Shown here: piece by piece, positions 1 through 64,000 of the stretch | Layout of the letters: each line of letters starts with the position of its first letter | Numbering within the stretch: position 1 is the stretch's first letter | Program-made: the position numbers and the translations under genes | The notes under the pieces: model-generated | What the model saw: only the letters and a program-made list of their open reading frames with translations | Told to the model about the DNA's origin: nothing | Database searches by the model: none | DNA from: an uncultured Schumannella sp. | GTDB taxonomy: Bacteria > Actinomycetota > Actinomycetes > Actinomycetales > Microbacteriaceae | Assembly: GCF_905479755.1 (NCBI RefSeq) | Contig: NZ_CAJQNT010000010.1 | Span: 1 to 64,000, forward strand | Reading direction: 5' to 3' | DNA length: 64,000 nt

Positions 1-84
1 GACGGCACGCAAGACAACGGGATCGCGGTCGACGAGGCGGTTCGTCGCATTCGCGAGGCGATCGACAGCCACGCGCAGGTCTGA
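1..84 (+). CDS. thrS: 3' end of a CDS, probably threonyl-tRNA synthetase (partial)
   Basis: Only the last 27 codons are inside the window, ending in TGA at 82-84. The tail contains the string DGTQDNGIAVDEAV followed by a short basic helix. It resembles the end of the anticodon-binding domain of class II synthetases, and actinobacterial thrS genes typically sit directly upstream of the HIT/Ap4A phosphorylase gene, as here. The stop overlaps the next ATG by one base (TGATG), which suggests translational coupling. The identification rests on this short tail and on gene order. No catalytic motif is visible, so it is an inference. Confidence 0.55.
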   Translation, partial: DGTQDNGIAVDEAVRRIREAIDSHAQV

Positions 85-662
85 TGAGCGACGAGGCCGG
101 AGCCACCGACTACGACGGGATCCGTTATCCGAACGCCGAACGCGCGGCGGCGTTCGCCGGCGTTCCCGACGGTTTCCAGCGGCTGTGGAGCCCCCATCGG
201 ATCGCCTACATCCAAAGCGGACTCTCGAGCCCCACGGAGGACGAGTGCGTGTTCTGTGCCGCTCCGAAGCTCGACGACGCCGAGGCGCTCATCGTGCATC
301 GCGGTGAGCTGGCCTACGTGATTCTGAACCTGTATCCCTACAACGCCGGCCACCTGCTGGTGGTGCCGTACCGCCACGTTGCGACGTATGACGCCGCCAC
401 ACCCGCCGAGGCGACCGAGATTGCTAGCCTGACGCAGACGGCCATGCGGGTGCTCCGCGAGACCTCCCGGACGGACGGCTTCAACATCGGCATGAACCAG
501 GGGGCGATCGCCGGTGCCGGGATCGCCGCGCACCTGCATCAGCATGTCGTCCCGCGCTGGGCTGCCGATGCCAATTTCTTTCCGATCATCGCCCAGACGA
601 AGTCGATCCCCCGGCTTCTGGGCGAGGTGCGCGACGAGCTGGCCGCGGCCTGGCCCGCCTGA
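84..662 (+). CDS. HIT-family nucleotide phosphorylase/hydrolase, Ap4A phosphorylase-like
   Basis: This 192-residue HIT protein resembles the mycobacterial Ap4A phosphorylase (Rv2613c type), which splits diadenosine tetraphosphate with phosphate. The histidine triad is visible as H150-L-H152-Q-H154-V-V. An N-terminal C55-V-F-C58 pair and the conserved [14 protein letters not shown] core (about 82-95) are also present. The length fits the actinobacterial Ap4A phosphorylase group rather than the roughly 110-residue Hint proteins. Its ATG overlaps the stop of the probable thrS gene. Synthetases produce Ap4A as a side product, so the pairing makes sense. The HIT assignment is certain and the exact substrate is inferred from family and context. 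Confidence 0.9.
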
Positions 663-714
663 AATCAAGCCACGCACATCCCTGCGGCACGGAGCCGCAT
701 CCCAGTCACGAAAG

Positions 715-727
715 TAGAATCAAGGTC
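715..727 (+). promoter_or_regulatory. pdxS -10 element placed for a leaderless start
   Basis: TAGAAT at 715-720 is followed by 7 nt and then the pdxS ATG at 728. A transcript starting there would begin at or next to the start codon. No clear -35 is seen. A 6-bp hairpin (TGCGGC at 683-688, loop of 5, GCCGCA at 694-699) lies just upstream. It could end the HIT transcript or overlap the promoter, but it has no U tract. Confidence 0.5.
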
Positions 728-1627
728 ATGAGCGACACCACGAGCACCGAATTCGGCACCAACCGCGTCAAGCGCGGTCTGGCGGAGATGCTGAAGGGCG
801 GCGTCATCATGGATGTCGTCACCGCGGAGCAGGCGAAGATCGCCGAGGACGCCGGTGCGGTCGCGGTCATGGCGCTTGAGCGCGTTCCGGCCGACATCCG
901 CGCCCAGGGGGGCGTCGCGCGGATGAGCGACCCTGACCTGATCGACGACATCATCTCGACCGTGTCGATCCCGGTCATGGCGAAGGCGCGCATCGGCCAC
1001 TTCGTCGAGGCGCAGGTGCTGCAGACGCTCGGAGTCGACTACATCGACGAGTCCGAGGTGCTCTCGCCCGCGGACTACGTGAACCACATCGACAAGTGGC
1101 CCTTCACGGTGCCGTTCGTCTGCGGTGCCACGAACCTGGGGGAGGCGCTTCGCCGCATCACCGAGGGCGCGGCCATGATCCGCTCGAAGGGCGAAGCCGG
1201 AACCGGTGACGTCTCTGAGGCGACCAAGCACATCCGCACGATCACGGGCGAAATCAACGCCCTGAAGTCGAAGACCAAGGACGAGCTCTACGTGGCGGCC
1301 AAGGAGCTGCAGGCTCCCTACGATCTGGTCGCCGAGATCGCCGAGACTGGCAAGCTCCCGGTGGTGCTCTTCACCGCCGGCGGCGTCGCGACGCCGGCGG
1401 ATGCGGCGCTGATGATGCAGCTCGGCGCCGACGGCGTGTTTGTCGGATCGGGCATCTTCAAGTCGGGCAACCCGGCGAAGCGCGCCGCCGCGATCGTCAA
1501 GGCCACGACGTTCTACGACGACCCCTCGGTCATCGCCGAGGTCTCGCGCGGACTCGGGGAGGCGATGGTCGGCATCAACGTCGCCGACCTCGCGGCGCCG
1601 CACCGTCTCGCCGAGCGCGGGTGGTGA
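728..1627 (+). CDS. pdxS: Pyridoxal 5'-phosphate synthase, lyase subunit PdxS
   Basis: PdxS is the (beta/alpha)8-barrel subunit of the DXP-independent vitamin B6 pathway. It builds PLP from ribose 5-phosphate, glyceraldehyde 3-phosphate and ammonia. The 299-residue length is typical. The substrate-binding aspartate (GGVIMDVV, D29) and the imine-forming lysine ([11 protein letters not shown]86) are visible, as are the RSKGEAGTG phosphate-binding and GGVATPADA strings. Ammonia comes from the glutaminase PdxT, encoded immediately downstream with overlapping ends, and the two proteins form a 12+12 complex in studied species. The ATG follows a -10-like TAGAAT by 7 nt, suggesting a leaderless mRNA. 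Confidence 0.98.
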
Positions 1628-2241
1628 CAGCCGCGACGTCGAGCCTGGGCGAGGCGCTGACGGTCGGGGTGCTCGCCCTGCAGGGCGACTTCCGCGAGCA
1701 CCTCGCGTCGCTGCGCGCGCTCGGAGCGGATGCGCGGCCGGTGCGCCGCCCGGAGGAGCTCGCCGCGGTCCAGGGTCTCGTGATCCCGGGCGGTGAGTCG
1801 AGCGTGATGGACAAGCTGAGCCGCATCTTCGGCCTCGCCGAACCGCTGCGTTCCCGCATTGCCGACGGGATGCCGGTCTATGGCACGTGTGCCGGCCTCA
1901 TCATGCTGGCCGATCGCATCGTCGACGGGATCGAGGGGCAGCAGACGCTCGGCGGGCTGGACATCACGGTCCGCCGCAACGCCTTCGGAAACCAGAACGA
2001 CTCCTTCGAGACGGACCTGGCGATTCCGGCGCTCGGCGAGGAGCCGGTGCATGCGGTGTTCATTCGCGCTCCCGCCATCGAGAGCACCGGCCCGGGGGTG
2101 ACCGTCCTGGCCTCGCTTCCGGACGGTCGCGGCGTCGCGGTTGAGCACGGCAACCTGCTCGGCACCGCGTTCCACCCGGAGGTCACGGGGGAGCGCCGGT
2201 TCCACGAGCGCTTCCTGCAGCTGGTCCGCGCCGCGGCGTAG
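1621..2241 (+). CDS. pdxT: Pyridoxal 5'-phosphate synthase, glutaminase subunit PdxT
   Basis: PdxT is the class I glutamine amidotransferase that channels ammonia to PdxS. Motifs in order are [11 protein letters not shown] (about 18-27), the oxyanion string IPGGESSVM (55-63), the nucleophile elbow YGTC90AGL, and the catalytic H185-P-E187 near the C-terminus (GTAFHPE). The length of 206 residues is slightly above the usual 190-200 because of an N-terminal extension of about 14 residues. The start is either GTG 1621 or GTG 1624, both overlapping the pdxS stop. No strong ribosome binding site separates them, so translation is probably coupled to pdxS. Confidence 0.97.
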
Positions 2242-2280
2242 CCGCTCGCGCACGGATGCGGGACCGGCCATGCTGGGAAC

Positions 2281-2883
2281 ATGAACTGGTACTCGGACTT
2301 CCCGGCCCGTCGCACCCGGCAGGTGATCGGCGATCTCATCGCGATCGCCACGATCGTCATCGCGATTCTCGTCGGCGTCTCGGTGCAGACGTTCATCGCG
2401 ACCTTCGCCGATGTCGGCGTTCAGCTGGAGGAGGCCGGGACTGGCTTCGAGGAGACGATGACGGAGGTGGGGGAGAATCTCGGTGGGGTTCCGCTCATCG
2501 GGTCCGGCATCCGCGCCCCCTTCGACGCCGCCAGCGGTGCCGGTGGCGCCCTCGCGGAGGCAGGTCAGGCGCACCAGGATCTGGTCAACCAGGGGGCGCT
2601 GCTCGCCGGCGTGCTCGTGGCGTCCGGGCCGATCCTCGCGGTGCTCGTGCTGTGGCTGCTGCCGCGGCTCTCCACGGCCCGCCGGGCGCGAGAGGCGCGG
2701 GCCCTGGCGGGAAGCCCCGACGGCCATGAACTGCTCGCGCTGCGCGCGCTGGCGAACCGGCCTTTCCGCGAACTGGTGACGGTGCATGCGGAGCCGCTGA
2801 CCGCGTGGCGTTCGCGCGACCAGGTGGCCGTGCGGGGACTCGCGCAACTCGAACTCCGGCGCGTGGGCGTGCGGCTGCGCTGA
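2281..2883 (+). CDS. Hypothetical membrane protein with two predicted TM segments
   Basis: This 200-residue protein is not recognised. A short N-terminal region (MNWYSDFPARRTRQ) precedes a hydrophobic segment at about 19-40. A polar extracytoplasmic stretch with Gly/Ala-rich sequence follows (about 41-115), then a second hydrophobic segment at about 117-135 and a basic, Arg-rich cytoplasmic tail. The ATG follows a weak -10-like CATGCT (2269-2274) by 6 nt, suggesting its own leaderless promoter. Its stop lies 4 bp from the stop of the convergent next gene. No catalytic or binding motif is visible, and I assign no function. Confidence 0.75.
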   Translation: MNWYSDFPARRTRQVIGDLIAIATIVIAILVGVSVQTFIATFADVGVQLEEAGTGFEETMTEVGENLGGVPLIGSGIRAPFDAASGAGGALAEAGQAHQDLVNQGALLAGVLVASGPILAVLVLWLLPRLSTARRAREARALAGSPDGHELLALRALANRPFRELVTVHAEPLTAWRSRDQVAVRGLAQLELRRVGVRLR

Positions 2884-2887
2884 GGCG

Positions 2888-3343
2888 CTACAGGGTCTCG
2901 GTGTGCAGGAAGATGGCCGCCGGGATCGCCGTCTGGATCGCCCGGTAGGCGGCGGAGGCGCGCAGGGACTTCTCGAACTCGATGCTGGCGGGCGGGCTGA
3001 AACACCAGGCGTGCCCGCGCCCGAGCGCCCGGCGGGCCGGAGTCCAGCGGTAGGCGAGTGTCACCGAGAGCTGCACGATCGGTTCGTCGTCGCCCTCTCG
3101 CACCAACTGCCGCGTCAAGTCCACCGTGAAGCGCTCGGCGTCGGCATCCGGTCCCCACTGCCAGAGCAGTCCGTCTCCCTGATCGGTGATGCGCGCGTGC
3201 TGGGCGCGGAACTCGCGATAGAACGCGAGCACGAGCGTCGTCGCCTCGGGCACGCGCAGACCCGGGAGAGCCGTGCCGCGGGCGTCGAGGAATCGGCGAA
3301 ACGCGTTCTCGGCGTAGGTGATACGAAACCAGCGTGACGGCAT
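2888..3343 (-). CDS. Hypothetical 151-aa protein
   Basis: This soluble protein is not recognised. It has no signal peptide or TM segment. The N-terminus (MPSRWFRITYAENAFRRFLD) looks helical and is followed by a mixed alpha/beta region with several Trp residues. On the minus strand a TAGGCT hexamer (3355 to 3350) lies 6 nt before the ATG, indicating a leaderless start. The gene is divergent from yebC, sharing a 75-bp upstream region, and convergent with the membrane-protein gene at 2281. The clean start context and dense packing support a real gene, but its role is unknown. Confidence 0.7.
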   Translation of the reverse strand: MPSRWFRITYAENAFRRFLDARGTALPGLRVPEATTLVLAFYREFRAQHARITDQGDGLLWQWGPDADAERFTVDLTRQLVREGDDEPIVQLSVTLAYRWTPARRALGRGHAWCFSPPASIEFEKSLRASAAYRAIQTAIPAAIFLHTETL

Positions 3344-3349
3344 CCCGCG

Positions 3350-3388
3350 AGCCTAGTCGGCGGGCGGTCGCTGCGGCCTCGCTAGAAT
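3350..3388. promoter_or_regulatory. Divergent promoter region between the 151-aa gene and yebC
   Basis: Reading left, TAGGCT (complement of 3350-3355) lies 6 nt from the minus-strand ATG. Reading right, TAGAAT at 3383-3388 precedes yebC. No convincing -35 hexamer was found for either. The yebC transcript would have a short leader containing a good ribosome binding site (GAAGGAG, 3408-3414) 4 nt before its GTG. Confidence 0.5.
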
Positions 3389-3418
3389 GGGCGAGATTTC
3401 CAGCAGCGAAGGAGCACC

Positions 3419-4180
3419 GTGAGCGGGCATTCCAAATGGGCCACGACCAAGCACAAGAAGGCGGTCATCGACCAACGCCGGGCGAAGTCGTTCGCGAAGC
3501 TCATCAAGAACATCGAGGTCGCCGCCAAGATGGGCGGCGCCGATCTGTCGGGCAACCCGACGCTCGTCGACGCCGTGCAGAAGGCCAAGAAGACCTCCGT
3601 TCCCAACGACAACATCGACCGCGCGATCAAGCGCGGCGCGGGTCTCAGCGGTGAGTCGGTCGACTACCAGACGATCATGTACGAGGGCTACGGCCCCAAC
3701 GGCGTCGCCCTGCTGGTCGAGTGTCTGACCGACAACAAGAACCGCGCCGCCGCCGAGGTGCGCACCCTCATGACGCGCAACGGCGGGACGATGGCCGACC
3801 CCGGCAGCGTCGCCTACAACTTCAGCCGCAAGGGCGTCATCTCGATCACCAAGACCGAGGGCGTGACCGAGGACGACATCCTGCTGGCGGTGCTCGACGC
3901 GGGCGCCGAGGAGGTCATCGACCAGGGCGGCGGGTTCGAGGTTCACACCGACCCCTCACAGCTCGTCGCGGCGCGAACCGCGCTCGTGGACGCCGGCATC
4001 GACTACGACTCCGCAGAAGCCGAGTTCGTGCCGAGCCTTCAGGTGGAGGTCGACGCGGATACCGCGCGCAAGGTCTTCAAGCTGATCGACGCGCTCGAAG
4101 ACAGCGATGACGTGCAGAACGTCTTCAGCAACTTCGACATCCCCGCCGACGTGCAGGCCGAGCTCGACGCCGACGAGTAG
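3419..4180 (+). CDS. yebC: YebC/PmpR family translation/regulatory protein
   Basis: This 253-residue protein belongs to the YebC/TACO1 family. It opens with the diagnostic [28 protein letters not shown]. Other family strings are [28 protein letters not shown] and the C-terminal [21 protein letters not shown]. Members were first described as DNA-binding regulators, and more recent work links some of them to relieving ribosome stalling at proline stretches. Which applies here cannot be told from sequence. The GTG start has a well-placed GAAGGAG. yebC commonly precedes ruvCAB in bacteria, as it does here, but ruvC has its own promoter. Confidence 0.96.
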
Positions 4181-4220
4181 TCGCTCGGGCGGACGACTCG
4201 TCGCCCGGCTCGGCGCGCCC

Positions 4221-4236
4221 TCGTACATATGTTCGA
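4221..4236 (+). promoter_or_regulatory. LexA operator (SOS box) upstream of ruvCAB
   Basis: The 16-mer TCGTACATATGTTCGA matches the actinobacterial LexA consensus TCGAAC-N4-GTTCGA at 11 of 12 fixed positions. The single deviation is T for A in the left half. It sits where a -35 hexamer would fall, 10 bp upstream of the ruvC -10-like TAGCGT at 4247-4252, so bound LexA would block initiation. ruv genes are known SOS targets in mycobacteria. Confidence 0.8.
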
Positions 4237-4246
4237 GTGAATCGAG

Positions 4247-4252
4247 TAGCGT
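4247..4252 (+). promoter_or_regulatory. ruvC -10 element
   Basis: TAGCGT ends 6 nt before the ruvC ATG at 4259, and no Shine-Dalgarno sequence lies between, so the ruvCAB mRNA is probably leaderless. The LexA box occupies the -35 region. Confidence 0.5.
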
Positions 4253-4258
4253 CGAGGT

Positions 4259-4819
4259 ATGCGCGTTCTGGGAGTCGATCCGGGTTTGACCCGGTGCGGG
4301 GTCGGGGTGGTCGACGTCTCGGCCGACCGCCGCGCACGGCTCGTTCACGTGGGTGTCATCCGCACCGCGCCCGAGGTGCCGCTCCCGGAGCGGCTCCTCG
4401 CGATCTCGACCGAGCTGCGACTTCTCGTGGCGGAGCATCGTCCCGAGGCGCTCGCGGTGGAGCGGGTCTTCGCGCAGCACAACCTTCGTTCGGTGATGGG
4501 AACCGCCCAGGCGAGTGGCATCGCGCTGCTCGTCGCCGCGGAACACGAGTTGCCGATCGGGCTGCACACGCCGAGCGAAGTCAAGGCGGCGATCACCGGC
4601 TACGGCGCCGCCGACAAGGCGCAGGTCGGCGCGATGGTGGCGCGCGTGCTCTCGCTTCCCGAGATTCCACGCCCGGCGGATGCCGCCGACGCGCTCGCGA
4701 TCGCGATTTGCCACGCGTGGCGCGGGGGAGCCGCCGAGGCGTCGACGGCGGCGCTGACTCCCGCCCAGCGCGCGTGGCGCGACGCCGAGCGCCGCGGGGC
4801 TCGTAAGGTGGCGCCATGA
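4259..4819 (+). CDS. ruvC: Holliday junction endonuclease RuvC
   Basis: RuvC resolves four-way junctions by paired cuts within the RuvABC resolvasome. The RNase H-like fold and its four acidic metal ligands are visible: D7 (VLGVDPGL), E68 (ALAVERVF), and D141 plus D144 near the C-terminal part ([12 protein letters not shown]). The length of 186 residues is usual. The ATG at 4259 is supported by the -10 hexamer 6 nt upstream. The gene overlaps ruvA by 4 bp (ATGA), and all three ruv genes are coupled in this way, giving coordinated SOS-inducible expression. Confidence 0.98.
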
Positions 4820-5412
4820 TCTCGTCGGTTCGCGGCCTCGTGCTGGCGGCATCCGGCTCGCTCGTCGTGATCGAGGTGGGCGGCATCGGCCTCTCGGTGC
4901 AGACCACGCCCGCGGCCGTTCTGTCGGTGCGGGTGGGCCACGAGGCGCGCTTGCACACCGCGCTGCTCGTGCGGGACGACGAGTTGGCCCTGGTCGGATT
5001 CCCCACGACGGAGGAGCTCGAGGTCTTCGAACTGCTGCGCAGTGTCTCGGGCGTCGGCCCGAAGTCAGCGATCGGCGTGCTCGCCGCGCTCAGCCCGGCA
5101 GAGGTCGCCGCGGCCGTCGCTGCCGACGATGACGGGGCATTCCGCAAGGTCTCGGGCATTGGGCCGAAGACCGCGAAGCTCATCGTGGTGTCGCTGGCCG
5201 GCAAGGTGCACGCCCCGGCTCATGCGGCTCCCGCGATCCGCGCGCGGGGCGTCGACGAGAGCGTCGTCACGGCGCTCATCGGGCTCGGCTGGCCCGAGCG
5301 CGTCGCGAGTCAGGTGGTCAGCGAGGTCGTCGACGGGGCGCCCGACGAATCCGACGTCCCCGCCGTCCTGCGGCTCGCGCTGGCCAGGCTCGGCCCCGGA
5401 GGGCGTTCGTGA
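4816..5412 (+). CDS. ruvA: Holliday junction DNA helicase subunit RuvA
   Basis: RuvA tetramers grip the Holliday junction and load the RuvB motor. The N-terminal OB-fold begins [10 protein letters not shown]. Two helix-hairpin-helix motifs are visible at about residues 77-90 ([14 protein letters not shown]) and 112-125 ([14 protein letters not shown]). The C-terminal domain III (about 150-198) that contacts RuvB follows a flexible linker. The length of 198 residues is normal. It overlaps ruvC and ruvB by 4 bp each, so the stoichiometry is probably set by translational coupling. Confidence 0.98.
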
Positions 5413-6449
5413 GCGAGCCGGATGACGTGATGCGCGCGGCGCCGGAGTCGGATGTGGAGCTCGCCTTCGAAGGCGCGCTCCGCCCGCGCTCCCTGGCCGA
5501 GTTCGTTGGCCAGGCGAAGGTGCGCGGTCAGCTGCAACTGCTGCTCGATGCCGCCGCCTTGCAGAACCGGACCCCCGACCACATTCTGCTCGCCGGCCCT
5601 CCCGGCCTCGGCAAGACGACCCTCGCGATGATCGTGGCGCACGAGTCGGGTCGACCGCTGCGCATGTCGAGTGGCCCCGCGATCCAGCACGCGGGCGACC
5701 TCGCGGCGATCCTGTCGAGCCTGGTGCCCGGCGAAGTTCTGTTTATCGACGAGATCCACCGCATGGCGCGCTCCGCGGAAGAGATGCTCTACCTCGCGAT
5801 GGAGGACTTCCGCATCGACATCATGGTCGGCAAGGGCGCCGGAGCGACGAGCATCCCGCTTGAACTCGCGCCGTTCACCCTCGTCGGCGCGACAACGCGC
5901 TCGGGCTTGCTTCCCAACCCGCTGCGCGACCGCTTCGGGTTCACCGCCCATCTCGAGTTCTACGGGGACGGTGAACTCGAACAGGTCTTGGATCGCGCGT
6001 CGCGACTGCTCGAGCTCGACATCCCGACGGAGGCGCGCCACGAGATCGCGTCACGAAGCCGGGGGACTCCGCGCATCGCCAATCGACTGCTGCGCCGCGT
6101 TCGCGACTACGCCCTCGTGCACGGCGCCGACGACGGCCGCGCGCGGCTCGAGCACGTGAATGCGGCCCTCGAGCTCTACGACGTCGATGCGATCGGACTC
6201 GATCGCCTGGACCGCGCGGTCCTCGACGCGATCGTCCGCCGTTTCGACGGCGGCCCGGTGGGACTCGGAACGCTGGCCGTGTCGGTGGGCGAAGAAGCCG
6301 AAACCATCGAGTCCGTGGTGGAGCCGTTTCTGGTGCGGATCGGGCTGCTCTCTCGGACGCCTCGCGGTCGCGTCGCGACCCGTCAGGCCTGGTCGCACCT
6401 CGGAGTGGCGAGGTCGGACGCCGGAGTGCTCTTCGACGATGACGTATGA
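5409..6449 (+). CDS. ruvB: Holliday junction branch-migration ATPase RuvB
   Basis: RuvB is the AAA+ hexameric motor that drives branch migration with RuvA. Walker A is GPPGLGKT at 63-70 and Walker B is FIDEIH at 112-117. Sensor 1 lies in [19 protein letters not shown] and the arginine sensor 2 region in [18 protein letters not shown] winged-helix C-terminal domain ends the protein at 346 residues, typical for the family. The start is the GTG overlapping the ruvA stop. A strong -10-like TATGAT overlaps the ruvB stop and probably serves yajC. Confidence 0.98.
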
Positions 6450-6495
6450 TTTCTAGGAACCGTCGAGCCGTTCTCTGACGCTCCGAATCGGTTCC
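6445..6495 (+). promoter_or_regulatory. Probable yajC-secDF promoter and leader hairpin
   Basis: TATGAT at 6445-6450, one of the best -10 matches in the window, overlaps the ruvB stop codon. Downstream, GGAACCG (6456-6462) is the perfect complement of CGGTTCC (6489-6495), giving a 7-bp stem with a 26-nt loop in the would-be leader. No good -35 was seen. Confidence 0.45.
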
Positions 6496-6524
6496 CCCTC
6501 AACTTGGAAGGTCTCCCTCTCCCC

Positions 6525-6929
6525 ATGGATCCGCTCACAATCGGCCTGTTCGCGCTCATCGCAGTCATGATCTTCTTCATGTTCCGCAACTCGCGGAAGC
6601 GTCGCCAGGAGGCCGAAGAGCTCGCGCTCAAGATGGTCCCCGGCGCCGAGATCATGACCCAGCACGGCATCTACGGCACGCTCATCTCGCTCGACGAGGA
6701 GAAGAACGAGGCGATCGTCGAGACGATGCCCGGAACGCAGCTGCGCGTGCACCGTCAGACGCTCGCGCGCGTCGTCGAGCCCGAGGTGGCCGAGGAGGCC
6801 GAGGCCGACGCGGCCGAGCCGACCTACTCGCTCAACGAAGACACCGCGATTCCGGCGGAGCCGGAGTTCGGTGAGCGCACCGAAGACGCGAAGCCGAAGC
6901 GCGCCCCGCGCAAGAAGGCCGCGGAGTAA
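6525..6929 (+). CDS. yajC: Preprotein translocase accessory subunit YajC
   Basis: YajC is a small single-pass membrane protein of the SecDF-YajC complex. From ATG 6525 the protein has 134 residues. A TM segment (about 3-20, IGLFALIAVMIFFMF) is followed by the cytosolic YajC domain with the family string MVPGAEIMTQHGIYGTLISLDEE. The tail is acidic and then basic, ending in a Lys/Arg/Pro-rich stretch typical of actinobacterial YajC. A TTG at 6504 would add seven residues before the TM segment. I prefer the ATG because the hydrophobic segment then begins at once and GGAAGG lies upstream. secD and secF follow. Confidence 0.92.
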   Translation: MDPLTIGLFALIAVMIFFMFRNSRKRRQEAEELALKMVPGAEIMTQHGIYGTLISLDEEKNEAIVETMPGTQLRVHRQTLARVVEPEVAEEAEADAAEPTYSLNEDTAIPAEPEFGERTEDAKPKRAPRKKAAE

Positions 6930-6948
6930 CCGCTAACCTGAGGTGCTC

Positions 6949-6990
6949 TCCCGGTCTGACCGGGATGAGCCGCCCGGTCTTTGCCGGGTG
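6949..6990 (+). promoter_or_regulatory. Tandem, mutually exclusive hairpins between yajC and secD
   Basis: Hairpin 1 pairs TCCCGGT (6949-6955) with ACCGGGA (6959-6965), a perfect 7-bp stem with a 3-nt loop. Hairpin 2 pairs CGCCCGG (6971-6977) with CCGGGTG (6984-6990), 7 bp including one G.U. The right arm of hairpin 1 (ACCGGG, 6959-6964) can instead pair with CCCGGT (6973-6978) of hairpin 2, so the two folds compete. There is no U tract after either. The arrangement looks like an attenuator or an mRNA-processing or stability site. Confidence 0.5.
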
Positions 6991-7025
6991 CCCGTTGCAC
7001 GCCTGAAAGAAAGCAGAGCCGCCCC

Positions 7026-8771
7026 GTGGTGACGACGACGAGATCGACCCCGGTCCGCAAGGCCTGGAGATCGCTCATCTGGCTGGTCGTGATTTTCGCG
7101 GTCCTGTTCGGTATTCAAGGCGCCGGTGCGATGTTCGCGAACTGGGGATGGGCGCCGAAGCTTGCGCTCGACCTCGAAGGCGGAACTGCCCTCACGCTCA
7201 CCCCGCAGCTCGCGGAGGGCCAACAGGTCTCGCAGGAACAGCTCGACCAGGCTGTGGCGATCATCCGCCAGCGCGTGGATGCGGCGGGTGTCGCCGAGGC
7301 GGAGATCTCGACCCTGGGTGTTGGGACCGAGCAGAAGATCGTCGTCAGCCTTCCCGGCGAGCCGGACGCGGAGACGCTCGCGCGCATCCAGTCGTCGGCG
7401 AAGCTCGAGTTCCGTGCGGTGCTCGCCGCCGATCTGGCGTCGAACGTCATCGCGCCGGAGCCGACCGAGACGGCCGAACCGACGGATGGCGATGCGACCG
7501 ACGGCGATGGAACGGATTCGGAGGCCGAGCCGACTCCCGATCCCACCCCGACCGATGCGAGCGACCTCGCCTGGATCACGGACGAACTCCAGGCCGAGTT
7601 CGACACCTTCGACTGCTCGACGATCGACGCGGCCGAGACGAACGTCGCGCCGGCCGACGAGCCGCTGATCACCTGCGACGACATCAGTTCGGTGAAGTAC
7701 ATCCTCGGCCCGGTCGAGGTGAGCGGTGAGACGATCTCCGACGCCACGCACGGCCTCGTGACGACCTCGACGGGCGCCTCGACGGGACAGTGGGCCGTCA
7801 ACATCGTCTTCAACGACGAGGGCACGACGCAGTTCGCGCAGGTGACGACACGACTGATCGCCCTCTCCGGAGTGCAGAACCAGTTCGCGATCGTCCTCGA
7901 CGGCCGCGTCATCTCCGCGCCGACGACGAATGCGGCGATCACCGATGGCCGGCCGCAGATCACCGGCAGCTTCACCGAAGCCAGCTCGAAGTACCTCGCC
8001 GACCAACTGAAGTTCGGTGCACTGCCGATCGGCTTCCAGCTGGAGAGCCAGGAGACGATCGACGCGACCCTCGGGGCCAACCAGCTCGAGAGCGGCATTC
8101 TCGCCGGACTGATCGGTCTCGCGCTCGTCGTCGTGTACTCGTTCTTCCAGTACCGCGCGCTCGCCTCGGTGACGATCGCGTCACTCGTGGTTGCGGGGGC
8201 CCTGACCTACTCGGTCATCACGATCATGTCCTGGCACTACGGCTACCGCCTGTCGCTGGCCGGCGTCGCGGGTCTGATTGTCGCCATCGGCTTCACCGTC
8301 GACTCGTTCATCGTCTACTTCGAACGCATCCGCGACGAGTTGCGCGACGGTCGCGGTCTGGTCGGGTCGGTCGAGTCCGGCTGGAAGCGCGCACTCCGGA
8401 CGATCTACGCCGCCAAGGGCGTCAACCTGCTGTCGGCGATCGTGCTCTTCATCCTCGCGGTCGGAAGCGTCCGAGGCTTCGCCCTCACCCTCGGAGTGAC
8501 GGTCATCATCGACGTGCTCGTCGTCGTGATCTTCACGCACCCGATGATGCAGCTGCTCGCGACGACCCGCTTCTTCTCCAGCGGCCACCCGTTGTCCGGT
8601 CTTGACCCGCAGGCTCTCGGCGCCGTGTACCGCGGCCGTGCCGAATTCCGCTTCACCGCCGAGTCCCGCAAGTCGGGCGCCAACCGCGAGGCCCAGCGTC
8701 GTCAGACCATCGCCGAACGCAAAGCCGCCGAACTCGCCGGGACACCGCGCGACGGCGGGAAGGAGTCCTGA
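7026..8771 (+). CDS. secD: Protein translocase subunit SecD
   Basis: SecD works with SecF to pull secreted proteins across the membrane using the proton gradient. The predicted start is GTG 7026 (the adjacent GTG 7029 is also possible), giving about 581 residues. An upstream TTG at 6981 falls inside a hairpin and is unlikely. TM1 is at about 11-30, followed by the large P1 periplasmic domain with LDLEGGTALTLTP and later FNDEGTTQFA. Five more TM helices sit in the C-terminal third, starting near QLESGILAGLIGLALVVVYS. A Pro/Thr/Asp/Glu-rich insertion at about 143-180 interrupts P1. The stop overlaps the secF ATG by 1 bp. Confidence 0.96.
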   Translation: MVTTTRSTPVRKAWRSLIWLVVIFAVLFGIQGAGAMFANWGWAPKLALDLEGGTALTLTPQLAEGQQVSQEQLDQAVAIIRQRVDAAGVAEAEISTLGVGTEQKIVVSLPGEPDAETLARIQSSAKLEFRAVLAADLASNVIAPEPTETAEPTDGDATDGDGTDSEAEPTPDPTPTDASDLAWITDELQAEFDTFDCSTIDAAETNVAPADEPLITCDDISSVKYILGPVEVSGETISDATHGLVTTSTGASTGQWAVNIVFNDEGTTQFAQVTTRLIALSGVQNQFAIVLDGRVISAPTTNAAITDGRPQITGSFTEASSKYLADQLKFGALPIGFQLESQETIDATLGANQLESGILAGLIGLALVVVYSFFQYRALASVTIASLVVAGALTYSVITIMSWHYGYRLSLAGVAGLIVAIGFTVDSFIVYFERIRDELRDGRGLVGSVESGWKRALRTIYAAKGVNLLSAIVLFILAVGSVRGFALTLGVTVIIDVLVVVIFTHPMMQLLATTRFFSSGHPLSGLDPQALGAVYRGRAEFRFTAESRKSGANREAQRRQTIAERKAAELAGTPRDGGKES

Positions 8772-9778
8772 TGGCGGCCAGCATGCTGACCCGGTTCGGC
8801 AACGACCTCTACACCGGTGAGCGCTCCGTCGACTTCGTCGGCAAGCGCAAGATCTGGTTGACCATCGCGGTCGCCCTCATGACGCTTGCGGTGCTCGTGC
8901 CCTTCGTGCGCGGCGCGGGGGACTACGCGGCCGGCTTCAACTTCGGCATCGAGTTCCGCGGGGGATCGCAGTTCCAGGTGCTCGGAGTCTCCAACACCGA
9001 TCCGACGATTGCAGAAGACGCGATCCAGGAGATCGTTCCCTCCACGGTTGTGCGCGTCACCACCGTCGGGGGCGACGGCCTGCGGATCCAGACCGAACAG
9101 GTCACCAACGACGAGACCCAGGAGATCGCCGCGGCGCTCGAAGTCGCCTACGACACCGACTCGATCACGAGCTCGTTCGTCGGCGCCACCTGGGGTGCCG
9201 ACATCACGCGTCAGGCCCTGATCGGTCTCGGCACCTTCGTGCTGCTGGCGGCGCTCATCATGGCCATCTACTTCCGCACCTGGAAGATGTCGGCGGCCGC
9301 GATGCTCGCGCTCCTCCACGACCTCGTGATCACCGTCGGCGTGTACGCCGCATCCGGATTCGAGATCACCCCGGCGGCGGTCATCGGCTTCCTGACGATC
9401 CTCGGCTACTCGCTCTATGACACGGTCGTGGTCTTCGACAAGATCCGCGAAAACACGAGCGAGCTCGCCACCGACAGTCCGCGCACCTTCGGCGAGACGG
9501 TCAACCTTGCCGTCAACCAGACGCTCGTCCGCTCGATCAACACGAGTGTGGTCGCGGCGCTGCCGGTGGCCGCGATTCTGTTCCTCGGCTCCCTCGTGCT
9601 GGGCGCGGACACGCTGCGCGACATCTCGCTCGCGCTGTTGGTCGGCATCCTCGTCGGCACCTACTCGACGCCGTTCATCGCGGCGCCGCTCTACGCGCTG
9701 TTCCGTCGCAACGAGCCCGAGATCGTCGCGCGCGACAAGCGCACGCTCGCCCTCCGGGACAAGAGCGTCGCGGCCTGA
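8771..9778 (+). CDS. secF: Protein translocase subunit SecF
   Basis: SecF is the partner of SecD in the Sec-linked proton-driven pulling complex. The 335-residue protein has a cytosolic start containing FVGKRKIWLTIAV (TM1) and a short periplasmic domain with the family motif GIEFRGGSQFQV. Five TM helices follow, including the signature GYSLYDTVVVFDKIREN and NQTLVRSINTS. The ATG overlaps the secD stop (TGATG), indicating strict coupling. The length and motif order are normal. Confidence 0.97.
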   Translation: MAASMLTRFGNDLYTGERSVDFVGKRKIWLTIAVALMTLAVLVPFVRGAGDYAAGFNFGIEFRGGSQFQVLGVSNTDPTIAEDAIQEIVPSTVVRVTTVGGDGLRIQTEQVTNDETQEIAAALEVAYDTDSITSSFVGATWGADITRQALIGLGTFVLLAALIMAIYFRTWKMSAAAMLALLHDLVITVGVYAASGFEITPAAVIGFLTILGYSLYDTVVVFDKIRENTSELATDSPRTFGETVNLAVNQTLVRSINTSVVAALPVAAILFLGSLVLGADTLRDISLALLVGILVGTYSTPFIAAPLYALFRRNEPEIVARDKRTLALRDKSVAA

Positions 9779-9812
9779 TCGCGGCGCCCAGCCTTCGCAT
9801 CTTCGTGACTCG

Positions 9813-9818
9813 TAGAAT
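9813..9818 (+). promoter_or_regulatory. rel promoter -10 element
   Basis: TAGAAT lies in the 69-bp secF-rel gap. It would give a leader of about 25 nt with GGAGG (9833-9837) 10 nt before the rel ATG. No matching -35 was found at the expected distance. Confidence 0.45.
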
Positions 9819-9847
9819 CAACGTGTGAGAGCGGAGGCAGGCACGCG

Positions 9848-12100
9848 ATGACCGAAACACAGTCGCCGAGCTCCGCGTCGCTGCGGACGATCTTGCCGAG
9901 GCTGTTTTCGCGTGCGCAACCGGCGGGTTCGGTGGAACGGCTGCTTCGCACGATTCGCTCACACCACCCCAAGGCCGACCTGGCGCTCGTCGAACGGGCA
10001 TATAAGGTCGCGAACAAGGCCCACGCCGGCCAGACGCGCAAGAGCGGCGAGCCGTACATCACGCATCCGGTCGCGGTGGCGCAGATCCTCGCCGATCTCG
10101 GCATCGGCGCGAAGACACTCGCGGCCGCGCTCCTGCACGACACCGTGGAAGACACCGAGTACGCGCTCGACGAGCTTCGCGCCGACTTCGGTGACGAGGT
10201 GGCCATGCTCGTGGATGGGGTCACGAAGCTCGACAAGCTGAAGTACGGCGACAGTGCGCAGGCCGAAACGGTGCGCAAGATGGTTGTCGCGATGAGCAAG
10301 GACATCCGCGTCCTGATCATCAAGCTCGCAGACCGCCTGCACAACGCACGCACGTGGGGCTTTGTCCCTGCCGAGTCGGCGCGGCGCAAGGCCCAAGAGA
10401 CGCTCGAGATCTATGCGCCGCTCGCTCATCGGCTCGGAATCCAGACGATCAAGTGGGAGCTCGAAGACCTGAGCTTCGCTATCCTGCACCCGAAGCTCTA
10501 CGTCGAGATCGAGAGCATGGTGCGTGAGCGCACCCCGCAGCGCGAAGAGTTCGTTCAGCAGGTGATCGACGCCGTCACGGAGGACCTCCGCGAGAGCCGC
10601 ATCAAGGGGCAGGTCGTCGGGCGGCCGAAACAGTACTACTCGATCTACCAGAAGATGGTCGTGCGCGGGCGCGAGTTCAGCGACATCTACGACCTGGTTG
10701 GGATCAGGGTCCTGGTCAACAACATTCGCGACTGCTACGCGGTGCTGGGCGCGATTCACGCCCGTTGGAACCCCATCCCGGGTCGGTTCAAGGACTACAT
10801 CGCGACACCGAAGTTCAACCTCTACCAGTCGCTCCACACGACGGTGATCGGCCCCCAGGGGCGCCCCGTCGAGTTGCAGATCCGCACGCACGAGATGCAT
10901 CAGCGTGCCGAGTTCGGGGTGGCCGCGCACTGGAAGTACAAGGAGCGGATGGCGACCGGCCGCTCCGATCCCACGACCGGGCCGGACACCGAGATGGCCT
11001 GGCTCGCGCACATCAGTGACTGGCAGTCCGAGACCGCCGATCCGGGGGAGTTCCTCGACAACCTGCGCTTCGAGATCGGCGCCAAAGAGGTCTACGTCTT
11101 CACCCCGCAAGGCAAGGTCATCGGCCTCCCCGCGGGCGCCACACCGGTCGATTTCGCCTACGCGGTGCACACCGAAGTCGGCCATCGCACGATGGGGTCG
11201 AAGGTCAACGGACGCCTCGTGCCACTGGAGAGCACGCTCAATTCCGGCGACGTCGTCGAGGTCTTCACCTCGAAGAACCCGGATGCCGGGCCCAGCCAGG
11301 ACTGGCTGAACTTCGTCAAGAGCCCCCGAGCGCGCAACAAGATCCGCGGATGGTTCACCAAGGAGCGCCGCGAAGAGGCGATCGAGCAGGGCAAAGACTC
11401 GATCGCGCGCGCCATGCGCAAGCAAAACCTCCCCTTGCAGCGCCTGATGTCGGCCGATGTCGTCACGGAGATCGCGTCGCAGATGCGCTACGAGTCGGTG
11501 GAGGCTCTCTACGCCGCGGTGGGCGAGGGGCACGTCTCGACGCAGCACGTCATCGAGAAGGTGCTCGCCTCGATGCAGGCGGCCCCCGAGAACGACGAGA
11601 ACGACGTTCCCTTCACGACCAAGGGGCGCGCGCGTCAACTTCGGCCGAGCGAGTCGGGGGTCTTGGTGCGCGGCGCCGACGACATCCTCGTCAAGCTCGC
11701 GAAGTGCTGCACGCCGGTGCCCGGTGACGACATTGTCGGCTTCGTGACGCGCGGAACGGGCGTCTCGGTGCACCGCTCCGACTGTCAGAACGTCGCATCG
11801 TTGCTCGCCGAGCCGGACCGGATGATCGCCGTCGAGTGGGCGCCGACCTCGTCGAGCGTGTTCCTGGTTCAGATCCAGATCGAAGCCCTCGATCGCTCGG
11901 GTCTGCTCTCCGATGTCACGCGCGTGCTCTCCGAGCACCACGTCAACATCCTGTCCGCCTCCGTGAATACGTCGACGGATCGCTTGGCGATCAGCAGGTT
12001 CGTTTTCGAGATGGGCGACACCGTGCACCTCGATCGGCTCTTGAGCGCGGTTCGACGCATCGAGGCCGTCTACGACGCGTACCGCGTCACGGGCGGCTGA
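9848..12100 (+). CDS. rel: Bifunctional (p)ppGpp synthetase/hydrolase Rel (RSH family)
   Basis: This enzyme makes and degrades the stringent-response alarmone (p)ppGpp, mainly on stalled ribosomes. The N-terminal HD hydrolase domain has H73 (YITHPVAVA) and H97-D98 (LLHDTVED), so the hydrolase looks intact. The synthetase domain (about 230-350) includes [13 protein letters not shown] and [10 protein letters not shown]. The TGS domain starts near [26 protein letters not shown], with a conserved Cys/zinc-finger region ([15 protein letters not shown]) and a C-terminal ACT domain after it. At 750 residues it matches the single long RSH of actinobacteria. Its stop overlaps the tail of the convergent downstream gene by 14 bp. 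Confidence 0.97.
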
Positions 12101-12689
12101 GGTCGCGGTCGCCTCGGCGACCGAGCTCTTCGAGTCGTTGCCTCGCGCGCGCGGCATGCGTGAGGTGCCGCCGCGCATCCATCTCCCGGCGCGCGGCGGC
12201 CGGATCCATGCGGGCGTGCACGAGCAGTGCGGCGACGACATCCGAGTCGTAGGCGTCGTCCGCGCGAAACCGCGCGAGGTCGATCGCCGTTCGCACCGGT
12301 GACGTCACGCGGCGCCCAGCGAGCGTCACGATCTCCTCCTCGGCAATCGCGACCTCCCGCAGCGCGTCGACGGCGCCCGGTGCGAGGCGAGCGCGCTCCG
12401 CGAGACGCGCGCAGAACTCGAACCGAGCGGGGGAGGTCGCCCGTGCGCCCCAGATCCAGGCGGCGGTGTCGAGTTCGGCGATCAGGCGGCGAGAGTGTCG
12501 ACCGAATGCACCCCGGATCCGATCGCCAGCGCTATCGAGGCCATCGGCGACCACGCAGGCGTTGCCGAGGGGGAACACCGTGTGGTCAAGCCGCAGGGCG
12601 CACAGTTCGGCCGCGGGCAGTTCGTCGATGAGGACGTCGGGAAGGCGGTGCGACTCGCGAGAGAGCGGCGCGGAGGTCGAGTCGAGCAT
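12087..12689 (-). CDS. AbiEi antitoxin-like protein (no toxin partner seen)
   Basis: From the ATG at 12689 the product has 200 residues. The string [14 protein letters not shown] (about 140-153), preceded by a hydrophobic/acidic strand, resembles the C-terminal region of AbiEi-type antitoxin/transcriptional regulators, in which a phrase like VTxPxRTxxDLAR is common. DTAAWIWGA (about 74-82) resembles the corresponding N-terminal phrase. No AbiEii nucleotidyltransferase toxin is adjacent. The end overlaps rel by 14 bp tail to tail. There is no clear Shine-Dalgarno sequence, but a -10-like CATCCT lies 6 nt upstream, so it may be leaderless. An in-frame upstream extension exists but lacks support. 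The family call is tentative, and a DNA-binding or unknown role is equally possible. Confidence 0.5.
12106..12123. terminator. Hairpin downstream of rel, possible bidirectional terminator
   Basis: CGGTCGC (12106-12112) pairs with GCGACCG (12117-12123), a 7-bp GC-rich stem closed by a CTCG tetraloop. It starts 6 bp after the rel stop and lies inside the end of the convergent gene. No U tract follows, so intrinsic termination is uncertain. Confidence 0.4.
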
Positions 12690-12769
12690 GCTGAGAGGAT
12701 GCCGACCGCGGCCACACTGCGGAGAGTCCGTGGGCGCATTCGTGGAGAACGACGCCTGGGGACGAACGC

Positions 12770-14002
12770 TCAGCTGCCGATGGCGCCGAGCCACACCTTG
12801 CGGGCGGCGATGGCCTCCTCGGCCTCTTTGATCTTCTTCTTATCGCCCGCCGACTTCGCCTCGGCGAGTTCGGCTTCGAGTTTCGCGATCGCCGATTCGA
12901 GCTGCGAGGCGAGGCCTTCCGAGCGCGCCTGCTTCTCCGGGTTCGAGCGGTTCCAGTGATCCTCGTCGAGCTTGCGCACATGCGTCTCGACCTTGCGCAA
13001 GCGGTCTTCGACGGCGCGGAAGTGGTCACGCGGGACCTTGCCGATCGCATCCCACTTGCGCTGAATGCCGAGCAGCTTCTCTTTCGCGGCGGTGCGGTCG
13101 GTCACCGTGAGGAGCTTCTCGGCCTCCTCGAGCAACGCCAGCTTCTCGGTGAGGTTTCCGGCGTACTCCTCGTCCTCAAGCGCCAGCTGCTCGGCCTTGG
13201 CGGCGTAGAGCGCGTCGCCGGCCTCCTTGAACTTGGCCCAGAACGCGTCATCGAGCTTCTTGCCGGCGCGACCGGCCGCCTTCCACTCATCGAGCAGGCG
13301 ACGGTACTCGGGGATCGCGTCGGCGCCCTGCGAGGCGAGCTTCTCGGCACGCTCGATCAGCGCCTGCTTGCGCGCACGGACCTCCTTGTGCACCGAATCG
13401 AGTTCGGCGAAGAAGGCCTTGCGGTGGGTCTCGATCGTCGTCCGAGCCGCGCGGAATCGCTTCCACAGCTCGTTGCTCTCGTTCTTGGGAAGACGGGGGC
13501 CGTTCTTCTGGTGGTCCTGCCACCGCGCGAACAGAGCATCGAGCTCGGCGCCGACCTGCTTCCACTGCGCCTTGGCGGGGTCGGCCGCTGCAAGCGCTTC
13601 GGCTTCGGCGACGAGCGCCTCGCGTGCGGCGAGTGCGTCGGCGACGGCGGCCTTGTTCTCTTCGAGCTGCTTCTCGGTCAGTTCGCCGACCGTGCCACCC
13701 AACTTCTGCAGGCGCTCCGTGAGCGACGCGAGGTCGCCCACCGCGTTGGCGCCGGTGATGGATTCGCCCAGATGCTCAACCGCCTTGGCGACGTCCTTGG
13801 CGGGAGCACCGCCGCGCACGCGCTGCTCCAGCAGCGCGACCTGGCCTTCCAGCTCGGTGAATTTGCGCGTGAAGTACGCGAGCGCTTCCTCGGGTGTCGC
13901 ATCGGGGTATTGCCCGACCATCCGCTCACCGTCCGCCTCGCGGACGTACACGTTTCCCTCGTCGTCGACGCGGCCCCACGGGGCCTTCTCGTCAGTCGCC
14001 AC
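12770..14002 (-). CDS. DUF349 domain-containing protein
   Basis: This 410-residue, highly charged, Lys/Glu/Ala-rich protein is predicted to be almost wholly helical. About three DUF349 repeats are visible, each with the pattern of a Trp followed by W/F-x-x-F-x-x-A helices: near WKQVGAELDALFARWQDH with LWKRFRAAR, WKAAGRAGKKLDDAFWAKFK, and WDAIGKVPRDHFRAVEDRLR. The N-terminus has a small beta-rich region (WGRVDDEGNVYVREADGERMVG) seen in actinobacterial members. The molecular function of DUF349 proteins is not established. The start is a GTG, with GAGG about 11 nt upstream and TAGGCT (14058 to 14053) as a likely -10. Gene order places it near rel in several actinobacteria. Confidence 0.9.
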   Translation of the reverse strand: MATDEKAPWGRVDDEGNVYVREADGERMVGQYPDATPEEALAYFTRKFTELEGQVALLEQRVRGGAPAKDVAKAVEHLGESITGANAVGDLASLTERLQKLGGTVGELTEKQLEENKAAVADALAAREALVAEAEALAAADPAKAQWKQVGAELDALFARWQDHQKNGPRLPKNESNELWKRFRAARTTIETHRKAFFAELDSVHKEVRARKQALIERAEKLASQGADAIPEYRRLLDEWKAAGRAGKKLDDAFWAKFKEAGDALYAAKAEQLALEDEEYAGNLTEKLALLEEAEKLLTVTDRTAAKEKLLGIQRKWDAIGKVPRDHFRAVEDRLRKVETHVRKLDEDHWNRSNPEKQARSEGLASQLESAIAKLEAELAEAKSAGDKKKIKEAEEAIAARKVWLGAIGS

Positions 14003-14080
14003 TGGTCAATTCACCTCACGTCGTCGTCGGCGGCCTCTCGCCGGACCGACTCAGCCTATTGCACCGGTGTCGGCACACCC

Positions 14081-14866
14081 TTACTGCAGGGAGATCTCGG
14101 TGATCGTGGTCGCGACCAAAGGGGCTCCCGTGCCGTCGATCCCGAGTTGCTCGGGATCGATCCCCGCCGAGGTGATCTGCGCGATCAACTCGTCGAGCCC
14201 ACTCGTGATCGTGCCGAGCACGGTGTATCCGCCGGCCTCGTCGGAGGGAATCGTCGAGTCGCCGTAGACGAGGAAGAACTGGTGCCCGTTGCTGGAGGCA
14301 TCGCCGCTCGCGCGGGCCATGGCGATCGTCCCGGCGGGGTAGACGTCATCCGCCGGGGCGTTCTCGATCGGACCGTAGGTGAAGTCCGGGTCGCTGGATC
14401 CGAGACCATCGATCGACCCGCACTGCAGAAGCTCGAAACCCTCGCTCGTCGCCAGGCGGTGGCAGGTCTTGTCGACGTAGTAGCCGGTATCGACATCGGA
14501 CAAGAAGGCGGAGACCGCTTGCGGAGCCGCCGCGCCGTCGAGCTCGATGCCGAGTGTGACGTCGTTCAGCGTCAGCTCGCCCGTCCAGGTGCGGTACTCC
14601 GCATAGTCGGCCGAGGGGACGCCGACGTTCGCCCCCGACACGGCGCTTGCGCTCGGCTCGGGGGTCGGGGCGCCGGGGCCGGCGGAGAAGTAGAAGTACT
14701 GTGTCGTCGCCGTGAGCGCGATGATGGCCGCGACACCGAGCACGGCGATCAGGTTGTCGCGAGTGCGACGTGAACGGGCGTGCTCGTGGACCTGCTGCCG
14801 CGCGGTGTAGGCCTTGAGGCGCTCGCGAACTTCTCGCGAAGTGCGGTCCTTGTTCTTCGATGCCAC
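14081..14866 (-). CDS. Membrane-anchored cyclophilin-type peptidyl-prolyl isomerase
   Basis: The protein has a basic cytosolic N-terminus (about 1-38), one TM segment (about 39-58, [17 protein letters not shown]), a Pro/Ser linker and an extracytoplasmic cyclophilin domain. The domain shows a Thr-Cys-His-Arg-Leu string in place of the usual FHR motif, GTIAMARA, and [12 protein letters not shown] with the glutamine and two phenylalanines conserved. It probably assists folding of exported proteins. I chose GTG 14866 (261 aa) because a GGAGGAG Shine-Dalgarno lies a few bases upstream. The ATG five codons earlier would contain that Shine-Dalgarno within its own codons. It is divergent from rarA across about 114 bp. 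Confidence 0.92.
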
Positions 14867-14980
14867 GCGGTGCTCCTCCATCTGGCCGCGCTCGCGCGGT
14901 CCACGAGAACTCTAGTCAGGGCGGTCCGCCTGGCGCCAAACGCGGGCGCCGCATCGGTCTGCCCGATTACGATGACAGGC
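14867..14980. promoter_or_regulatory. Divergent intergenic region, cyclophilin / rarA
   Basis: It contains the minus-strand GGAGGAG of the cyclophilin gene next to its start. For rarA, a -10-like TACGAT at 14968-14973 is followed by 7 nt and ATG 14981. This supports a leaderless rarA mRNA and argues against the ATG at 14972, which lies inside the hexamer. No other element was recognised. Confidence 0.45.
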
Positions 14981-16312
14981 ATGAGCGCATCGTCGGGACT
15001 GCGAACGGGCGCCACGCCCCTCGCCGTCCGGATGCGACCGACCTCGCTCGACGAAGTCGCCGGTCAACGCCACCTGTTGCGCCCCGGTTCGCCGCTCGTC
15101 AACCTGGCCAACGACGTCACCGGGGAGTCCGGGTCGGTGTCGGTGATCCTCTGGGGACCGCCCGGCACCGGCAAGACGACACTCGCTCAGGCGATCGCGC
15201 ACAGTTCCGGCCGACGCTTCGTCGAGCTCTCGGCCGTCACCGCGGGCGTCAAGGACGTGCGCGAGGTGATGGAGCGCGCGCACGCCGATCGTGACCTCTA
15301 CGGGCTCTCGACGGTCCTGTTCCTGGACGAGATCCACCGGTTCTCGAAAGCGCAGCAGGACGCCCTGCTCCCGGGTGTCGAAAACGGCTGGGTCATCCTG
15401 GTGGCCGCCACGACCGAGAATCCGTCGTTCTCGGTCGTCGCGCCGCTGCTGTCGCGCTCCCTGCTGCTGACCCTGGAGGCGCTGAGCGACGACGACCTCG
15501 GTGTGGTCGTGGATCGTGCCGTCGATGACCCCCGCGGACTCGCCGGCAAGGTGTCGCTCTCGGAGGAGGCGCGGGAGTCGCTCATCCGGCTCGCCTCGGG
15601 TGATGCGCGCCGCGCCCTGACTGCGCTGGAAGCGGCCGCGGTCGCGGCGAGCGCCGACGCGGAGGTGGAAGGGGCGCCGGTAGTCACCGCCGAGATCGTT
15701 GCTGAGACCGTCGACCGCGCGCTACTTCGCTACGACCGCCAGGGTGATGAGCACTACGACGTCATCAGCGCCTTCATCAAATCGGTCCGGGGGAGCGACG
15801 TCGACGCCTCGCTGCACTACCTCGCGCGCATGATCGAGGCGGGGGAGGACCCGCGCTTCATCGCTCGGCGCATCATGATCCTTGCCGCCGAAGACATCGG
15901 CATGGCCGACCCGCAGGCGCTGCCGCTCGCCGTCGCCGCAGCCCAGGGTGTCCAGCTCATCGGAATGCCCGAGGGGCGCATCCTGCTCGCCGAAGCTGTC
16001 GTGTATCTGGCCACGGCGCCCAAATCGAACGGCTCCTACCGGGCGCTCGACGCCGCGATCGCCGACGTGCGGGCGGGCCGCATCGGATCGATTCCCGCGC
16101 ACCTGCGCGACGCGCACTATCCGGGAGCCAAGCGCCTCGGTCACGGCAAGGGATATCAGTACTCGCACGACGCCGAGCACGGCATCGCGACCCAGCAGTA
16201 CCTTCCGGATGCCTTGCGTGGCACCCGCTACTACGAGCCGACCTCCCATGGCTACGAGCGGGATGTGGCGGCCAGGCTCGAGCGGATCCGGGCGATCCTT
16301 CGCGGCGAGTAG
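14981..16312 (+). CDS. rarA: Replication-associated recombination protein A (RarA/MgsA), AAA+ ATPase
   Basis: RarA acts at stalled forks and single-strand gaps. It is related to the clamp loader and to eukaryotic WRNIP1. The 443-residue protein shows [21 protein letters not shown], Walker [10 protein letters not shown], Walker B FLDEIHRF, and sensor 1 in [12 protein letters not shown]. The C-terminal MgsA domain has [25 protein letters not shown] and ends with the conserved GYxYSHD-type string [10 protein letters not shown]. Start ATG 14981 is favoured by the -10 hexamer 7 nt upstream. ATG 14972 is the alternative. The frame stays open further upstream, but that part overlaps the divergent gene. 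Confidence 0.96.
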
Positions 16313-16331
16313 AGCCGCGCGCTCGGTCTGG

Positions 16332-16489
16332 TAGTCTTGATCGGCTTGCCAGTGTCGATCGAGACCGTCGAGCGCATCCCCTTCTTTCACAATCCACCGG
16401 CACGTGTCGACGTGCGCGCCGGCCAGGTGAACGGGATGGACGTCTGTGAGGCGCGAAAGACGCGTCCACGTGGTGGAAGGATTTCCGTT
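16332..16489 (+). promoter_or_regulatory. rpsD promoter and structured 5' leader
   Basis: TAGTCT at 16332-16337 is a candidate -10, giving a leader of about 145 nt. One hairpin is GCACGT (16400-16405), loop GTCG, ACGTGC (16410-16415). A second pairs TGGACG (16437-16442) with CGTCCA (16463-16468) and TCT with AGA inside a 2-nt bulge. It ends 6 nt before the Shine-Dalgarno GGAAGGA (16475-16481). Ribosomal protein S4 autoregulates by binding its mRNA leader in other bacteria, so such a role is plausible here but unproven. Confidence 0.45.
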
Positions 16490-17119
16490 TTGGTTACCAA
16501 GTCTCAGGACCGTCGCAAGGTCCGCCTTTCTCGTGCGCTCGGCATCCCGCTGACGCCGAAGGCGGCCCGTTACCTCGAGAAGCGTCCCTACGCTCCGGGT
16601 GAGCACGGCCGCACCAAGCGCAAGGCCGACAGCGACTACGCCGTTCGTCTGCGCGAGAAGCAGCGTCTGCGCGAGCAGTACGGCATTCGCGAGAAGCAGC
16701 TTCGCATCGTCTTCAACGAGGCCCGCCGCACCCAGGGTCTGACCGGTGAGAACCTGGTCGAGCTGCTCGAGATGCGTCTCGACGCCCTCGTCCTGCGCGC
16801 CGGCTTCGCCCGCACCACCTCGCAGGCGCGTCAGTTCGTGACGCACCGCCACATCCTCGTTGACGGCAAGATCGTGGACCGCCCGTCGTTCCGCGTGAAG
16901 CCGGGCCAGGTCATCCACGTCAAGGAGCGCTCCGAGGGCACCGAGCCCTTCCAGGTCGCTGCCGCCGGTGGCCACGCCGAGGTTCTTCCCCCGGTTCCGG
17001 GCTACCTCGAGGTCGAGCTCGACAAGCTGCAGGCGCGCCTCGTGCGCCGCCCGAAGCGCGCCGAGGTTCCCGTGACGGCCGAAGTCCAGCTCGTCGTCGA
17101 GTACTACGCGGCTCGCTAG
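16490..17119 (+). CDS. rpsD: 30S ribosomal protein S4
   Basis: S4 is a primary assembly protein of the 30S subunit that binds the 5' domain of 16S rRNA. The predicted start is TTG 16490 (reading M-V-T-K-S-Q-D-R-R-K), 8 nt after GGAAGGA. This gives 209 residues, the usual length, and homologues begin near this point. Family strings are RALGIPLTPKAARYLEKRPY, GEHGRTKRKADSDYAVRLREKQ and the S4 RNA-binding domain (about 100-165) with MRLDALVLRAGFARTTSQARQFVTHRHILVDGK. The frame extends upstream through the leader, but that part has no S4 similarity. A strong terminator follows, so it is probably monocistronic. Confidence 0.96.
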   Translation: MVTKSQDRRKVRLSRALGIPLTPKAARYLEKRPYAPGEHGRTKRKADSDYAVRLREKQRLREQYGIREKQLRIVFNEARRTQGLTGENLVELLEMRLDALVLRAGFARTTSQARQFVTHRHILVDGKIVDRPSFRVKPGQVIHVKERSEGTEPFQVAAAGGHAEVLPPVPGYLEVELDKLQARLVRRPKRAEVPVTAEVQLVVEYYAAR

Positions 17120-17139
17120 ACCCGTCGTTTCGCGATTCC

Positions 17140-17171
17140 AGACGGCCCCGGGGTTTTCCTCGGGGCCGTCT
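17140..17171 (+). terminator. Intrinsic-type terminator after rpsD
   Basis: An 11-bp perfect stem, AGACGGCCCCG (17140-17150) with CGGGGCCGTCT (17161-17171), closes a 10-nt loop containing TTTT. It begins 21 bp after the rpsD stop. The following bases are only moderately T-rich, as is common for actinobacterial terminators. Confidence 0.8.
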
Positions 17172-17233
17172 CGTATTCCCGGCAGGGGATGCACAGCACC
17201 GGGGGAGCCTGCAACCGGGCCTCCGATGCCGAC

Positions 17234-17239
17234 TAGGCT
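17234..17239 (+). promoter_or_regulatory. -10 element for the 75-aa gene (and perhaps alaS)
   Basis: TAGGCT lies downstream of the rpsD terminator and 55 bp before the small gene, whose Shine-Dalgarno GGAAGGA is at 17279-17285. The candidate -35 (TGCAAC near 17210) is poor. Confidence 0.4.
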
Positions 17240-17294
17240 GGAGGGGCGGCGCCGTGTCCGGCGTCCGATCACTTCACCGGAAGGATTCGCTCTC

Positions 17295-17522
17295 ATGAAG
17301 AACGTTCTGCTGCTGATCGTTGGTGCCGCGGTGGGGTTCGTCGCGGCGCACCAGTTCTCGAAGACCCCGCAGGGTCAGGAGTTCTTCGCCGACGTCGACG
17401 CCAAGGCGAAGGACTTCGGCTCGGCCGTCGTCGACGGCTACAAGGCCCGCGAAGCCGAACTCCGCGAGGCCGTCGCGAACGCCGAAGAGGTCATCAACGA
17501 CCTCACCAACCGCACCAAGTAG
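17295..17522 (+). CDS. Small membrane-anchored protein, unknown function
   Basis: From ATG 17295 the product has 75 residues. It begins with a hydrophobic segment (about 3-18, NVLLLIVGAAVGFVAA), then an amphipathic, charged helix rich in Ala, Glu and Lys that would lie in the cytosol or along the membrane. The pattern resembles short YtxH-like or apolipoprotein-like helical proteins, but I cannot assign it to a family. A good Shine-Dalgarno (GGAAGGA) lies 9 nt before the ATG. The frame also opens at 17226, but that extension lacks a Shine-Dalgarno and looks non-coding. It lies between rpsD and alaS, 72 bp before alaS, and may be co-transcribed with it. Confidence 0.8.
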   Translation: MKNVLLLIVGAAVGFVAAHQFSKTPQGQEFFADVDAKAKDFGSAVVDGYKAREAELREAVANAEEVINDLTNRTK

Positions 17523-17594
17523 CGCCGCGCCGGCGCAGCGCCCCCGTCGTCACCCTCACCAACCCGGCACCGCTGTGCCCGTCAGGATCACCCC

Positions 17595-20252
17595 GTGCAG
17601 ACCGCTGAAATTCAACGCCGTTGGCTGACCTTCTTCGGAGAGCGCGACCACACGGTCGTGCCCTCGGCGTCGCTCGTGAGCGACGATCCGGCGCTCCTGT
17701 TCACGGTCGCGGGCATGGTCCCGTTCATCCCGTACTTCACCGGCGTCGTGCCGGCGCCGTACCCGCGTGCCACGAGCGTGCAGAAGTGCATTCGCACGCT
17801 TGACATCGAAGAGGTCGGCAAGACCACGCGCCACGGCACGTTCTTCCAGATGAACGGCAACTTCTCGTTCGGCGACTACTTCAAGGAACAGGCGATCGCC
17901 TACGCCTGGGAGCTGCTGACCAGTTCCGAGGCCGACGGCGGTCTCGGGTTCGCCGAGAAGGACCTCTGGGTCACCGTCTACGAGGACGATGACGAAGCCG
18001 CCGCGCTCTGGACCAAGATCGCAGGTCTGCCGGCGGAACGCATCCAGCGTCTCGGCCGTGCCGACAACTACTGGCACACCGGCCAGCCGGGCCCCGGCGG
18101 ACCGTGCTCGGAGATCTACTTCGACCGCGGTCCCGAATTCGGGCCCGAGGGCGGCCCGGCCGTTGACGATACGCGGTACATCGAGATCTGGAATCTCGTC
18201 TTCATGCAGTACCTGCTCACCGATGTGACCAGCAAGGTCGACTTCACGGTGCTCGGCGAACTGCCGAAGAAGAACATCGACACCGGCATGGGCATGGAGC
18301 GCGTCGCGTTCCTCAAGCAGGGCGTCGACAACATGTACGAGATCGACCAGGTGCGCCCGGTGCTCGATCGCGCCGCCGAAATCTCGGGCCGTCGCTACGG
18401 CGCCGACCACGATGACGACGTGCGGATGCGGGTCATCGCCGACCACGTGCGCTCGAGCCTCATGCTGATGACCGACGGCGTCACGCCCGGCAACGAGGGC
18501 CGCGGCTACATTCTGCGTCGCCTGATGCGCCGCGTGGTGCGCGCGATGCGCCTGCTCGGGGTCGACTCGACGAGCTTCCCGGAGCTGTTCGCCGCCTCGC
18601 GCGACGCGATGTCGCCGGCCTACCCGGATGTGGCCGAGCACTGGGAGCGCACCTCGCGTCTTGCGTTCGGCGAGGAGGAGACGTTCCTCCGCACGCTCGC
18701 CGGCGGCACCACGATCCTCGACACCGCCGTCGCCGACACCAAGAAGTCGGGCGGTGAGGCACTCCCCGGCGACACGGCGTTCCTGCTGCACGACACCTTC
18801 GGGTTCCCGATCGATTTGACTCTCGAGGTCGCCGAGGAGGCGGGCCTCACCGTCGACCGCGCGGCGTTCGACACGCTCATGCAGGAGCAGCGCCAGCGCG
18901 CGAAGGCCGACGCGAAGGCCAAGAAGGGCCAGATCGCCGACCTCTCGGTGTACTCCGACATCCGTGCCGAGGGCGAGACGGTCTTCACCGGCTACGAATA
19001 CCTCGAGACCGAGTCGCGCATCCTCGGCATTCTCGTCGGCGGGCAGCCGGTGCTGAAGGCGAGCGCGGGCGAGATCGCCGAGGTCATCCTCGCCGAGACC
19101 TCGCTGTATGCGGAGTCCGGCGGCCAGTCGGCCGACCAAGGCTCGATCGTCGGGAACGGCTTCGACCTCGAGGTGCTCGACGTGCAGAAGCCCGTCAAGG
19201 GCCTCATCAGTCACACCGTGCAGGTGCGCTCGGGTGAGGTCGCCGTCGACGACGCGGCGACGACGGTGGTGGATGCGGTCTACCGCCACGCGGCAGCGCA
19301 GGCGCACTCGGCCACCCACCTGATCCACGCGGCCCTGCGCGACACGCTCGGCCCCGACGCGCACCAGTCCGGATCCTTCAACAAGGCCGGCTACATGCGC
19401 CTCGACTTCTCGTGGAACCAGGCGCTCAGCCCGGCGACGCGCAGCGAGATCGAGGAGATCGCCAACAACGCGGTGCGCGACAACCTGGAGGTGACGACGC
19501 GCATCATGCCGCTCGATGAGGCGCGCAAGGCGGGCGCGATGGCGCTGTTCGGCGAAAAGTACGGCGAGACGGTGCGCATGGTCGATATCGGCGGACCGTG
19601 GTCGCGGGAGCTCTGCGCCGGTACGCACGTGCGTAGCTCGGCCGAGGTCGGCCTCGTCAACCTGGTCAGCGAGTCGAGTGTGGGGGCGACCAACCGTCGC
19701 GTGGAGGCACTCGTCGGTATCGACGCGTTCCGCGAACTTGCGGCCGAGCGCACCCTCGTCTCGCAACTGACGAGCGCACTCAAGACCCCGAAGGACCAGC
19801 TTCCGGGCCGCATCGAACAACTTGTCGCCGATCTCAAGGCGGCCGAGAAGAAGATCGCCGCGTTCGAGGCGCGGCAACTTGCGGGCCGGGTGCCGGCCCT
19901 CGCCGACGCGGCCTCACCGATCGGCAACGTAGTCGCCGTGGTCGAGGATCTCGGCGAGCTGAGCTCGGCCGACGAGGTGCGTTCGCTCGTCACGAGCGTG
20001 CGTGAGCGCCTGGCTGCGCAGCCGGCGGTCGTCGCCCTTGCGGCGCGCATCGATGGCAAGCCCGTCGTGATCGTCGCGACCACCCCGGCGGCGCGCGATG
20101 CGGGTGCGAAGGCGGGTGCCCTCGTCAAGGTCGCCGCGACCGAACTCGGCGGCGGCGGAGGCGGCAAGGACGACATGGCGCAAGGCGGCGGCGCGAACGC
20201 GGCGGCGATCCCGGCGGCTCTCGACGGCATCCGTCGCGCGCTGAAGGGCTAG
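17595..20252 (+). CDS. alaS: Alanyl-tRNA synthetase
   Basis: AlaRS charges tRNA-Ala and edits mischarged Ser and Gly. The 885 residues contain the class II catalytic core (RWLTFFGERDHTVVPSASLV near the N-terminus, motif 2 region HGTFFQMNGNFSFGDYFKEQ) and the tRNA-recognition domain. The editing domain has both zinc-binding halves, HSATH and C-A-G-T-H. A Gly-rich C-terminal oligomerisation domain follows (GGGGGGKDDMAQGGG near 850). The GTG start has AGGA about 7 nt upstream. It heads the row alaS-ruvX-mltG-aroE with 1-3 bp gaps or overlaps, a conserved actinobacterial arrangement. Confidence 0.98.
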   Translation: MQTAEIQRRWLTFFGERDHTVVPSASLVSDDPALLFTVAGMVPFIPYFTGVVPAPYPRATSVQKCIRTLDIEEVGKTTRHGTFFQMNGNFSFGDYFKEQAIAYAWELLTSSEADGGLGFAEKDLWVTVYEDDDEAAALWTKIAGLPAERIQRLGRADNYWHTGQPGPGGPCSEIYFDRGPEFGPEGGPAVDDTRYIEIWNLVFMQYLLTDVTSKVDFTVLGELPKKNIDTGMGMERVAFLKQGVDNMYEIDQVRPVLDRAAEISGRRYGADHDDDVRMRVIADHVRSSLMLMTDGVTPGNEGRGYILRRLMRRVVRAMRLLGVDSTSFPELFAASRDAMSPAYPDVAEHWERTSRLAFGEEETFLRTLAGGTTILDTAVADTKKSGGEALPGDTAFLLHDTFGFPIDLTLEVAEEAGLTVDRAAFDTLMQEQRQRAKADAKAKKGQIADLSVYSDIRAEGETVFTGYEYLETESRILGILVGGQPVLKASAGEIAEVILAETSLYAESGGQSADQGSIVGNGFDLEVLDVQKPVKGLISHTVQVRSGEVAVDDAATTVVDAVYRHAAAQAHSATHLIHAALRDTLGPDAHQSGSFNKAGYMRLDFSWNQALSPATRSEIEEIANNAVRDNLEVTTRIMPLDEARKAGAMALFGEKYGETVRMVDIGGPWSRELCAGTHVRSSAEVGLVNLVSESSVGATNRRVEALVGIDAFRELAAERTLVSQLTSALKTPKDQLPGRIEQLVADLKAAEKKIAAFEARQLAGRVPALADAASPIGNVVAVVEDLGELSSADEVRSLVTSVRERLAAQPAVVALAARIDGKPVVIVATTPAARDAGAKAGALVKVAATELGGGGGGKDDMAQGGGANAAAIPAALDGIRRALKG

Positions 20253-20253
20253 C

Positions 20254-20715
20254 GTGCGCCCGGGAGTCCGCCTCGGCGTCGACGTCGGCCGTGCCCGCGT
20301 CGGTGTGGCGGTCTGCGACCGCGACGGCCTGCTGGCAACGCCCGTCGTCTCGCACCCGCGCGGCAAGGACGACGAGGGGGCCTTCCGCGGCTTGATCGAG
20401 GAGTACTCGCCCGTTGAGATTGTCGTCGGACTGCCGTTGTCGCTCGCGGGCACGGATACGCCCTCGACGGCGGATGCGCGGGAGTTCGCGCACTGGCTGA
20501 CGACGCTCGGCGGGCCGCCGGTGCGCCTCGTTGATGAGCGGATGTCGACCGTGAGCGCTCAGCGCGGGCTGCACCAGGCCGGACGGAATACCCGCACCTC
20601 GCGCGCCGTGATCGACCAGGCGGCCGCTGTTATCATCCTGCAGAACGCCCTCGACTTCGAACGCTCGGCCGGTCGCCCGGCCGGGACTGCGGTCGCCCCT
20701 GACGAAGGACTCTGA
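20254..20715 (+). CDS. ruvX: Putative pre-16S rRNA nuclease / Holliday junction resolvase-like YqgF (RuvX)
   Basis: This 153-residue protein has the YqgF RNase H-like fold, with GVDVGRARVGVAVCDRDGLLATP at the N-terminus (metal-binding Asp in GVDVG), VVGLPLSLAG, VDERMSTVSA and the C-terminal VIDQAAAVIILQNAL. In E. coli YqgF matures the 16S 5' end. Related proteins have been studied as junction resolvases, so the name ruvX is conventional. The GTG start lies 1 bp after the alaS stop, implying coupling. Conserved acidic residues appear intact. Confidence 0.95.
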   Translation: MRPGVRLGVDVGRARVGVAVCDRDGLLATPVVSHPRGKDDEGAFRGLIEEYSPVEIVVGLPLSLAGTDTPSTADAREFAHWLTTLGGPPVRLVDERMSTVSAQRGLHQAGRNTRTSRAVIDQAAAVIILQNALDFERSAGRPAGTAVAPDEGL

Positions 20716-20718
20716 TTC

Positions 20719-21957
20719 GTGGCTCAAGAACCCAGCTGGGACGACATCTTCCGGCCGAGCGGGACTCCGGCGCCCGCAGCGCCCCGAGCTGTCGCGCCCG
20801 AGGCGCCGACTCCGGACTCCGCAGTGGGGTCGCGCCGCGCCGCCCGTGAGGCGGGCAGCCACGGGGGAGGGCGCGGACCTCGCAGGAAGCGCAACCTCTG
20901 GTGGCTCTGGGTCCTGATCGCGCTGCTCGCGATCGGCATCGGCGGTGCCGCGACGGTGTGGGTGCTGTACGAAGACAAGGTGCGCGAGGTGCTCGGCTGG
21001 GAACTGCCGAACGACTACGAGGGCTCGGGCAACGGCGTCGAGGTGACGATCGTCATCCAGAGCGGCGACATCGGGTCCGACGTCGCGCGCACCCTGAATG
21101 AGGCGGGGGTCACGATGACCTTCGACGCCTTCTACGACCTCTTGCTGACGCGCCCCGATGTCAGCTTCGAGCCCGGAAACTTCCTGCTCCAGGAGCAGAT
21201 GAGCGCCTCGTCGGCGCTCGACGCGCTGCTCGATCCGGCGAACAAGATCACCAATACCGTCACGATCCCGGAAGGCACCTCCTACGAAGACGCGCTCGCG
21301 CTGATCGGGTCGGCCACCGGGATCTCGGTGGATGAACTAATGGCGGCCGCCTCCGACCCGACGGTCTACGGGGTGCCGGCCGAGGCTCCGAACCTCGAGG
21401 GCTGGTTGTTCCCGGCTACCTATCCGCTCGATCCCGGCGTCACCGCCGAGGAGGTCATCCAGCGCCTCGTCGACGAGATGATGACGCGACTCGATGGGTT
21501 CGGCGTCGAGCCGGAAGACCGGCTCGAGGTGCTCATCAAAGCCTCGATCGTGCAGCGCGAGGCGGGCTCGAACATCGACGACTTCTACAAGGTCGCGCGG
21601 GTCTTCCAGAACCGTCTTGACCAGGGCTGGCGCCTCGAGTCCGATGCGACCGTCGCCTACGGCACCGGCAACACGCACACCGTCTGGACCACGGGCGAGG
21701 AGCGCGCGGACGCGAGCAATCTCTACAACACCTATGCCAACGACGGGCTTCCGATCGGGCCGATCGGTCTGCCCGGCGAGGCGGCGATCGAGTCCGTGTT
21801 GAACCCGGCCGAGGGCGACTGGATGTTCTTCGTTCCGATCAACCTGAAGACCGGTGAGACGGTGTTCTCGGAGACCGTGGCGCAGCACGAGGCCGCGGTC
21901 GCGCAGTTGCAGGCCTGGTGCCGCGCGAGCACGGAGAACGCGTCCTACTGTGCCTGA
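20719..21957 (+). CDS. mltG: Endolytic murein transglycosylase MltG
   Basis: MltG (YceG family) cleaves nascent glycan strands at the membrane and is thought to set glycan chain length. The 412-residue protein has a disordered Pro/Ala/Arg-rich cytosolic N-terminus (1-57), one TM helix (about 58-82, LWWLWVLIALLAIGIGGAA), a LysM-like subdomain and the catalytic YceG domain. That domain contains ASIVQREAGSNIDDFYKVARVFQNRL with the catalytic Glu, followed by LYNTYANDGLPIGPIGLPGEAAIESVLNPA. It starts 3 bp after ruvX and its stop overlaps aroE by 8 bp. The long cytosolic tail is usual for actinobacterial members. Confidence 0.95.
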   Translation: MAQEPSWDDIFRPSGTPAPAAPRAVAPEAPTPDSAVGSRRAAREAGSHGGGRGPRRKRNLWWLWVLIALLAIGIGGAATVWVLYEDKVREVLGWELPNDYEGSGNGVEVTIVIQSGDIGSDVARTLNEAGVTMTFDAFYDLLLTRPDVSFEPGNFLLQEQMSASSALDALLDPANKITNTVTIPEGTSYEDALALIGSATGISVDELMAAASDPTVYGVPAEAPNLEGWLFPATYPLDPGVTAEEVIQRLVDEMMTRLDGFGVEPEDRLEVLIKASIVQREAGSNIDDFYKVARVFQNRLDQGWRLESDATVAYGTGNTHTVWTTGEERADASNLYNTYANDGLPIGPIGLPGEAAIESVLNPAEGDWMFFVPINLKTGETVFSETVAQHEAAVAQLQAWCRASTENASYCA

Positions 21958-22789
21958 GTCGCCGCGGTCCCGTCTCGCGGTGCTGGGGTCGCCGATCGCG
22001 CACTCGAAGTCGCCCGCGCTGCACGCGGCGGCCTACGAGGTGCTCGGCCTCGACTGGAACTACGAGGCGATCGAACTGGATGCCGCGGAGCTTCCCGCGT
22101 TCGTCGAGGGCCTCGATGCCTCGTGGCGCGGTCTGTCGCTGACGATGCCGCACAAGCACGTCGTGCTGTCGGTGCTCGACGAGCGCGACCCGCTGGTCGA
22201 CCTGGTCGGTGCCGCGAACACGCTGCTGCTCGACGGCGGAGTGCGGCGCGGCTTCAACACCGACGTCGAGGGGATCGTGCGCGCGTTCCGGGACCACGGG
22301 GTGACCGAACTCGAGTCCGCCGACGTGCTCGGTGCCGGGGCGACCGCACAGAGCGCTCTCGTCGCGGCGCACCGGTTGGGCGCGCACACCGTTCGGGTCG
22401 CGGTGCGCGACCTGGACCGCGGTCGAGCGCTCCTGCCGCTCGCGGAACGACTCGACCTCGAGCTGACGCTCGTGCGTTTCGGCGAGCCTCGCGCGGCGGA
22501 CCTGCCCGACGCAGTCATCTCCACACTCCCCGGCGGAGCGGCCATCGATCACGAGTACTCCGCCGAGTTGCGCTCGCACGCGGTGCTGTTCGACGTCGCC
22601 TACGACCCATGGCCGAGTGCCCTCGCGGTCTCATGGGCCGAGGCATCCGGACGCGTCGTGAGCGGCCTCGAGATGCTCGTGAATCAGGCGGTGGCACAGG
22701 TGCGAATCTTCGTCTCGGGGAAGATGGAGACCGAACTTGACCTCGAAGACCAGGTCCGCGGTGCCATGCGGTCGGTCGTCGGCTTGTGA
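21950..22789 (+). CDS. aroE: Shikimate dehydrogenase
   Basis: AroE reduces 3-dehydroshikimate with NADPH, the fourth step of the shikimate pathway. The substrate-binding half has [20 protein letters not shown] and LSLTMPHK with the catalytic Lys. The nucleotide-binding half has [16 protein letters not shown], a variant of the usual GAGGA motif. The C-terminus contains [12 protein letters not shown]. Start GTG 21950 overlaps the mltG stop by 8 bp and gives the normal 279 residues. The longer in-frame extension is antiphase mltG sequence and is rejected. It opens the aroE-aroC-aroK-aroB row. Confidence 0.94.
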
Positions 22790-22808
22790 ACCTGGAAGAA
22801 TCGATCCC

Positions 22809-24014
22809 ATGCTTCGTTGGTTGACCGCCGGAGAGTCGCACGGCCCCGAACTCGTCGCGATTCTCGAAGGCATGCCCGCGGGCGTGCCGATCTCGCCCGA
22901 ACAGATCCAGGACGACCTCCAGCGTCGCAAGCTCGGCTATGGCCGCGGCGCGCGCATGAAGTTCGAACAGGACGAACTCTCGATCTCGGGCGGTATCCGT
23001 TTCGGCAAGACCGTCGGTGGCCCGGTCGCGCTGCGGGTGGGCAACACCGAGTGGCCGCGCTGGGTCGACGTCATGAGCGCAACCCCCGTGGACCCGGAGA
23101 CGCTGCCCAAGGGTCGCGGCGCCGCGCTCACGCGCCCGCGGCCGGGCCATGCCGACCTCGTCGGCATGCAGAAGTACGACTTCCCGGAGTCGCGCAACGT
23201 GCTCGAGCGCGCGAGCGCCCGTGAGACGGCGGCGCGCGTCGCGCTCGGCGCGGTTGCGCGCGCCTTCCTCGCCGAGCTGGGCGTGCGCCTGGTCGCGCAC
23301 ACCCTGTCGATCGAAACGGTGCGCGTGCCCGAGGGTGCCGCCCTGCCGACGCCCGACGACGTCGAGGCGCTCGACGCGGATCCGCTGCGCTGCTTCGACG
23401 CCGCCACGAGCGCCGAGATGGTCGCCCGCATCGATCGCGCCCACGACGACGGCGACACGCTCGGCGGCGTCGTCGAGGTGCTCGCCTACGGCCTGCCGCC
23501 GGGGCTCGGCAGCTACGTGCACTGGGACCGACGGCTGGATGCCCAACTCGCCGCCGCGATCATGGGAATCCAAGCGATCAAGGGCGTCGAGATCGGCGAC
23601 GGGTTCGAGACGACCCGCCGTCCCGGCTCGCAGGCGCACGACGAGATCGTCACCACCGGCGGCATGATCGGTCGGTTGAGCGATAAGGCCGGCGGCACCG
23701 AGGGTGGCATGTCCACGGGCACGCTCCTGCGCGTGCGCGCGGGGATGAAGCCGATCGCGACGGTCCCGCACGCCCTGCGCACCGTGGACGTCGCCACCGG
23801 CGAACAGGCGGCGGCGCACCACCAGCGCTCCGACGTCTGCGCGGTTCCCGCCGCGGGCGTCGTCGCCGAAGCTATGGTCGCCCTCGTGCTTGCCAACGCG
23901 ATGCTCGAGAAGTTCGGCGGGGACTCGATCGGCGAGACGCGCCGCAACCTCGACGCCTACCTGGCGGCCATTCCCGAGTCCTTGCGAACGGCCTCGGCGA
24001 CGGTCTTCGAGTGA
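22809..24014 (+). CDS. aroC: Chorismate synthase
   Basis: AroC converts EPSP to chorismate with reduced FMN, the last step of the common aromatic pathway. The 401-residue protein starts [21 protein letters not shown] at ATG 22809 with GGAAG 11 nt upstream. Family signatures include [45 protein letters not shown] with the conserved Arg and Ala residues, GGEGGMSTG-type string GTEGGMSTG, and [19 protein letters not shown]. The length suits the actinobacterial form. It overlaps aroK by 4 bp (GTGA). An upstream in-frame extension overlaps aroE and is not credible. Confidence 0.98.
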
Positions 24015-24514
24015 ACGCGGCGCGTCCGGCGGCGGTGTTCATCGGCCCGATGGGGGCCGGCAAGTCGCGCATCGGCAAACGCGTCGCCAAGCTCCTCGGC
24101 GTCGGGTTCACCGACACCGACAAGGTTGTTGTCGCCGCGCACGGACCGATCGCCGAGATCTTCGAGACGCACGGCGAGGCGCACTTCCGGACTCTCGAAC
24201 GTGCGGCGGTCGCGGCGGCGATCGCGACCGACCACGTCGTCTCGCTGGGCGGTGGGGCGATTCTCGACTCCGACACGCAGGCCGAGCTGCGCGACCTCCC
24301 CGTCGTCTATCTGACGGTGACCGCCGAGTCCGTCGAGCCTCGGTTGACGGACGGCAGCCGCCCGCTGGTGAAGGACGGGATCGAGAGCTGGCAGCGGATC
24401 TTCGACGCCCGCCGCCCCATTTACGAACGGCTGGCGCACCTCACGGTCGCCACCGACGGCCGCCGCAACGACGAGATCGCCCAGGAGGTGGCCGAATGGC
24501 TGCGCACGAAGTAG
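24011..24514 (+). CDS. aroK: Shikimate kinase
   Basis: AroK phosphorylates shikimate with ATP. The 167-residue protein shows Walker [10 protein letters not shown] near residue 12-20, the shikimate-binding Asp in FTDTDKVV, the conserved Arg in the FRTLE string, and the SLGGGAIL loop. The lid/adenine region follows ([12 protein letters not shown]). The GTG start overlaps the aroC stop by 4 bp. Its last 19 bp overlap the aroB start, and the aroB ribosome binding site lies inside aroK. Confidence 0.97.
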
Positions 24515-25584
24515 ACGCGACGACGATCCCGGTGGCGGGGACGCCGGGCTACGACGTGACGATCGGTCGGGGCCTGCTCGGCGCGCTCTCGACCCAGCTG
24601 GGCGCGGGGGTGGCGCGCGTGCTGATCGTGCACGCGCCGACGTTGGGCGCCCGAGCCGAGGCGCTACGCGAGCAGTTGTCGTCGCAGTACCAGGTCTACC
24701 TCGCCGAGATCCCGGATGCCGAGGGCGCCAAGCGCGTGGAAGTGGCGGCGTTCTGCTGGCAGATCATGGGCCAGACCGACTTCACCCGCTCCGACGTCGT
24801 CATCGGTCTCGGCGGCGGCGCGACGACGGATCTTGCCGGATTCGTGGCCGCCACCTGGTTGCGCGGCGTGGATGTCATCCAGATCCCGACCACGGTGCTC
24901 GGGATGGTGGATGCCGCGGTCGGCGGCAAGACCGGGATCAACACGGCCGAGGGCAAAAACCTGGTGGGGGCCTTTCATGCTCCCCGGGCGGTGCTGTGCG
25001 ACCTCGACCTGCTCGACGCCCTTCCCAAGAACGAGATCCTCGCGGGCTACGCCGAGGTGGTGAAGGCAGGCTTCATCGCCGAGCCGGAGATCCTCGACAT
25101 CGTCGAGGCCGATGTGGATGCGGCCACCGACCCGACCACGCCGGAGTTCCGGCGCTGCATCGAACTCGCCATCGGCGTGAAGGCATGCGTCGTGGGGGAG
25201 GACTTCACCGAGCAGGGCCTGCGCGAGATCCTGAACTACGGTCACACGCTCGGACACGCGATCGAGCACGCCGAGCGCTACCAGTGGCGGCACGGCGCCG
25301 CCGTCGCCATCGGCATGATGTTCGCCGCGGAGCTCTCCCGCCTCACCCGCTCGCTGAGTGACGACGAGGTGGATCGGCACCGCCGCATCCTGGAGTCGCT
25401 CAGCCTGCCGACGACGTACCCGGTGGGACGGTGGAAGACGCTGTACGCGACGATGCAGCGCGACAAGAAGGCGCGCGGGTCGATGCTGCGGTTCATCGTG
25501 CTCGACGGAATCGGGCGTCCGACGACGCTCAACGGCGCCGAAGAAGCGCTCCTCTTCACGGCGTATCAGGAGATCGCCGAGTAG
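24496..25584 (+). CDS. aroB: 3-dehydroquinate synthase
   Basis: AroB cyclises DAHP to 3-dehydroquinate using NAD and a divalent metal. From ATG 24496 the protein has 362 residues. Signatures are VVIGLGGGATTDLAGFVAATWLRG, IPTTVLGMVDAAVGGKTGIN, the metal-binding Glu in GYAEVVKAG, and the histidines of NYGHTLGHAIE and RHGAAVAIGM. AGGAGG (24483-24488) lies 7 nt before the ATG inside aroK. The frame is open far upstream through antiphase aroK, which I reject. It completes a tight aroE-C-K-B unit. The next aro gene, aroQ, is separated by a flavoenzyme gene. Confidence 0.97.
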   Translation: MAAHEVDATTIPVAGTPGYDVTIGRGLLGALSTQLGAGVARVLIVHAPTLGARAEALREQLSSQYQVYLAEIPDAEGAKRVEVAAFCWQIMGQTDFTRSDVVIGLGGGATTDLAGFVAATWLRGVDVIQIPTTVLGMVDAAVGGKTGINTAEGKNLVGAFHAPRAVLCDLDLLDALPKNEILAGYAEVVKAGFIAEPEILDIVEADVDAATDPTTPEFRRCIELAIGVKACVVGEDFTEQGLREILNYGHTLGHAIEHAERYQWRHGAAVAIGMMFAAELSRLTRSLSDDEVDRHRRILESLSLPTTYPVGRWKTLYATMQRDKKARGSMLRFIVLDGIGRPTTLNGAEEALLFTAYQEIAE

Positions 25585-25624
25585 TCGCGGCCCCTGCGCG
25601 ACCGAGGTGGAACGCGAGGTCTTC

Positions 25625-25652
25625 TTGACGTCGTCGGCGCGATGTCTACGCT
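25625..25652 (+). promoter_or_regulatory. Promoter of the FAD-oxidoreductase gene
   Basis: TTGACG (25625-25630), a 16-nt spacer, and TACGCT (25647-25652) form one of the clearest sigma-70-type promoters in the window. The ATG follows 6 nt after the -10, so the mRNA is probably leaderless. This separates the flavoenzyme from the aro operon transcriptionally. Confidence 0.7.
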
Positions 25653-25658
25653 GGCGGT

Positions 25659-26981
25659 ATGAAGGGCGAAGAGCTCCTCGGCGGTGAGCCGGGTGAGGTG
25701 ATTCTTCCGGGTGACGATGGCTACACCGAGGCCGCCACCTCGGACTTCCTGGTGGGCAGCCCGCTCGCCATCGCGCGGCCTGTGACACCCGCCGGAGTCG
25801 CGTCCGTCGTCCTCGCGGCGGCCCGGACGGGGCGTGCGTTGTCGGTGCGCAGCGGAGGTCACACGACCTGGGGAACGAACGAAGGCGGGGTCGTCCTCGA
25901 CCTCTCCGCGATCGCCGACGTCGAAGTCGATGGCGAGGTTGTGCGGGTCGGTGGCGGCGCGCGCTGGGGCGACGTCGCTCTGGCACTGGCCGAGCACGGC
26001 CTCGTCATGACCTCGGGCGACACGGCGAGTGTCGGCGTCGGCGGAATCGCACTCGGTGGCGGCATCGGCTGGATGGTCCGCGCGCACGGCCTCACGATCG
26101 ACAATCTGCTCGGTGCCGAACTGGTGACCGCCCGGGGCGAGGTCGTCCGCGCCGACCCGGTCACGAATCCGGACCTGTTCTGGGCGCTGCGCGGAGGCGG
26201 CGGCAATTTTGGCGTCGTGACGCACTTCGAGCTCCGCGCGCGCCGACTCGACGGCGTCGTCGCGGGATCGTTCGAGTTCGACCCCCCGCAACTCGTCGAC
26301 GCAGTGAAGCTGTGGCGCGACGTGATGGCGGGAGCGCCCGACGAGCTCACCGCCACCTTCGTCTCCATGCCGGAACTGGGGCCCGGGATGCCCGCGGCCG
26401 TGCAGATCGTCGCCGTGTGGGCGGGGGACGACCTCGACGCGGCGCGGGCTGCCACCGCGCCCTTCGCACAGCACCCCGGCGTGCGCGGGGGAGACCTTGC
26501 GCGCGTGTCCTACCGATCACTCCTCGACGAAGACATGGAGTTCGAGGGCGCCGCGCCGGTCATGGCCGTCGCCTCCGACTTCCTGCGGGTGCTCGAGGAC
26601 GACACGGTGGAGGAGCTGGCGAGAATCCACGCGGCGTATCCCGGTTCGATGCTCATGCTGCGGAGCCTCGGCGGTGCGTTCGGGCGCGTGGCGCCCGACG
26701 CGACGGCGCTCGCACACCGCGACGCCGAACTGCTCGCGCTCTTCGTCGCATTCCTGCCGCCGGGGGCTGCTCCCGCCGACGTCGACGCCGTGCACAGCAC
26801 GTGGCGCGCCGCAACCAGGACGCAGAGCCTCGGCACGTACGGCAACTTCCGGACCGATGAGTCGCCAACCCTCCTCGACGAGATGTACCCGCCGGCGACC
26901 CTTGAACGGTTGCGCGCGGTCAAGCGCGAGTGGGACCCGGAGAACGTCTTCCGGCGCAACCACAACCTCGCGCCCGCCTGA
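25659..26981 (+). CDS. FAD-binding oxidoreductase, berberine-bridge (BBE)-like
   Basis: This 440-residue protein belongs to the PCMH-type FAD-binding oxidoreductases. The N-terminal FAD domain has RSGGHTTWG, whose His is the usual 8-alpha covalent FAD attachment site, then GGGARWGDVALAL and SGDTASVGVGGIALGGGIGW. The Cys that forms the second flavin bond in bicovalent enzymes is replaced by Thr here, so at most one covalent link is expected. FWALRGGGGNFGVVTHFEL follows, and a C-terminal BBE segment ends in KREWDPENVFRRNHNLAP. The substrate is unknown. Relatives oxidise sugars, alkaloids or polyketides. It has its own leaderless promoter and interrupts the aro gene row. Confidence 0.9.
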   Translation: MKGEELLGGEPGEVILPGDDGYTEAATSDFLVGSPLAIARPVTPAGVASVVLAAARTGRALSVRSGGHTTWGTNEGGVVLDLSAIADVEVDGEVVRVGGGARWGDVALALAEHGLVMTSGDTASVGVGGIALGGGIGWMVRAHGLTIDNLLGAELVTARGEVVRADPVTNPDLFWALRGGGGNFGVVTHFELRARRLDGVVAGSFEFDPPQLVDAVKLWRDVMAGAPDELTATFVSMPELGPGMPAAVQIVAVWAGDDLDAARAATAPFAQHPGVRGGDLARVSYRSLLDEDMEFEGAAPVMAVASDFLRVLEDDTVEELARIHAAYPGSMLMLRSLGGAFGRVAPDATALAHRDAELLALFVAFLPPGAAPADVDAVHSTWRAATRTQSLGTYGNFRTDESPTLLDEMYPPATLERLRAVKREWDPENVFRRNHNLAPA

Positions 26982-27000
26982 GCGTGGCTCCCGGCTTCGC

Positions 27001-27006
27001 TAGGCT
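27001..27006 (+). promoter_or_regulatory. aroQ -10 element, leaderless placement
   Basis: TAGGCT is followed by 7 nt and the aroQ ATG at 27014. No Shine-Dalgarno lies between. A convincing -35 was not found. Confidence 0.5.
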
Positions 27007-27013
27007 CGCACCC

Positions 27014-27454
27014 ATGACGCGCGTCTTCGTTCTCAACGGACCCAACCTCGGCCGCCTCGGCAGCCGGGAGCCGGAAGTCTACGGGCACCAGGATCTCTCG
27101 GCCCTGCGCGTCATGCTGGCGAGCGATCCGAGCGCCGAGGGCGTCGAGATCGATCTGCGCCAGACCGACGACGAGGGCGAACTGATCGGCTGGTTGCATG
27201 AGGCGGTCGACGCGAACGCCCCGGTCATCCTGAATCCGGCCGCCTTCACCCACTACAGCTACGCCCTGCGCGACGCGGCGGCGCTCGTGACCAAGGCCGG
27301 GTTGCCGCTCGTCGAGGTGCACATCTCGAACCCGCACGCACGCGAGACCTTCCGGCACACGAGCGTCATCTCGGGGGTCGCCTCGGGCGTCATCGCCGGG
27401 TTCGGCTTCGACTCCTACGTGCTCGCCCTCGTGGCGGTTCGTCGCGCGAACTAG
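27014..27454 (+). CDS. aroQ: 3-dehydroquinate dehydratase, type II
   Basis: AroQ dehydrates 3-dehydroquinate, the third shikimate step. The 146-residue flavodoxin-like subunit forms dodecamers in known enzymes. It contains FVLNGPNLGRLGSREPEVYG with the catalytic Tyr at the end of this loop, EIDLRQTDDEGELIGWLHEA, NPAAFTHYSYALRDA, and HISNPHARETFRHTSV with the catalytic His. The start ATG 27014 follows the -10 hexamer by 7 nt. An in-frame upstream GTG-type extension overlaps the flavoenzyme gene and is rejected. Separate transcription from aroECKB is likely. Confidence 0.97.
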   Translation: MTRVFVLNGPNLGRLGSREPEVYGHQDLSALRVMLASDPSAEGVEIDLRQTDDEGELIGWLHEAVDANAPVILNPAAFTHYSYALRDAAALVTKAGLPLVEVHISNPHARETFRHTSVISGVASGVIAGFGFDSYVLALVAVRRAN

Positions 27455-27462
27455 CGCTCGTC

Positions 27463-27468
27463 TACACT
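27463..27468 (+). promoter_or_regulatory. efp-nusB promoter -10
   Basis: TACACT lies in the 81-bp aroQ-efp gap, giving a leader of about 60 nt. A perfect AGGAGG Shine-Dalgarno (27525-27530) stands 5 nt before the efp ATG, consistent with high expression. Confidence 0.5.
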
Positions 27469-27535
27469 CGACTGCGGCACTGCGGGGTCTCGATACGCCG
27501 CTTCACGGCTACCCGACCCGCTCCAGGAGGCAAAC

Positions 27536-28099
27536 ATGGCGACCACCAACGACATCAAGAACGGCAGTGTGCTGTCGATCGACGGGCAGCTTTGGAACGT
27601 GATCGAGTTCCAGCACGTCAAGCCCGGCAAGGGTGGCGCGTTCGTTCGCACCAAGCTCAAGAGCGTGATGAGCGGCAAGACCGTCGACCGCACCTTCAAC
27701 GCAGGCACCAAGATCGACTTCGCCACGGTGGATCGTCGCGACTTCCAGTACCTGTACAAGGACGGCGAAGACTTCGTGTTCATGGACATGAGCGACTACG
27801 ACCAGCGGACCGTTCCGGCCGCGGTCGTCGGCGATGCCGCCAACTTCATGCTCGAGAACCAGATCGCGACGATCGCGACGCACGAGGGCGAGGCGCTCTA
27901 CGTCGAGCTGCCCGCCTCGGTGATCCTCGAGGTCACCTACACCGAGCCGGGCCTGCAGGGCGACCGTTCGAGCGCCGGCACCAAGGCCGCGACGCTCGAG
28001 ACCGGCTACGAGATCCAGGTTCCGCTCTTCCTCGAGCAGAACACCCGGGTCAAGGTCGACACCCGCGACGGGTCGTACCTCGGCCGCGTGACCGACTAG
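27536..28099 (+). CDS. efp: Translation elongation factor P
   Basis: EF-P enters the ribosomal E site and rescues stalling at consecutive prolines. The 187-residue protein has the three expected beta domains. The functional loop is P30-G-K32-G-G-A with lysine at the tip, followed by the OB-type domains and the C-terminal signature [30 protein letters not shown] perfect AGGAGG is placed 5 nt before the ATG. Its TAG overlaps the nusB GTG by 1 bp, so the pair is an operon, as in many actinobacteria. Confidence 0.98.
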
Positions 28100-28512
28100 T
28101 GAGCGCACGGACCAAGGCCCGCAAGCGCGCCCTCGACATCCTGTTCGGAGCCGACGTGCGCGGCATCCCGATCGCCGACCTGCTCGCCGATGAGTCGGTG
28201 CGGGCTGCCTCGCAGCCGCAGCGCGAGTCGTCCTGGCTCTACGCGCGCGAAATCGTCGCCGGCGTGCAGGAGCACCTCGACGAGATCGACGCGGCCATCG
28301 TGGAGCACGCACAGGGCTGGAAGCTCGATCGGATGCCCGCCCTCGACCGCGCGCTCGCCCGGCTGGCGACGTGGGAGATCCTCTTCAACCCCGAGGTGCC
28401 GAACCCGGTCGCGATCTCCGAGGCCGTCGAGGCCGCGACGATCATGAGCACGGACGACTCCGCGGGCTTCCTCAACGGCCTGCTCGGCGGGGTCGCACGC
28501 AGCCAGGAGTAG
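28099..28512 (+). CDS. nusB: Transcription antitermination factor NusB
   Basis: NusB binds boxA RNA with S10 (NusE) and supports rRNA transcription antitermination. The 137-residue all-helical protein begins SARTKARKRALDILFGADVRG, whose Arg-rich first helix contacts boxA. It contains LDRMPALDRALARLATWEILF and PNPVAISEAVEAATIMSTDDSAGFLNGLLG, both strong NusB signatures. Start GTG 28099 overlaps the efp stop. The in-frame extension upstream through efp is antiphase sequence. The usual neighbour downstream in actinobacteria is pyrR, but here 7 kb of other genes intervenes. Confidence 0.96.
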   Translation: MSARTKARKRALDILFGADVRGIPIADLLADESVRAASQPQRESSWLYAREIVAGVQEHLDEIDAAIVEHAQGWKLDRMPALDRALARLATWEILFNPEVPNPVAISEAVEAATIMSTDDSAGFLNGLLGGVARSQE

Positions 28513-28516
28513 CGAC

Positions 28517-29182
28517 ATGCGCGGCGCGCTGATTCTCGATTTCGACGGCACCCTGTGCGTCGGTGACGCGCCCGTGCGGGAGTTCGCGCGGCACGCGTTC
28601 GAGAGCGTCTCGGACGGCCCGACACGGTTGGCGCGCCTGGACGCGTTCCTGGAGCGGGGCGACGGGATCGACTCGGCGCGCGATGGGTACCAGGCGGTTG
28701 CGGCGCTGGCGCGCGAGGTGGACGTGCCCCGTGCGGTACTCGAAGCGGCGTTCCAACGCAGTCGTGCCGACATCGCGAGTTGGATCGACGAGGTGCACGC
28801 CCCGGCTGGCATGCGGGATCTTCTCGCCGAGATCGGCCACGTGACGCGCGTTCTCATCACCAACTCGCCCGCGGGCGGACTCGACCAGGTGATCGAGGGC
28901 CTCGGCATCCGTGACGTTCTCGACGTCATCGTCACCGACGCCGGCAAACCCTCGGGGATGGCATCCGCGCTCGAGGCCGCCGGGGTGCAGATCGACGGGC
29001 CGGCATTGGCGAGCCTGGGTGACATCTGGGTGAACGATCATGCCGAGATCCAGGCGCGGGGCGGCACGACGTTTTTGATCGATCGGCACGCCCGAGGTGA
29101 CGGTCTTCCCACGCGGCGCGCCGTGCGTGCCGAAGACCTCTACCCGGAGATTCGCGCCTGGGCCGCGCCGCTTGCAATGTAA
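28517..29182 (+). CDS. HAD-superfamily hydrolase
   Basis: The 221-residue protein has HAD motif I DFDGTLCVG (nucleophile Asp8), a helical cap (about 20-90), motif II LITNSPAGG and a motif III lysine in DAGKPSGM. Motif IV is probably GDIWVNDHAEI, where a single GD/ND pattern replaces the common GDxxxD. The substrate cannot be inferred, though small phosphate monoesters are usual. It starts 4 bp after nusB, with GGAG just upstream. It precedes a phosphonate/phosphite importer, so a link to phosphorus scavenging is possible but unproven. Confidence 0.85.
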   Translation: MRGALILDFDGTLCVGDAPVREFARHAFESVSDGPTRLARLDAFLERGDGIDSARDGYQAVAALAREVDVPRAVLEAAFQRSRADIASWIDEVHAPAGMRDLLAEIGHVTRVLITNSPAGGLDQVIEGLGIRDVLDVIVTDAGKPSGMASALEAAGVQIDGPALASLGDIWVNDHAEIQARGGTTFLIDRHARGDGLPTRRAVRAEDLYPEIRAWAAPLAM

Positions 29183-29233
29183 ACGTTGGGGAAACTCTCA
29201 CATCTGGTGTCCTCCACCGAATCGAGGCACGCT

Positions 29234-29313
29234 TAACGTGGAGCGGTGGCCCTGTCTGAGGGGTCGCGATTCCAGCGCCGCACCTCGGCGGCGATTGAGG
29301 CATGGAGGACAAC
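29234..29313 (+). promoter_or_regulatory. Putative promoter and leader of the phosphonate-type transporter
   Basis: TAACGT at 29234-29239 is a weak candidate -10 in the 131-bp gap after the HAD gene. A small hairpin (CGCCG 29276-29280, loop CACCT, CGGCG 29286-29290) precedes the Shine-Dalgarno GGAGG (29304-29308). I looked for PHO-box-like repeats and saw none that I would defend. Confidence 0.3.
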
Positions 29314-30273
29314 GTGAAGAAATCGTTCCTGACCCTGGCGACCCTTGCGGTCGCGGGTCTTGCACTTGCGGGCTGCACGCCCGCCGAAGATGCGGCGCCC
29401 GAAGCACCCGAGACGCTCGTCGTCGGCCTGGTGCCCTCGCAGGACGTCGACCAGCTCGTCCTCGACGGTGAAGAGCTCGCGGGCCTCCTCGGAGAGCAGC
29501 TCGACATGCCCGTCGAGGTCATCGTGACCGACAGCTACAACGCCCTCGTCGTCGCGATGCAGGCCGGCCAGGCCCATGTCGGCATGTTCGGCCCCATCGC
29601 GCTCGTCCAGGCCGTCGACCAGGCCGGCGCCGAGGCAGTTCTCCAGTCGGTGCGCTTCGGCTCGAGCACCTACGTGACGCAGTGGTTCACCAACGACACC
29701 GACCGCTTCTGCACGACCGACATCGTGACCGACGAGGACGGCTACACCTTCTGCAACGGCACCGACTCCGCCGACGGCGGCCCGGTCGGCCAGGAGGCTC
29801 TCGCGAACATCACCGAAGACGAGATCATCGCCTTCGTCGACGAGGGTTCGGCCTCGGGGTACTACTACCCGGCCACGCAGCTCCAGGAGGTCGGACTCGA
29901 CCCGTTCAACCTGAGCGGCGCGTTCTTCGCCGGGGGACACCCGAACGCGGTCAGCGCCGTGGCGCGCGGTGAGGCCACCGTCGGAACCAGCTACAACGAT
30001 GCGCGTTCCAACGTCGTCGAAGAGATCCCGACCGTCGGCTCCGACGTGACGGTCTTCGCCTGGTCGACCAACATCCCGAACGACGGCATCGCCGTCGGCG
30101 GCGACCTGCCCGAGGACCTGAAGGAGGCCATCACGGCGGCCTTCCTCGCGATCGCGGACACCGAGGACGGCATCGCCATCCTCAACGCCATCTACAACAT
30201 CGACGGACTCGTGCCGGCCGACCTCGAGGCGCTTGACGCCGCGCGTCAGGTCGAGGCCAACTTCGGCGAGTAA
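29314..30273 (+). CDS. phnD: Phosphonate/phosphite/phosphate ABC transporter substrate-binding lipoprotein (PhnD-like)
   Basis: This is the binding protein of an ABC importer. From GTG 29314 (GGAGG 5 nt upstream) it has 319 residues, with a lipoprotein signal ending in the lipobox LALAGC (Cys about 20), so it is tethered to the outer face of the membrane. PhnD-family features are VVGLVPSQDVDQL, the anion-binding region GMFGPIALVQAV, a segment with two Cys (DRFCTTD and YTFCNG) that could form a disulphide, and DEGSASGYYYPATQL. The ligand could be phosphonate, phosphite or hypophosphite, and sequence inspection does not decide. The in-frame ATG at 29302 is less likely because it overlaps the Shine-Dalgarno. 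Confidence 0.88.
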   Translation: MKKSFLTLATLAVAGLALAGCTPAEDAAPEAPETLVVGLVPSQDVDQLVLDGEELAGLLGEQLDMPVEVIVTDSYNALVVAMQAGQAHVGMFGPIALVQAVDQAGAEAVLQSVRFGSSTYVTQWFTNDTDRFCTTDIVTDEDGYTFCNGTDSADGGPVGQEALANITEDEIIAFVDEGSASGYYYPATQLQEVGLDPFNLSGAFFAGGHPNAVSAVARGEATVGTSYNDARSNVVEEIPTVGSDVTVFAWSTNIPNDGIAVGGDLPEDLKEAITAAFLAIADTEDGIAILNAIYNIDGLVPADLEALDAARQVEANFGE

Positions 30274-30292
30274 CCGAAGCAGTTCCGTGGCT

Positions 30293-30320
30293 CGGGGGCG
30301 GCGCGAAAGCGTCGCCCCCG
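30293..30320 (+). promoter_or_regulatory. GAAA-capped intercistronic hairpin between phnD and phnC
   Basis: A 12-bp stem (30293-30304 with 30309-30320, one G.U pair) is closed by a GAAA tetraloop. The following bases GGGTC (30320-30324) can pair with GACCC (30333-30337) as a second small hairpin. No U tract follows. Such hairpins after binding-protein genes usually stabilise the upstream mRNA or reduce read-through, giving excess binding protein. Confidence 0.65.
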
Positions 30321-30366
30321 GGTCGTTGGTTGGACCCGTCGCCGGGCGATGGGAGAGGATGTCAGA

Positions 30367-31170
30367 GTGATCCGGTTTTCGAAGGTCTCGGTGCGCTACC
30401 CGAACGGGACCGTCGGTCTCGACGAGATCGATCTGGAGATCCCAGACGGGCAGTTCGTCGTCGTCGTCGGGCTCTCCGGTGCCGGCAAGTCAACGCTCGT
30501 CCGCTCGATCAACGGGCTCGTCGCCACGACCGGGGGCGAGCTCGAGGTGTCGGGCCAGCGAGTTGACGCATCCAAGAAGGGTGCTCTGCGGCGACTGCGT
30601 GCCAAGGTCGGCATGGTCTTCCAGTCCTTCAACCTGGTCACCCGCACGAGCGTGCTCAACAACGTTCTCGTCGGCCGGTTGCACGCGACGCCCACCTGGC
30701 GCGCGATTCTCGGCTGGTATCGCAAGGCCGACGTCGAGATCGCCTTCCAGTCGCTGGAGCGCGTCGGCATCGTCGAAAAGGCCTACACGCGCGCCTCGCA
30801 GCTCTCGGGCGGGCAACAGCAGCGCGTTGCCATCGCGCGCGTGCTCGCGCAACAACCCGACGTGATCCTCGCCGATGAGCCGGTCGCCTCGCTCGACCCG
30901 CCCACCGCCAACCTCGTGATGCGCGACCTGCGCCGGATCAACCGCGAACTCGGCATCACCACCGTCGTTAACCTGCACTTCCTCGACCTCGCTCGCACCT
31001 ACGCGCAGCGGATCATCGGGATGCGCGCCGGCAAGATCGTGTTCGACGGGCCACCCGAAGACGCCGACGACGCCGTGTTCGCCGAGATCTACGGTCGCTC
31101 GCTGACCGCCGAGGACCTCCTGCCGGACGTCGAGGCGCCGGCCACGACGGCCCCGGGCCTGACCGAATGA
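30367..31170 (+). CDS. phnC: Phosphonate-type ABC transporter ATP-binding protein (PhnC-like)
   Basis: This is the ATPase of the importer. From GTG 30367 it has 267 residues. Walker A is GLSGAGKST at 35-43, then come the Q-loop (GMVFQSFNLV), ABC signature LSGGQQQR, Walker B VILADEP and an H-loop at NLHFLDLA. A PhnC-like stretch, VLVGRLHATPTWRAILGWYRKADVEIAFQSLERVG, marks the phosphonate subfamily. The start was chosen because GGAGAGG lies 8 nt upstream. An ATG six codons earlier is possible. It overlaps the first permease gene by 4 bp (ATGA). Confidence 0.9.
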   Translation: MIRFSKVSVRYPNGTVGLDEIDLEIPDGQFVVVVGLSGAGKSTLVRSINGLVATTGGELEVSGQRVDASKKGALRRLRAKVGMVFQSFNLVTRTSVLNNVLVGRLHATPTWRAILGWYRKADVEIAFQSLERVGIVEKAYTRASQLSGGQQQRVAIARVLAQQPDVILADEPVASLDPPTANLVMRDLRRINRELGITTVVNLHFLDLARTYAQRIIGMRAGKIVFDGPPEDADDAVFAEIYGRSLTAEDLLPDVEAPATTAPGLTE

Positions 31171-31982
31171 CGTCGGTGAGCACCCCAACACCCCCGGCCG
31201 CTGTCGCCCGACCTGCGCGTCCCGCGCCGCCGCTCGGCGCCTGGTCGCTCCTCGCGATCGCGGTCGTGATCACGATCGTCGCCGGCAGTTCGATCGACTT
31301 CACGATCCTCCCGCTGTTCACCGACACCGGGCGCGGTTGGTTCATCGTCAGTCAGTTCTTCGCTCCCGACTGGAGCTTCCTGGTCCAGACGATCCAACCG
31401 ATGTCGGTCACCCTCGCCACGGCCGTCGTCGCGACCGTCATCGGGACGGGCATCGCGCTCGTCGTGTCGTTCCTCGCGTCGACGGTGTCGAACCCCAACG
31501 CGTTGGTGTACCGCGCGGCGAAACTGGTGCTGTCGGTCGGCCGTTCGCTGCCCGACGTCGTCTGGGGTCTGCTGTTCGTCGCGTTTGTCGGCATCGGTGC
31601 CCTCGCGGGCGTGCTGGCCCTCGTCATGTTCAACATCGGCATCATCGCCAAGCTCACCGCCGAAACGATCGACGCCGTAGATCCGGGTCCGCTCGAGGCC
31701 GCCGACGCATCCGGGGCGAACGTCGTCCAGCGCTCGCGCGTCGCCGTCCTGCCGCAGATCCTGCCCAACTACGTGTCGTACTCGATGTACGTCTTCGAGC
31801 TCAACGTGCGCGCCTCCGTCGTGCTCGGCTTCGTGGGGGCCGGCGGCATCGGAACCCAGATCGCCGTGCAGCTCGCGAGATTCAACTACGACAACCTCTC
31901 GGCGATCATCGTGTTGCTGTTCGTGGTGGTGTTCCTGATCGATCAGTCCTCCAGCTACCTCCGACGGAGGCTCGCCCGATGA
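31167..31982 (+). CDS. phnE: Phosphonate-type ABC transporter permease 1 (PhnE-like)
   Basis: This 271-residue permease has a Pro/Ala-rich cytosolic N-terminus and about six TM helices. The EAA-type coupling loop is visible in PLEAADASGANVVQRSRVAVLPQILPNY, followed by the PhnE phrase FELNVRASVVLGFVGAGGIG. VGRSLPDVVWGLLFVAFVGIG is also typical. It overlaps phnC and the second permease gene by 4 bp each. Having two PhnE-like permeases indicates a heterodimeric membrane channel, seen in several actinobacterial and proteobacterial operons of this type. Confidence 0.9.
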   Translation: MTSVSTPTPPAAVARPARPAPPLGAWSLLAIAVVITIVAGSSIDFTILPLFTDTGRGWFIVSQFFAPDWSFLVQTIQPMSVTLATAVVATVIGTGIALVVSFLASTVSNPNALVYRAAKLVLSVGRSLPDVVWGLLFVAFVGIGALAGVLALVMFNIGIIAKLTAETIDAVDPGPLEAADASGANVVQRSRVAVLPQILPNYVSYSMYVFELNVRASVVLGFVGAGGIGTQIAVQLARFNYDNLSAIIVLLFVVVFLIDQSSSYLRRRLAR

Positions 31983-32848
31983 CCTCGACCGCACCCGTCC
32001 CGGTGACCACGGTCACGCGCCCCACGCCGCCGAGGAAATGGCGCGTCATCACGATCGAGCTCCTCGCGCTCGCGATCGTGCTGCTGTGCCTCTCGGCGAT
32101 CGAGATCAAGTGGGAGCGTCTCGCGCAGTTCCCCGAAAACTTCGTCACCTACACCGGGCTCATGCTCCGCGGCGCGCTCAACAACCCGCTCGAGGCGCCG
32201 TACACCGAGTACTGGCTGACCTCGCTCGAATTCATGGGGCAGTCCCTCGCCATGGCGTGGGTCGGAACGGTGATCGGCGCGCTGCTGTCGTTCCCGATCG
32301 GATTCCTGGCGGCATCCAACACCGCCCCGCGCTGGATCGTGCTCCCGACGCGCCAGGTGCTCAACGCCATCCGCACGGTGCCCGACGTCATCTTCGCGAT
32401 CGTCATCATGGTGCCGATCTTCGGCCTGGGGCCGCTGCCGGGAGCGCTGGCGCTCGGGGTCGGATCGATCGGCACGCTCGGCAAACTCACCAGCGAAGTG
32501 ATCGAAGGAATCCAGACCGGCCCGGTCGACTCGGTGCGCTCCTCCGGCGCCACCCCGCTGCAGGTGCTGCGGTGGGCGGTCATCCCGCAGATCATGCCGG
32601 AGGTCATCGCGTTCTGGCTGTATCGCTTCGAGGTCAACATCCGCGCCGGGGCCATTCTCGGCGTCGTCGGGGCGGGCGGAATCGGGTCGCTGCTGTCGCG
32701 GGTCTTCGACCAGCGCGACTGGGATCGCATCGGGATCGCGCTCATCGTGATCATCCTCGTGACGATGATCGTCGACGCCATCTCCGGCGCGGTGCGCCAT
32801 CGCATCATCGCGGGCGCCCCCACGAAGGCCGCCGGCGCCGTCGTGTAA
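31979..32848 (+). CDS. phnE: Phosphonate-type ABC transporter permease 2 (PhnE-like)
   Basis: This 289-residue second permease starts at ATG 31979, overlapping the previous stop (ATGA). The cytosolic N-terminus is followed by TM1 (VITIELLALAIVLLCLSAI), a roughly 60-residue external segment with WERLAQFPENFVTYTGLMLRGALNNP, and five further helices. The coupling loop is TGPVDSVRSSGATPLQVLRWAVIPQIMPEV, then FEVNIRAGAILGVVGAGGIGSLL. It pairs with the permease above. It ends the operon, and a separate leaderless promoter follows 52 bp downstream. Confidence 0.9.
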   Translation: MTSTAPVPVTTVTRPTPPRKWRVITIELLALAIVLLCLSAIEIKWERLAQFPENFVTYTGLMLRGALNNPLEAPYTEYWLTSLEFMGQSLAMAWVGTVIGALLSFPIGFLAASNTAPRWIVLPTRQVLNAIRTVPDVIFAIVIMVPIFGLGPLPGALALGVGSIGTLGKLTSEVIEGIQTGPVDSVRSSGATPLQVLRWAVIPQIMPEVIAFWLYRFEVNIRAGAILGVVGAGGIGSLLSRVFDQRDWDRIGIALIVIILVTMIVDAISGAVRHRIIAGAPTKAAGAVV

Positions 32849-32899
32849 CCGCGTCTGCGTCGAAGTGTGACGCAAGATTTCGTTCCATGACGGCCCGCG

Positions 32900-32928
32900 T
32901 TGAGGTGCGGCAGAGATGTCCGTAACTT
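32900..32928 (+). promoter_or_regulatory. Promoter of the sulfonate-type transporter
   Basis: TTGAGG (32900-32905), a 17-nt spacer and TAACTT (32923-32928) are followed by 7 nt and ATG 32936. This is a clear sigma-70-type promoter with a leaderless start, separating the second transporter from the first. Confidence 0.65.
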
Positions 32929-32935
32929 CACAGCC

Positions 32936-33790
32936 ATGCCTTCCGTCACCTCCGTCGCCACCGCGCCCGCGCTTCGCGTGGGTCTGCGTGGTGTCGGTCG
33001 CAGTTTCCCGACCGACACGGGGACGTCGCGTGTCATCCTGCAGGACGTCGACCTCGATGTCCGGCCCGGCGAGATCGTCGCCCTGCTCGGTCCCTCCGGC
33101 TGTGGCAAGTCGACGCTGCTGCGCCTGATCAGCGGACTGGACCAGCCGGGCGCGGGGGAGCTGCAGATCGACGGTGCGCCGGTCGCGTCCGTCGACCAGC
33201 GCTGCGCGGTCGCGTTCCAGGAGCCGAGGCTGCTGCCGTGGCGCTCCTTGGAGAAGAACGTCGAACTCGGACTCCCGCGCGGCACCGACCGCGCCGAGGG
33301 GAGCGCGCGCGTCAACGAGCTGCTCTCGCTCGTGCAGCTCGACCACGCGGCGCAGCTTCGCCCGCGCCAGATCTCGGGCGGCATGGCGCAGCGCGCCTCG
33401 CTTGCCCGGGCGCTCGCTCGAGGCCCCGGCGTGCTCCTGCTCGACGAGCCCTTCGGTGCGCTCGACGCGCTCACCCGGCTGACGATGCAGGATCTGCTGC
33501 TCAACATCCACGCGGCCGAGCCCGCGACGATCGTGCTCGTCACGCACGACGTCGACGAGGCGCTCCAGCTCGCCGACCGCATCGTGCTCCTGGGCACGCA
33601 AGAGGATCACCCCGGACCGTCGATCCGGCGCATCCTCGAGGTGGGCAAGCCCCGCCCGCGCGATCGCGCCGACCCCGGAATCGCGATCCTCCGCGCCGAA
33701 CTTCTCGACCTTCTCGGAGTCGAGACGCACCACCCCGAGAACTACATCACCAAGGCGATCAAGGCGCAGCGCGCGCAACGCGGCTCTTGA
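32936..33790 (+). CDS. ssuB: ABC transporter ATP-binding protein, nitrate/sulfonate/taurine family (SsuB-like)
   Basis: This 284-residue ATPase shows Walker A LLGPSGCGKST, the Q-loop VAFQEPRLLPWRSLEKNVELGL (the PRLLPW phrase is typical of the SsuB/TauB group), signature ISGGMAQRASLARAL, Walker B LLLDEPFGALDALTR and H-loop LVTHDVDEAL. The start ATG 32936 lies 7 nt from a -10 hexamer. Unlike the phosphonate system, here the ATPase gene comes first, then the binding protein, then the permease. The likely cargo is aliphatic sulfonates or a related compound. Confidence 0.88.
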   Translation: MPSVTSVATAPALRVGLRGVGRSFPTDTGTSRVILQDVDLDVRPGEIVALLGPSGCGKSTLLRLISGLDQPGAGELQIDGAPVASVDQRCAVAFQEPRLLPWRSLEKNVELGLPRGTDRAEGSARVNELLSLVQLDHAAQLRPRQISGGMAQRASLARALARGPGVLLLDEPFGALDALTRLTMQDLLLNIHAAEPATIVLVTHDVDEALQLADRIVLLGTQEDHPGPSIRRILEVGKPRPRDRADPGIAILRAELLDLLGVETHHPENYITKAIKAQRAQRGS

Positions 33791-33833
33791 TCGCACCTCC
33801 ACCCGAATCCCCACACAGCACAAAGGACATCCC

Positions 33834-34853
33834 ATGAAGAAGACCCTCCTGGCCGCCGCGGCGACCGCGGTCATCGCCTCGCTTGCCCTCACGGGCTGCG
33901 CCGGCGAGAACGCGACGCCCGACGCCGGCACCGGCGGTGAGTGGAGCAAGTCGACGCTGAGCCTCGACTTCGCCACCTACAACCCGCTCAGCCTCATCAT
34001 CAAGGAACAGGGCTGGATCGAGGACACGCTCGGTGACGACGTCGCCGTGACCTGGACCCAGTCGCTCGGGTCCAACAAGGCGAATGAGGGCCTGCGCGCC
34101 GGTGCCCTCGATGTCGGATCGACGGCCGGTTCGGCGGCGCTGCTGGCGCGCGCCAACGGCTCGCCCATCCAGACCATCGGGATCTACACCCAGCCCGAGT
34201 GGTCGGCGCTCGTCACGCTGCCCGGCAGCGGCATCGAGACCGTCGCCGACCTGCGCGGCAAGACGGTCGCCGTCACTATCGGAACCGACCCGTACTTCTT
34301 CCTGCTGCAGGCGCTCGACGAGGCGGGCGTCGACCCGAGCGAGGTCGACATCCAGAACCTGCAGCACGCGGACGGCGGCGTGGCGCTCGTCAACGGCAGC
34401 GTCGACGCCTGGTCGGGTCTTGACCCGATGATGGCCGCGCACGAGTTGAACGACGGCGTGGAGCTGTTCTACCGCCACGTCGAGTTCAACACCTACGGCT
34501 TCCTCAACGCCACCGAGGAGTTCATCCAGAACAACGCGGATCTGGCTCAGGTCGTCGCCGACGCCTACGAGAAGGCCCGCGCCTGGGCGCTCGAGAACCC
34601 GGACGAGACCGCGCAGCTGCTGGCTGACGTGTCGGGTCTCGACCTCGAGGTCGCCTCCGTCGTGCTCCTGGAGCGCACCGTCATCGACCTTCCGTTCGCC
34701 CCGGGCGCCGCGCAGTACTCGGTGCTCGAGGTGGTCGGCCCGATCCAGGTCGCCAATGGCGACATCCCCTCTCAGGACCAGGCCGACGCGGCGCTCGAGA
34801 CGTTGTTCAACACGACGTTCGCCGACGCCGCCGACCCGAGCCGGGTGGGCTGA
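33834..34853 (+). CDS. ssuA: Aliphatic sulfonate-type ABC transporter substrate-binding lipoprotein (SsuA-like)
   Basis: This 339-residue lipoprotein has signal MKKTLLAAAATAVIASLALTGC with lipobox LALTGC (Cys about 22). The mature domain opens LSLDFATYNPLSLIIKEQGWIED, a phrase characteristic of the SsuA-like family. It continues with QSLGSNKANEGLRAGALDVGSTAGSAALLARANG and LRGKTVAVTIGTDPYFFLLQAL. The ligand is probably an aliphatic sulfonate, but nitrate or thiamine-precursor binders share the fold. AAAGGA stands about 6 nt before the ATG. No FMNH2-dependent sulfonatase (SsuD/E) is encoded in the window. Confidence 0.87.
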   Translation: MKKTLLAAAATAVIASLALTGCAGENATPDAGTGGEWSKSTLSLDFATYNPLSLIIKEQGWIEDTLGDDVAVTWTQSLGSNKANEGLRAGALDVGSTAGSAALLARANGSPIQTIGIYTQPEWSALVTLPGSGIETVADLRGKTVAVTIGTDPYFFLLQALDEAGVDPSEVDIQNLQHADGGVALVNGSVDAWSGLDPMMAAHELNDGVELFYRHVEFNTYGFLNATEEFIQNNADLAQVVADAYEKARAWALENPDETAQLLADVSGLDLEVASVVLLERTVIDLPFAPGAAQYSVLEVVGPIQVANGDIPSQDQADAALETLFNTTFADAADPSRVG

Positions 34854-34858
34854 GCATC

Positions 34859-35740
34859 ATGGCGGCTTCCCCCGAATACCTGACCGGCGACACGGTCGTG
34901 CGCGGCGGCAACGCCGGGCCCTCCGCCGACCCGCAGGTGACGGGGGAGGCCGCCTCGCTCGTCGCGGGCGGGCGTCCGCGCGCCGGCCGTCGCGCCGGGT
35001 CGCGCGCGGTGCTCGGCGCGATCATCCCGCTCGCGCTGCTCGCGTTGTGGTGGGCGGCGTCCCACCTCGGGTGGGTTCCCGCCTTCAAACTGCCGACTCC
35101 CGAGTCGCTCGTCGTTGCGGCGATCGACCTCGCCCAGCGCGGGCTGCTCTGGGAGCACATCGGCATCTCCACCCAACGCGTCTTCCTCGGTTTCGCGATC
35201 GGCGCCGTGGTTGGGCTTGCGCTCGGCTCGCTCGTCGGACTCTCGCGTCTCGCCGACGGGTTCCTCGCCGCGACGATCGGCGCGGCGCGTGCCGTACCGT
35301 CGCTGGCCTGGGTGCCGCTGCTGATCCTCTACCTGGGATTCGGCGAAGACTCGAAGGTGACGCTGGTCGCCATCGGCGCCGTGTTCCCCGTCTACACGAC
35401 CGTGGCGGGCGCGTTGCGGCATGTCGATCCGCACCTCGTCGAGCTGGGTCGGGCCTACGGCTTCCACGGCGTCCGCCTGCTCTTCACGGTGCAGCTGCCC
35501 GCCGTCATCCCGGCGATCGTGTCGGGTCTGCGCCTCGCGCTCGCGCAGGCGTGGCTGTTCCTCGTCGCCGCCGAGCTCCTCGGCTCGACGATGGGACTCG
35601 GCTTCCTGCTGATCGAATCGCAGAACAACGGCCGCATCGATCGCCTGTTCCTCGCGATCATCGTCCTCGCCATCCTCGGCAAGCTCTCCGACGCCCTCAT
35701 CGGCCTCCTCGAGCGAGCCCTTCTCACCCGCTGGGGCTAG
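34859..35740 (+). CDS. ssuC: ABC transporter permease, SsuC-like
   Basis: This 293-residue permease has a Gly/Arg-rich cytosolic N-terminus of about 50 residues, then about six TM helices starting near LGAIIPLALLALWWAASHLGW. Family strings are FKLPTPESLVVAAIDL, AARAVPSLAWVPLLILYLGFGEDSKV, the coupling loop DPHLVELGRAYGFHGVRLLFTVQLPAVIPAIVSGLRLALAQAW, and GLGFLLIESQNNGRIDRLFL. It starts 5 bp after the binding-protein gene and ends 14 bp before a large palindrome. Its function is membrane passage of the cargo bound by the SsuA-like protein. Confidence 0.88.
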   Translation: MAASPEYLTGDTVVRGGNAGPSADPQVTGEAASLVAGGRPRAGRRAGSRAVLGAIIPLALLALWWAASHLGWVPAFKLPTPESLVVAAIDLAQRGLLWEHIGISTQRVFLGFAIGAVVGLALGSLVGLSRLADGFLAATIGAARAVPSLAWVPLLILYLGFGEDSKVTLVAIGAVFPVYTTVAGALRHVDPHLVELGRAYGFHGVRLLFTVQLPAVIPAIVSGLRLALAQAWLFLVAAELLGSTMGLGFLLIESQNNGRIDRLFLAIIVLAILGKLSDALIGLLERALLTRWG

Positions 35741-35754
35741 CCCCGGCCCCACCG

Positions 35755-35838
35755 TTTTCAGGAGGAAGTGTGACGGATGTGGGAGAAGCGTCCCATCGAC
35801 GTGACGCACGCCACATCCGTCACACAAACTCCTGAAAA
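35755..35838. repeat. 84-bp imperfect palindrome (28-bp arms) between ssuC and pyrR
   Basis: The left arm 35755-35782 and the right arm 35811-35838 are inverted copies matching at 25 of 28 positions. The only mismatches are three adjacent bases in the middle (GAA against TTT). They flank a 28-bp loop. Each arm starts with TTTTCAGGAG at its outer end and ends in GTGTGACGGATGTGG. It could be a REP/MITE-like mobile repeat, a strong transcript hairpin ending the ssu mRNA, or a protein-binding site. There is no U tract on either side. Confidence 0.8.
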
Positions 35839-35864
35839 GGGAAGTGCTAGTGTGAGCGGAGTTT

Positions 35865-35907
35865 GACCACCTTTAAGTCCGTCCGGGAGGCGGGGAAGGA
35901 GGTCCAG
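35865..35907 (+). promoter_or_regulatory. PyrR-binding-loop-like hairpin sequestering the pyrR ribosome binding site
   Basis: GACCACCTT (35865-35873) pairs with AAGGAGGTC (35896-35904), 8 Watson-Crick pairs around one A.A mismatch. Inside, CCG (35879-35881) pairs with CGG (35891-35893) around the loop TCCGGGAGG. Bacillus PyrR binding loops share this plan and the loop consensus UCCNGNGAGG. Here it is one base shorter. The Shine-Dalgarno AAGGAGG (35896-35902) is buried in the lower stem, so folding would block pyrR translation. TAGTGT at 35848-35853 is a possible -10. Confidence 0.6.
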
Positions 35908-36459
35908 ATGCGCACGCGAACCGTGCTGCAACAGGACGACATCCAGAGGGCTCTCACCCGCATCGCGCACGAGATCCTCGAAGCCAATCGCGGAGCGTCC
36001 GATCTCGTGCTCCTGGGCATCCCGACCCGGGGAGTGCTCCTCGCCGAGCGCCTCGCCACGACGCTGGAACAGCTCGAGCCCGGCTCCGCCACCGTCGGCG
36101 CGCTCGACGTCACCATGTACCGCGACGATCTCGCCGCCCAGCCGACGCGCACGCCGAGCCCAACGCGCATCCCCACCGGCGGGATCGACGGCAAGACCGT
36201 CGTGCTCGTCGATGACGTGCTCTACTCGGGCCGCACCATTCGTGCCGCACTCGACGCGCTCAACGACCACGGCCGTCCTCGCGCGGTGCGCCTGGCGGTC
36301 CTCGTCGATCGCGGCCACCGCGAGCTGCCGATCCGCGCCGACTACGTCGGCAAGAACCTCCCCACCTCGACCACCGAGCGCATCAACGTGCACCTCGCCG
36401 AGACCGACGGCGACGATCTGATCGCGATCGCGACGCCGGATGCGGGGGATGCGGCATGA
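35908..36459 (+). CDS. pyrR: Bifunctional pyr operon regulator / uracil phosphoribosyltransferase PyrR
   Basis: PyrR senses UMP/UTP and binds pyr mRNA. It also has uracil phosphoribosyltransferase activity. From ATG 35908 it has 183 residues. The PRPP-binding motif is [18 protein letters not shown], and other family strings are [33 protein letters not shown] and TMYRDDL. An AAGGAGG Shine-Dalgarno lies 5 nt upstream, inside a hairpin that could be PyrR's own target. Its end overlaps pyrB by 4 bp. A longer in-frame start at 35863 would place coding sequence over the hairpin and lacks a ribosome binding site. Confidence 0.96.
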
Positions 36460-37442
36460 CCGAACTCCGTCACCTGCTGAGCGCGCACGACCTCGATCGC
36501 GGTACCGCGATCGCCATTCTCGACATCGCCGAAGACATGGCCGAAGTCGCCACGCGCGCCGTGCCGAAGCTCCCGACGCTGCGCGGTCGCACCGTCGCCA
36601 ACCTGTTCTTCGAGGATTCGACCCGCACGCGCCTGAGCTTCGAGTCGGCGGCGAAGAAGCTCTCGGCCGACGTGATCACCTTCAGCGCCAAGGGGTCGAG
36701 CGTGTCGAAGGGCGAGAGCCTGAAGGACACCGCCCAGACGATCGCCGCGATGGGCATCGACGCAGTGGTGATCCGCCACGGCGCCTCGGGCGCCGCCCAC
36801 ACCCTCGCCACGAGCGGCTGGATCGACGCCGCCGTCGTCAACGCGGGCGACGGCACCCACGAGCACCCCACCCAGGGCCTCCTGGATGCGTTCACCATGC
36901 GCAAGTCGCGTCACGGCGCCGCCTCGCGCGGCAAGGATCTCACCGGCCTCACCGTCACGATCGTCGGCGACGTGCTTCATTCGCGTGTCGCCCGCAGCAA
37001 CGTCTGGTTGCTGACGACGCTCGGCGCGCGGGTTCACCTCGTCGCGCCGGAAACTCTGCTGCCGACCGGGGTCGGATCGTGGCCGGTGACGACCGGTTCG
37101 AGCCTCGACGAGGCGATTGCGGCGAAGCCCGATGTGCTGATGATGCTGCGCATCCAGCAGGAGCGGATGCATGCCGCGTTCTTCCCGCACGAGCGTGAGT
37201 ACGCCCGCCAGTGGGGGCTCGACGACGCCCGATTCGCCCAGCTTTCGCCGCATACGATAGTGATGCACCCCGGACCGATGAATCGCGGTCTCGAGATCTC
37301 GGCGGCGGCCGCCGATTCGCCGCAGTCGCGCGTGCTGGATCAGGTCACCAACGGGGTGTCGATTCGAATGGCGGTGCTCTACCTCGTGCTCTCGGGAACC
37401 TCGACGACCGCACCCACCACGACCGGAGGCCTTCGCGCATGA
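36456..37442 (+). CDS. pyrB: Aspartate carbamoyltransferase catalytic subunit
   Basis: PyrB joins carbamoyl phosphate and aspartate, the committed step of UMP synthesis. The 328-residue protein has the carbamoyl phosphate loop [19 protein letters not shown], the second site with [26 protein letters not shown] and the aspartate-domain region [14 protein letters not shown]. No regulatory pyrI gene is present, as is usual in actinobacteria. It overlaps pyrR by 4 bp and pyrC by 4 bp, so the operon is translationally coupled. Confidence 0.98.
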
Positions 37443-38746
37443 CCATCCTGATCCAGGGCGCGACGCTCCCGACCGGTGAGACGACCGATCTGCTCGTCGA
37501 GGGCGGCGTGATCGCCGAACGCGGAACCGGGATCACCTCCGCCGGCGCGCAGGTCATCGACGCGAGCGGTCTCCAGGCTCTGCCCGGCCTCGTCGACCTG
37601 CACACCCACCTGCGGGAGCCCGGCTTCGAGCAGAGCGAGACGGTGCTGACCGGTTCGCGCGCGGCGGCGGCCGGCGGCTTCACGGCCGTGCACGCGATGG
37701 CGAACACCTTCCCGGTGGGTGACACCGCGGGCGTCGTCGAGCAGGTCGCGTCACTCGGCGCCCAGCACGGCTACGTCACGGTGCGCCCGATCGGCGCGGT
37801 CACCGTCGGACTTGCGGGGGAGCGCCTCAGCGAGATCGGCGCGATGGCCCAGTCCCGCGCCCAGGTGCGCGTGTTCAGCGACGACGGGATGTGTGTACAC
37901 GACCCGCTGCTGATGCGGCGCGCGCTCGAGTACGTCTCGACCTTCGGCGGAGTGGTCGCCCAGCACGCGCAGGAACCGCGCCTGACCGAGAACGCGCAGA
38001 TGAACGAGGGCGAGCTTTCCAGCCGCCTGGGGCTTGCGGGCTGGCCCGCCGTCGCCGAGGAGTCGATCATCGCCCGCGACGTGCTGCTCGCCGAACACGT
38101 CGGCGAGCGCCTGCACATCTGTCACCTTTCGACCGCGGGCAGCGTCGAGGTGGTCCGCTGGGCGAAGGCGCGCGGCATCCGGGTCACGGCGGAGGTCACC
38201 CCGCACCACCTGCTGCTGACGGAGCAGCTGGTCGAAAGCTACGACCCGCGTTTCAAGGTCAACCCGCCGCTGCGCCGCGATGAGGACGTGCACGCGCTCC
38301 GCGCGGCGCTGGCCGACGGCACGATCGACATCGTGGCCACCGACCACGCCCCGCATCCGGTCGAGTCGAAGGAGTGCGCCTGGGCGGAGGCCAGCTTCGG
38401 CATGGTCGGCCTCGAAAGCGCGCTGAGTGTCGTGCAGGAGTCCGTCGTCGACAGCGGCCAGCTCGACTGGAGCGATGTGGCCCGCGTGCTCTCGAGTGCC
38501 CCGGCGCAGATCGGCCTGCTCGAGGGCTACGCCGCCGCCTTCGAGGTGGGCAGCCCCGCACACGTCACCCTCTACGACCCGAGCGCCCGCTCCGACTTCG
38601 GCATCGAGCGACTCCGCGGCAAGGGCATCAACTCGCCCTACCTCGGGCGTTCGCTTCCCGGCCGCGTCGTCGCGACCCTCCACGGCGGTGTGCCGACCGT
38701 GCTGGACGGGGAACTGCGGCCCGCCGAGGAGGTGGCGCGTGGATAA
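37439..38746 (+). CDS. pyrC: Dihydroorotase
   Basis: PyrC reversibly cyclises carbamoyl aspartate to dihydroorotate. The 435-residue protein is a long type I DHOase. It shows the metal-binding [10 protein letters not shown], the flexible region [18 protein letters not shown], later His ligands in VVAQHAQEP and [28 protein letters not shown], and the catalytic Asp in [15 protein letters not shown]. Start ATG 37439 overlaps the pyrB stop (ATGA). The upstream in-frame extension is antiphase pyrB. It overlaps the next gene by 8 bp. Confidence 0.97.
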
Positions 38747-39263
38747 GGTGCTGCCGACCCTGATCGTCGTCGCGGTTCTTGCGCTGGTCTTCGGTTCCCT
38801 CGCGGTCGCCTGGCGCGCCCGCGCGCGCCGGCACGCGGCACTCGGCCAGGTCGAGACGCTTCCCGCCGGGCTGGGGGAGGCGCGCGACAGTTTCGACGTG
38901 CTCTACCTCGCCACGACGCACGCCGAGAAGCCCCTGGAGCGGATCGCGCTGCCCGGCCTCGGGTTTCGGTCAAACGCGACGCTGCGCATCCACGAGGCTG
39001 GTCTCGAACTCGACCTCGGCGGGCGCTCCGGCCCCGCGTTCATCCCACGCGAGCGGATGCTCGGCGCCGGCCGCGCCAATTGGACGATCGACCGCGCCTC
39101 GGGCGGCGACCGTCTGGTCTTCGTCCGCTGGCGCCTGGGCGACGGCGACCCGGGCGACGGCGAGCTCGCGGTCGACTCCACCTTCCGCGCCGCCGATCCC
39201 GCACGCCTCGCCGACGCCCTCCTTTCTCTCGTTCCTGTTTCAACCGAAAGCGACGCCTCATGA
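38739..39263 (+). CDS. Membrane-anchored PH-like-domain protein of the pyr operon
   Basis: This 174-residue protein has a single N-terminal TM segment (about 6-25, [21 protein letters not shown]) and a basic stop-transfer stretch (RARARRHA). A soluble beta-rich region follows with Trp/Gly-rich strands ([26 protein letters not shown]). Actinobacterial pyr operons, including that of M. tuberculosis between pyrC and carA, carry a comparable small membrane protein of unknown role. The PH-like label is a fold-level guess. The start is GTG 38739 with GAGGAGG 6 nt upstream, inside the end of pyrC. It overlaps carA by 4 bp. Confidence 0.8.
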
Positions 39264-40408
39264 TCCGTCACGACCCCGCCGTCCTCGTCCTGGAGGATGG
39301 CACGCGCTACCCGGGCCACGCCTACGGCGCGCGCGGCCGCACCCTGGGCGAGGCGGTGTTTGCCACCGGCATGACCGGCTACCAGGAGACCCTCACCGAC
39401 CCGAGCTACGCGGGACAGATTGTCGTGCAGACCGCGCCGCACATCGGCAACACCGGCATGAACGACGAAGACCCCGAGTCGCGCCGCATCTGGGTGGCGG
39501 GCTACGTCGTGCGCGACCCGTCGCGCGTGGTCAGCAACTTCCGTGCGAAGCGCTCCTTGGATGACGAACTCGTCGACACGGGGATCGTCGGCATCAGCGG
39601 GATCGACACCCGCGCCCTCACGCGCCGCTTGCGCGACGCGGGTTCGATGCGCGCCGCGATCTTCTCCGGGGTCGACGCCGAACTGGATGCCGATGCGCAG
39701 CTCGCGATCGTCCGCGAAGCTCCGAAGATGGCCGGGCAGAACCTCTCGGCCGAGGTCTCGGTCGAGGCCGCGGCCGTGACGCCCGCCCAGGGCGAGCGTC
39801 TCGGCAACCTCGCCGTGCTGGACCTCGGCATCAAGCAGTCCACCGTCGACAACCTGGCCGCCCGCGGCTTCGAGGTGCACGTGCTGCCGCAGTCGGTCTC
39901 GCTCGACGAGGTGCTCGCGATCGACCCGGTCGCCGCGTTCTACTCGAACGGCCCGGGCGACCCGGCGGCGAGCGACGGCCACGTCGAGCTGCTTCGCGGC
40001 GTGCTCGACGCGGGCCTGCCGTTTTTCGGCATCTGCTTCGGCAACCAGCTGCTCGGACGCGCGCTCGGCTACGGCACCTACAAGCTTCCCTTCGGTCACC
40101 GCGGCATCAACCAGCCGGTGCTCGACAAGGCGACCGGCAAGGTCGAGATCACCGCGCACAACCACGGCTTCGCGGTCGACGCGCCGCTCGACGCCCCGAG
40201 CGAGAGCCCGAACGGCTACGGCAAGGTCGAGGTGAGCCACATCGGCCTCAACGACCAGGTGGTCGAGGGCCTCAATGCGCTCGACATCCCCGCGTTCTCG
40301 GTCCAGTACCACCCGGAGGCGGCGGCCGGACCCCACGACGCCAACTACCTCTTCGACAAATTCCGCGACATGGTCGTGGCCCACCAGAGCAAGAAGGCAA
40401 AGAACTAG
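39260..40408 (+). CDS. carA: Carbamoyl-phosphate synthase small (glutaminase) subunit
   Basis: CarA hydrolyses glutamine and passes ammonia to CarB. The 382-residue protein has the N-terminal CPSase_sm domain ([42 protein letters not shown]). Its class I amidotransferase domain has the nucleophile in [16 protein letters not shown], then GHRGINQPV, and the His-Glu pair in SVQYHPEA. Start ATG 39260 overlaps the previous stop by 4 bp. The stop overlaps the carB GTG by 1 bp. The length and motifs are normal. Confidence 0.98.
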
Positions 40409-43400
40409 TGCCCAAGCGCCCCGACATCAACTCCGTCCTCGTCATCGGCTCCGGCCCGATCGTCATCGGGCAGGCGGCCGAGTTCGACTACTCCGGCACG
40501 CAGGCTTGTCGCGTGCTCCGCGAGGAGGGCGTCCGCGTAATCCTGGTGAACCCGAACCCGGCGACGATCATGACCGACCCGGACTTCGCCGACGCAACCT
40601 ACATTGAGCCGATCAACGCCGAGGCGTTGGAGGCGATCATCGCCCACGAGAAGCCGGATGCGATCCTGCCCACCCTGGGCGGCCAGACCGCGCTGAATGC
40701 CGCGATCGCGCTGGACGCCGCCGGCATCCTCGAGAAGTACGGCGTCGAGCTGATCGGCGCCAAGGTCGAGGCGATCAACAAGGGCGAAGACCGCCAGATC
40801 TTCAAGGACCTGGTGATCGAGGCGGGTGCGGACGTCGCGCGCAGCTACGTCGTCAAGACGGTGCCGGCGGCGGTGGAGGCGGCCGAGGAGCTCGGCTACC
40901 CGCTCGTGGTGCGTCCCTCGTTCACGATGGGCGGTCTCGGCTCGGGCTTCGCGCACGACCGCGCCGAGCTGGTGCGGATGGTGACCGACGGTCTGCACCA
41001 GTCGCCGACCACCGAGGTGCTCCTGGAGGAGTCGATTCTCGGCTGGAAGGAGTACGAGCTCGAGCTCATGCGCGACACCGCCGACAACACGGTGGTGGTC
41101 TGTTCCATCGAGAACGTGGACCCGGTCGGCGTGCACACCGGTGACTCGATCACGGTGGCGCCCGCGCTCACCCTGACCGACCGCGAGTACCAGCGACTGC
41201 GCGACATCGGCATCGACATCATCCGCGCGGTCGGTGTCGACACCGGTGGCTGCAACATCCAGTTCGCGATCGACCCCGCCAACGGGCGGATCATCGTGAT
41301 CGAGATGAACCCGCGCGTCTCGCGCTCCAGCGCCCTCGCGTCGAAGGCGACCGGGTTCCCGATCGCGAAGATCGCGGCAAAGCTGGCGATCGGCTACCGG
41401 CTCGACGAGATCCCGAACGACATCACCAAGGTGACCCCGGCGAGTTTCGAGCCGACCCTCGACTACATCGTGGTGAAGGTCCCGCGCTTCGCGTTCGAGA
41501 AGTTCCCGAGCGCGGATGCGACCCTCACGACGACGATGAAGAGCGTCGGCGAGGCGATGGCGATCGGCCGCAACTACGCGACGGCGCTGCAGAAGGCGCT
41601 CCGCTCGCTGGAGAAGCGGGGGAGCAGCTTCCACTGGGGCGAGGAGCAGCGCTCGAAGGCGGAGCTGATCGAGATCAGCCGCACCCCCACCGACGGCCGC
41701 ATCGTGACGGTGCAGCAGGCGCTCCGCCACGGCGCCACCGTGGACGAGCTGTTCGAGGCGACGGGGATCGACCCGTGGTTCCTCGACCAGATCGTGCTCA
41801 TCAACGAGGTGGCGGAGGAGATCGCGGCCTCCGCCGAGCTCGACCTCGAGGTGCTCTCCTTCGCGAAGGACCACGGCTTCTCGGACGTGCAGATCGCGCA
41901 GCTGAGGGGGCTCGGCGAGCAGGAGGTGCGCGAGCTGCGCTGGCAGCTGGGCCTGCGGCCGGTGTTCAAGACCGTGGACACCTGTGCCGGCGAGTTCCCC
42001 GCGCTCACGCCGTACCACTACTCGAGCTACGACACCGAGACGGAGGTGGCGCCGTCGGAGGGCAAGAAGGTCGTCATCCTCGGTTCGGGGCCGAACCGCA
42101 TCGGCCAGGGCGTCGAGTTCGACTACTCGTGCGTGCACGCGAGCTTCGCGCTCTCGGCCGCCGGGTACGAGACGATCATGATCAACTGCAACCCCGAGAC
42201 GGTCTCGACCGACTACGACACGAGCGACCGACTGTACTTCGAGCCGCTCACCCTCGAAGACGTGCTCGAGGTGATTCACGCCGAGTCGCAGTCGGGTGAG
42301 CTGGTCGGCGTCATCGTGCAGTTGGGCGGTCAGACCGCGCTCGGGCTCGCGAAGGGGCTGGAGGCCGCCGGCATCCCAATCCTCGGGACGAGCCCGGAAG
42401 CGATCGACCTCGCCGAGGAGCGCGGGCACTTCTCGCGCATCCTCAAGGAGGCGGGCCTCGTCGCCCCCCGCAACGGCACCGCGACGGATGCGCCGAGCGC
42501 CATCCGCGTGGCCGAAGAGATCGGCTACCCGGTGCTGGTGCGCCCGAGCTACGTGCTCGGCGGTCGCGGCATGGAGATCGTCTACGACTCGCCGAGTCTT
42601 GCGGACTACTTCGAGCGGGTGCGCGAGCACGCCATCATCGGCCCCGACGCGCCGCTGCTCGTCGACCGCTTCCTGGATGACGCGGTCGAAATCGACATCG
42701 ATGCCCTCTATGACGGCACCGAGCTCTACGTCGGCGGCATCATGGAGCACATCGAGGAGGCCGGGGTTCACTCGGGCGACTCGGCCTGCACCCTGCCGCC
42801 CGTCACGCTCGGGCGCGGCATTCAGGATCAGGTCGTCGACGCGACCCGCAAGATCGCCGAGGGCATCGGCGTGCGGGGTCTCATCAACGTGCAGTTCGCG
42901 ATCGGCGCGGGCGTGCTCTACGTGCTCGAAGCGAACCCGCGCGCCAGCCGCACGGTGCCGTTCGTCTCGAAGGCGCTCGGAATCCCGCTCGCCAAGGCGG
43001 CTTCGCTCGTCATGGTCGGCCGCTCGGTGCGCGACCTGGTCGCCGAGGGTCTGCTGCCCGAGCACGACGGCTCGATCGTCTCGCTCGATTCGCCGGTCTC
43101 GGTGAAGGAGGCGGTGCTGCCGTTCAAGCGCTTCCGCACGCGTGAGGGCAATGTCGTGGACTCGGTGCTCGGCCCGGAGATGCGCTCGACCGGCGAGGTC
43201 ATGGGCATCGACGCCGACTTCCCGCGGGCCTTCGCCAAGAGCCAGGACGCCGCCTACGGTGGGCTGCCCGAGAGCGGCACGGTCTTCGTGTCGGTCGCCG
43301 ACCGCGACAAGCGCGCGACCGTGCTGCCGATCCTGCGCCTCAGCCAGCTCGGCTTCGAGATCGTGGCGACGGAAGGCACCGCCGAGGTGCTCGCCCGCAA

Positions 43401-43710
43401 CGGCATCGAGGCGACGACGGTGCGCAAGTACTTCGAGGGCCAGATCGACGACGGCGGCGAGCCGACGGTCGTCGACCTGATCAACGCGGGCGAAATCGAC
43501 GTCGTCATCAACACGCCGAGCGGTCGCGCGGCGCGCGCCGATGGCTTCGAGATCCGCACCGCGACGGTCGCCGCCGACAAGCCGCTGTTCACGACGATCG
43601 CGCAGCTCGCGGCCGCCGTGGCGGCGTTCGAGATCAAGCGCGGAGACATCCGGGTGCGCAGCCTCCAGGACTACGCGGCCGATCGCGCCGTGCGGGAGGC
43701 CGCGCGGTGA
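40408..43710 (+). CDS. carB: Carbamoyl-phosphate synthase large subunit
   Basis: CarB makes carbamoyl phosphate from bicarbonate, ammonia and two ATP for pyrimidine and arginine synthesis. At 1100 residues it has the expected duplicated ATP-grasp architecture. The first half has [24 protein letters not shown] and [12 protein letters not shown]. The second repeats the pattern with [24 protein letters not shown] and [17 protein letters not shown]-terminal MGS-like allosteric domain follows (about 945-1100, [16 protein letters not shown] onward). It starts at GTG 40408, overlapping carA by 1 bp, and its end overlaps pyrF by 4 bp. Confidence 0.98.
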
Positions 43711-44591
43711 GCGAGCCGGCCGAGGTCTCCGCGGCCGCGAGCTTCGGCTCGCGACTCGCGGCGGTGTTCGAGGCGCGGGGTCGGCTCTGCGTCGGCATCG
43801 ACCCACACCGGGGCCTGTTGGATGCCTGGGGGCTCAGCGACGACGCCGCGGGAGTGCGCGAGTTCGGTCTGCGCGTCGTGGAGGCGTCTTCGGACACCGC
43901 GGGCGTCGTCAAGCCTCAGGTCGCCTTCTTCGAGCGCCACGGCTCGGCCGGTTTCGCCGCTCTCGAGGAGGTACTGGCCGCGGCGCGGGCGGCAGGCCTG
44001 CTGGTGATCGCCGACGTCAAGCGCGGCGACGTGGGCAGCTCGGTCGACGCCTACGGCGAGGCCTGGCTGACCCCCGGTTCGCCGCTGGAGGCGGACGCCA
44101 TGACGGCGGTCGCCTATCAGGGCGTCGGTTCGCTCGACGGCGTGCTCGCGCAGGCCTCGACGCACGGCAAGGGCGTCTTCGTGCTCGCGGCCACCTCGAA
44201 TCCGGAGGCCGCCGGCGTGCAGACCGCGCTCGTCGGCTCCGGCGAGTCGGCGGGTCGCACGGTCGCGGCGGCGACGGTCGACGAGTTGCGGGCCCGACGG
44301 ACCGCGTCGAGCCTGGCCGCCCCGCTCGACGACTACGGCGTGGTCATCGGCGCCACGGTGAACCTCGCCCAGTACGGGCTGGCGGCCGAGGAGCTGGCGC
44401 GCACGCCGATCCTCGCGCCCGGCTTCGGGCATCAAGGCGCGACTTTCGCCGAACTTCCCGCGCTGTTCGGCCCGGCGCTCGGCGCGGTGGTCGCGAACGC
44501 GTCGCGCAGCATTCTGTCGGCCGGCCCGCGCGACGTGGCCGCCGCGATCGCCCGGGCCGTCTCGGAGGTGGAGGCCGCATGCCGCGCCTGA
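43707..44591 (+). CDS. pyrF: Orotidine 5'-phosphate decarboxylase (long, mycobacterial-type)
   Basis: PyrF decarboxylates OMP to UMP, the last de novo step. The 294-residue protein is the longer subgroup found in actinobacteria. The substrate loop [15 protein letters not shown] and the catalytic Asp/Lys network in [23 protein letters not shown] are visible, with [12 protein letters not shown] earlier and a phosphate-binding [11 protein letters not shown] near the end. The start codon overlaps the carB stop. The last 13 bp overlap the mIHF-gmk gene. pyrD and pyrE are not in the window. Confidence 0.97.
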
Positions 44592-45481
44592 CGCCGCCGG
44601 AGGTTGACCGGGTTGCCGCATCCCGCGCCGCAGTCGCCGCACGTCGTGCGCGCGCCGCGATCAAGCACTCCGTCGCCACGGGAGACAAGCGGGCGCTGGA
44701 GATCGCCGAGACCGGGTGGGCCGCCGAGCCGACCGCGCCGGAGGCGACGCTCCGGGTGCGGGAACTGCTCATGAGCATCCCGACCGTGGGTGCCACCCGC
44801 GCCGATCGCGCGCTCGAGGAGCTCGGGATCGCGAGCTCGAAGCGGGTCGGCGGTCTCGGCGTCCGGCAGCGCGCCAAGCTCCGCGACTACCTGTTGACGC
44901 GCGAGGGTCGCGTCGAGGTCCCGCACAGTCGACTCGTCGTGCTTGCCGGTCCGACGGCCGTCGGCAAGGGCTCGGTGTCGACGTTCATCCGCGAGAACTA
45001 TCCCGACGTGATGTTCAGCGTGTCGGCGACGACGCGCGCGCCGCGCCCGGGCGAGATCGACGGCGAGCACTACTACTTCGTGAGCAACGACGAGTTCGAC
45101 CGGATGATCCGCGACGGCGAGTTCCTCGAGTACGCGACGGTGCACAACGCCTACCGCTACGGAACACCGCGTCCGCCCGTCGACGCCGCCCTGGCCACGG
45201 GCCGCAGCGTCCTGCTGGAGATCGATCTGCAGGGGGCGCGTTCGGTGCGAGAGGCCATGCCGGAAGCGCTTCTGGTGTTCCTGTTGCCACCCAGTTGGGA
45301 GGAACTCGTGCGCCGGCTGGTCGGGCGCGGCACCGAGGATTCCGCCGAACAGGCCCGCCGTTTGGAGACCGCGAAGATCGAATTGCGCGCCCAGGACGAG
45401 TTCGATGTGCGCGTCGTCAACCGCGACGTCGGCCAAGCGGCACGCGAGGTCGTAGAATTGCTGGCAGTGCCCGGCGCCTGA
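44579..45481 (+). CDS. gmk: mIHF-guanylate kinase fusion protein
   Basis: One uninterrupted 300-residue frame joins two proteins usually encoded by neighbouring genes in actinobacteria. Residues 1 to about 108 match mycobacterial integration host factor (mIHF), with its helix-two-turn-helix DNA-binding phrase SIPTVGATRADRALEELGI and RVGGLGVRQRAKLRDYL. Residues about 115-300 are guanylate kinase: Walker A GPTAVGKG at 124-131, SATTRAPRPGEIDGEHYYFVS, and the lid/LLEIDLQGARSVR region. Gmk phosphorylates GMP to GDP. Start ATG 44579 has GGAGG/GAGG upstream and overlaps pyrF. No stop, frameshift or internal Shine-Dalgarno was noticed at the junction. Confidence 0.93.
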   Translation: MPRLTPPEVDRVAASRAAVAARRARAAIKHSVATGDKRALEIAETGWAAEPTAPEATLRVRELLMSIPTVGATRADRALEELGIASSKRVGGLGVRQRAKLRDYLLTREGRVEVPHSRLVVLAGPTAVGKGSVSTFIRENYPDVMFSVSATTRAPRPGEIDGEHYYFVSNDEFDRMIRDGEFLEYATVHNAYRYGTPRPPVDAALATGRSVLLEIDLQGARSVREAMPEALLVFLLPPSWEELVRRLVGRGTEDSAEQARRLETAKIELRAQDEFDVRVVNRDVGQAAREVVELLAVPGA

Positions 45482-45514
45482 GCCGCGGCGCGACAACTCT
45501 CCGGAAGGAATCCC

Positions 45515-45772
45515 ATGGCTGACAAGAGCAAGGGCATCATCGACCCGCCCATCGACGAGCTGCTGTCGCGCGTCGACTCGAAGTACCAGCTGGTGATCTT
45601 CGCGTCCAAGCGCGCCCGCCAGATCAACGACTATTACGCCGACCTCCACGAGGGTTCGCTGTTCGACAATGTCGGCCCGCTCGTCGACTCGACGATCGAG
45701 GACAAGCCGCTCTCGGTCGCGATGCACGAAATCAACGAGGACAAGCTGGTCCTCACGCGCACCGCGGAGTAG
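45515..45772 (+). CDS. rpoZ: DNA-directed RNA polymerase subunit omega
   Basis: Omega is the small RNA polymerase subunit that folds and stabilises beta-prime. The 85-residue protein has the family pattern [38 protein letters not shown], and actinobacterial omegas share this start. GGAAGGA (45502-45508) precedes the ATG by 6 nt. It lies 33 bp after the gmk fusion gene and 12 bp before coaBC, the standard gmk-rpoZ-coaBC order. Confidence 0.97.
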
Positions 45773-45784
45773 TCCGGTCCCGCA

Positions 45785-46975
45785 ATGAGGATCGTCGTCG
45801 GGATCACCGGCGGCATCGCCGCGTACAAGGCGGTGAATGTCGTGCGCGCCTTCGTGCTCGCCGGTCACGACGTCCAGGTCATTGCAACGGAGGCGGCGCT
45901 GCGCTTCGTGGGTCGCCCGACCCTCGAAGCGATCAGTCGCAACCCCGTGCACAGCGAGCTCTACGAGGGCGTCGCGGAGGTGCGCCACGTGGCCCTCGGC
46001 CAGCGCGCCGAGCTCATCGTGATCGCCCCGGCGACCGCCAACACGCTCGCGAAACTCGCGCACGGACTCGCCGACGATCTGCTCGGCAACACCGTGCTCG
46101 CCAGTACCGCCCCGCTCGTACTGGCCCCGGCGATGCACACCGAGATGTGGCAGCACCCCGCCACGGTCGCGAACATCGCGATACTGCGTGAGCGAGGGGC
46201 CACGATCGTCGGACCGGCGTCCGGGCAGCTGACGGGGGCCGATTCCGGTCCCGGGCGGATGTCGGAGCCCGAGGACATCGTCGCCGCGGCGCTGGCGGTT
46301 GCCAGCCCGCGAGACCTGGTCGGTCAGCGCATCGTGGTGACCGCCGGCGGGACGCGCGAGCCGCTGGATCCGGTGCGCTTCCTCGGCAATCGTTCCAGCG
46401 GCAAGCAGGGAGCGGCGATCGCACGTGCCGCCGCGGCTCGCGGGGCCGAGGTCACACTGATCGCCGCACACGTCGATCCGGGCGTTCTCGAAGGGCGGCT
46501 CGCGGGGATCGAGCTGGTGACCGTCGAGACGGCGCGGGAGCTCCGCGACGCGACCCACCGGGCCGCGAAGCAGGCGACGGTCGTCGTGATGGCCGCTGCG
46601 GTGGCCGACTACCGCCCGGAGGCAGTTTCGGACCGCAAGATCAAGAAGGAGACGCAGGGCGACGTGCTCGAACTGCGGCTCGTGAAGAACCCCGACATCC
46701 TGCGCGAGGTGGTCGAGGCGCGCCGCCCGGGTCAGACGATCATCGGTTTCGCGGCCGAGACCGAGCCCGACCGTGAGGCGCTGCTCGAGTTGGGGCGTCG
46801 GAAGGTGCAGCGCAAGGGCGCTGACTTCCTCGTCGTCAACGCCGTCGGCTGGTCGGAGGGTTTCTCGCGCGATGACAACCGGATCATCGTCCTCGATTCG
46901 GCGGGGTCTATAGTGGCGGAGGCCTCCGGCAGCAAGGCGTCGGTGGCCGACCGTATTCTGGATCTCACGCGGTGA
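45785..46975 (+). CDS. coaBC: Bifunctional phosphopantothenoylcysteine decarboxylase / phosphopantothenate-cysteine ligase CoaBC
   Basis: CoaBC performs two consecutive steps of coenzyme A synthesis. The N-terminal FMN-dependent CoaC domain has [20 protein letters not shown], the active-site His in [33 protein letters not shown] and [12 protein letters not shown]. The C-terminal CTP-dependent CoaB domain starts near residue 180 and has [36 protein letters not shown] and KIKK. The length of 396 residues is normal. It begins 12 bp after rpoZ. Confidence 0.97.
46909..46914 (+). promoter_or_regulatory. Possible metK promoter -10 inside coaBC
   Basis: TATAGT is an unusually AT-rich hexamer in the coaBC coding sequence, about 108 bp before metK. 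The 46-bp coaBC-metK gap holds a small hairpin (GGATC 46981-46985 with GATCC 46992-46996). I see no SAM-riboswitch-like fold. The assignment is tentative. Confidence 0.3.
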
Positions 46976-47021
46976 CCTCCGGATCACCGCCGATCCCCGC
47001 CCCTCGACCGACAGGCCGACC

Positions 47022-48230
47022 GTGACTTCTGCTTCCTCCTCTTCGCTCCGACTCTTCACCTCTGAATCGGTGACCGAGGGCCACCCCGACAAGATGTGCG
47101 ACCAGATCAGTGACGCGATCCTCGATGCGCTGCTCGCCCTGGATTCCGGCGCGCGCGTTGCCGTCGAGACGCTCGTCACCACCGGTCTCGTCCACGTCGC
47201 CGGCGAGGTGTCGACGCACGGCTACGTCGACATCCCGGGAATCGTGCGCAAGACGATCACCGACATCGGCTACGACTCCTCCGATGTCTGGTTCGACGGC
47301 CGCTCCTGCGGTGTGTCGATCTCGATCGGCGAGCAGTCACCTGACATCGCGGGTGGCGTCAACACGGCCCTCGAGGTCCGGGAGCACGCGAGCGTCGACG
47401 ACCTCGACAAGCAGGGTGCGGGCGATCAGGGGATCATGTTCGGCTACGCCGTGCGCGAGACCCCGAGCCTGATGCCGCTCCCGATCTGGCTGGCCCACCG
47501 GATGTCGGAGCGGCTCGCCCAGGTGCGTCACGAGGGGATCGTCGACTACTTGCGCCCCGACGGCAAGACCCAGGTCACGGTCGGCTACGACAACGGCGTT
47601 CCGGCGTCGATCCACACGGTCGTTCTGTCCACGCAGCACGCCCCCGAGGTGACGCTCGCCACACTGCGCGCCGAGATCGAAGAACTCGTGATCCGCCCGG
47701 TGCTGGATGCGGTCGATCTGCCGTCCACGACGCCGCGACTATTGATCAACCCGAGCGGCAAGTTCGAGATCGGCGGCCCGCACGGCGATGCCGGGCTCAC
47801 CGGTCGCAAGATCATCGTTGACACCTACGGCGGGGCTGCCCGTCACGGTGGCGGTGCCTTCAGCGGCAAAGACCCGTCGAAGGTCGACCGCTCCGCCGCC
47901 TACGCGATGCGCTGGGTCGCCAAGAATGCCGTCGCCGCCGGCCTCGCCGACAAACTCGAGATCCAGGTTGCCTACGCCATCGGCGCCGCCTCGCCCGTCG
48001 GCCTGTATGTCGAATCCTTCGGGACGGCCCACGTGCCGGAGGAGCGCATCATCGAGGCGATCCGTGAGGTGTTCGACCTGCGCCCCGCCGCGATCGTGCG
48101 CGACCTCCAACTGATGCGCCCGATCTATTCGAAGACGGCGTCCTACGGCCACTTCGGGCGCGAACTGCCCGACTTCACGTGGGAGCGCACCGACCGCGTC
48201 GACGACCTTCGCGCCGCAGCAGGTCTCTGA
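47022..48230 (+). CDS. metK: S-adenosylmethionine synthetase
   Basis: MetK makes SAM from methionine and ATP. The 402-residue protein has [57 protein letters not shown], and the phosphate-binding loop [27 protein letters not shown]. The N-terminus is preceded by a Ser-rich stretch of about 8 residues. Start GTG 47022 is inferred, with only a weak ribosome binding site. It is followed 13 bp later by priA. SAM supply sits logically beside methylation genes such as rsmB further down. Confidence 0.97.
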
Positions 48231-48243
48231 GGAAGCGAGCAGT

Positions 48244-50196
48244 GTGAGAATCGCCCGGGTTCTCGTCGATTCGCCGCTGCCGCAACTCGATCGACTCCTC
48301 GACTATCGGATTCCCGAGCAGCTGGAGGGCGTCGAGCGCGGGCAACGCGTGTCGGTTCCCCTGCGCAGCGCGGGTCGGCTCGCGACCGGGTTCGTGGTCG
48401 AGATCACTCAGCAGCGCGAATACCCGGGCCCGCTGAGCGACGTGTCCGCGCTGGTCTCCCCGGTGCCCGTGCTGGCGCCCGAGGTGTGGCGTCTCGCGCG
48501 CGCGGTCGCCGATCGTGCCGCCGGCTCGGCCAACGATGTGCTTCGCCTGGCGATCCCGAAGCGCCAGGCGCGGGTCGAGAAGACCTGGCTGGCTCGCGAC
48601 TCCGACGTGCTGCTGGAGGCCTTCGAAGCCCCCGTGGTCACCGACTTCGCCCCCGGCGAGCTCGAGACCGCGCTCGCGGAGCGACGGCGCATGGCGCTTG
48701 CCGTGCGGCCGGGGGTGACCCGCACGGCCGACGGAGCGTGGGTCGGTCGCTGGGCGCGCACGCTCGCCCAGTTGGCGGCACGCACGCTGGCCTCGGGGGA
48801 GTCGGCGATCCTGGTCGCGCCCGATCACCGCGACCAGGAACAGCTTGTGGCCGCCCTCTCGGAGCTGGTTCCCGCCGAGGCGCTCGTCCGTGCGGATGCC
48901 CGGCAGAGCGATCCGGAACGGTATCGCGGGCTGCTGCGCGCCCTCGAAACGGCCCCGACGATCATCGTCGGCAGCCGCTCGGCGATCTACGCTCCCGCGA
49001 CGAAGCTGGGGCTGATCGCCCTCTGGAACGACGGCGATCCGCTGCTCGGCGAGCCGCTCGCGCCCTACGTGCACGCGCGAGATGCCGCCCTCGTGCGACA
49101 GGAACAGCAGGGCGCCGCGCTCGTCTTCGCCGGGCACACCCGCACCACCGAGGTGCAGCGCCTCGTCGAGGTCGGCTGGCTGGGGGAGGCGGCTCCGGAG
49201 CGGCCACGGCACCCGCGCGTCGTGCCCACGGCCAATATGGCGGCCAACGACGGGCTCGCCGCTCAGGCGCGGATTCCGTCGTTCGCCTGGAACCAGGCGC
49301 GTGCCGCGCTCGAACACGGTCCCGTGCTCGTCCAGGTGGCGCGGCCCGGCTATGCGCCGGGGCTCCGTTGTCAGGACTGCGGCACGGCGGCGCGATGCCG
49401 CACCTGTGCCGGTCCGCTGCGCGAACGCGCGCAGGGCGCGGTGCCCTCCTGCACCTGGTGCGGCGCGCTCGAGACGTCGTGGAGGTGTCCGTCCTGCGAG
49501 TCGACGAGACTTCGCCGCAGCGGGGTCGGCGCGGGGCGCACCGCGGAGGAGCTCGGACGAGCCTTCCCCGGCGTGCGCATCATGATCGCCGACGGGGACC
49601 GCACCGTTCTCGAGGTCGATCACCGGCCCGCCCTGGTGATCGCGACCCGCGGTGCGGAACCGATCGCAGCCGAGGGCTACCGCGCGGTGCTGCTGCTCGA
49701 CGGCGACCGGATGATCGCGCGCGAGAGCCTACGCGTCGCCGAGGATTGCGCGAGGTGGTGGGCCGATGCCGCGTCGTTGGCGGCGGACGACGCCGTCGTG
49801 GTGCTCGTCGGCGTGGGCGGCGCTCTGGCCTCGGCGCTCGTCACCTGGCGCTTCGACTCCCTCGCGGCATCGGAGCTCGCCGATCGTCGCACCTTGCGTT
49901 TCCCGCCCGCGGTGCGGATGGCGACCCTCGACGGGTTCCCCGACGTCGTGTCGGCCGCCGTGGCGGAGCTCCCGCCGAGCGTCGACGTGCTCGGGGTGAC
50001 CGAACACGACGGCCGCAGTCGTGCGCTGCTGCGCTTTGACTACAGCGCGGGGGCCGCGGCCGCTCAGGCCGTGCGCGGCGAGATCGTGCGGCACGCGACA
50101 CGCCGACGCAAGCCCGTCCCGGGAAGTCCGCGACGAGGTCGTCAGCCCTTGCCACTGCGGGCCCGGTTCGATGATCCGGAGCCCTTCGAGGAATAG
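48244..50196 (+). CDS. priA: Primosomal protein N' (PriA), degenerate helicase core
   Basis: PriA restarts collapsed replication forks. This 650-residue protein keeps the N-terminal 3'-DNA-binding domain (IARVLVDSPLPQLDRLLDYRIPEQL, GQRVSVPLRSAGRLATGFV). It also keeps an eight-cysteine zinc region (CQDCGTAARCRTC, CTWCGA, CPSC). The Walker A GxTGSGKT is missing, and the DEEH box is replaced by LIALWNDGDPLLG. Actinobacterial PriA proteins are known to lack helicase motifs and are probably non-ATPase fork-binding proteins. The reading frame is intact with normal codon use, so it is not a pseudogene. The start is GTG 48244 after metK. Confidence 0.93.
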   Translation: MRIARVLVDSPLPQLDRLLDYRIPEQLEGVERGQRVSVPLRSAGRLATGFVVEITQQREYPGPLSDVSALVSPVPVLAPEVWRLARAVADRAAGSANDVLRLAIPKRQARVEKTWLARDSDVLLEAFEAPVVTDFAPGELETALAERRRMALAVRPGVTRTADGAWVGRWARTLAQLAARTLASGESAILVAPDHRDQEQLVAALSELVPAEALVRADARQSDPERYRGLLRALETAPTIIVGSRSAIYAPATKLGLIALWNDGDPLLGEPLAPYVHARDAALVRQEQQGAALVFAGHTRTTEVQRLVEVGWLGEAAPERPRHPRVVPTANMAANDGLAAQARIPSFAWNQARAALEHGPVLVQVARPGYAPGLRCQDCGTAARCRTCAGPLRERAQGAVPSCTWCGALETSWRCPSCESTRLRRSGVGAGRTAEELGRAFPGVRIMIADGDRTVLEVDHRPALVIATRGAEPIAAEGYRAVLLLDGDRMIARESLRVAEDCARWWADAASLAADDAVVVLVGVGGALASALVTWRFDSLAASELADRRTLRFPPAVRMATLDGFPDVVSAAVAELPPSVDVLGVTEHDGRSRALLRFDYSAGAAAAQAVRGEIVRHATRRRKPVPGSPRRGRQPLPLRARFDDPEPFEE

Positions 50197-50224
50197 CCCA
50201 CCCGGTTGCTGAGAGAATGGTCCA

Positions 50225-51154
50225 ATGCCCGACCCGCTCCGCCTCATCTTCGCCGGCAGCCCGGCGGCTGCCGTTCCCAGCCTGGAGGCGCTCATCGCGG
50301 GCCCGCACGAGGTCGTTGCCGTCGTCACTCGAGAAGACTCCCCACAGGGGCGGAAGCGCCAGCTGACGCCCACTCCCGTCGCCGAGCGCGCCGAGCGCGC
50401 GGGAATCCGGGTGATCCGGGCGAATCGACTGGCCCCGGTCAGTGACGAGTTGCGCGCCCTCGGCGCCGACCTCGGTGTGATCGTCGCCTACGGCGGCCTG
50501 ATCCGGGAGCCATTGCTCTCGGCGCCTCGGAACGGCTGGATCAATCTGCACTTCTCGCTGCTTCCGAAGTGGCGTGGCGCCGCGCCGGTGCAGCGCGCGA
50601 TCATGGCGGGCGACACCGAGACGGGCACCGCGGTGTTCCAACTCGTCGAGGAACTCGACGCGGGCCCGGTGTTCGCCCAGGAGTCGGTGCCGATCACCCC
50701 GCTGCAGTCCGCGGGACACCTGCTCGATGCCCTCGCGGTGTCCGGCGCTCGCCAGCTGGCGCGGGTCGTCGACGACATCGCCGCCGGTCGCGCGCACGCG
50801 GTGGCACAATCCGGTGAGCCGAGCGCCGCGCCCAAGCTCGGGCTCGAGGACGGACGCATCGACTGGAATCAGCCCGCCGACCGCGTGAGCGCGCGGATTC
50901 GCGGGGTCACGCCGGAGCCGGGCGCCTTCACCACGCTCGGCTCGGATCGCCTCAAGATTCTTGAGATCGCCCCGGCGCGCGATGCGGCACGAATCGCTCC
51001 GGGGGAGCTGGTGGGCGCGAACGCCGCCGTGCTCGCCGGGACGGCGACCGACCCGATCGAGCTGGTGCTCGTGCAGCCGGCCGGGAAGAAGCCTATGCGC
51101 GCCGCCGACTGGTGGCGAGGGCGCCCCGTCGACGCCGAGGCGGTGGCCTCGTGA
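50225..51154 (+). CDS. fmt: Methionyl-tRNA formyltransferase
   Basis: Fmt formylates initiator Met-tRNA using 10-formyl-THF. The 309-residue protein has LIFAGSPAAAVPSLEALIAGPHEVVAVVT, the catalytic core GVIVAYGGLIREPLLSAPRNGWINLHFSLLPKWRGAAPVQRAIMAGD (Asn, His and the following Asp of TGTAVFQLVEELDAGP), and the C-terminal OB domain after SARIRGVTPEPGAF. It lies 28 bp after priA, and its stop overlaps rsmB (GTGA). The priA-fmt-rsmB order is standard. Confidence 0.97.
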   Translation: MPDPLRLIFAGSPAAAVPSLEALIAGPHEVVAVVTREDSPQGRKRQLTPTPVAERAERAGIRVIRANRLAPVSDELRALGADLGVIVAYGGLIREPLLSAPRNGWINLHFSLLPKWRGAAPVQRAIMAGDTETGTAVFQLVEELDAGPVFAQESVPITPLQSAGHLLDALAVSGARQLARVVDDIAAGRAHAVAQSGEPSAAPKLGLEDGRIDWNQPADRVSARIRGVTPEPGAFTTLGSDRLKILEIAPARDAARIAPGELVGANAAVLAGTATDPIELVLVQPAGKKPMRAADWWRGRPVDAEAVAS

Positions 51155-52557
51155 CCGAGACGCGGACCGACGCGAAGCGCCCCCGGCCCACCCGCGCCTC
51201 GAGCTCCCGTCGCGTCGCCTACGACATCATCGCCGCGGTGCGCGAAAGCGACGCCTACGCCAACCTGCTTCTTCCCGCCCGCTTGGCCGAGGCCGGCCTC
51301 GATGCCGCCGACTCCGCCCTGGCCACCGAGCTCACCTACGGCACGCTGCGCGGCCTGGGGCGCTACGACCGCGTGATCGAACTCGCAGCCGGGCGCCCCA
51401 CCCACAAGATCGATGTCGAGGTGCTCGACGTCTTGCGGCTCGGCGTCCACCAGCTGCTCTCGACCCGCATCCCGCCGCATGCCGCGGTGGATGAGTCGGT
51501 GCAGTTGGTGGTCGCCCTCGGTCGTCGTTCGGCGAGCGGATTCGTCAACGGGGTCTTACGCTCGATCGCGCGCAAGCCCCCCGAGACGTGGCTCGCGGAG
51601 TCCGTCGAGGGGCTGACGGGCGAGGCGCGACTCGCCATGGAGCATTCGCATCCGCGGTGGATCGTGGAGGCCTTCCGTGCGGCGCTCAGTGCCGAGGGGC
51701 GTGCCGACGAACTCGATGAGCTCCTGCACGCCGACAACGTGCCGCCCGCGGTCAGTCTCGTGGCGCTACCGGGCCTTGCCGAGCCGGCCGATGTCGGTCG
51801 AGCGGGGACCGTCTCTCCGGTCGCGGTGCGTTCGCCCGGCGGCGACCCGCGTGCGCTGCCGCTCGTGGCAAGCGGGCGCGTTCGGGTGCAGGATGAGGGA
51901 TCCCAGCTGGCCGCGCTCGCGCTCAGTCGGGCACGTCCGATCCGCGCGGGGGAGCGCTGGCTCGATCTGTGCGCCGGACCCGGTGGCAAGGCCGCGCTGC
52001 TCGCGGCGGAGGCGCTGCGAGGTGGCGCGAAGCTCACCGCGAACGAGCTGATTCCGGCACGTGCGGGGCTCGTCCGGAACGCGCTCGCAGTGTTCGAGGC
52101 GCCGCCCGTCGTGCTCGAAGGCGACGGCGCGCGCTTCGGCACGGGCGACGGGGCGCAAGCGCCTGGCCGCTACGACCGCATCCTGCTCGACGCTCCGTGC
52201 ACGGGCTTGGGAGCTCTGCGACGCCGTCCGGAGGCGCGCTGGCGCAAACAGCCCGGCGACCTCGCTGAGTTGACCCCTCTGCAGGGCCGGCTGCTGGACG
52301 CCGCCATCGACGCCCTCGCGCCGGGCGGGATCCTGGCGTATGTGACGTGCTCGCCGCACCTCGCCGAGACCCGCGAGGCGGTCGAGGCTGCGCTGACGCG
52401 GCACCCGGCGCTGCGCACCGTCGATACCGGAGAGGTCGTCTCCCGCATCGCCACGAGCGACCTGGAGTTGCCGGACGGAACCGCGGTCCAGCTCTGGCCG
52501 CACCGGCACGGGACCGACGCCATGTTCATCCAGCTTCTGACTACGCTCGACTCGTGA
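51151..52557 (+). CDS. rsmB: 16S rRNA (cytosine-967 C5)-methyltransferase RsmB
   Basis: RsmB methylates cytosine in 16S rRNA with SAM. The 468-residue protein has a basic N-terminal tail, a NusB-like RNA-binding domain (about 20-155, RRVAYDIIAAVRESDAYANLLLP through FVNGVLRSIAR) and a Rossmann methyltransferase domain. SAM motif I is WLDLCAGPGGKAALLA, and the two cysteines lie in LDAPCTGLGALRRRPEARW and VTCSPHLAET. Start GTG 51151 overlaps the fmt stop by 4 bp. Its 3' end contains the rpe start and a -10-like hexamer. Confidence 0.95.
   Translation: MTETRTDAKRPRPTRASSSRRVAYDIIAAVRESDAYANLLLPARLAEAGLDAADSALATELTYGTLRGLGRYDRVIELAAGRPTHKIDVEVLDVLRLGVHQLLSTRIPPHAAVDESVQLVVALGRRSASGFVNGVLRSIARKPPETWLAESVEGLTGEARLAMEHSHPRWIVEAFRAALSAEGRADELDELLHADNVPPAVSLVALPGLAEPADVGRAGTVSPVAVRSPGGDPRALPLVASGRVRVQDEGSQLAALALSRARPIRAGERWLDLCAGPGGKAALLAAEALRGGAKLTANELIPARAGLVRNALAVFEAPPVVLEGDGARFGTGDGAQAPGRYDRILLDAPCTGLGALRRRPEARWRKQPGDLAELTPLQGRLLDAAIDALAPGGILAYVTCSPHLAETREAVEAALTRHPALRTVDTGEVVSRIATSDLELPDGTAVQLWPHRHGTDAMFIQLLTTLDS
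52542..52547 (+). promoter_or_regulatory. -10 element for rpe inside the end of rsmB
   Basis: TACGCT is followed by 6 nt and the rpe GTG at 52554, the same leaderless spacing seen at several other genes here. rpe also overlaps rsmB by 4 bp, so coupled translation is an alternative explanation. Confidence 0.4.
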
Positions 52558-53219
52558 CCGCGCGCATCCAGCCGAGCATTCTCTCGGCCGACTTCGTCAA
52601 CCTCCAGGCCGAGATCGAGCGGATCGGCCGCGCCGATGGCGTCCACGTCGACGTGATGGACAACCACTTCGTGCCGAACCTCACGTTCGGGCCGCAGATG
52701 GTGGGGCGCATCCAGGAGGTGTCCGCCCTTCCGCTCGACGTGCACCTGATGATCACCGACGCGGACCGCTGGGCCCCGGGCTACGCCGAACTGGGGTGCT
52801 TCTCGGTCACCTTCCACGCCGAAGCGACCCAGGATCCGGTCGCCCTCGCGCGGCGGATGCGTGACATCGGCTCGCGCGTCGGTCTCGCAGTCAAGCCCGG
52901 CACGGCCATCGAGCCCTACCTGGAGCTGCTGCCCGAGTTCGATCAGATCCTGGTGATGACGGTCGAGCCGGGCTTCGGCGGGCAGAGCTTCATGCGCGAC
53001 ATGATGCCCAAGCTGCGGTTGCTGCGCGCCGAAGCGGACCGCACGGGGTCGGCGGTGTGGCTGCAGGTCGACGGCGGGATCAGCGCCGACACGATCGGGG
53101 TCGCGGCGGAGGCGGGAGCCGACACCTTCGTCGCCGGATCGAGCGTCTACGGCGCCGGCGACATCGACGGCGCGATCGCGGAGTTGCGCGCCGCGGCGGC
53201 AGGACATTCGCACGTCTGA
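52554..53219 (+). CDS. rpe: Ribulose-phosphate 3-epimerase
   Basis: Rpe interconverts ribulose 5-phosphate and xylulose 5-phosphate in the pentose phosphate pathway. The 221-residue TIM barrel has IQPSILSADFVNLQAEIERI, the metal ligands in VHVDVMDNHFVPNLTFGPQMV and LDVHLMI, MTVEPGFGGQSFM and the second catalytic Asp in LQVDGGISADTI, then FVAGSSVYGAGD. Start GTG 52554 overlaps the rsmB stop. A longer in-frame extension is antiphase to rsmB and rejected. Confidence 0.97.
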   Translation: MTARIQPSILSADFVNLQAEIERIGRADGVHVDVMDNHFVPNLTFGPQMVGRIQEVSALPLDVHLMITDADRWAPGYAELGCFSVTFHAEATQDPVALARRMRDIGSRVGLAVKPGTAIEPYLELLPEFDQILVMTVEPGFGGQSFMRDMMPKLRLLRAEADRTGSAVWLQVDGGISADTIGVAAEAGADTFVAGSSVYGAGDIDGAIAELRAAAAGHSHV

Positions 53220-53231
53220 TTGACTTGAGCC

Positions 53232-53600
53232 ATGAGCAACAAGACGAAGCCCGAGATCGAACCGACCCTCGGCGATGCGCCCACCGACCTCGTCATCACC
53301 GACCTCGAGGTGGGTGACGGCGCCGAGGCGACGCCCGGCGCGAACGTCGACGTCCACTACGTCGGAGTCGACTTCGAGACCGGCGAGCAGTTCGACGCCA
53401 GCTGGGACCGCGGCGCCTCGATCCAGTTCCCGCTCAACGGCCTCATTAAGGGCTGGCAGGACGGCATCCCCGGCATGAAGGTCGGCGGTCGCCGTCAGCT
53501 GATCTGCCCGCCGCAGTACGCCTACGGTCCCGCGGGCGGAGGCCACCGCCTCTCGGGCCGCACGCTCGTCTTCGTGATCGACCTTCTCGCCGTCGGATAA
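53232..53600 (+). CDS. FKBP-type peptidyl-prolyl cis-trans isomerase
   Basis: This 122-residue cytosolic single-domain FKBP has VDVHYVGVDFETGEQFDASWDRG, FPLNGLIKGWQDGIPGMKVGGRRQLICPPQYAYGPAGGG and a final LVFVIDLLAV. The core residues forming the hydrophobic pocket (Tyr, Phe, Asp, Trp in GW) are present. It lacks a signal peptide, so it acts in the cytosol as a folding helper. It lies 12 bp after rpe and 27 bp before hisE, and a specific link to either is not evident. Confidence 0.95.
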   Translation: MSNKTKPEIEPTLGDAPTDLVITDLEVGDGAEATPGANVDVHYVGVDFETGEQFDASWDRGASIQFPLNGLIKGWQDGIPGMKVGGRRQLICPPQYAYGPAGGGHRLSGRTLVFVIDLLAVG

Positions 53601-53615
53601 GGCTCCGCGCGCCGG

Positions 53616-53621
53616 TACCCT
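53616..53621 (+). promoter_or_regulatory. hisE -10 element, leaderless placement
   Basis: TACCCT ends 6 nt before the hisE GTG at 53628 and no Shine-Dalgarno lies between. It would start the hisE-hisG-hisF-hisI-trpE transcript. No good -35 hexamer was seen. Confidence 0.45.
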
Positions 53622-53627
53622 GGAGTC

Positions 53628-53891
53628 GTGAAGACTTTCGACTCGCTCTACTCGGAACTCGCCGAGAAGGCCGCGACCCGTCCCGCTGGCTCGGGGACGG
53701 TCGCGGAACTCGACGCGGGCGTCCACGCGATCGGCAAGAAGATCGTCGAGGAGGCCGCCGAAGTGTGGATGGCCGCCGAGTACCAGAGCGACGCCGAGAC
53801 GGCGGAAGAGATTTCGCAGCTCCTGTACCACCTCCAGGTGCTCATGCTCGCGAAGGGCTTGAGCCTCGAGGACGTCTACCGACATCTGTGA
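53628..53891 (+). CDS. hisE: Phosphoribosyl-ATP pyrophosphatase
   Basis: HisE removes pyrophosphate from PR-ATP, the second histidine step. The 87-residue helical protein (MazG-like fold) has [28 protein letters not shown] and the acidic metal site [37 protein letters not shown]. It is a stand-alone protein, while hisI is separate, as in other actinobacteria. Start GTG 53628 is supported by the -10 hexamer 6 nt upstream. Confidence 0.96.
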
Positions 53892-53916
53892 ACGTCGCCC
53901 TGACCGTCACGTTCAC
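53888..53916. repeat. Inverted repeat spanning the hisE stop
   Basis: GTGAACGT (53888-53895) and ACGTTCAC (53909-53916) are perfect 8-bp inverted repeats around a 13-nt centre, overlapping the hisE stop codon and lying 17 bp before hisG. It could form an intercistronic RNA hairpin or bind a dimeric regulator. No further evidence distinguishes these. Confidence 0.5.
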
Positions 53917-53933
53917 CACCAGAAAGCAGAATC

Positions 53934-54773
53934 ATGCTGAGAATCGCGGTGCCCAATAAGGGCTCGCTCTCGGAGACCGCCGTCGAAATGCTGCGCGAGG
54001 CGGGCTACGCCACCCGTCGCGACCCCAAAGAGCTCATCGTCGCTGATCCGCGCAACAACGTGGAGTTCTTCTACCTGCGCCCGCGCGACATCGCGACCTA
54101 CGTCGGCTCCGGAGCCCTGGATGTCGGGGTCACCGGCCGCGACCTGCTGCTCGACTCGCAGTCGCCGGCCGTCGAGATCGATGAACTCGACTTCGGCGCC
54201 TCCACATTCCGGTTCGCCGGGCCGACGGGTCGCTTCACCGAGCTGAGCGATCTCGCCGGGTTGCGCGTGGCCACGAGCTACGACGCGCTGGTCCGGGACT
54301 TCCTCGCCTCGCACAATGTCGAGGTGGAGGTCGTCCGGTTGGATGGCGCCGTGGAGTCCGCGGTGCGTCTCGGCGTCGCCGATGCGGTCGCCGACGTGGT
54401 CGAGACCGGTTCGACGCTGAAGAAGCAGGGCCTGGAGATTTTCGGCCCAGTGATCCTCAAGTCGCAAGCCGTCTTGATCGCTGCGCAGCCCGACGTCGCG
54501 GGGCTGCAGACGCTCCGGCGTCGGATCCAGGGCGTCATGGTCGCCCACCAGTACGTGCTCATGGACTACGACCTCCCGGCCGAGCTCGTCGAGCAGGCAT
54601 CCGCGATCACCCCCGGATTCGAGTCCCCGACGGTCTCGCCGCTGCGCGACAGCGGCTGGGTCGCGGTGCGCGTCATGGTGCCGCGCGCGGAGACCAACCA
54701 GGTGATGGACGAGCTCTACGGCCTGGGCGCGCGTGCCATCCTGGTCAGTTCCATTCACGCCGCACGGATCTGA
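53934..54773 (+). CDS. hisG: ATP phosphoribosyltransferase (long form)
   Basis: HisG condenses ATP and PRPP, the first and feedback-regulated step of histidine synthesis. The 279-residue protein starts [24 protein letters not shown] and has [16 protein letters not shown], and the PRPP site [20 protein letters not shown]. The C-terminal segment from about residue 205 is the ACT-like domain that binds histidine ([35 protein letters not shown]), so allosteric inhibition is expected. No hisZ is needed for this long form. Confidence 0.97.
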
Positions 54774-54810
54774 TCATGACCGTGGCTGTGACTGTTCCCG
54801 CGGTGACCCG

Positions 54811-55572
54811 GTGAGCGTCGCCACGCGGGTGATCCCGTGCCTGGATGTGGCGGCCGGCCGCGTCGTAAAGGGCGTGAACTTCCTCAACCTCCGCGACGCC
54901 GGTGATCCCGTCGAGCTGGCGAAGCGCTACTACGAGCAGGGCGCCGACGAGGTGACCTTCCTCGACGTCACGGCGACGGTGGAGGACCGCGCCACGATGT
55001 ACGAGACAGTGACCGCGACGGCCGAACAGGTGTTCATTCCGCTCACCGTCGGTGGCGGCGTGCGCTCGACCGACGACGTCGGTCGCCTGCTCGGCTTCGG
55101 CGCCGACAAGGTGGGGGTCAACAGTGCCGCGATCGCGCGTCCCGACCTGCTCGGCGAGATCGCCGACCGCTTCGGCGCGCAGGTGCTGGTGCTCTCGCTC
55201 GACGTGAAGCGGTCGACGCGCACCCCGAGTGGTTTCGTGGTGACGACGCACGGCGGTCGGAGCGAGACCGATCTCGACGCGCTCGCCTGGGCGCGGGAGG
55301 CGATCGAGCGGGGCGCGGGCGAACTGCTCGTCAACTCCATCGACGCTGACGGAACCAAGCAGGGCTTCGATCTGGAGATGGTCGCGGCCATGCGCGAGTT
55401 AAGCACCGTCCCGGTGATCGCGAGCGGCGGAGCCGGCGCGCTCGAGCACTTCGCCCCGGCGGTGGCGGCGGGCGCCGATGCGGTTCTCGCCGCCTCGGTG
55501 TTCCACAACGCGGAGCTCACGGTGGGCCAGGTCAAGGATGCGCTGCGGGCAGAAGGAGTGGTGGTTCGATGA
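54811..55572 (+). CDS. hisF: Imidazole glycerol phosphate synthase subunit HisF
   Basis: HisF is the cyclase subunit that uses ammonia from HisH to make IGP and AICAR. The 253-residue TIM barrel has the catalytic Asp in [18 protein letters not shown] and the second in VLSLDVKRS, plus the phosphate sites [14 protein letters not shown] and [13 protein letters not shown]. Start GTG 54811 is chosen because homologues begin S-V-A-T-R-V-I-P. A longer in-frame version reaches into hisG. It overlaps hisI by 4 bp (ATGA). hisH is not in the window. Confidence 0.96.
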
Positions 55573-55940
55573 GCACGCTCGACGCGACGACGGTCGGCGA
55601 GGTGGTGGCGCGAGCTCGCTTCGACGCCCAGGGTCTGCTTCCCGCGGTCGTGCAGCAGCACGACACGCGCGAGGTTCTCATGCTCGGCTACATGAACGCC
55701 GAGGCGCTGCGCCGCACGCTCACGGAGGGCCGCGTGACCTACTGGTCTCGCAGCCGTCAGGAGTATTGGCGCAAGGGTGACACGAGTGGCCACATCCAGC
55801 TGGTGCGCGGCGCGGCGCTCGATTGCGACGGCGATACGCTGTTGCTCCAGGTCGAGCAGGTCGGGCCCGCGTGTCACACCGGCGCCCACGCCTGCTTCGA
55901 CGTCGACCCGCTCGAGCCTGTTCTCGGAGAGACCGAATGA
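55569..55940 (+). CDS. hisI: Phosphoribosyl-AMP cyclohydrolase
   Basis: HisI opens the adenine ring of PR-AMP, the third histidine step. The 123-residue metalloenzyme has [41 protein letters not shown], the acidic/Cys metal ligands in [27 protein letters not shown], and normal length. It overlaps hisF and trpE by 4 bp each, so histidine and tryptophan genes are fused into one coupled transcription unit. Confidence 0.97.
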
Positions 55941-57460
55941 CGACCACCACGCGCGACGACTTCGCCGGATCCATCGCGGCCGGACACCGCGTCGTTCCCG
56001 TGCTGCGGAGCCTGTTCGCCGATGGGGAGACGCCGGTCGGCGTCTACCGGAAGCTCGCCGAGGGGCGGCCCGGGACCTTCCTCCTCGAATCGGCGGAGCA
56101 GGGCGGCATCTGGTCGCGTTATTCCTTCGTCGGCGTCGGCTCTCTCGGCGTGCTCACGCAAGAAGATGACCGCGCCGTCTGGCTCGACTACGGGCTCTCG
56201 GCCGAGCGCGCGCTCGGCGACGACGCCCCCACCGCCCCCCTCGACGCCTTGGCGCACCTCTACGCGCGCTGGTCGACACCGCATGTCGTCGACCAACCGC
56301 CGCTCACGGGTGGTCTCGTCGGATTCGTGGGCTGGGAGGCGATCCGCCAGCTCGAGCGCCTCCCGAATCAGCCTCCCGCGGATTACGTTGTTCCCGGTCA
56401 GGCACTGAGTTTCGTCTCCGAACTGATCGTGCTCGACCACCGCACCGGCACCGCGACGCTCATCGTCACGGCGCTGAACGATGGGGTGGAGTCGGCCGAT
56501 GAGTTGTGGGAGACGGCACAGCAGCGCCTCGATGCCCTCCAGCTCGGACTCGCCGCGCCGACGGAGGCGTGGATCGGCGAAGTCGATCTGAGCGTCGAGC
56601 CCTCGCCGATCGCGCGGGTTCCCGCGCAGGCTTTCCTCGACGCGGTCGAGACCTCGAAGCAGTACATCCGCGACGGTGACGTGTTCCAGGTCGTGATCTC
56701 GCAGCGGTTCGACCATGAGATCACCGCCACCCCGCTCGAGGTCTATCGCGTGCTGCGGATACTGAATCCGAGTCCTTACATGTACCTGTTGGCGCTCGAG
56801 TCGCCCGCGGGGGAGGCGTATTCGGTCGTGGGAAGCTCGCCGGAGGCGCTCGTGAAGGTCAAGGACGGCCGCGCCTTCACGCATCCGATCGCCGGATCCC
56901 GCCCGCGCGGCGAGACGCCCGAGCACGACGGCGAACTCGCCGACGAACTGCTCGCGGACCCGAAGGAGCAGGCGGAGCACCTCATGCTCGTCGACCTGGC
57001 GCGCAACGATCTCTCGAAGGTGTGCGTGCCCGGCTCGGTCGATGTCACCGAGTTCATGCAGGTGGAGCGATTCAGCCACATCATGCACCTGGTCTCGAGC
57101 GTCGAGGGCGACCTGCGACCGGACGCCACCGCGATCGATGCCTTCCGCGCGACCTTCCCCGCCGGAACGCTCTCGGGCGCCCCCAAGCCGCGGGCTCTCG
57201 AAATCATCGACGAGCTCGAGGTCGCGCAGCGCGGCGTCTACGGCGGAGTGGTCGGGTACTTCGGTCTCGCGGGCGACGCGGACCTGGCGATCGCGATTCG
57301 CACCGCCACGATCGTCGGCGGTCTGGCACGCGTTCAGGCGGGCGCCGGCCTTGTCGCCGACTCCGACCCCGCGAGCGAGCACCTCGAAGCCCAGAACAAG
57401 GCCGCGGCCCCGCTGCGTGCCGTCGCCATCGCCAACGCCCTCCGCCGCGTCGCGTCGTGA
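55937..57460 (+). CDS. trpE: Anthranilate synthase component I
   Basis: TrpE makes anthranilate from chorismate and ammonia, the committed tryptophan step. From ATG 55937 the 507-residue protein has the N-terminal feedback region with LLESAEQGGIWSRYSFVG (the LLES element contacts tryptophan). The catalytic domain has RDGDVFQVVISQRF, NPSPYMYLL, TFPAGTLSGAPKPRALEIIDELE and GVYGGVVGYFGLAGDADLAIAIRT. No leader peptide or attenuator can lie upstream because the start overlaps hisI, so control must be enzymatic or at a distant promoter. trpG is not in the window. Confidence 0.97.
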   Translation: MTTTTRDDFAGSIAAGHRVVPVLRSLFADGETPVGVYRKLAEGRPGTFLLESAEQGGIWSRYSFVGVGSLGVLTQEDDRAVWLDYGLSAERALGDDAPTAPLDALAHLYARWSTPHVVDQPPLTGGLVGFVGWEAIRQLERLPNQPPADYVVPGQALSFVSELIVLDHRTGTATLIVTALNDGVESADELWETAQQRLDALQLGLAAPTEAWIGEVDLSVEPSPIARVPAQAFLDAVETSKQYIRDGDVFQVVISQRFDHEITATPLEVYRVLRILNPSPYMYLLALESPAGEAYSVVGSSPEALVKVKDGRAFTHPIAGSRPRGETPEHDGELADELLADPKEQAEHLMLVDLARNDLSKVCVPGSVDVTEFMQVERFSHIMHLVSSVEGDLRPDATAIDAFRATFPAGTLSGAPKPRALEIIDELEVAQRGVYGGVVGYFGLAGDADLAIAIRTATIVGGLARVQAGAGLVADSDPASEHLEAQNKAAAPLRAVAIANALRRVAS

Positions 57461-58050
57461 TGCGGCGACCCAAGTCCCTCCTGCTGTCGCTCGTCGCGCT
57501 GGCGGGGCTGGCGTTGCTGCTCGCCTGGTCGCAGGACTGGTTCGTCGTCGAGATGGCCGGCACCGCGCATCCCGTCGGGGGCGACGTCGCCGCCGGAGCG
57601 ATCGCCGCGCTCGCCCTGACGGCCCTTGCGGTTGTGGCCGCGCTCGCGCTCTCGGGCCCCGTCTTCCGGGTGATTCTCGGGGCCTTGACCGTCCTCGTCG
57701 GCGGCAGCGTCGTGCTCGTCACCGTGTTCGTGCTCGCCGAGCCGATCCTGGCGGTCGCGCCCGCCCTGAGTGAGCAGTCGGGAATTTCGGGTCTGGCCTC
57801 GCTGACCGAACTCGTGGACGCCATCGAGCCGACCGCGTGGCCGTCGGTCGCCGCCGCCGTCGGCGTCGTGCTCGCTCTGGCCGGCGTCGCCGTCATCGCG
57901 ACCTCGGCGCGCTGGCCGCGCTCGGGTCGCCGTTTCGCGCGCGAACCGGTGCAGTCCGTCGACGGCGGGAGCGCCATCGACGAGTGGGATGCTCTGAGTC
58001 ACGGCGACGATCCCACCGAAGAGCACGGCCCCACGCGCGACGACCGCTAG
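57460..58050 (+). CDS. Tryptophan-operon-associated membrane protein
   Basis: This 196-residue protein has about four TM helices (near 6-22, 43-64, 70-93 and 128-150). The pattern LLLSLVALAGLALLLAWSQDWFVVEMAG matches the actinobacterial Trp-biosynthesis-associated membrane protein family found between trpE and trpC, for example Rv1610 in M. tuberculosis. The molecular role is unknown, and transport of an aromatic intermediate has been suggested only by context. The C-terminal 45 residues are acidic and cytosolic. The ATG overlaps the trpE stop by one base (GTGATG). Confidence 0.88.
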   Translation: MRRPKSLLLSLVALAGLALLLAWSQDWFVVEMAGTAHPVGGDVAAGAIAALALTALAVVAALALSGPVFRVILGALTVLVGGSVVLVTVFVLAEPILAVAPALSEQSGISGLASLTELVDAIEPTAWPSVAAAVGVVLALAGVAVIATSARWPRSGRRFAREPVQSVDGGSAIDEWDALSHGDDPTEEHGPTRDDR

Positions 58051-58053
58051 ACT
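58048..58053 (+). promoter_or_regulatory. Possible internal trp promoter -10
   Basis: TAGACT overlaps the stop of the membrane-protein gene. GAAGGAG (58073-58079) then serves the next small gene. It could provide separate transcription of the 76-aa gene and trpCBA. No -35 was found. Confidence 0.4.
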
Positions 58054-58086
58054 CGTCACGCCGACACACCTTGAAGGAGCATCGCT

Positions 58087-58317
58087 GTGAGCAACGAAAA
58101 CGAGCCGGGACACGGACACTCGGTCGCCGCCTGGACCTCGGTTGTGGTGATGCTCATCGCAGTGACCGGCGGCACCATCGCGTACTGGTTCGCGGTGGAG
58201 TGGCTCGTCTGGGCCTTCGCCGGCCTGCTGCTGGTCGGCGCGGTCCTCTGGGGTCTCCTGAACAAGCTCGGCTTCGGCGAGAAGGTTCACGAGTCCATCG
58301 AGAAGGTGCACTCCTAG
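58087..58317 (+). CDS. Small two-TM protein with HGxxxAAWT motif (DUF6704-like)
   Basis: This 76-residue protein starts with a polar segment containing GHGHSVAAWTSV, a variant of the HGxxPAAW motif of small actinobacterial membrane proteins. Two TM helices follow (about 19-37 and 42-62) and then a charged tail. Such genes recur between trpE and trpC in actinobacteria, but their function is unknown. The GTG has GAAGGAG 7 nt upstream. It ends 1 bp before the trpC GTG. Confidence 0.82.
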   Translation: MSNENEPGHGHSVAAWTSVVVMLIAVTGGTIAYWFAVEWLVWAFAGLLLVGAVLWGLLNKLGFGEKVHESIEKVHS

Positions 58318-58318
58318 A

Positions 58319-59113
58319 GTGCTCTCCGATCTCGTTGCCGGGGCCGTCGCAGACGCCTCGGAGCGGCGCGCTACGCGCAGTCTGTCCGAGGTCGAGGCTG
58401 CGGCGCTCGAGCGCTCGCCCGCCCTCGACGCCATGACGGTGCTCGCTCCCGCCGATCGCGTCAAGATCATCGCCGAGGTCAAGCGTGCGAGTCCCTCGCG
58501 CGGTGCGCTGGCCGAAATCGCCGATCCTGCGTCCCTTGCCGTCTCGTACCAGACGGGCGGCGCCAGCGCGATCAGCGTGCTGACCGAGGGGCGGCGTTTC
58601 CAGGGATCGCTCGCCGATCTCGAGAACGTGCGCGCCGCGGTCGATGTGCCGGTCCTCCGCAAGGACTTCATCGCCGAGCCCTACCAGGTGTTCGAGGCAC
58701 GTGCGGCGGGCGCCGATCTCGTGCTGCTCATCGTCGCCGCGCTCGAGCAGCCCGTGCTGCGCGAACTCCACGACCTCATCCTCCAGCTGGGCATGACCCC
58801 TCTCGTCGAGACGCATTCGGCGGATGAGGTGGAACGAGCGCTCGACGTCGGAGCCTCGATCATCGGGGTTAACGCGCGCGATCTGAGTACCTTCGAACTC
58901 GATCGCGACCTGTTCGGCCGTCTTGCCGATCGCATCCCGTCGGGCGTGATTCGCATCGCGGAGTCGGCCGTGCTCACCCCAGAGGACGTCACCCATTACC
59001 GCTCGGCGGGTGCCGATGTCGTGCTCATCGGCGAGGCGCTCGTCCGCGGGGCCGACCCGGTTTCCACTCTCGAGTCGTTCCTGGCGGCCGGATCACACGG
59101 AGCAGAATCATGA
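58319..59113 (+). CDS. trpC: Indole-3-glycerol phosphate synthase
   Basis: TrpC closes the indole ring from CdRP. The 264-residue TIM barrel has [21 protein letters not shown] with the catalytic Glu and Lys, [65 protein letters not shown] and the phosphate-binding [10 protein letters not shown]. It is a single-function protein. TrpF activity is usually supplied by the bifunctional HisA/PriA isomerase in actinobacteria, consistent with the lack of trpF here. It overlaps trpB by 4 bp. Confidence 0.97.
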
Positions 59114-60321
59114 GCCTGCGGGATCAGCCCGGCCCCTTCTTCGGAGACTTCGGCGGGCGCTTCATGCCCGAGTCGCTCATCGCGGCGATCGACGAGCTCG
59201 CCGCCGCCTACGAGTCGGCGAAGGCAGATCCGGGCTTCCAGGCGGAGCTCGCCGAACTGCACCGCACCTACACGGGGCGCCCCTCACTTATCACCGAGGT
59301 GCCGCGCTTCGCCGAGCACGCCGGCGGCGCGCGCATCATCCTGAAGCGCGAGGATTTGAACCACACCGGCTCGCACAAGATCAACAACGTGCTGGGCCAG
59401 GCACTGCTGACGCGGCGCATCGGCAAGAAGCGCGTGATCGCCGAGACCGGAGCGGGCCAGCACGGCGTCGCCACCGCCACGGCCGCCGCGCTCTTCGGGC
59501 TCGAGTGCACGATCTTCATGGGCGAGGTCGACACGCAGCGTCAGGCGCTCAACGTGGCACGCATGCGGCTGCTCGGCGCCGAGGTGGTTTCGGTCACGAC
59601 GGGGTCGCGCACGCTCAAGGACGCGATCAACGAGGCCTACCGCGAGTGGGTGACGAGCGTCGAGACGACCAACTACGTGTTCGGCACCGCGGCGGGCCCG
59701 CACCCGTTCCCGGCGATGGTGCGCGACTTCCAGAAGATCATCGGCGAAGAAGCCCGAGAGCAAGTGCTCGCGCTCACCGGCCGCCTGCCCGATGCGGTTG
59801 CCGCGTGCGTCGGCGGCGGGTCGAATGCGATCGGCATCTTCCACGCCTTCCTCGACGACGCCGACGTGAAGCTCTACGGTTTCGAGGCAGCCGGCGATGG
59901 CGTCGACACCGAACGCCACGCGGCGTCGATCGAGCGGGGACGCCCCGGCATCCTGCACGGAGCCCGCAGCTATCTGCTGCAGGACGAGGACGGCCAGACC
60001 ATCGAGTCGCACTCGATCTCGGCCGGACTCGACTACCCCGGGGTCGGCCCGGAGCACGCCTTCCTGGCGGATGCGGGCCGCGCCGAGTATCTGCCGGCGA
60101 CCGACACCGAAGCCATGGAGGCGCTGCGCCTGCTGAGCCGCACCGAGGGCATCATCCCGGCGATCGAGTCCGCGCACGCGCTCGCGGGCGCGTTGCGGCT
60201 CGGGCGCGAACTCGGCCCCGACGCGATCATCCTGGTAAACCTCTCCGGCCGCGGCGATAAGGATGTCGCGACCGCGGGGGAGTGGTTCGATCTGTTCGAC
60301 GAGGGAGCGGTGCAATCGTGA
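59110..60321 (+). CDS. trpB: Tryptophan synthase beta chain
   Basis: TrpB condenses indole and serine using PLP. The 403-residue protein has [23 protein letters not shown], the PLP lysine K90 in [33 protein letters not shown], the phosphate cradle [10 protein letters not shown] and [11 protein letters not shown]. It is the canonical TrpB1 form that partners with TrpA. It overlaps trpC and trpA by 4 bp each. Confidence 0.98.
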
Positions 60322-61136
60322 GTGCGACCCCGTTGTCGGTGGGAACCCGCATCGCCGAGCGTCGCATCGACGGTCGCGGCGTGCTCGTCGGTTACCTTCC
60401 GGTCGGCTTCCCCGACCTGGCCACGAGCATCGATGCGGCGGTGGCGCTCGTCGAGAACGGCGTCGACGCGATCGAGTTGGGGTTGCCGTACTCCGACCCC
60501 GTCATGGATGGGATCGCGATCCAACAGGCGACGCAGGTCGCGCTGTCGGCCGGTTTCCGCATCCGCGATGTTTTCACCGCGGTCGAGGCCGTTCGGTCGC
60601 GGGTGGATGCCCCCGTGCTGGTGATGACCTACTGGAACCCGGTCGTGCAGTACGGCGCCGACCGTTTCGCCGATCAGCTTCGGGACGCCGGCGGCGCCGG
60701 TCTCATCACTCCCGATATCACTCCCGATTCCGCCGCGGACTGGATCGCCACAAGCGTTCGCACCGGGTTGGATCGGGTCTTTCTTGCCGCACCGTCCTCG
60801 ACCGACGAGCGTCTCAAGCTCACCGTCGAGAACTCGCGCGGCTTCGTCTACGCCGTGTCGACGATGGGCATCACCGGTGCCCGCGCCGACGTCGCCGCCT
60901 CGGCCCGAACCCTCGTCGAGCGACTGCGCGCCGCCGGTGCCGAGAACACCTGCGTCGGCATCGGCATCTCACGCGGTGATCAGGTCGCCGAGGTGCTCGA
61001 GTACGCCGACGGCGCAATCGTCGGCTCGGCCCTCGTGACGGCTCTCGCCGAACGAGGCGTTGCGGGGGTCGCGGCGACCGCCGCCGAATTGGCGACCGGC
61101 CTCCGCTCCGGCACCGCCCGCCCGCAAGCTCACTAG
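60318..61136 (+). CDS. trpA: Tryptophan synthase alpha chain
   Basis: TrpA cleaves indole glycerol phosphate and channels indole to TrpB. From GTG 60318 the 272-residue TIM barrel shows the catalytic Glu in [24 protein letters not shown] and the second acid in the preceding [13 protein letters not shown] region, [28 protein letters not shown] and the phosphate site [14 protein letters not shown]. The start overlaps the trpB stop (GTGA). The stop is followed by a TAGACT -10 for lgt. Confidence 0.97.
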
Positions 61137-61159
61137 ACTCGTCCCCGGCGCTTCGCGCC
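61134..61159 (+). promoter_or_regulatory. lgt promoter -10 and leader hairpin
   Basis: TAGACT (61134-61139) overlaps the trpA stop. A 5-bp hairpin, GGCGC (61147-61151) and GCGCC (61155-61159), falls in the predicted leader. GAAAGG (61173-61178) is the Shine-Dalgarno 6 nt before the lgt GTG. Confidence 0.45.
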
Positions 61160-61184
61160 TTCGATCCTCGCCGAAAGGTCCGCC

Positions 61185-62234
61185 GTGTTCCCGCTGAGTA
61201 TCCCGAGCCCGCCGTCCGATTGGCGCTACTTCGATCTCGGTGCGTGGCTCGCCTCCGTGCTGCCATTCGTGCCGGAGGGCTTCTCGCTGCGCATCCACGC
61301 GTACGCGATCCTGATCCTGATCGGGATCTTCGCCGCCGTGGTGCTGACCAACCACCGCCTCACCAAGCGCGGCGGCGAGCCGTGGATCATCATCGACATC
61401 TCGCTCTGGGCCGTCGTCTTCGGCATCGTCTTCGCGCGGCTTTATCACGTCGTGACGCACCCCGGCGACTACTTCGGCGAGGGCAAGGACCCGTGGGAGA
61501 TCGTCCAGATCTGGGACGGCGGAAACGCGATCTTCGGCGCCCTGATCGGCGGCGCGATCGGCATTGCGATCGCCTGCCGAATGACGGGACTCCGTTTCTG
61601 GAGCGTCGCCGACGCACTCGCCCCCGGCCTCCTGCTCGCCCAGGCGATCGGACGCCTCGGCAACTACATGAACCAGGAACTCTTCGGTCTTCCCACCGAC
61701 CTGCCCTGGGGGCTCGAGATCGACCGCCCGAATTCGGCGATCCCGGTCGGCATCCCGGAGGATGCGCTCTTCCACCCGACGTTCCTCTACGAACTCCTCT
61801 GGAACCTCGCGGGTGTCGCCGTGATCCTGTTGATCGAGAACCGCGTGCGCGTCGTCGCCGGCCAGAAGCTGCCGGAGTTCGAACGCCGCGCCGACTGGCA
61901 GTGGGGCAAGGTCCTCGGCCTGTATCTCATCTGGTACGGCATCGGCCGCACCTGGTTCGAGTCGATCCGCCTCGACCCGAGCGAGACGTTCCTCGGAGTG
62001 CGATCCAACGTCTGGGCTGCGCTCGCGGGCATCGTCATCGGCTTGTTCATCCTGCTCTACCAGTCGCGCAACCACCGCGGCGTCGAGCCGAGCGTCTACG
62101 CCCCGGGCCGCGAGTGGTCGCCGTCGACTGCGATAGACTCCGAAGACACCTACTCGGAGGTCGACGACATCGACGACGCTCTTGGGGGCGTGGATGAGGC
62201 ACCCGCCACAAGTGGGAGCGCCAGCCGCTCGTAG
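61185..62234 (+). CDS. lgt: Phosphatidylglycerol-prolipoprotein diacylglyceryl transferase
   Basis: Lgt attaches diacylglycerol to the lipobox Cys of prolipoproteins, including the two binding-protein lipoproteins in this window. The 349-residue membrane protein has about seven TM helices, the conserved HAYAILILIGIF, ARLYHVVTHPGDY, and the Lgt signature RLGNYMNQELFGLPTDLPWGLEI. HPTFLYELLWN follows. The last 55 or so residues are acidic and Ser-rich, a cytosolic tail seen in actinobacterial Lgt. The position after trpA is standard for the phylum. Confidence 0.96.
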   Translation: MFPLSIPSPPSDWRYFDLGAWLASVLPFVPEGFSLRIHAYAILILIGIFAAVVLTNHRLTKRGGEPWIIIDISLWAVVFGIVFARLYHVVTHPGDYFGEGKDPWEIVQIWDGGNAIFGALIGGAIGIAIACRMTGLRFWSVADALAPGLLLAQAIGRLGNYMNQELFGLPTDLPWGLEIDRPNSAIPVGIPEDALFHPTFLYELLWNLAGVAVILLIENRVRVVAGQKLPEFERRADWQWGKVLGLYLIWYGIGRTWFESIRLDPSETFLGVRSNVWAALAGIVIGLFILLYQSRNHRGVEPSVYAPGREWSPSTAIDSEDTYSEVDDIDDALGGVDEAPATSGSASRS

Positions 62235-62342
62235 CAGAGCTCCACGTCGACAGGTCGGACTCCGCACCCTGGCGGCCCGGCACCCCTCCACCTGTTGGGC
62301 CAGCGACGTCCCACCACCAGCACCATCGTGAGGACGGTACTC
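62235..62342 (+). promoter_or_regulatory. lgt-gltB intergenic leader with competing hairpin arms
   Basis: CTGGC (62269-62273) can pair with GCCAG (62299-62303), while GGCCC (62274-62278) can pair with the overlapping GGGCC (62297-62301), so two folds compete. A -10-like TAGACT lies at 62134-62139 in lgt. GAGGA (62330-62334) precedes the gltB ATG by 8 nt. A possible 45-codon upstream ORF crosses this region. No known riboswitch was recognised. Confidence 0.4.
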
Positions 62343-64000
62343 ATGGCGCCACGCAGCCCTTTTAACTCTTTTTCCAGCGTTCCCGCAGCGCAGGGTCTCT
62401 ACAACCCGCGCAGCGAACGCGACGCCTGTGGGCTCGCGATGGTGGCGACGCTGCGCGGCACCGCCGGGCACGACATCGTCCAGAACGCGCTCGATGCGCT
62501 GCGACACCTGGAGCACCGCGGCGCGGTGGGATCGGATGCGGGCACGGGTGACGGGGCCGGCATCATCACGCAGATCCCCGACGAGTTCTTGCGGGCGGTC
62601 GTGCCCTTCGAGCTTCCGGCCGTGGGCCGCTATGCCGTCGGCATGGCGTTCTTGCCGCTGGATGAGCAGGAGCGCGCCGAGCAGAAGGCCGGGATCGAGT
62701 CGATCGCGCGCGCCGAAGGCCTGAAGGTTCTCGGCTGGCGCGAGGTGCCCACCGACCCCACTCACCTCGGGAACCTGGCCCGTGAGGCGGCGCCGGCGTT
62801 CGAGCAGCTGTTCCTGACCGACGACATCACCGACCCGGAGGACACCCCGCGCGACGGGATCCACCTCGACCGCGTCACGTTCCGGGTGCGCAAGCGCGCC
62901 GAACGCGAGTTGGGGGCGTACCTGCCGTCGCTGTCCAGCCGCACCCTCGTCTACAAGGGCATGGTCACGACGCTGCAGCTGGAGCCGTTCTACCCGGATC
63001 TCTCGGATGAGCGCTTCGCGACCAAGCTCGCCCTGGTGCACTCGCGCTACTCCACCAACACGTTCCCCTCTTGGCCGCTCGCGCAGCCCTTCCGCATGAT
63101 CGCGCACAACGGCGAGATCAACACGGTGCAGGGCAACCGCAACTGGATGCGCGCGCGGCAGTCTCAGCTCGAATCCGAGGTGCTCGGCGACCTGCGCCCC
63201 GTGTTCCCGATCGTGAGTGAGGGCGCGAGCGACTCCGCCTCCTTCGACGAGACCGTCGAGCTGCTCGAGCTCGCCGGTCGGCCACTCCCGCACGCGATCA
63301 TGATGATGGTCCCGGAGGCGTGGGAGAACCAGGCCGACATCGACCCGACGCGTCGCGCGTTCTACGAGTTCCACTCGATGCTCATGGAGCCGTGGGACGG
63401 CCCGGCCGCTCTCGTCTTCACCGACGGCTCGCTGGTCGGAGCCACGCTCGACCGCAACGGCCTGCGCCCCGGCCGGTTCCTCGTCACCGACGACGGCCTC
63501 GTCGTCCTCGCGAGTGAGATCGGCGTGCTCGACTTCCCGGCGCACAAGATCGTCCGCAAGGGTCGCCTGCGCCCCGGGCGCATGTTCCTGGTCGACACGG
63601 CGGAAGGCCGCATCGTCGAAGACGATGAGATCAAGGCCGAGCTCGCCGCCTCCGGTCCGTGGCAGGAGTGGCTCGACGAGGGGCGGATCAACCTCGCCGA
63701 TCTCCCCGAGCGCGAGCACATCACGCACACCCCGGCCTCGGTGAACCGTCGCCAGCGCACCTTCGGCTACACCGAAGAAGAGGTGAAGATCCTCATCACG
63801 CCGATGGCGCAAAACGGCGCCGAACCGCTCGGGGCGATGGGGTCCGACACGCCGATCGCGGTGCTGAGCGACCGCCCGCGCCTGCTCTTCGATTACTTCA
63901 CGCAGGCCTTCGCACAGGTCACAAACCCGCCGCTCGACTCGATCCGCGAAGAAGTCGTCACGTCGATGAAGCTGGGGCTCGGTCCCGAGCGCAACCTGCT
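62343..64000 (+). CDS. gltB: Glutamate synthase large subunit (5' part; runs off the window)
   Basis: GltB makes two glutamates from glutamine and 2-oxoglutarate with electrons supplied through GltD. About 552 codons are present. After a propeptide of 28 residues comes the nucleophile in RDAC29GLAMVATL, so maturation by removal of the first 28 residues is expected. The class II amidotransferase domain follows, with [57 protein letters not shown] and [23 protein letters not shown], then the start of the central domain. The start ATG 62343 has GAGGA 8 nt upstream. The synthase and FMN/Fe-S domains lie beyond the window. Confidence 0.97.

Follow-up and report, generated by a model that had tools for sequence, protein, structure and literature searches.

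The window analysed here, a stretch of 64,000 nt, belongs to contig 10 of a genome assembly that totals 2.53 Mb over 54 contigs, and its RuvC finds its best named matches among the Microbacteriaceae. It carries ruvC, ruvA and ruvB downstream of yebC (Table 1), and as each of the three ruv genes overlaps the next by 4 nt, a single ruvC-ruvA-ruvB messenger is likely. A candidate LexA operator, TCGTACATATGTTCGA, stands between yebC and ruvC, followed after 10 nt by the hexamer TAGCGT and after a further 6 nt by the ruvC ATG at 4259. The initial annotation had reported these distances, and the packing of the whole arrangement into 40 bp, with the right numbers, and the observation of box, hexamer and spacing is confirmed. 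Its statement that yebC escapes LexA control also agrees with what we find, as the box lies downstream of that gene, which has a likely promoter hexamer and ribosome-binding site of its own.

Table 1. Features of the yebC-ruvCAB locus, in window coordinates.
Feature	Position	Strand	Basis or remark
TAGAAT, likely yebC -10	3383..3388	+	sequence; putative function
AAGGAG, likely yebC ribosome-binding site	3409..3414	+	sequence
yebC	3419..4180	+	NF001030, TIGR01033 over cut-off; upstream neighbour, outside LexA control by position
Candidate LexA operator (SOS box)	4221..4236	+	sequence, genome rank, 10 further genomes alike
TACATA, -35 place for a 17-nt spacer	4224..4229	+	predicted from spacer length; inside operator, unlike TTGACA
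TAGCGT, predicted -10 of the ruvC promoter	4247..4252	+	TAGNNT conservation
ruvC start ATG, predicted leaderless transcript start	4259..4261	+	transcript start predicted
ruvC	4259..4819	+	NF000711, TIGR00228 over cut-off
ruvA	4816..5412	+	TIGR00084 over cut-off; 4-nt overlap with ruvC
ruvB	5409..6449	+	NF000868, TIGR00635 over cut-off; 4-nt overlap with ruvA

Compared with the gapped actinobacterial SOS consensus TCGAACNNNNGTTCGA, the operator is identical at 11 of 12 fixed positions, exactly as had been claimed and on the forward strand. Against the 16-bp palindrome TCGAACATATGTTCGA it is identical at 15 of 16 positions, the single departure in the palindrome arms being at position 4. No other site in the 64-kb window comes within three mismatches of the 16-mer (0.10 expected; such a site occurred in 10 of 100 shuffled windows) or within one mismatch of the gapped consensus (0.37 expected; 27 of 100 shuffled windows). 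The box alone is thus not very rare in 64 kb, and it is its place and its conservation that carry the case. In simulations of the 78-nt gap between yebC and ruvC, a box of at least 11/12 arose with a probability of 0.0003-0.0006; a box accompanied by TANNNT at 6-7 nt upstream of the start appeared in 0 to 1e-5 of the trials.

The genome encodes a LexA protein with its DNA-binding domain (PF01726) and its autocleavage (S24) domain (PF00717), both over cut-off. A scan of the whole genome, as the initial annotation had proposed, places the ruvC site among six with at most one mismatch to the 16-mer, where the reversed control gave none; at up to three mismatches there were 19 sites and 3 in the control. 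The gapped consensus at two mismatches gave 452 sites against 131 in the control, and such weak matches are therefore uninformative. The other five strong sites precede lexA, imuA' (NF058630 over cut-off), a gene for an imuB-like Y-family polymerase (PF00817 over cut-off; its NCBIfam DNA polymerase IV matches are weak and below cut-off) and two DUF222 genes. Genes of this kind make up a usual SOS set. Upstream of lexA a second box-like site accompanies the strong one as a tandem pair. At the imuB-like and imuA' genes (G000:C10:137013 and 137822), TTGACACAC directly precedes an identical box with perfect arms, and the imu operators thus sit behind a -35-like TTGACA. The boxes of the two DUF222 genes (L167:1501-1516 and L041:1501-1516) are about 50 nt or less from the likely starts.

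We then compared the ruvC upstream regions of the family. RuvC was found in 149 of 150 genomes, the window's included, and the upstream DNA of all 149 was taken; 148 regions were scored, as the start motif of L152 was not recognised, and for L113 only 98 nt upstream of the motif were at hand. The best box matched at 12/12 positions in one region, at 11/12 in 11, at 10/12 in one and at fewer in the remaining 135. In ten of the 12 strong-box genomes, the window's among them, the box ends 21-23 nt before the canonical start; in L111 and L115, two members of one genus, it ends 52 nt before the ATG. TAGNNT stands 6-7 nt before the start in all 12 genomes with a box of at least 11/12 and in one of the 136 others, counts that do not represent 148 independent observations, because the tree holds only two independent pairs. 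Nine of the 30 nearest family loci carry a ruvC box. Among 80 named loci, 79 of them scorable, two have a strong box; one is Schumannella soli, and the other has the identical RuvC of one of the genomes counted above.

Schumannella soli and the ten family genomes with a box near the start, the window's included, give 11 near-box promoters, which come from related genomes and are not 11 independent observations. All 11 share one order, in which the box is followed after 8-10 nt by TAGNNT and this after 6-7 nt by the start codon. When the promoters are stacked, 10 of the 16 box positions are invariant while the flanks differ. A -35 hexamer at a spacer of 17 or 18 nt would fall inside the box in 11/11 cases and resembles TTGACA in none, which supports the earlier proposal that the operator replaces the -35 region. 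In 10 of the 11 operators the arms depart from the palindrome only once, at position 4 or 13. This mismatch (4224 in the window, and its equivalents elsewhere) comes in four forms, T4, C4, A13 and G13. A deliberate weakening of the box was considered as its explanation and rejected, as dnaE2 boxes listed for Streptomyces venezuelae in the accessible text of PMC9380542 show the same mismatch; for the same reason a tolerated position is the more likely interpretation.

The distance of 6-7 nt is the one expected of a -10 element when the first transcribed base is that of the start codon, and TANNNT at this distance is typical of actinobacterial leaderless promoters. The TAG of the hexamer (4247-4249) is a stop codon in the ruvC frame, which makes an earlier start of ruvC impossible, and from this stop to the GVDPG motif ATG 4259 is the sole in-frame ATG, GTG or TTG. 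A search for a usable ribosome-binding site before ruvC found only GAGG at 4254-4257, 1 nt from the ATG. Together with the recurrence of TAGNNT in all near-box genomes, this is consistent with the leaderless ruvC promoter that the initial annotation had put forward. It is very improbable that the -10 element is instead TATGTT (4228-4233) within the operator, which would give a leader of about 20 nt and a messenger that is not leaderless. TATGTT does match TATAAT at four of six positions and TAGCGT at three of six, but it occurs in one of the 11 near-box boxes, that of the window, against TAGNNT at 6-7 nt in 11/11, and the GAGG is too near the ATG to serve such a leader as a ribosome-binding site. 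Relative to known leaderless actinobacterial promoters, the predicted ruvC promoter shares the spacing and the absence of a leader and differs in having a LexA operator in the -35 place.

For the relation of box and leaderlessness we used 127 scored rows, each with a different RuvC; the tree has 128, L227 being the one left unscored. Nearly all are from Microbacteriaceae, and one is titled Actinomyces. A strong box and the leaderless hexamer occur together in 13 rows, the leaderless hexamer without a box in 31, and neither in 83. Leaderlessness does not require the box, since 31 of the 114 box-less rows have TANNNT 6-7 nt before the start; 23 of these 31 are titled Microbacterium, in a sample that is rich in Microbacterium, unlike the one above, which was drawn by genus. 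These 31 promoters often read TAGCGT or TAGCCT, 6-7 nt, and then GTG or ATG. In 16 of them GGCGCGCC occurs no more than 90 nt upstream of the GxDPG motif, and the same element is present in the window at 4212-4219, just before the box. A second lineage (L258 and L259; G050 and G119) has a leaderless ruvC promoter, TAGGGT-N6-ATG; an identical box stands 40 nt before this hexamer, and the flanks are diverged. When box and leaderless hexamer were tested in pairs, two pairs on starred branches agreed in nearly all pairings, which is too few for significance. On a four-protein tree the history of the box requires at least four changes (three for the near box), a count from a quick tree with several long branches in which gain and loss are indistinguishable.

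The gap between yebC and the canonical ruvC start bears on how ruvC is read in these genomes. Every box row in which it was measured, 12 in all, has a gap of 57-146 nt, whereas in 112 box-less rows the median is 16 nt and 78 have 30 nt or less; where box and leaderless hexamer are both absent, the common state, ruvC is thus apparently read from yebC. It would follow the same pattern if in the window, too, ruvCAB were read mainly from the yebC promoter, with box and TAGCGT as weak or residual elements of little effect. The close spacing in most box-less genomes and the 83 rows with neither element speak for this, as does the yebC-ruvC interval of the window, in which no T-tailed stem or terminator and no notable structure was found on the forward strand (fold z-score -0.93; 31 of 200 shuffles fold as well). 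We nevertheless regard it as improbable, since the wide gap is found in every box genome measured, and since box, hexamer and spacing are kept while the flanks change, which points to selection. As there is no clear terminator after yebC, some read-through is possible and would dilute LexA control of the predicted ruvC promoter.

A likely yebC promoter is itself visible: of 28 family loci with the yebC start in view, 12, the window's among them, have TAGAAT no more than 50 nt away from it. The idea that the box of box-less genomes has moved to yebC found no support. In 28 of the 30 nearest loci, those with the yebC start in view (8 with and 20 without a ruvC box), no site within 500 nt upstream exceeded 9/12, and of 76 named loci in which a yebC start was available, a single one had a 10/12 site upstream of yebC. 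Loss of LexA as the cause of the missing ruvC boxes was likewise rejected, as 146 of 150 family genomes keep LexA; sites with at most one mismatch to the 16-mer occur in 113 of 150.

Control of the ruv genes by DNA damage has been described in other Actinobacteria. In Mycobacterium tuberculosis, according to the accessible text of PMC8151990, RuvA, RuvB and RuvC rise after mitomycin C in the wild type and are absent in the recA mutant, and the genes are placed under an SOS box. The same source describes PafBC promoters as RecA-independent and of the form TGTCGG-N10-TANNNT, and reports that RuvC was gone from the mass spectra upon silencing of pafBC. Induction of ruvC by this RecA-independent activator, with the box incidental, therefore has to be weighed. 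The genome holds an adjacent pair of WYL-domain genes, likely pafB and pafC, and at recA (G000:C12:13286-13395, minus strand) it has TGTCGGTGCCGGAGCGTAGCGT, a full PafBC-type motif TGTCGG-N10-TAGCGT that makes PafBC control at recA likely. A 2010 study by Dawson reportedly, to judge by its title, deals with RecA-independent induction, and an SOS box is no proof of RecA-dependent induction. The predicted ruvC promoter resembles PafBC promoters in having an element just upstream of TANNNT. However, TGTCRG-N10-TANNNT has 12 matches in the genome, with the ruvC promoter not among them, and GTTCGA stands at the required distance where TGTCRG would be expected. PafBC control of ruvC was rejected on this ground, and of the alternatives considered it is the one to which we give the least credence. 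In the recA region a weaker LexA box also occurs 72 nt upstream of TGTCGGTGCCGGAGCGTAGCGT, followed by N7-TAGTCT, an arrangement near that of ruvC.

Among the class, we surveyed 78 genomes of other families (79 with the window's own) for a box of at least 10/12 within 250 nt of ruvC. Such a box was present in 65 of the 78, and in none when the identical sequences were reversed, so that ruvC looks like an old LexA target. The 13 genomes without a box include every sampled member of families f19 (five) and f24 (five); the other three come singly from f2, f3 and f30. Family f19 (L285, L302, L309, L313 and L330) is one of large genomes, and some of its members have a degenerate half-site that closely follows ATAGCCT, an arrangement reminiscent of the weak ruvC site listed for S. 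venezuelae. Of the 62 boxes no more than 60 nt from the start, 55 are preceded by TANNNT at a distance of 0-8 nt, which suggests that in these genomes the predicted transcript start and the leader lie under the box, and 54 of the 62 genomes have a run resembling a ribosome-binding site before the ruvC start. TANNNT lies 6-12 nt downstream of the box in two of the 62, both of which also have an upstream TANNNT; elsewhere in the class upstream sequences the upstream test scored 0.7 percent and the downstream test 4.2 percent, and the two downstream cases are thus at chance level. In the clade of the window the hexamer is downstream of the box in 11/11 and upstream in 0/11. In this clade the operator therefore lies upstream of the -10 hexamer and not, as is the norm in the class, downstream of it, a layout that is new here. 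In the class genomes, which are others than the two published species, the order is -10 and then a box over the predicted transcript start and leader; in the window it is box, -10 and start codon, with no leader.

Within the order, 27 further loci were taken, of which L367 was unscored and one belonged to the family; of the 25 left, L372 and L385 repeat class genomes. A ruvC box of at least 10/12 was present in 4 of these 25 genomes of other families, three of the four with TANNNT upstream, and was missing from the other 21. Whether the layout is a general habit of SOS promoters in the family was judged on at least 35 strong sites on both strands, namely the six of the window's genome (ruvC included) and those of 29 further family loci. 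This found no support, since among the matches listed the ruvC site alone is followed by TANNNT at 8-10 nt; the others with a downstream TANNNT have it at 7 nt (two, one of them the neighbouring lexA box) or 12 nt (one), and in nine of the at least 35 strong family sites listed TANNNT precedes the box by 0-8 nt. The class contrast and these family sites together show that the layout is not the norm of the class, and that it is no general habit of the family either.

The closest described counterparts are ruvC-ruvA of S. venezuelae, both genes being LexA targets in the accessible text of PMC9380542, and ruvC of M. tuberculosis (PMC8151990, likewise in its accessible part); repressor, type of palindrome and target genes are shared. 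The S. venezuelae ruvC site is listed at -23 (PMC9380542, same part of the text), so that the box is close to the ruvC start there as it is in the window. A literature search on LexA, ruvC and the SOS box, leaderless promoters, PafBC and the Microbacteriaceae returned no title or abstract on this layout, which is weak evidence of absence as subscription journals are thinly covered. One article that matched leaderless, ruvC and LexA (PMC13388538) has the word 'leaderless', in its accessible text, only in the title of a reference.

Taken together, it is highly probable that a LexA-repressed leaderless promoter serves ruvC-ruvA-ruvB, and the reading of operator and leaderless promoter is supported by the comparisons above. 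From the DNA we infer LexA binding, RecA dependence, induction of ruvC, the transcript start and a reason for the placement. A LexA dimer on the operator would lie over the -35 region together with part of the spacer and thereby bar RNA polymerase from the TAGCGT element. Upon DNA damage RecA filaments would promote self-cleavage of LexA, the operator would be vacated, and transcription would start at or beside the A of the ruvC ATG to give a leaderless messenger of three overlapping genes. yebC would be read from its own promoter, and some read-through into ruvC may provide a basal level. An operator downstream of the -10 element of a leaderless promoter would fall into coding sequence, and the clade may have its operator on the -35 side because the proposed leaderless promoter has no 5' leader.

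A history that would accommodate these data is one that we consider evenly balanced between right and wrong. LexA control of ruvCAB would be old in Actinomycetia and would have been dropped in most of the order and the family, then restored, or retained while the promoter shifted to its other side, in a single clade of Microbacteriaceae. The result would be the opposite layout, with ruvCAB cut loose from yebC and leaderless initiation dictating the side of the repressor.

The promoter thus appears to be of an ordinary kind, that of SOS promoters, with a layout and a distribution that are unusual, an assessment well supported by comparison. It offers a natural comparison in which one repressor, one palindrome and one target set are combined with an operator on either side of the -10 element. 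If the side of the operator is tied to the presence of a leader, as we suggest, a testable rule would follow, namely that leaderless promoters force repressor sites upstream. For the family, ruvCAB, a textbook SOS target, is without a recognisable strong LexA site (at least 11/12) in 136 of the 148 Microbacteriaceae sampled.
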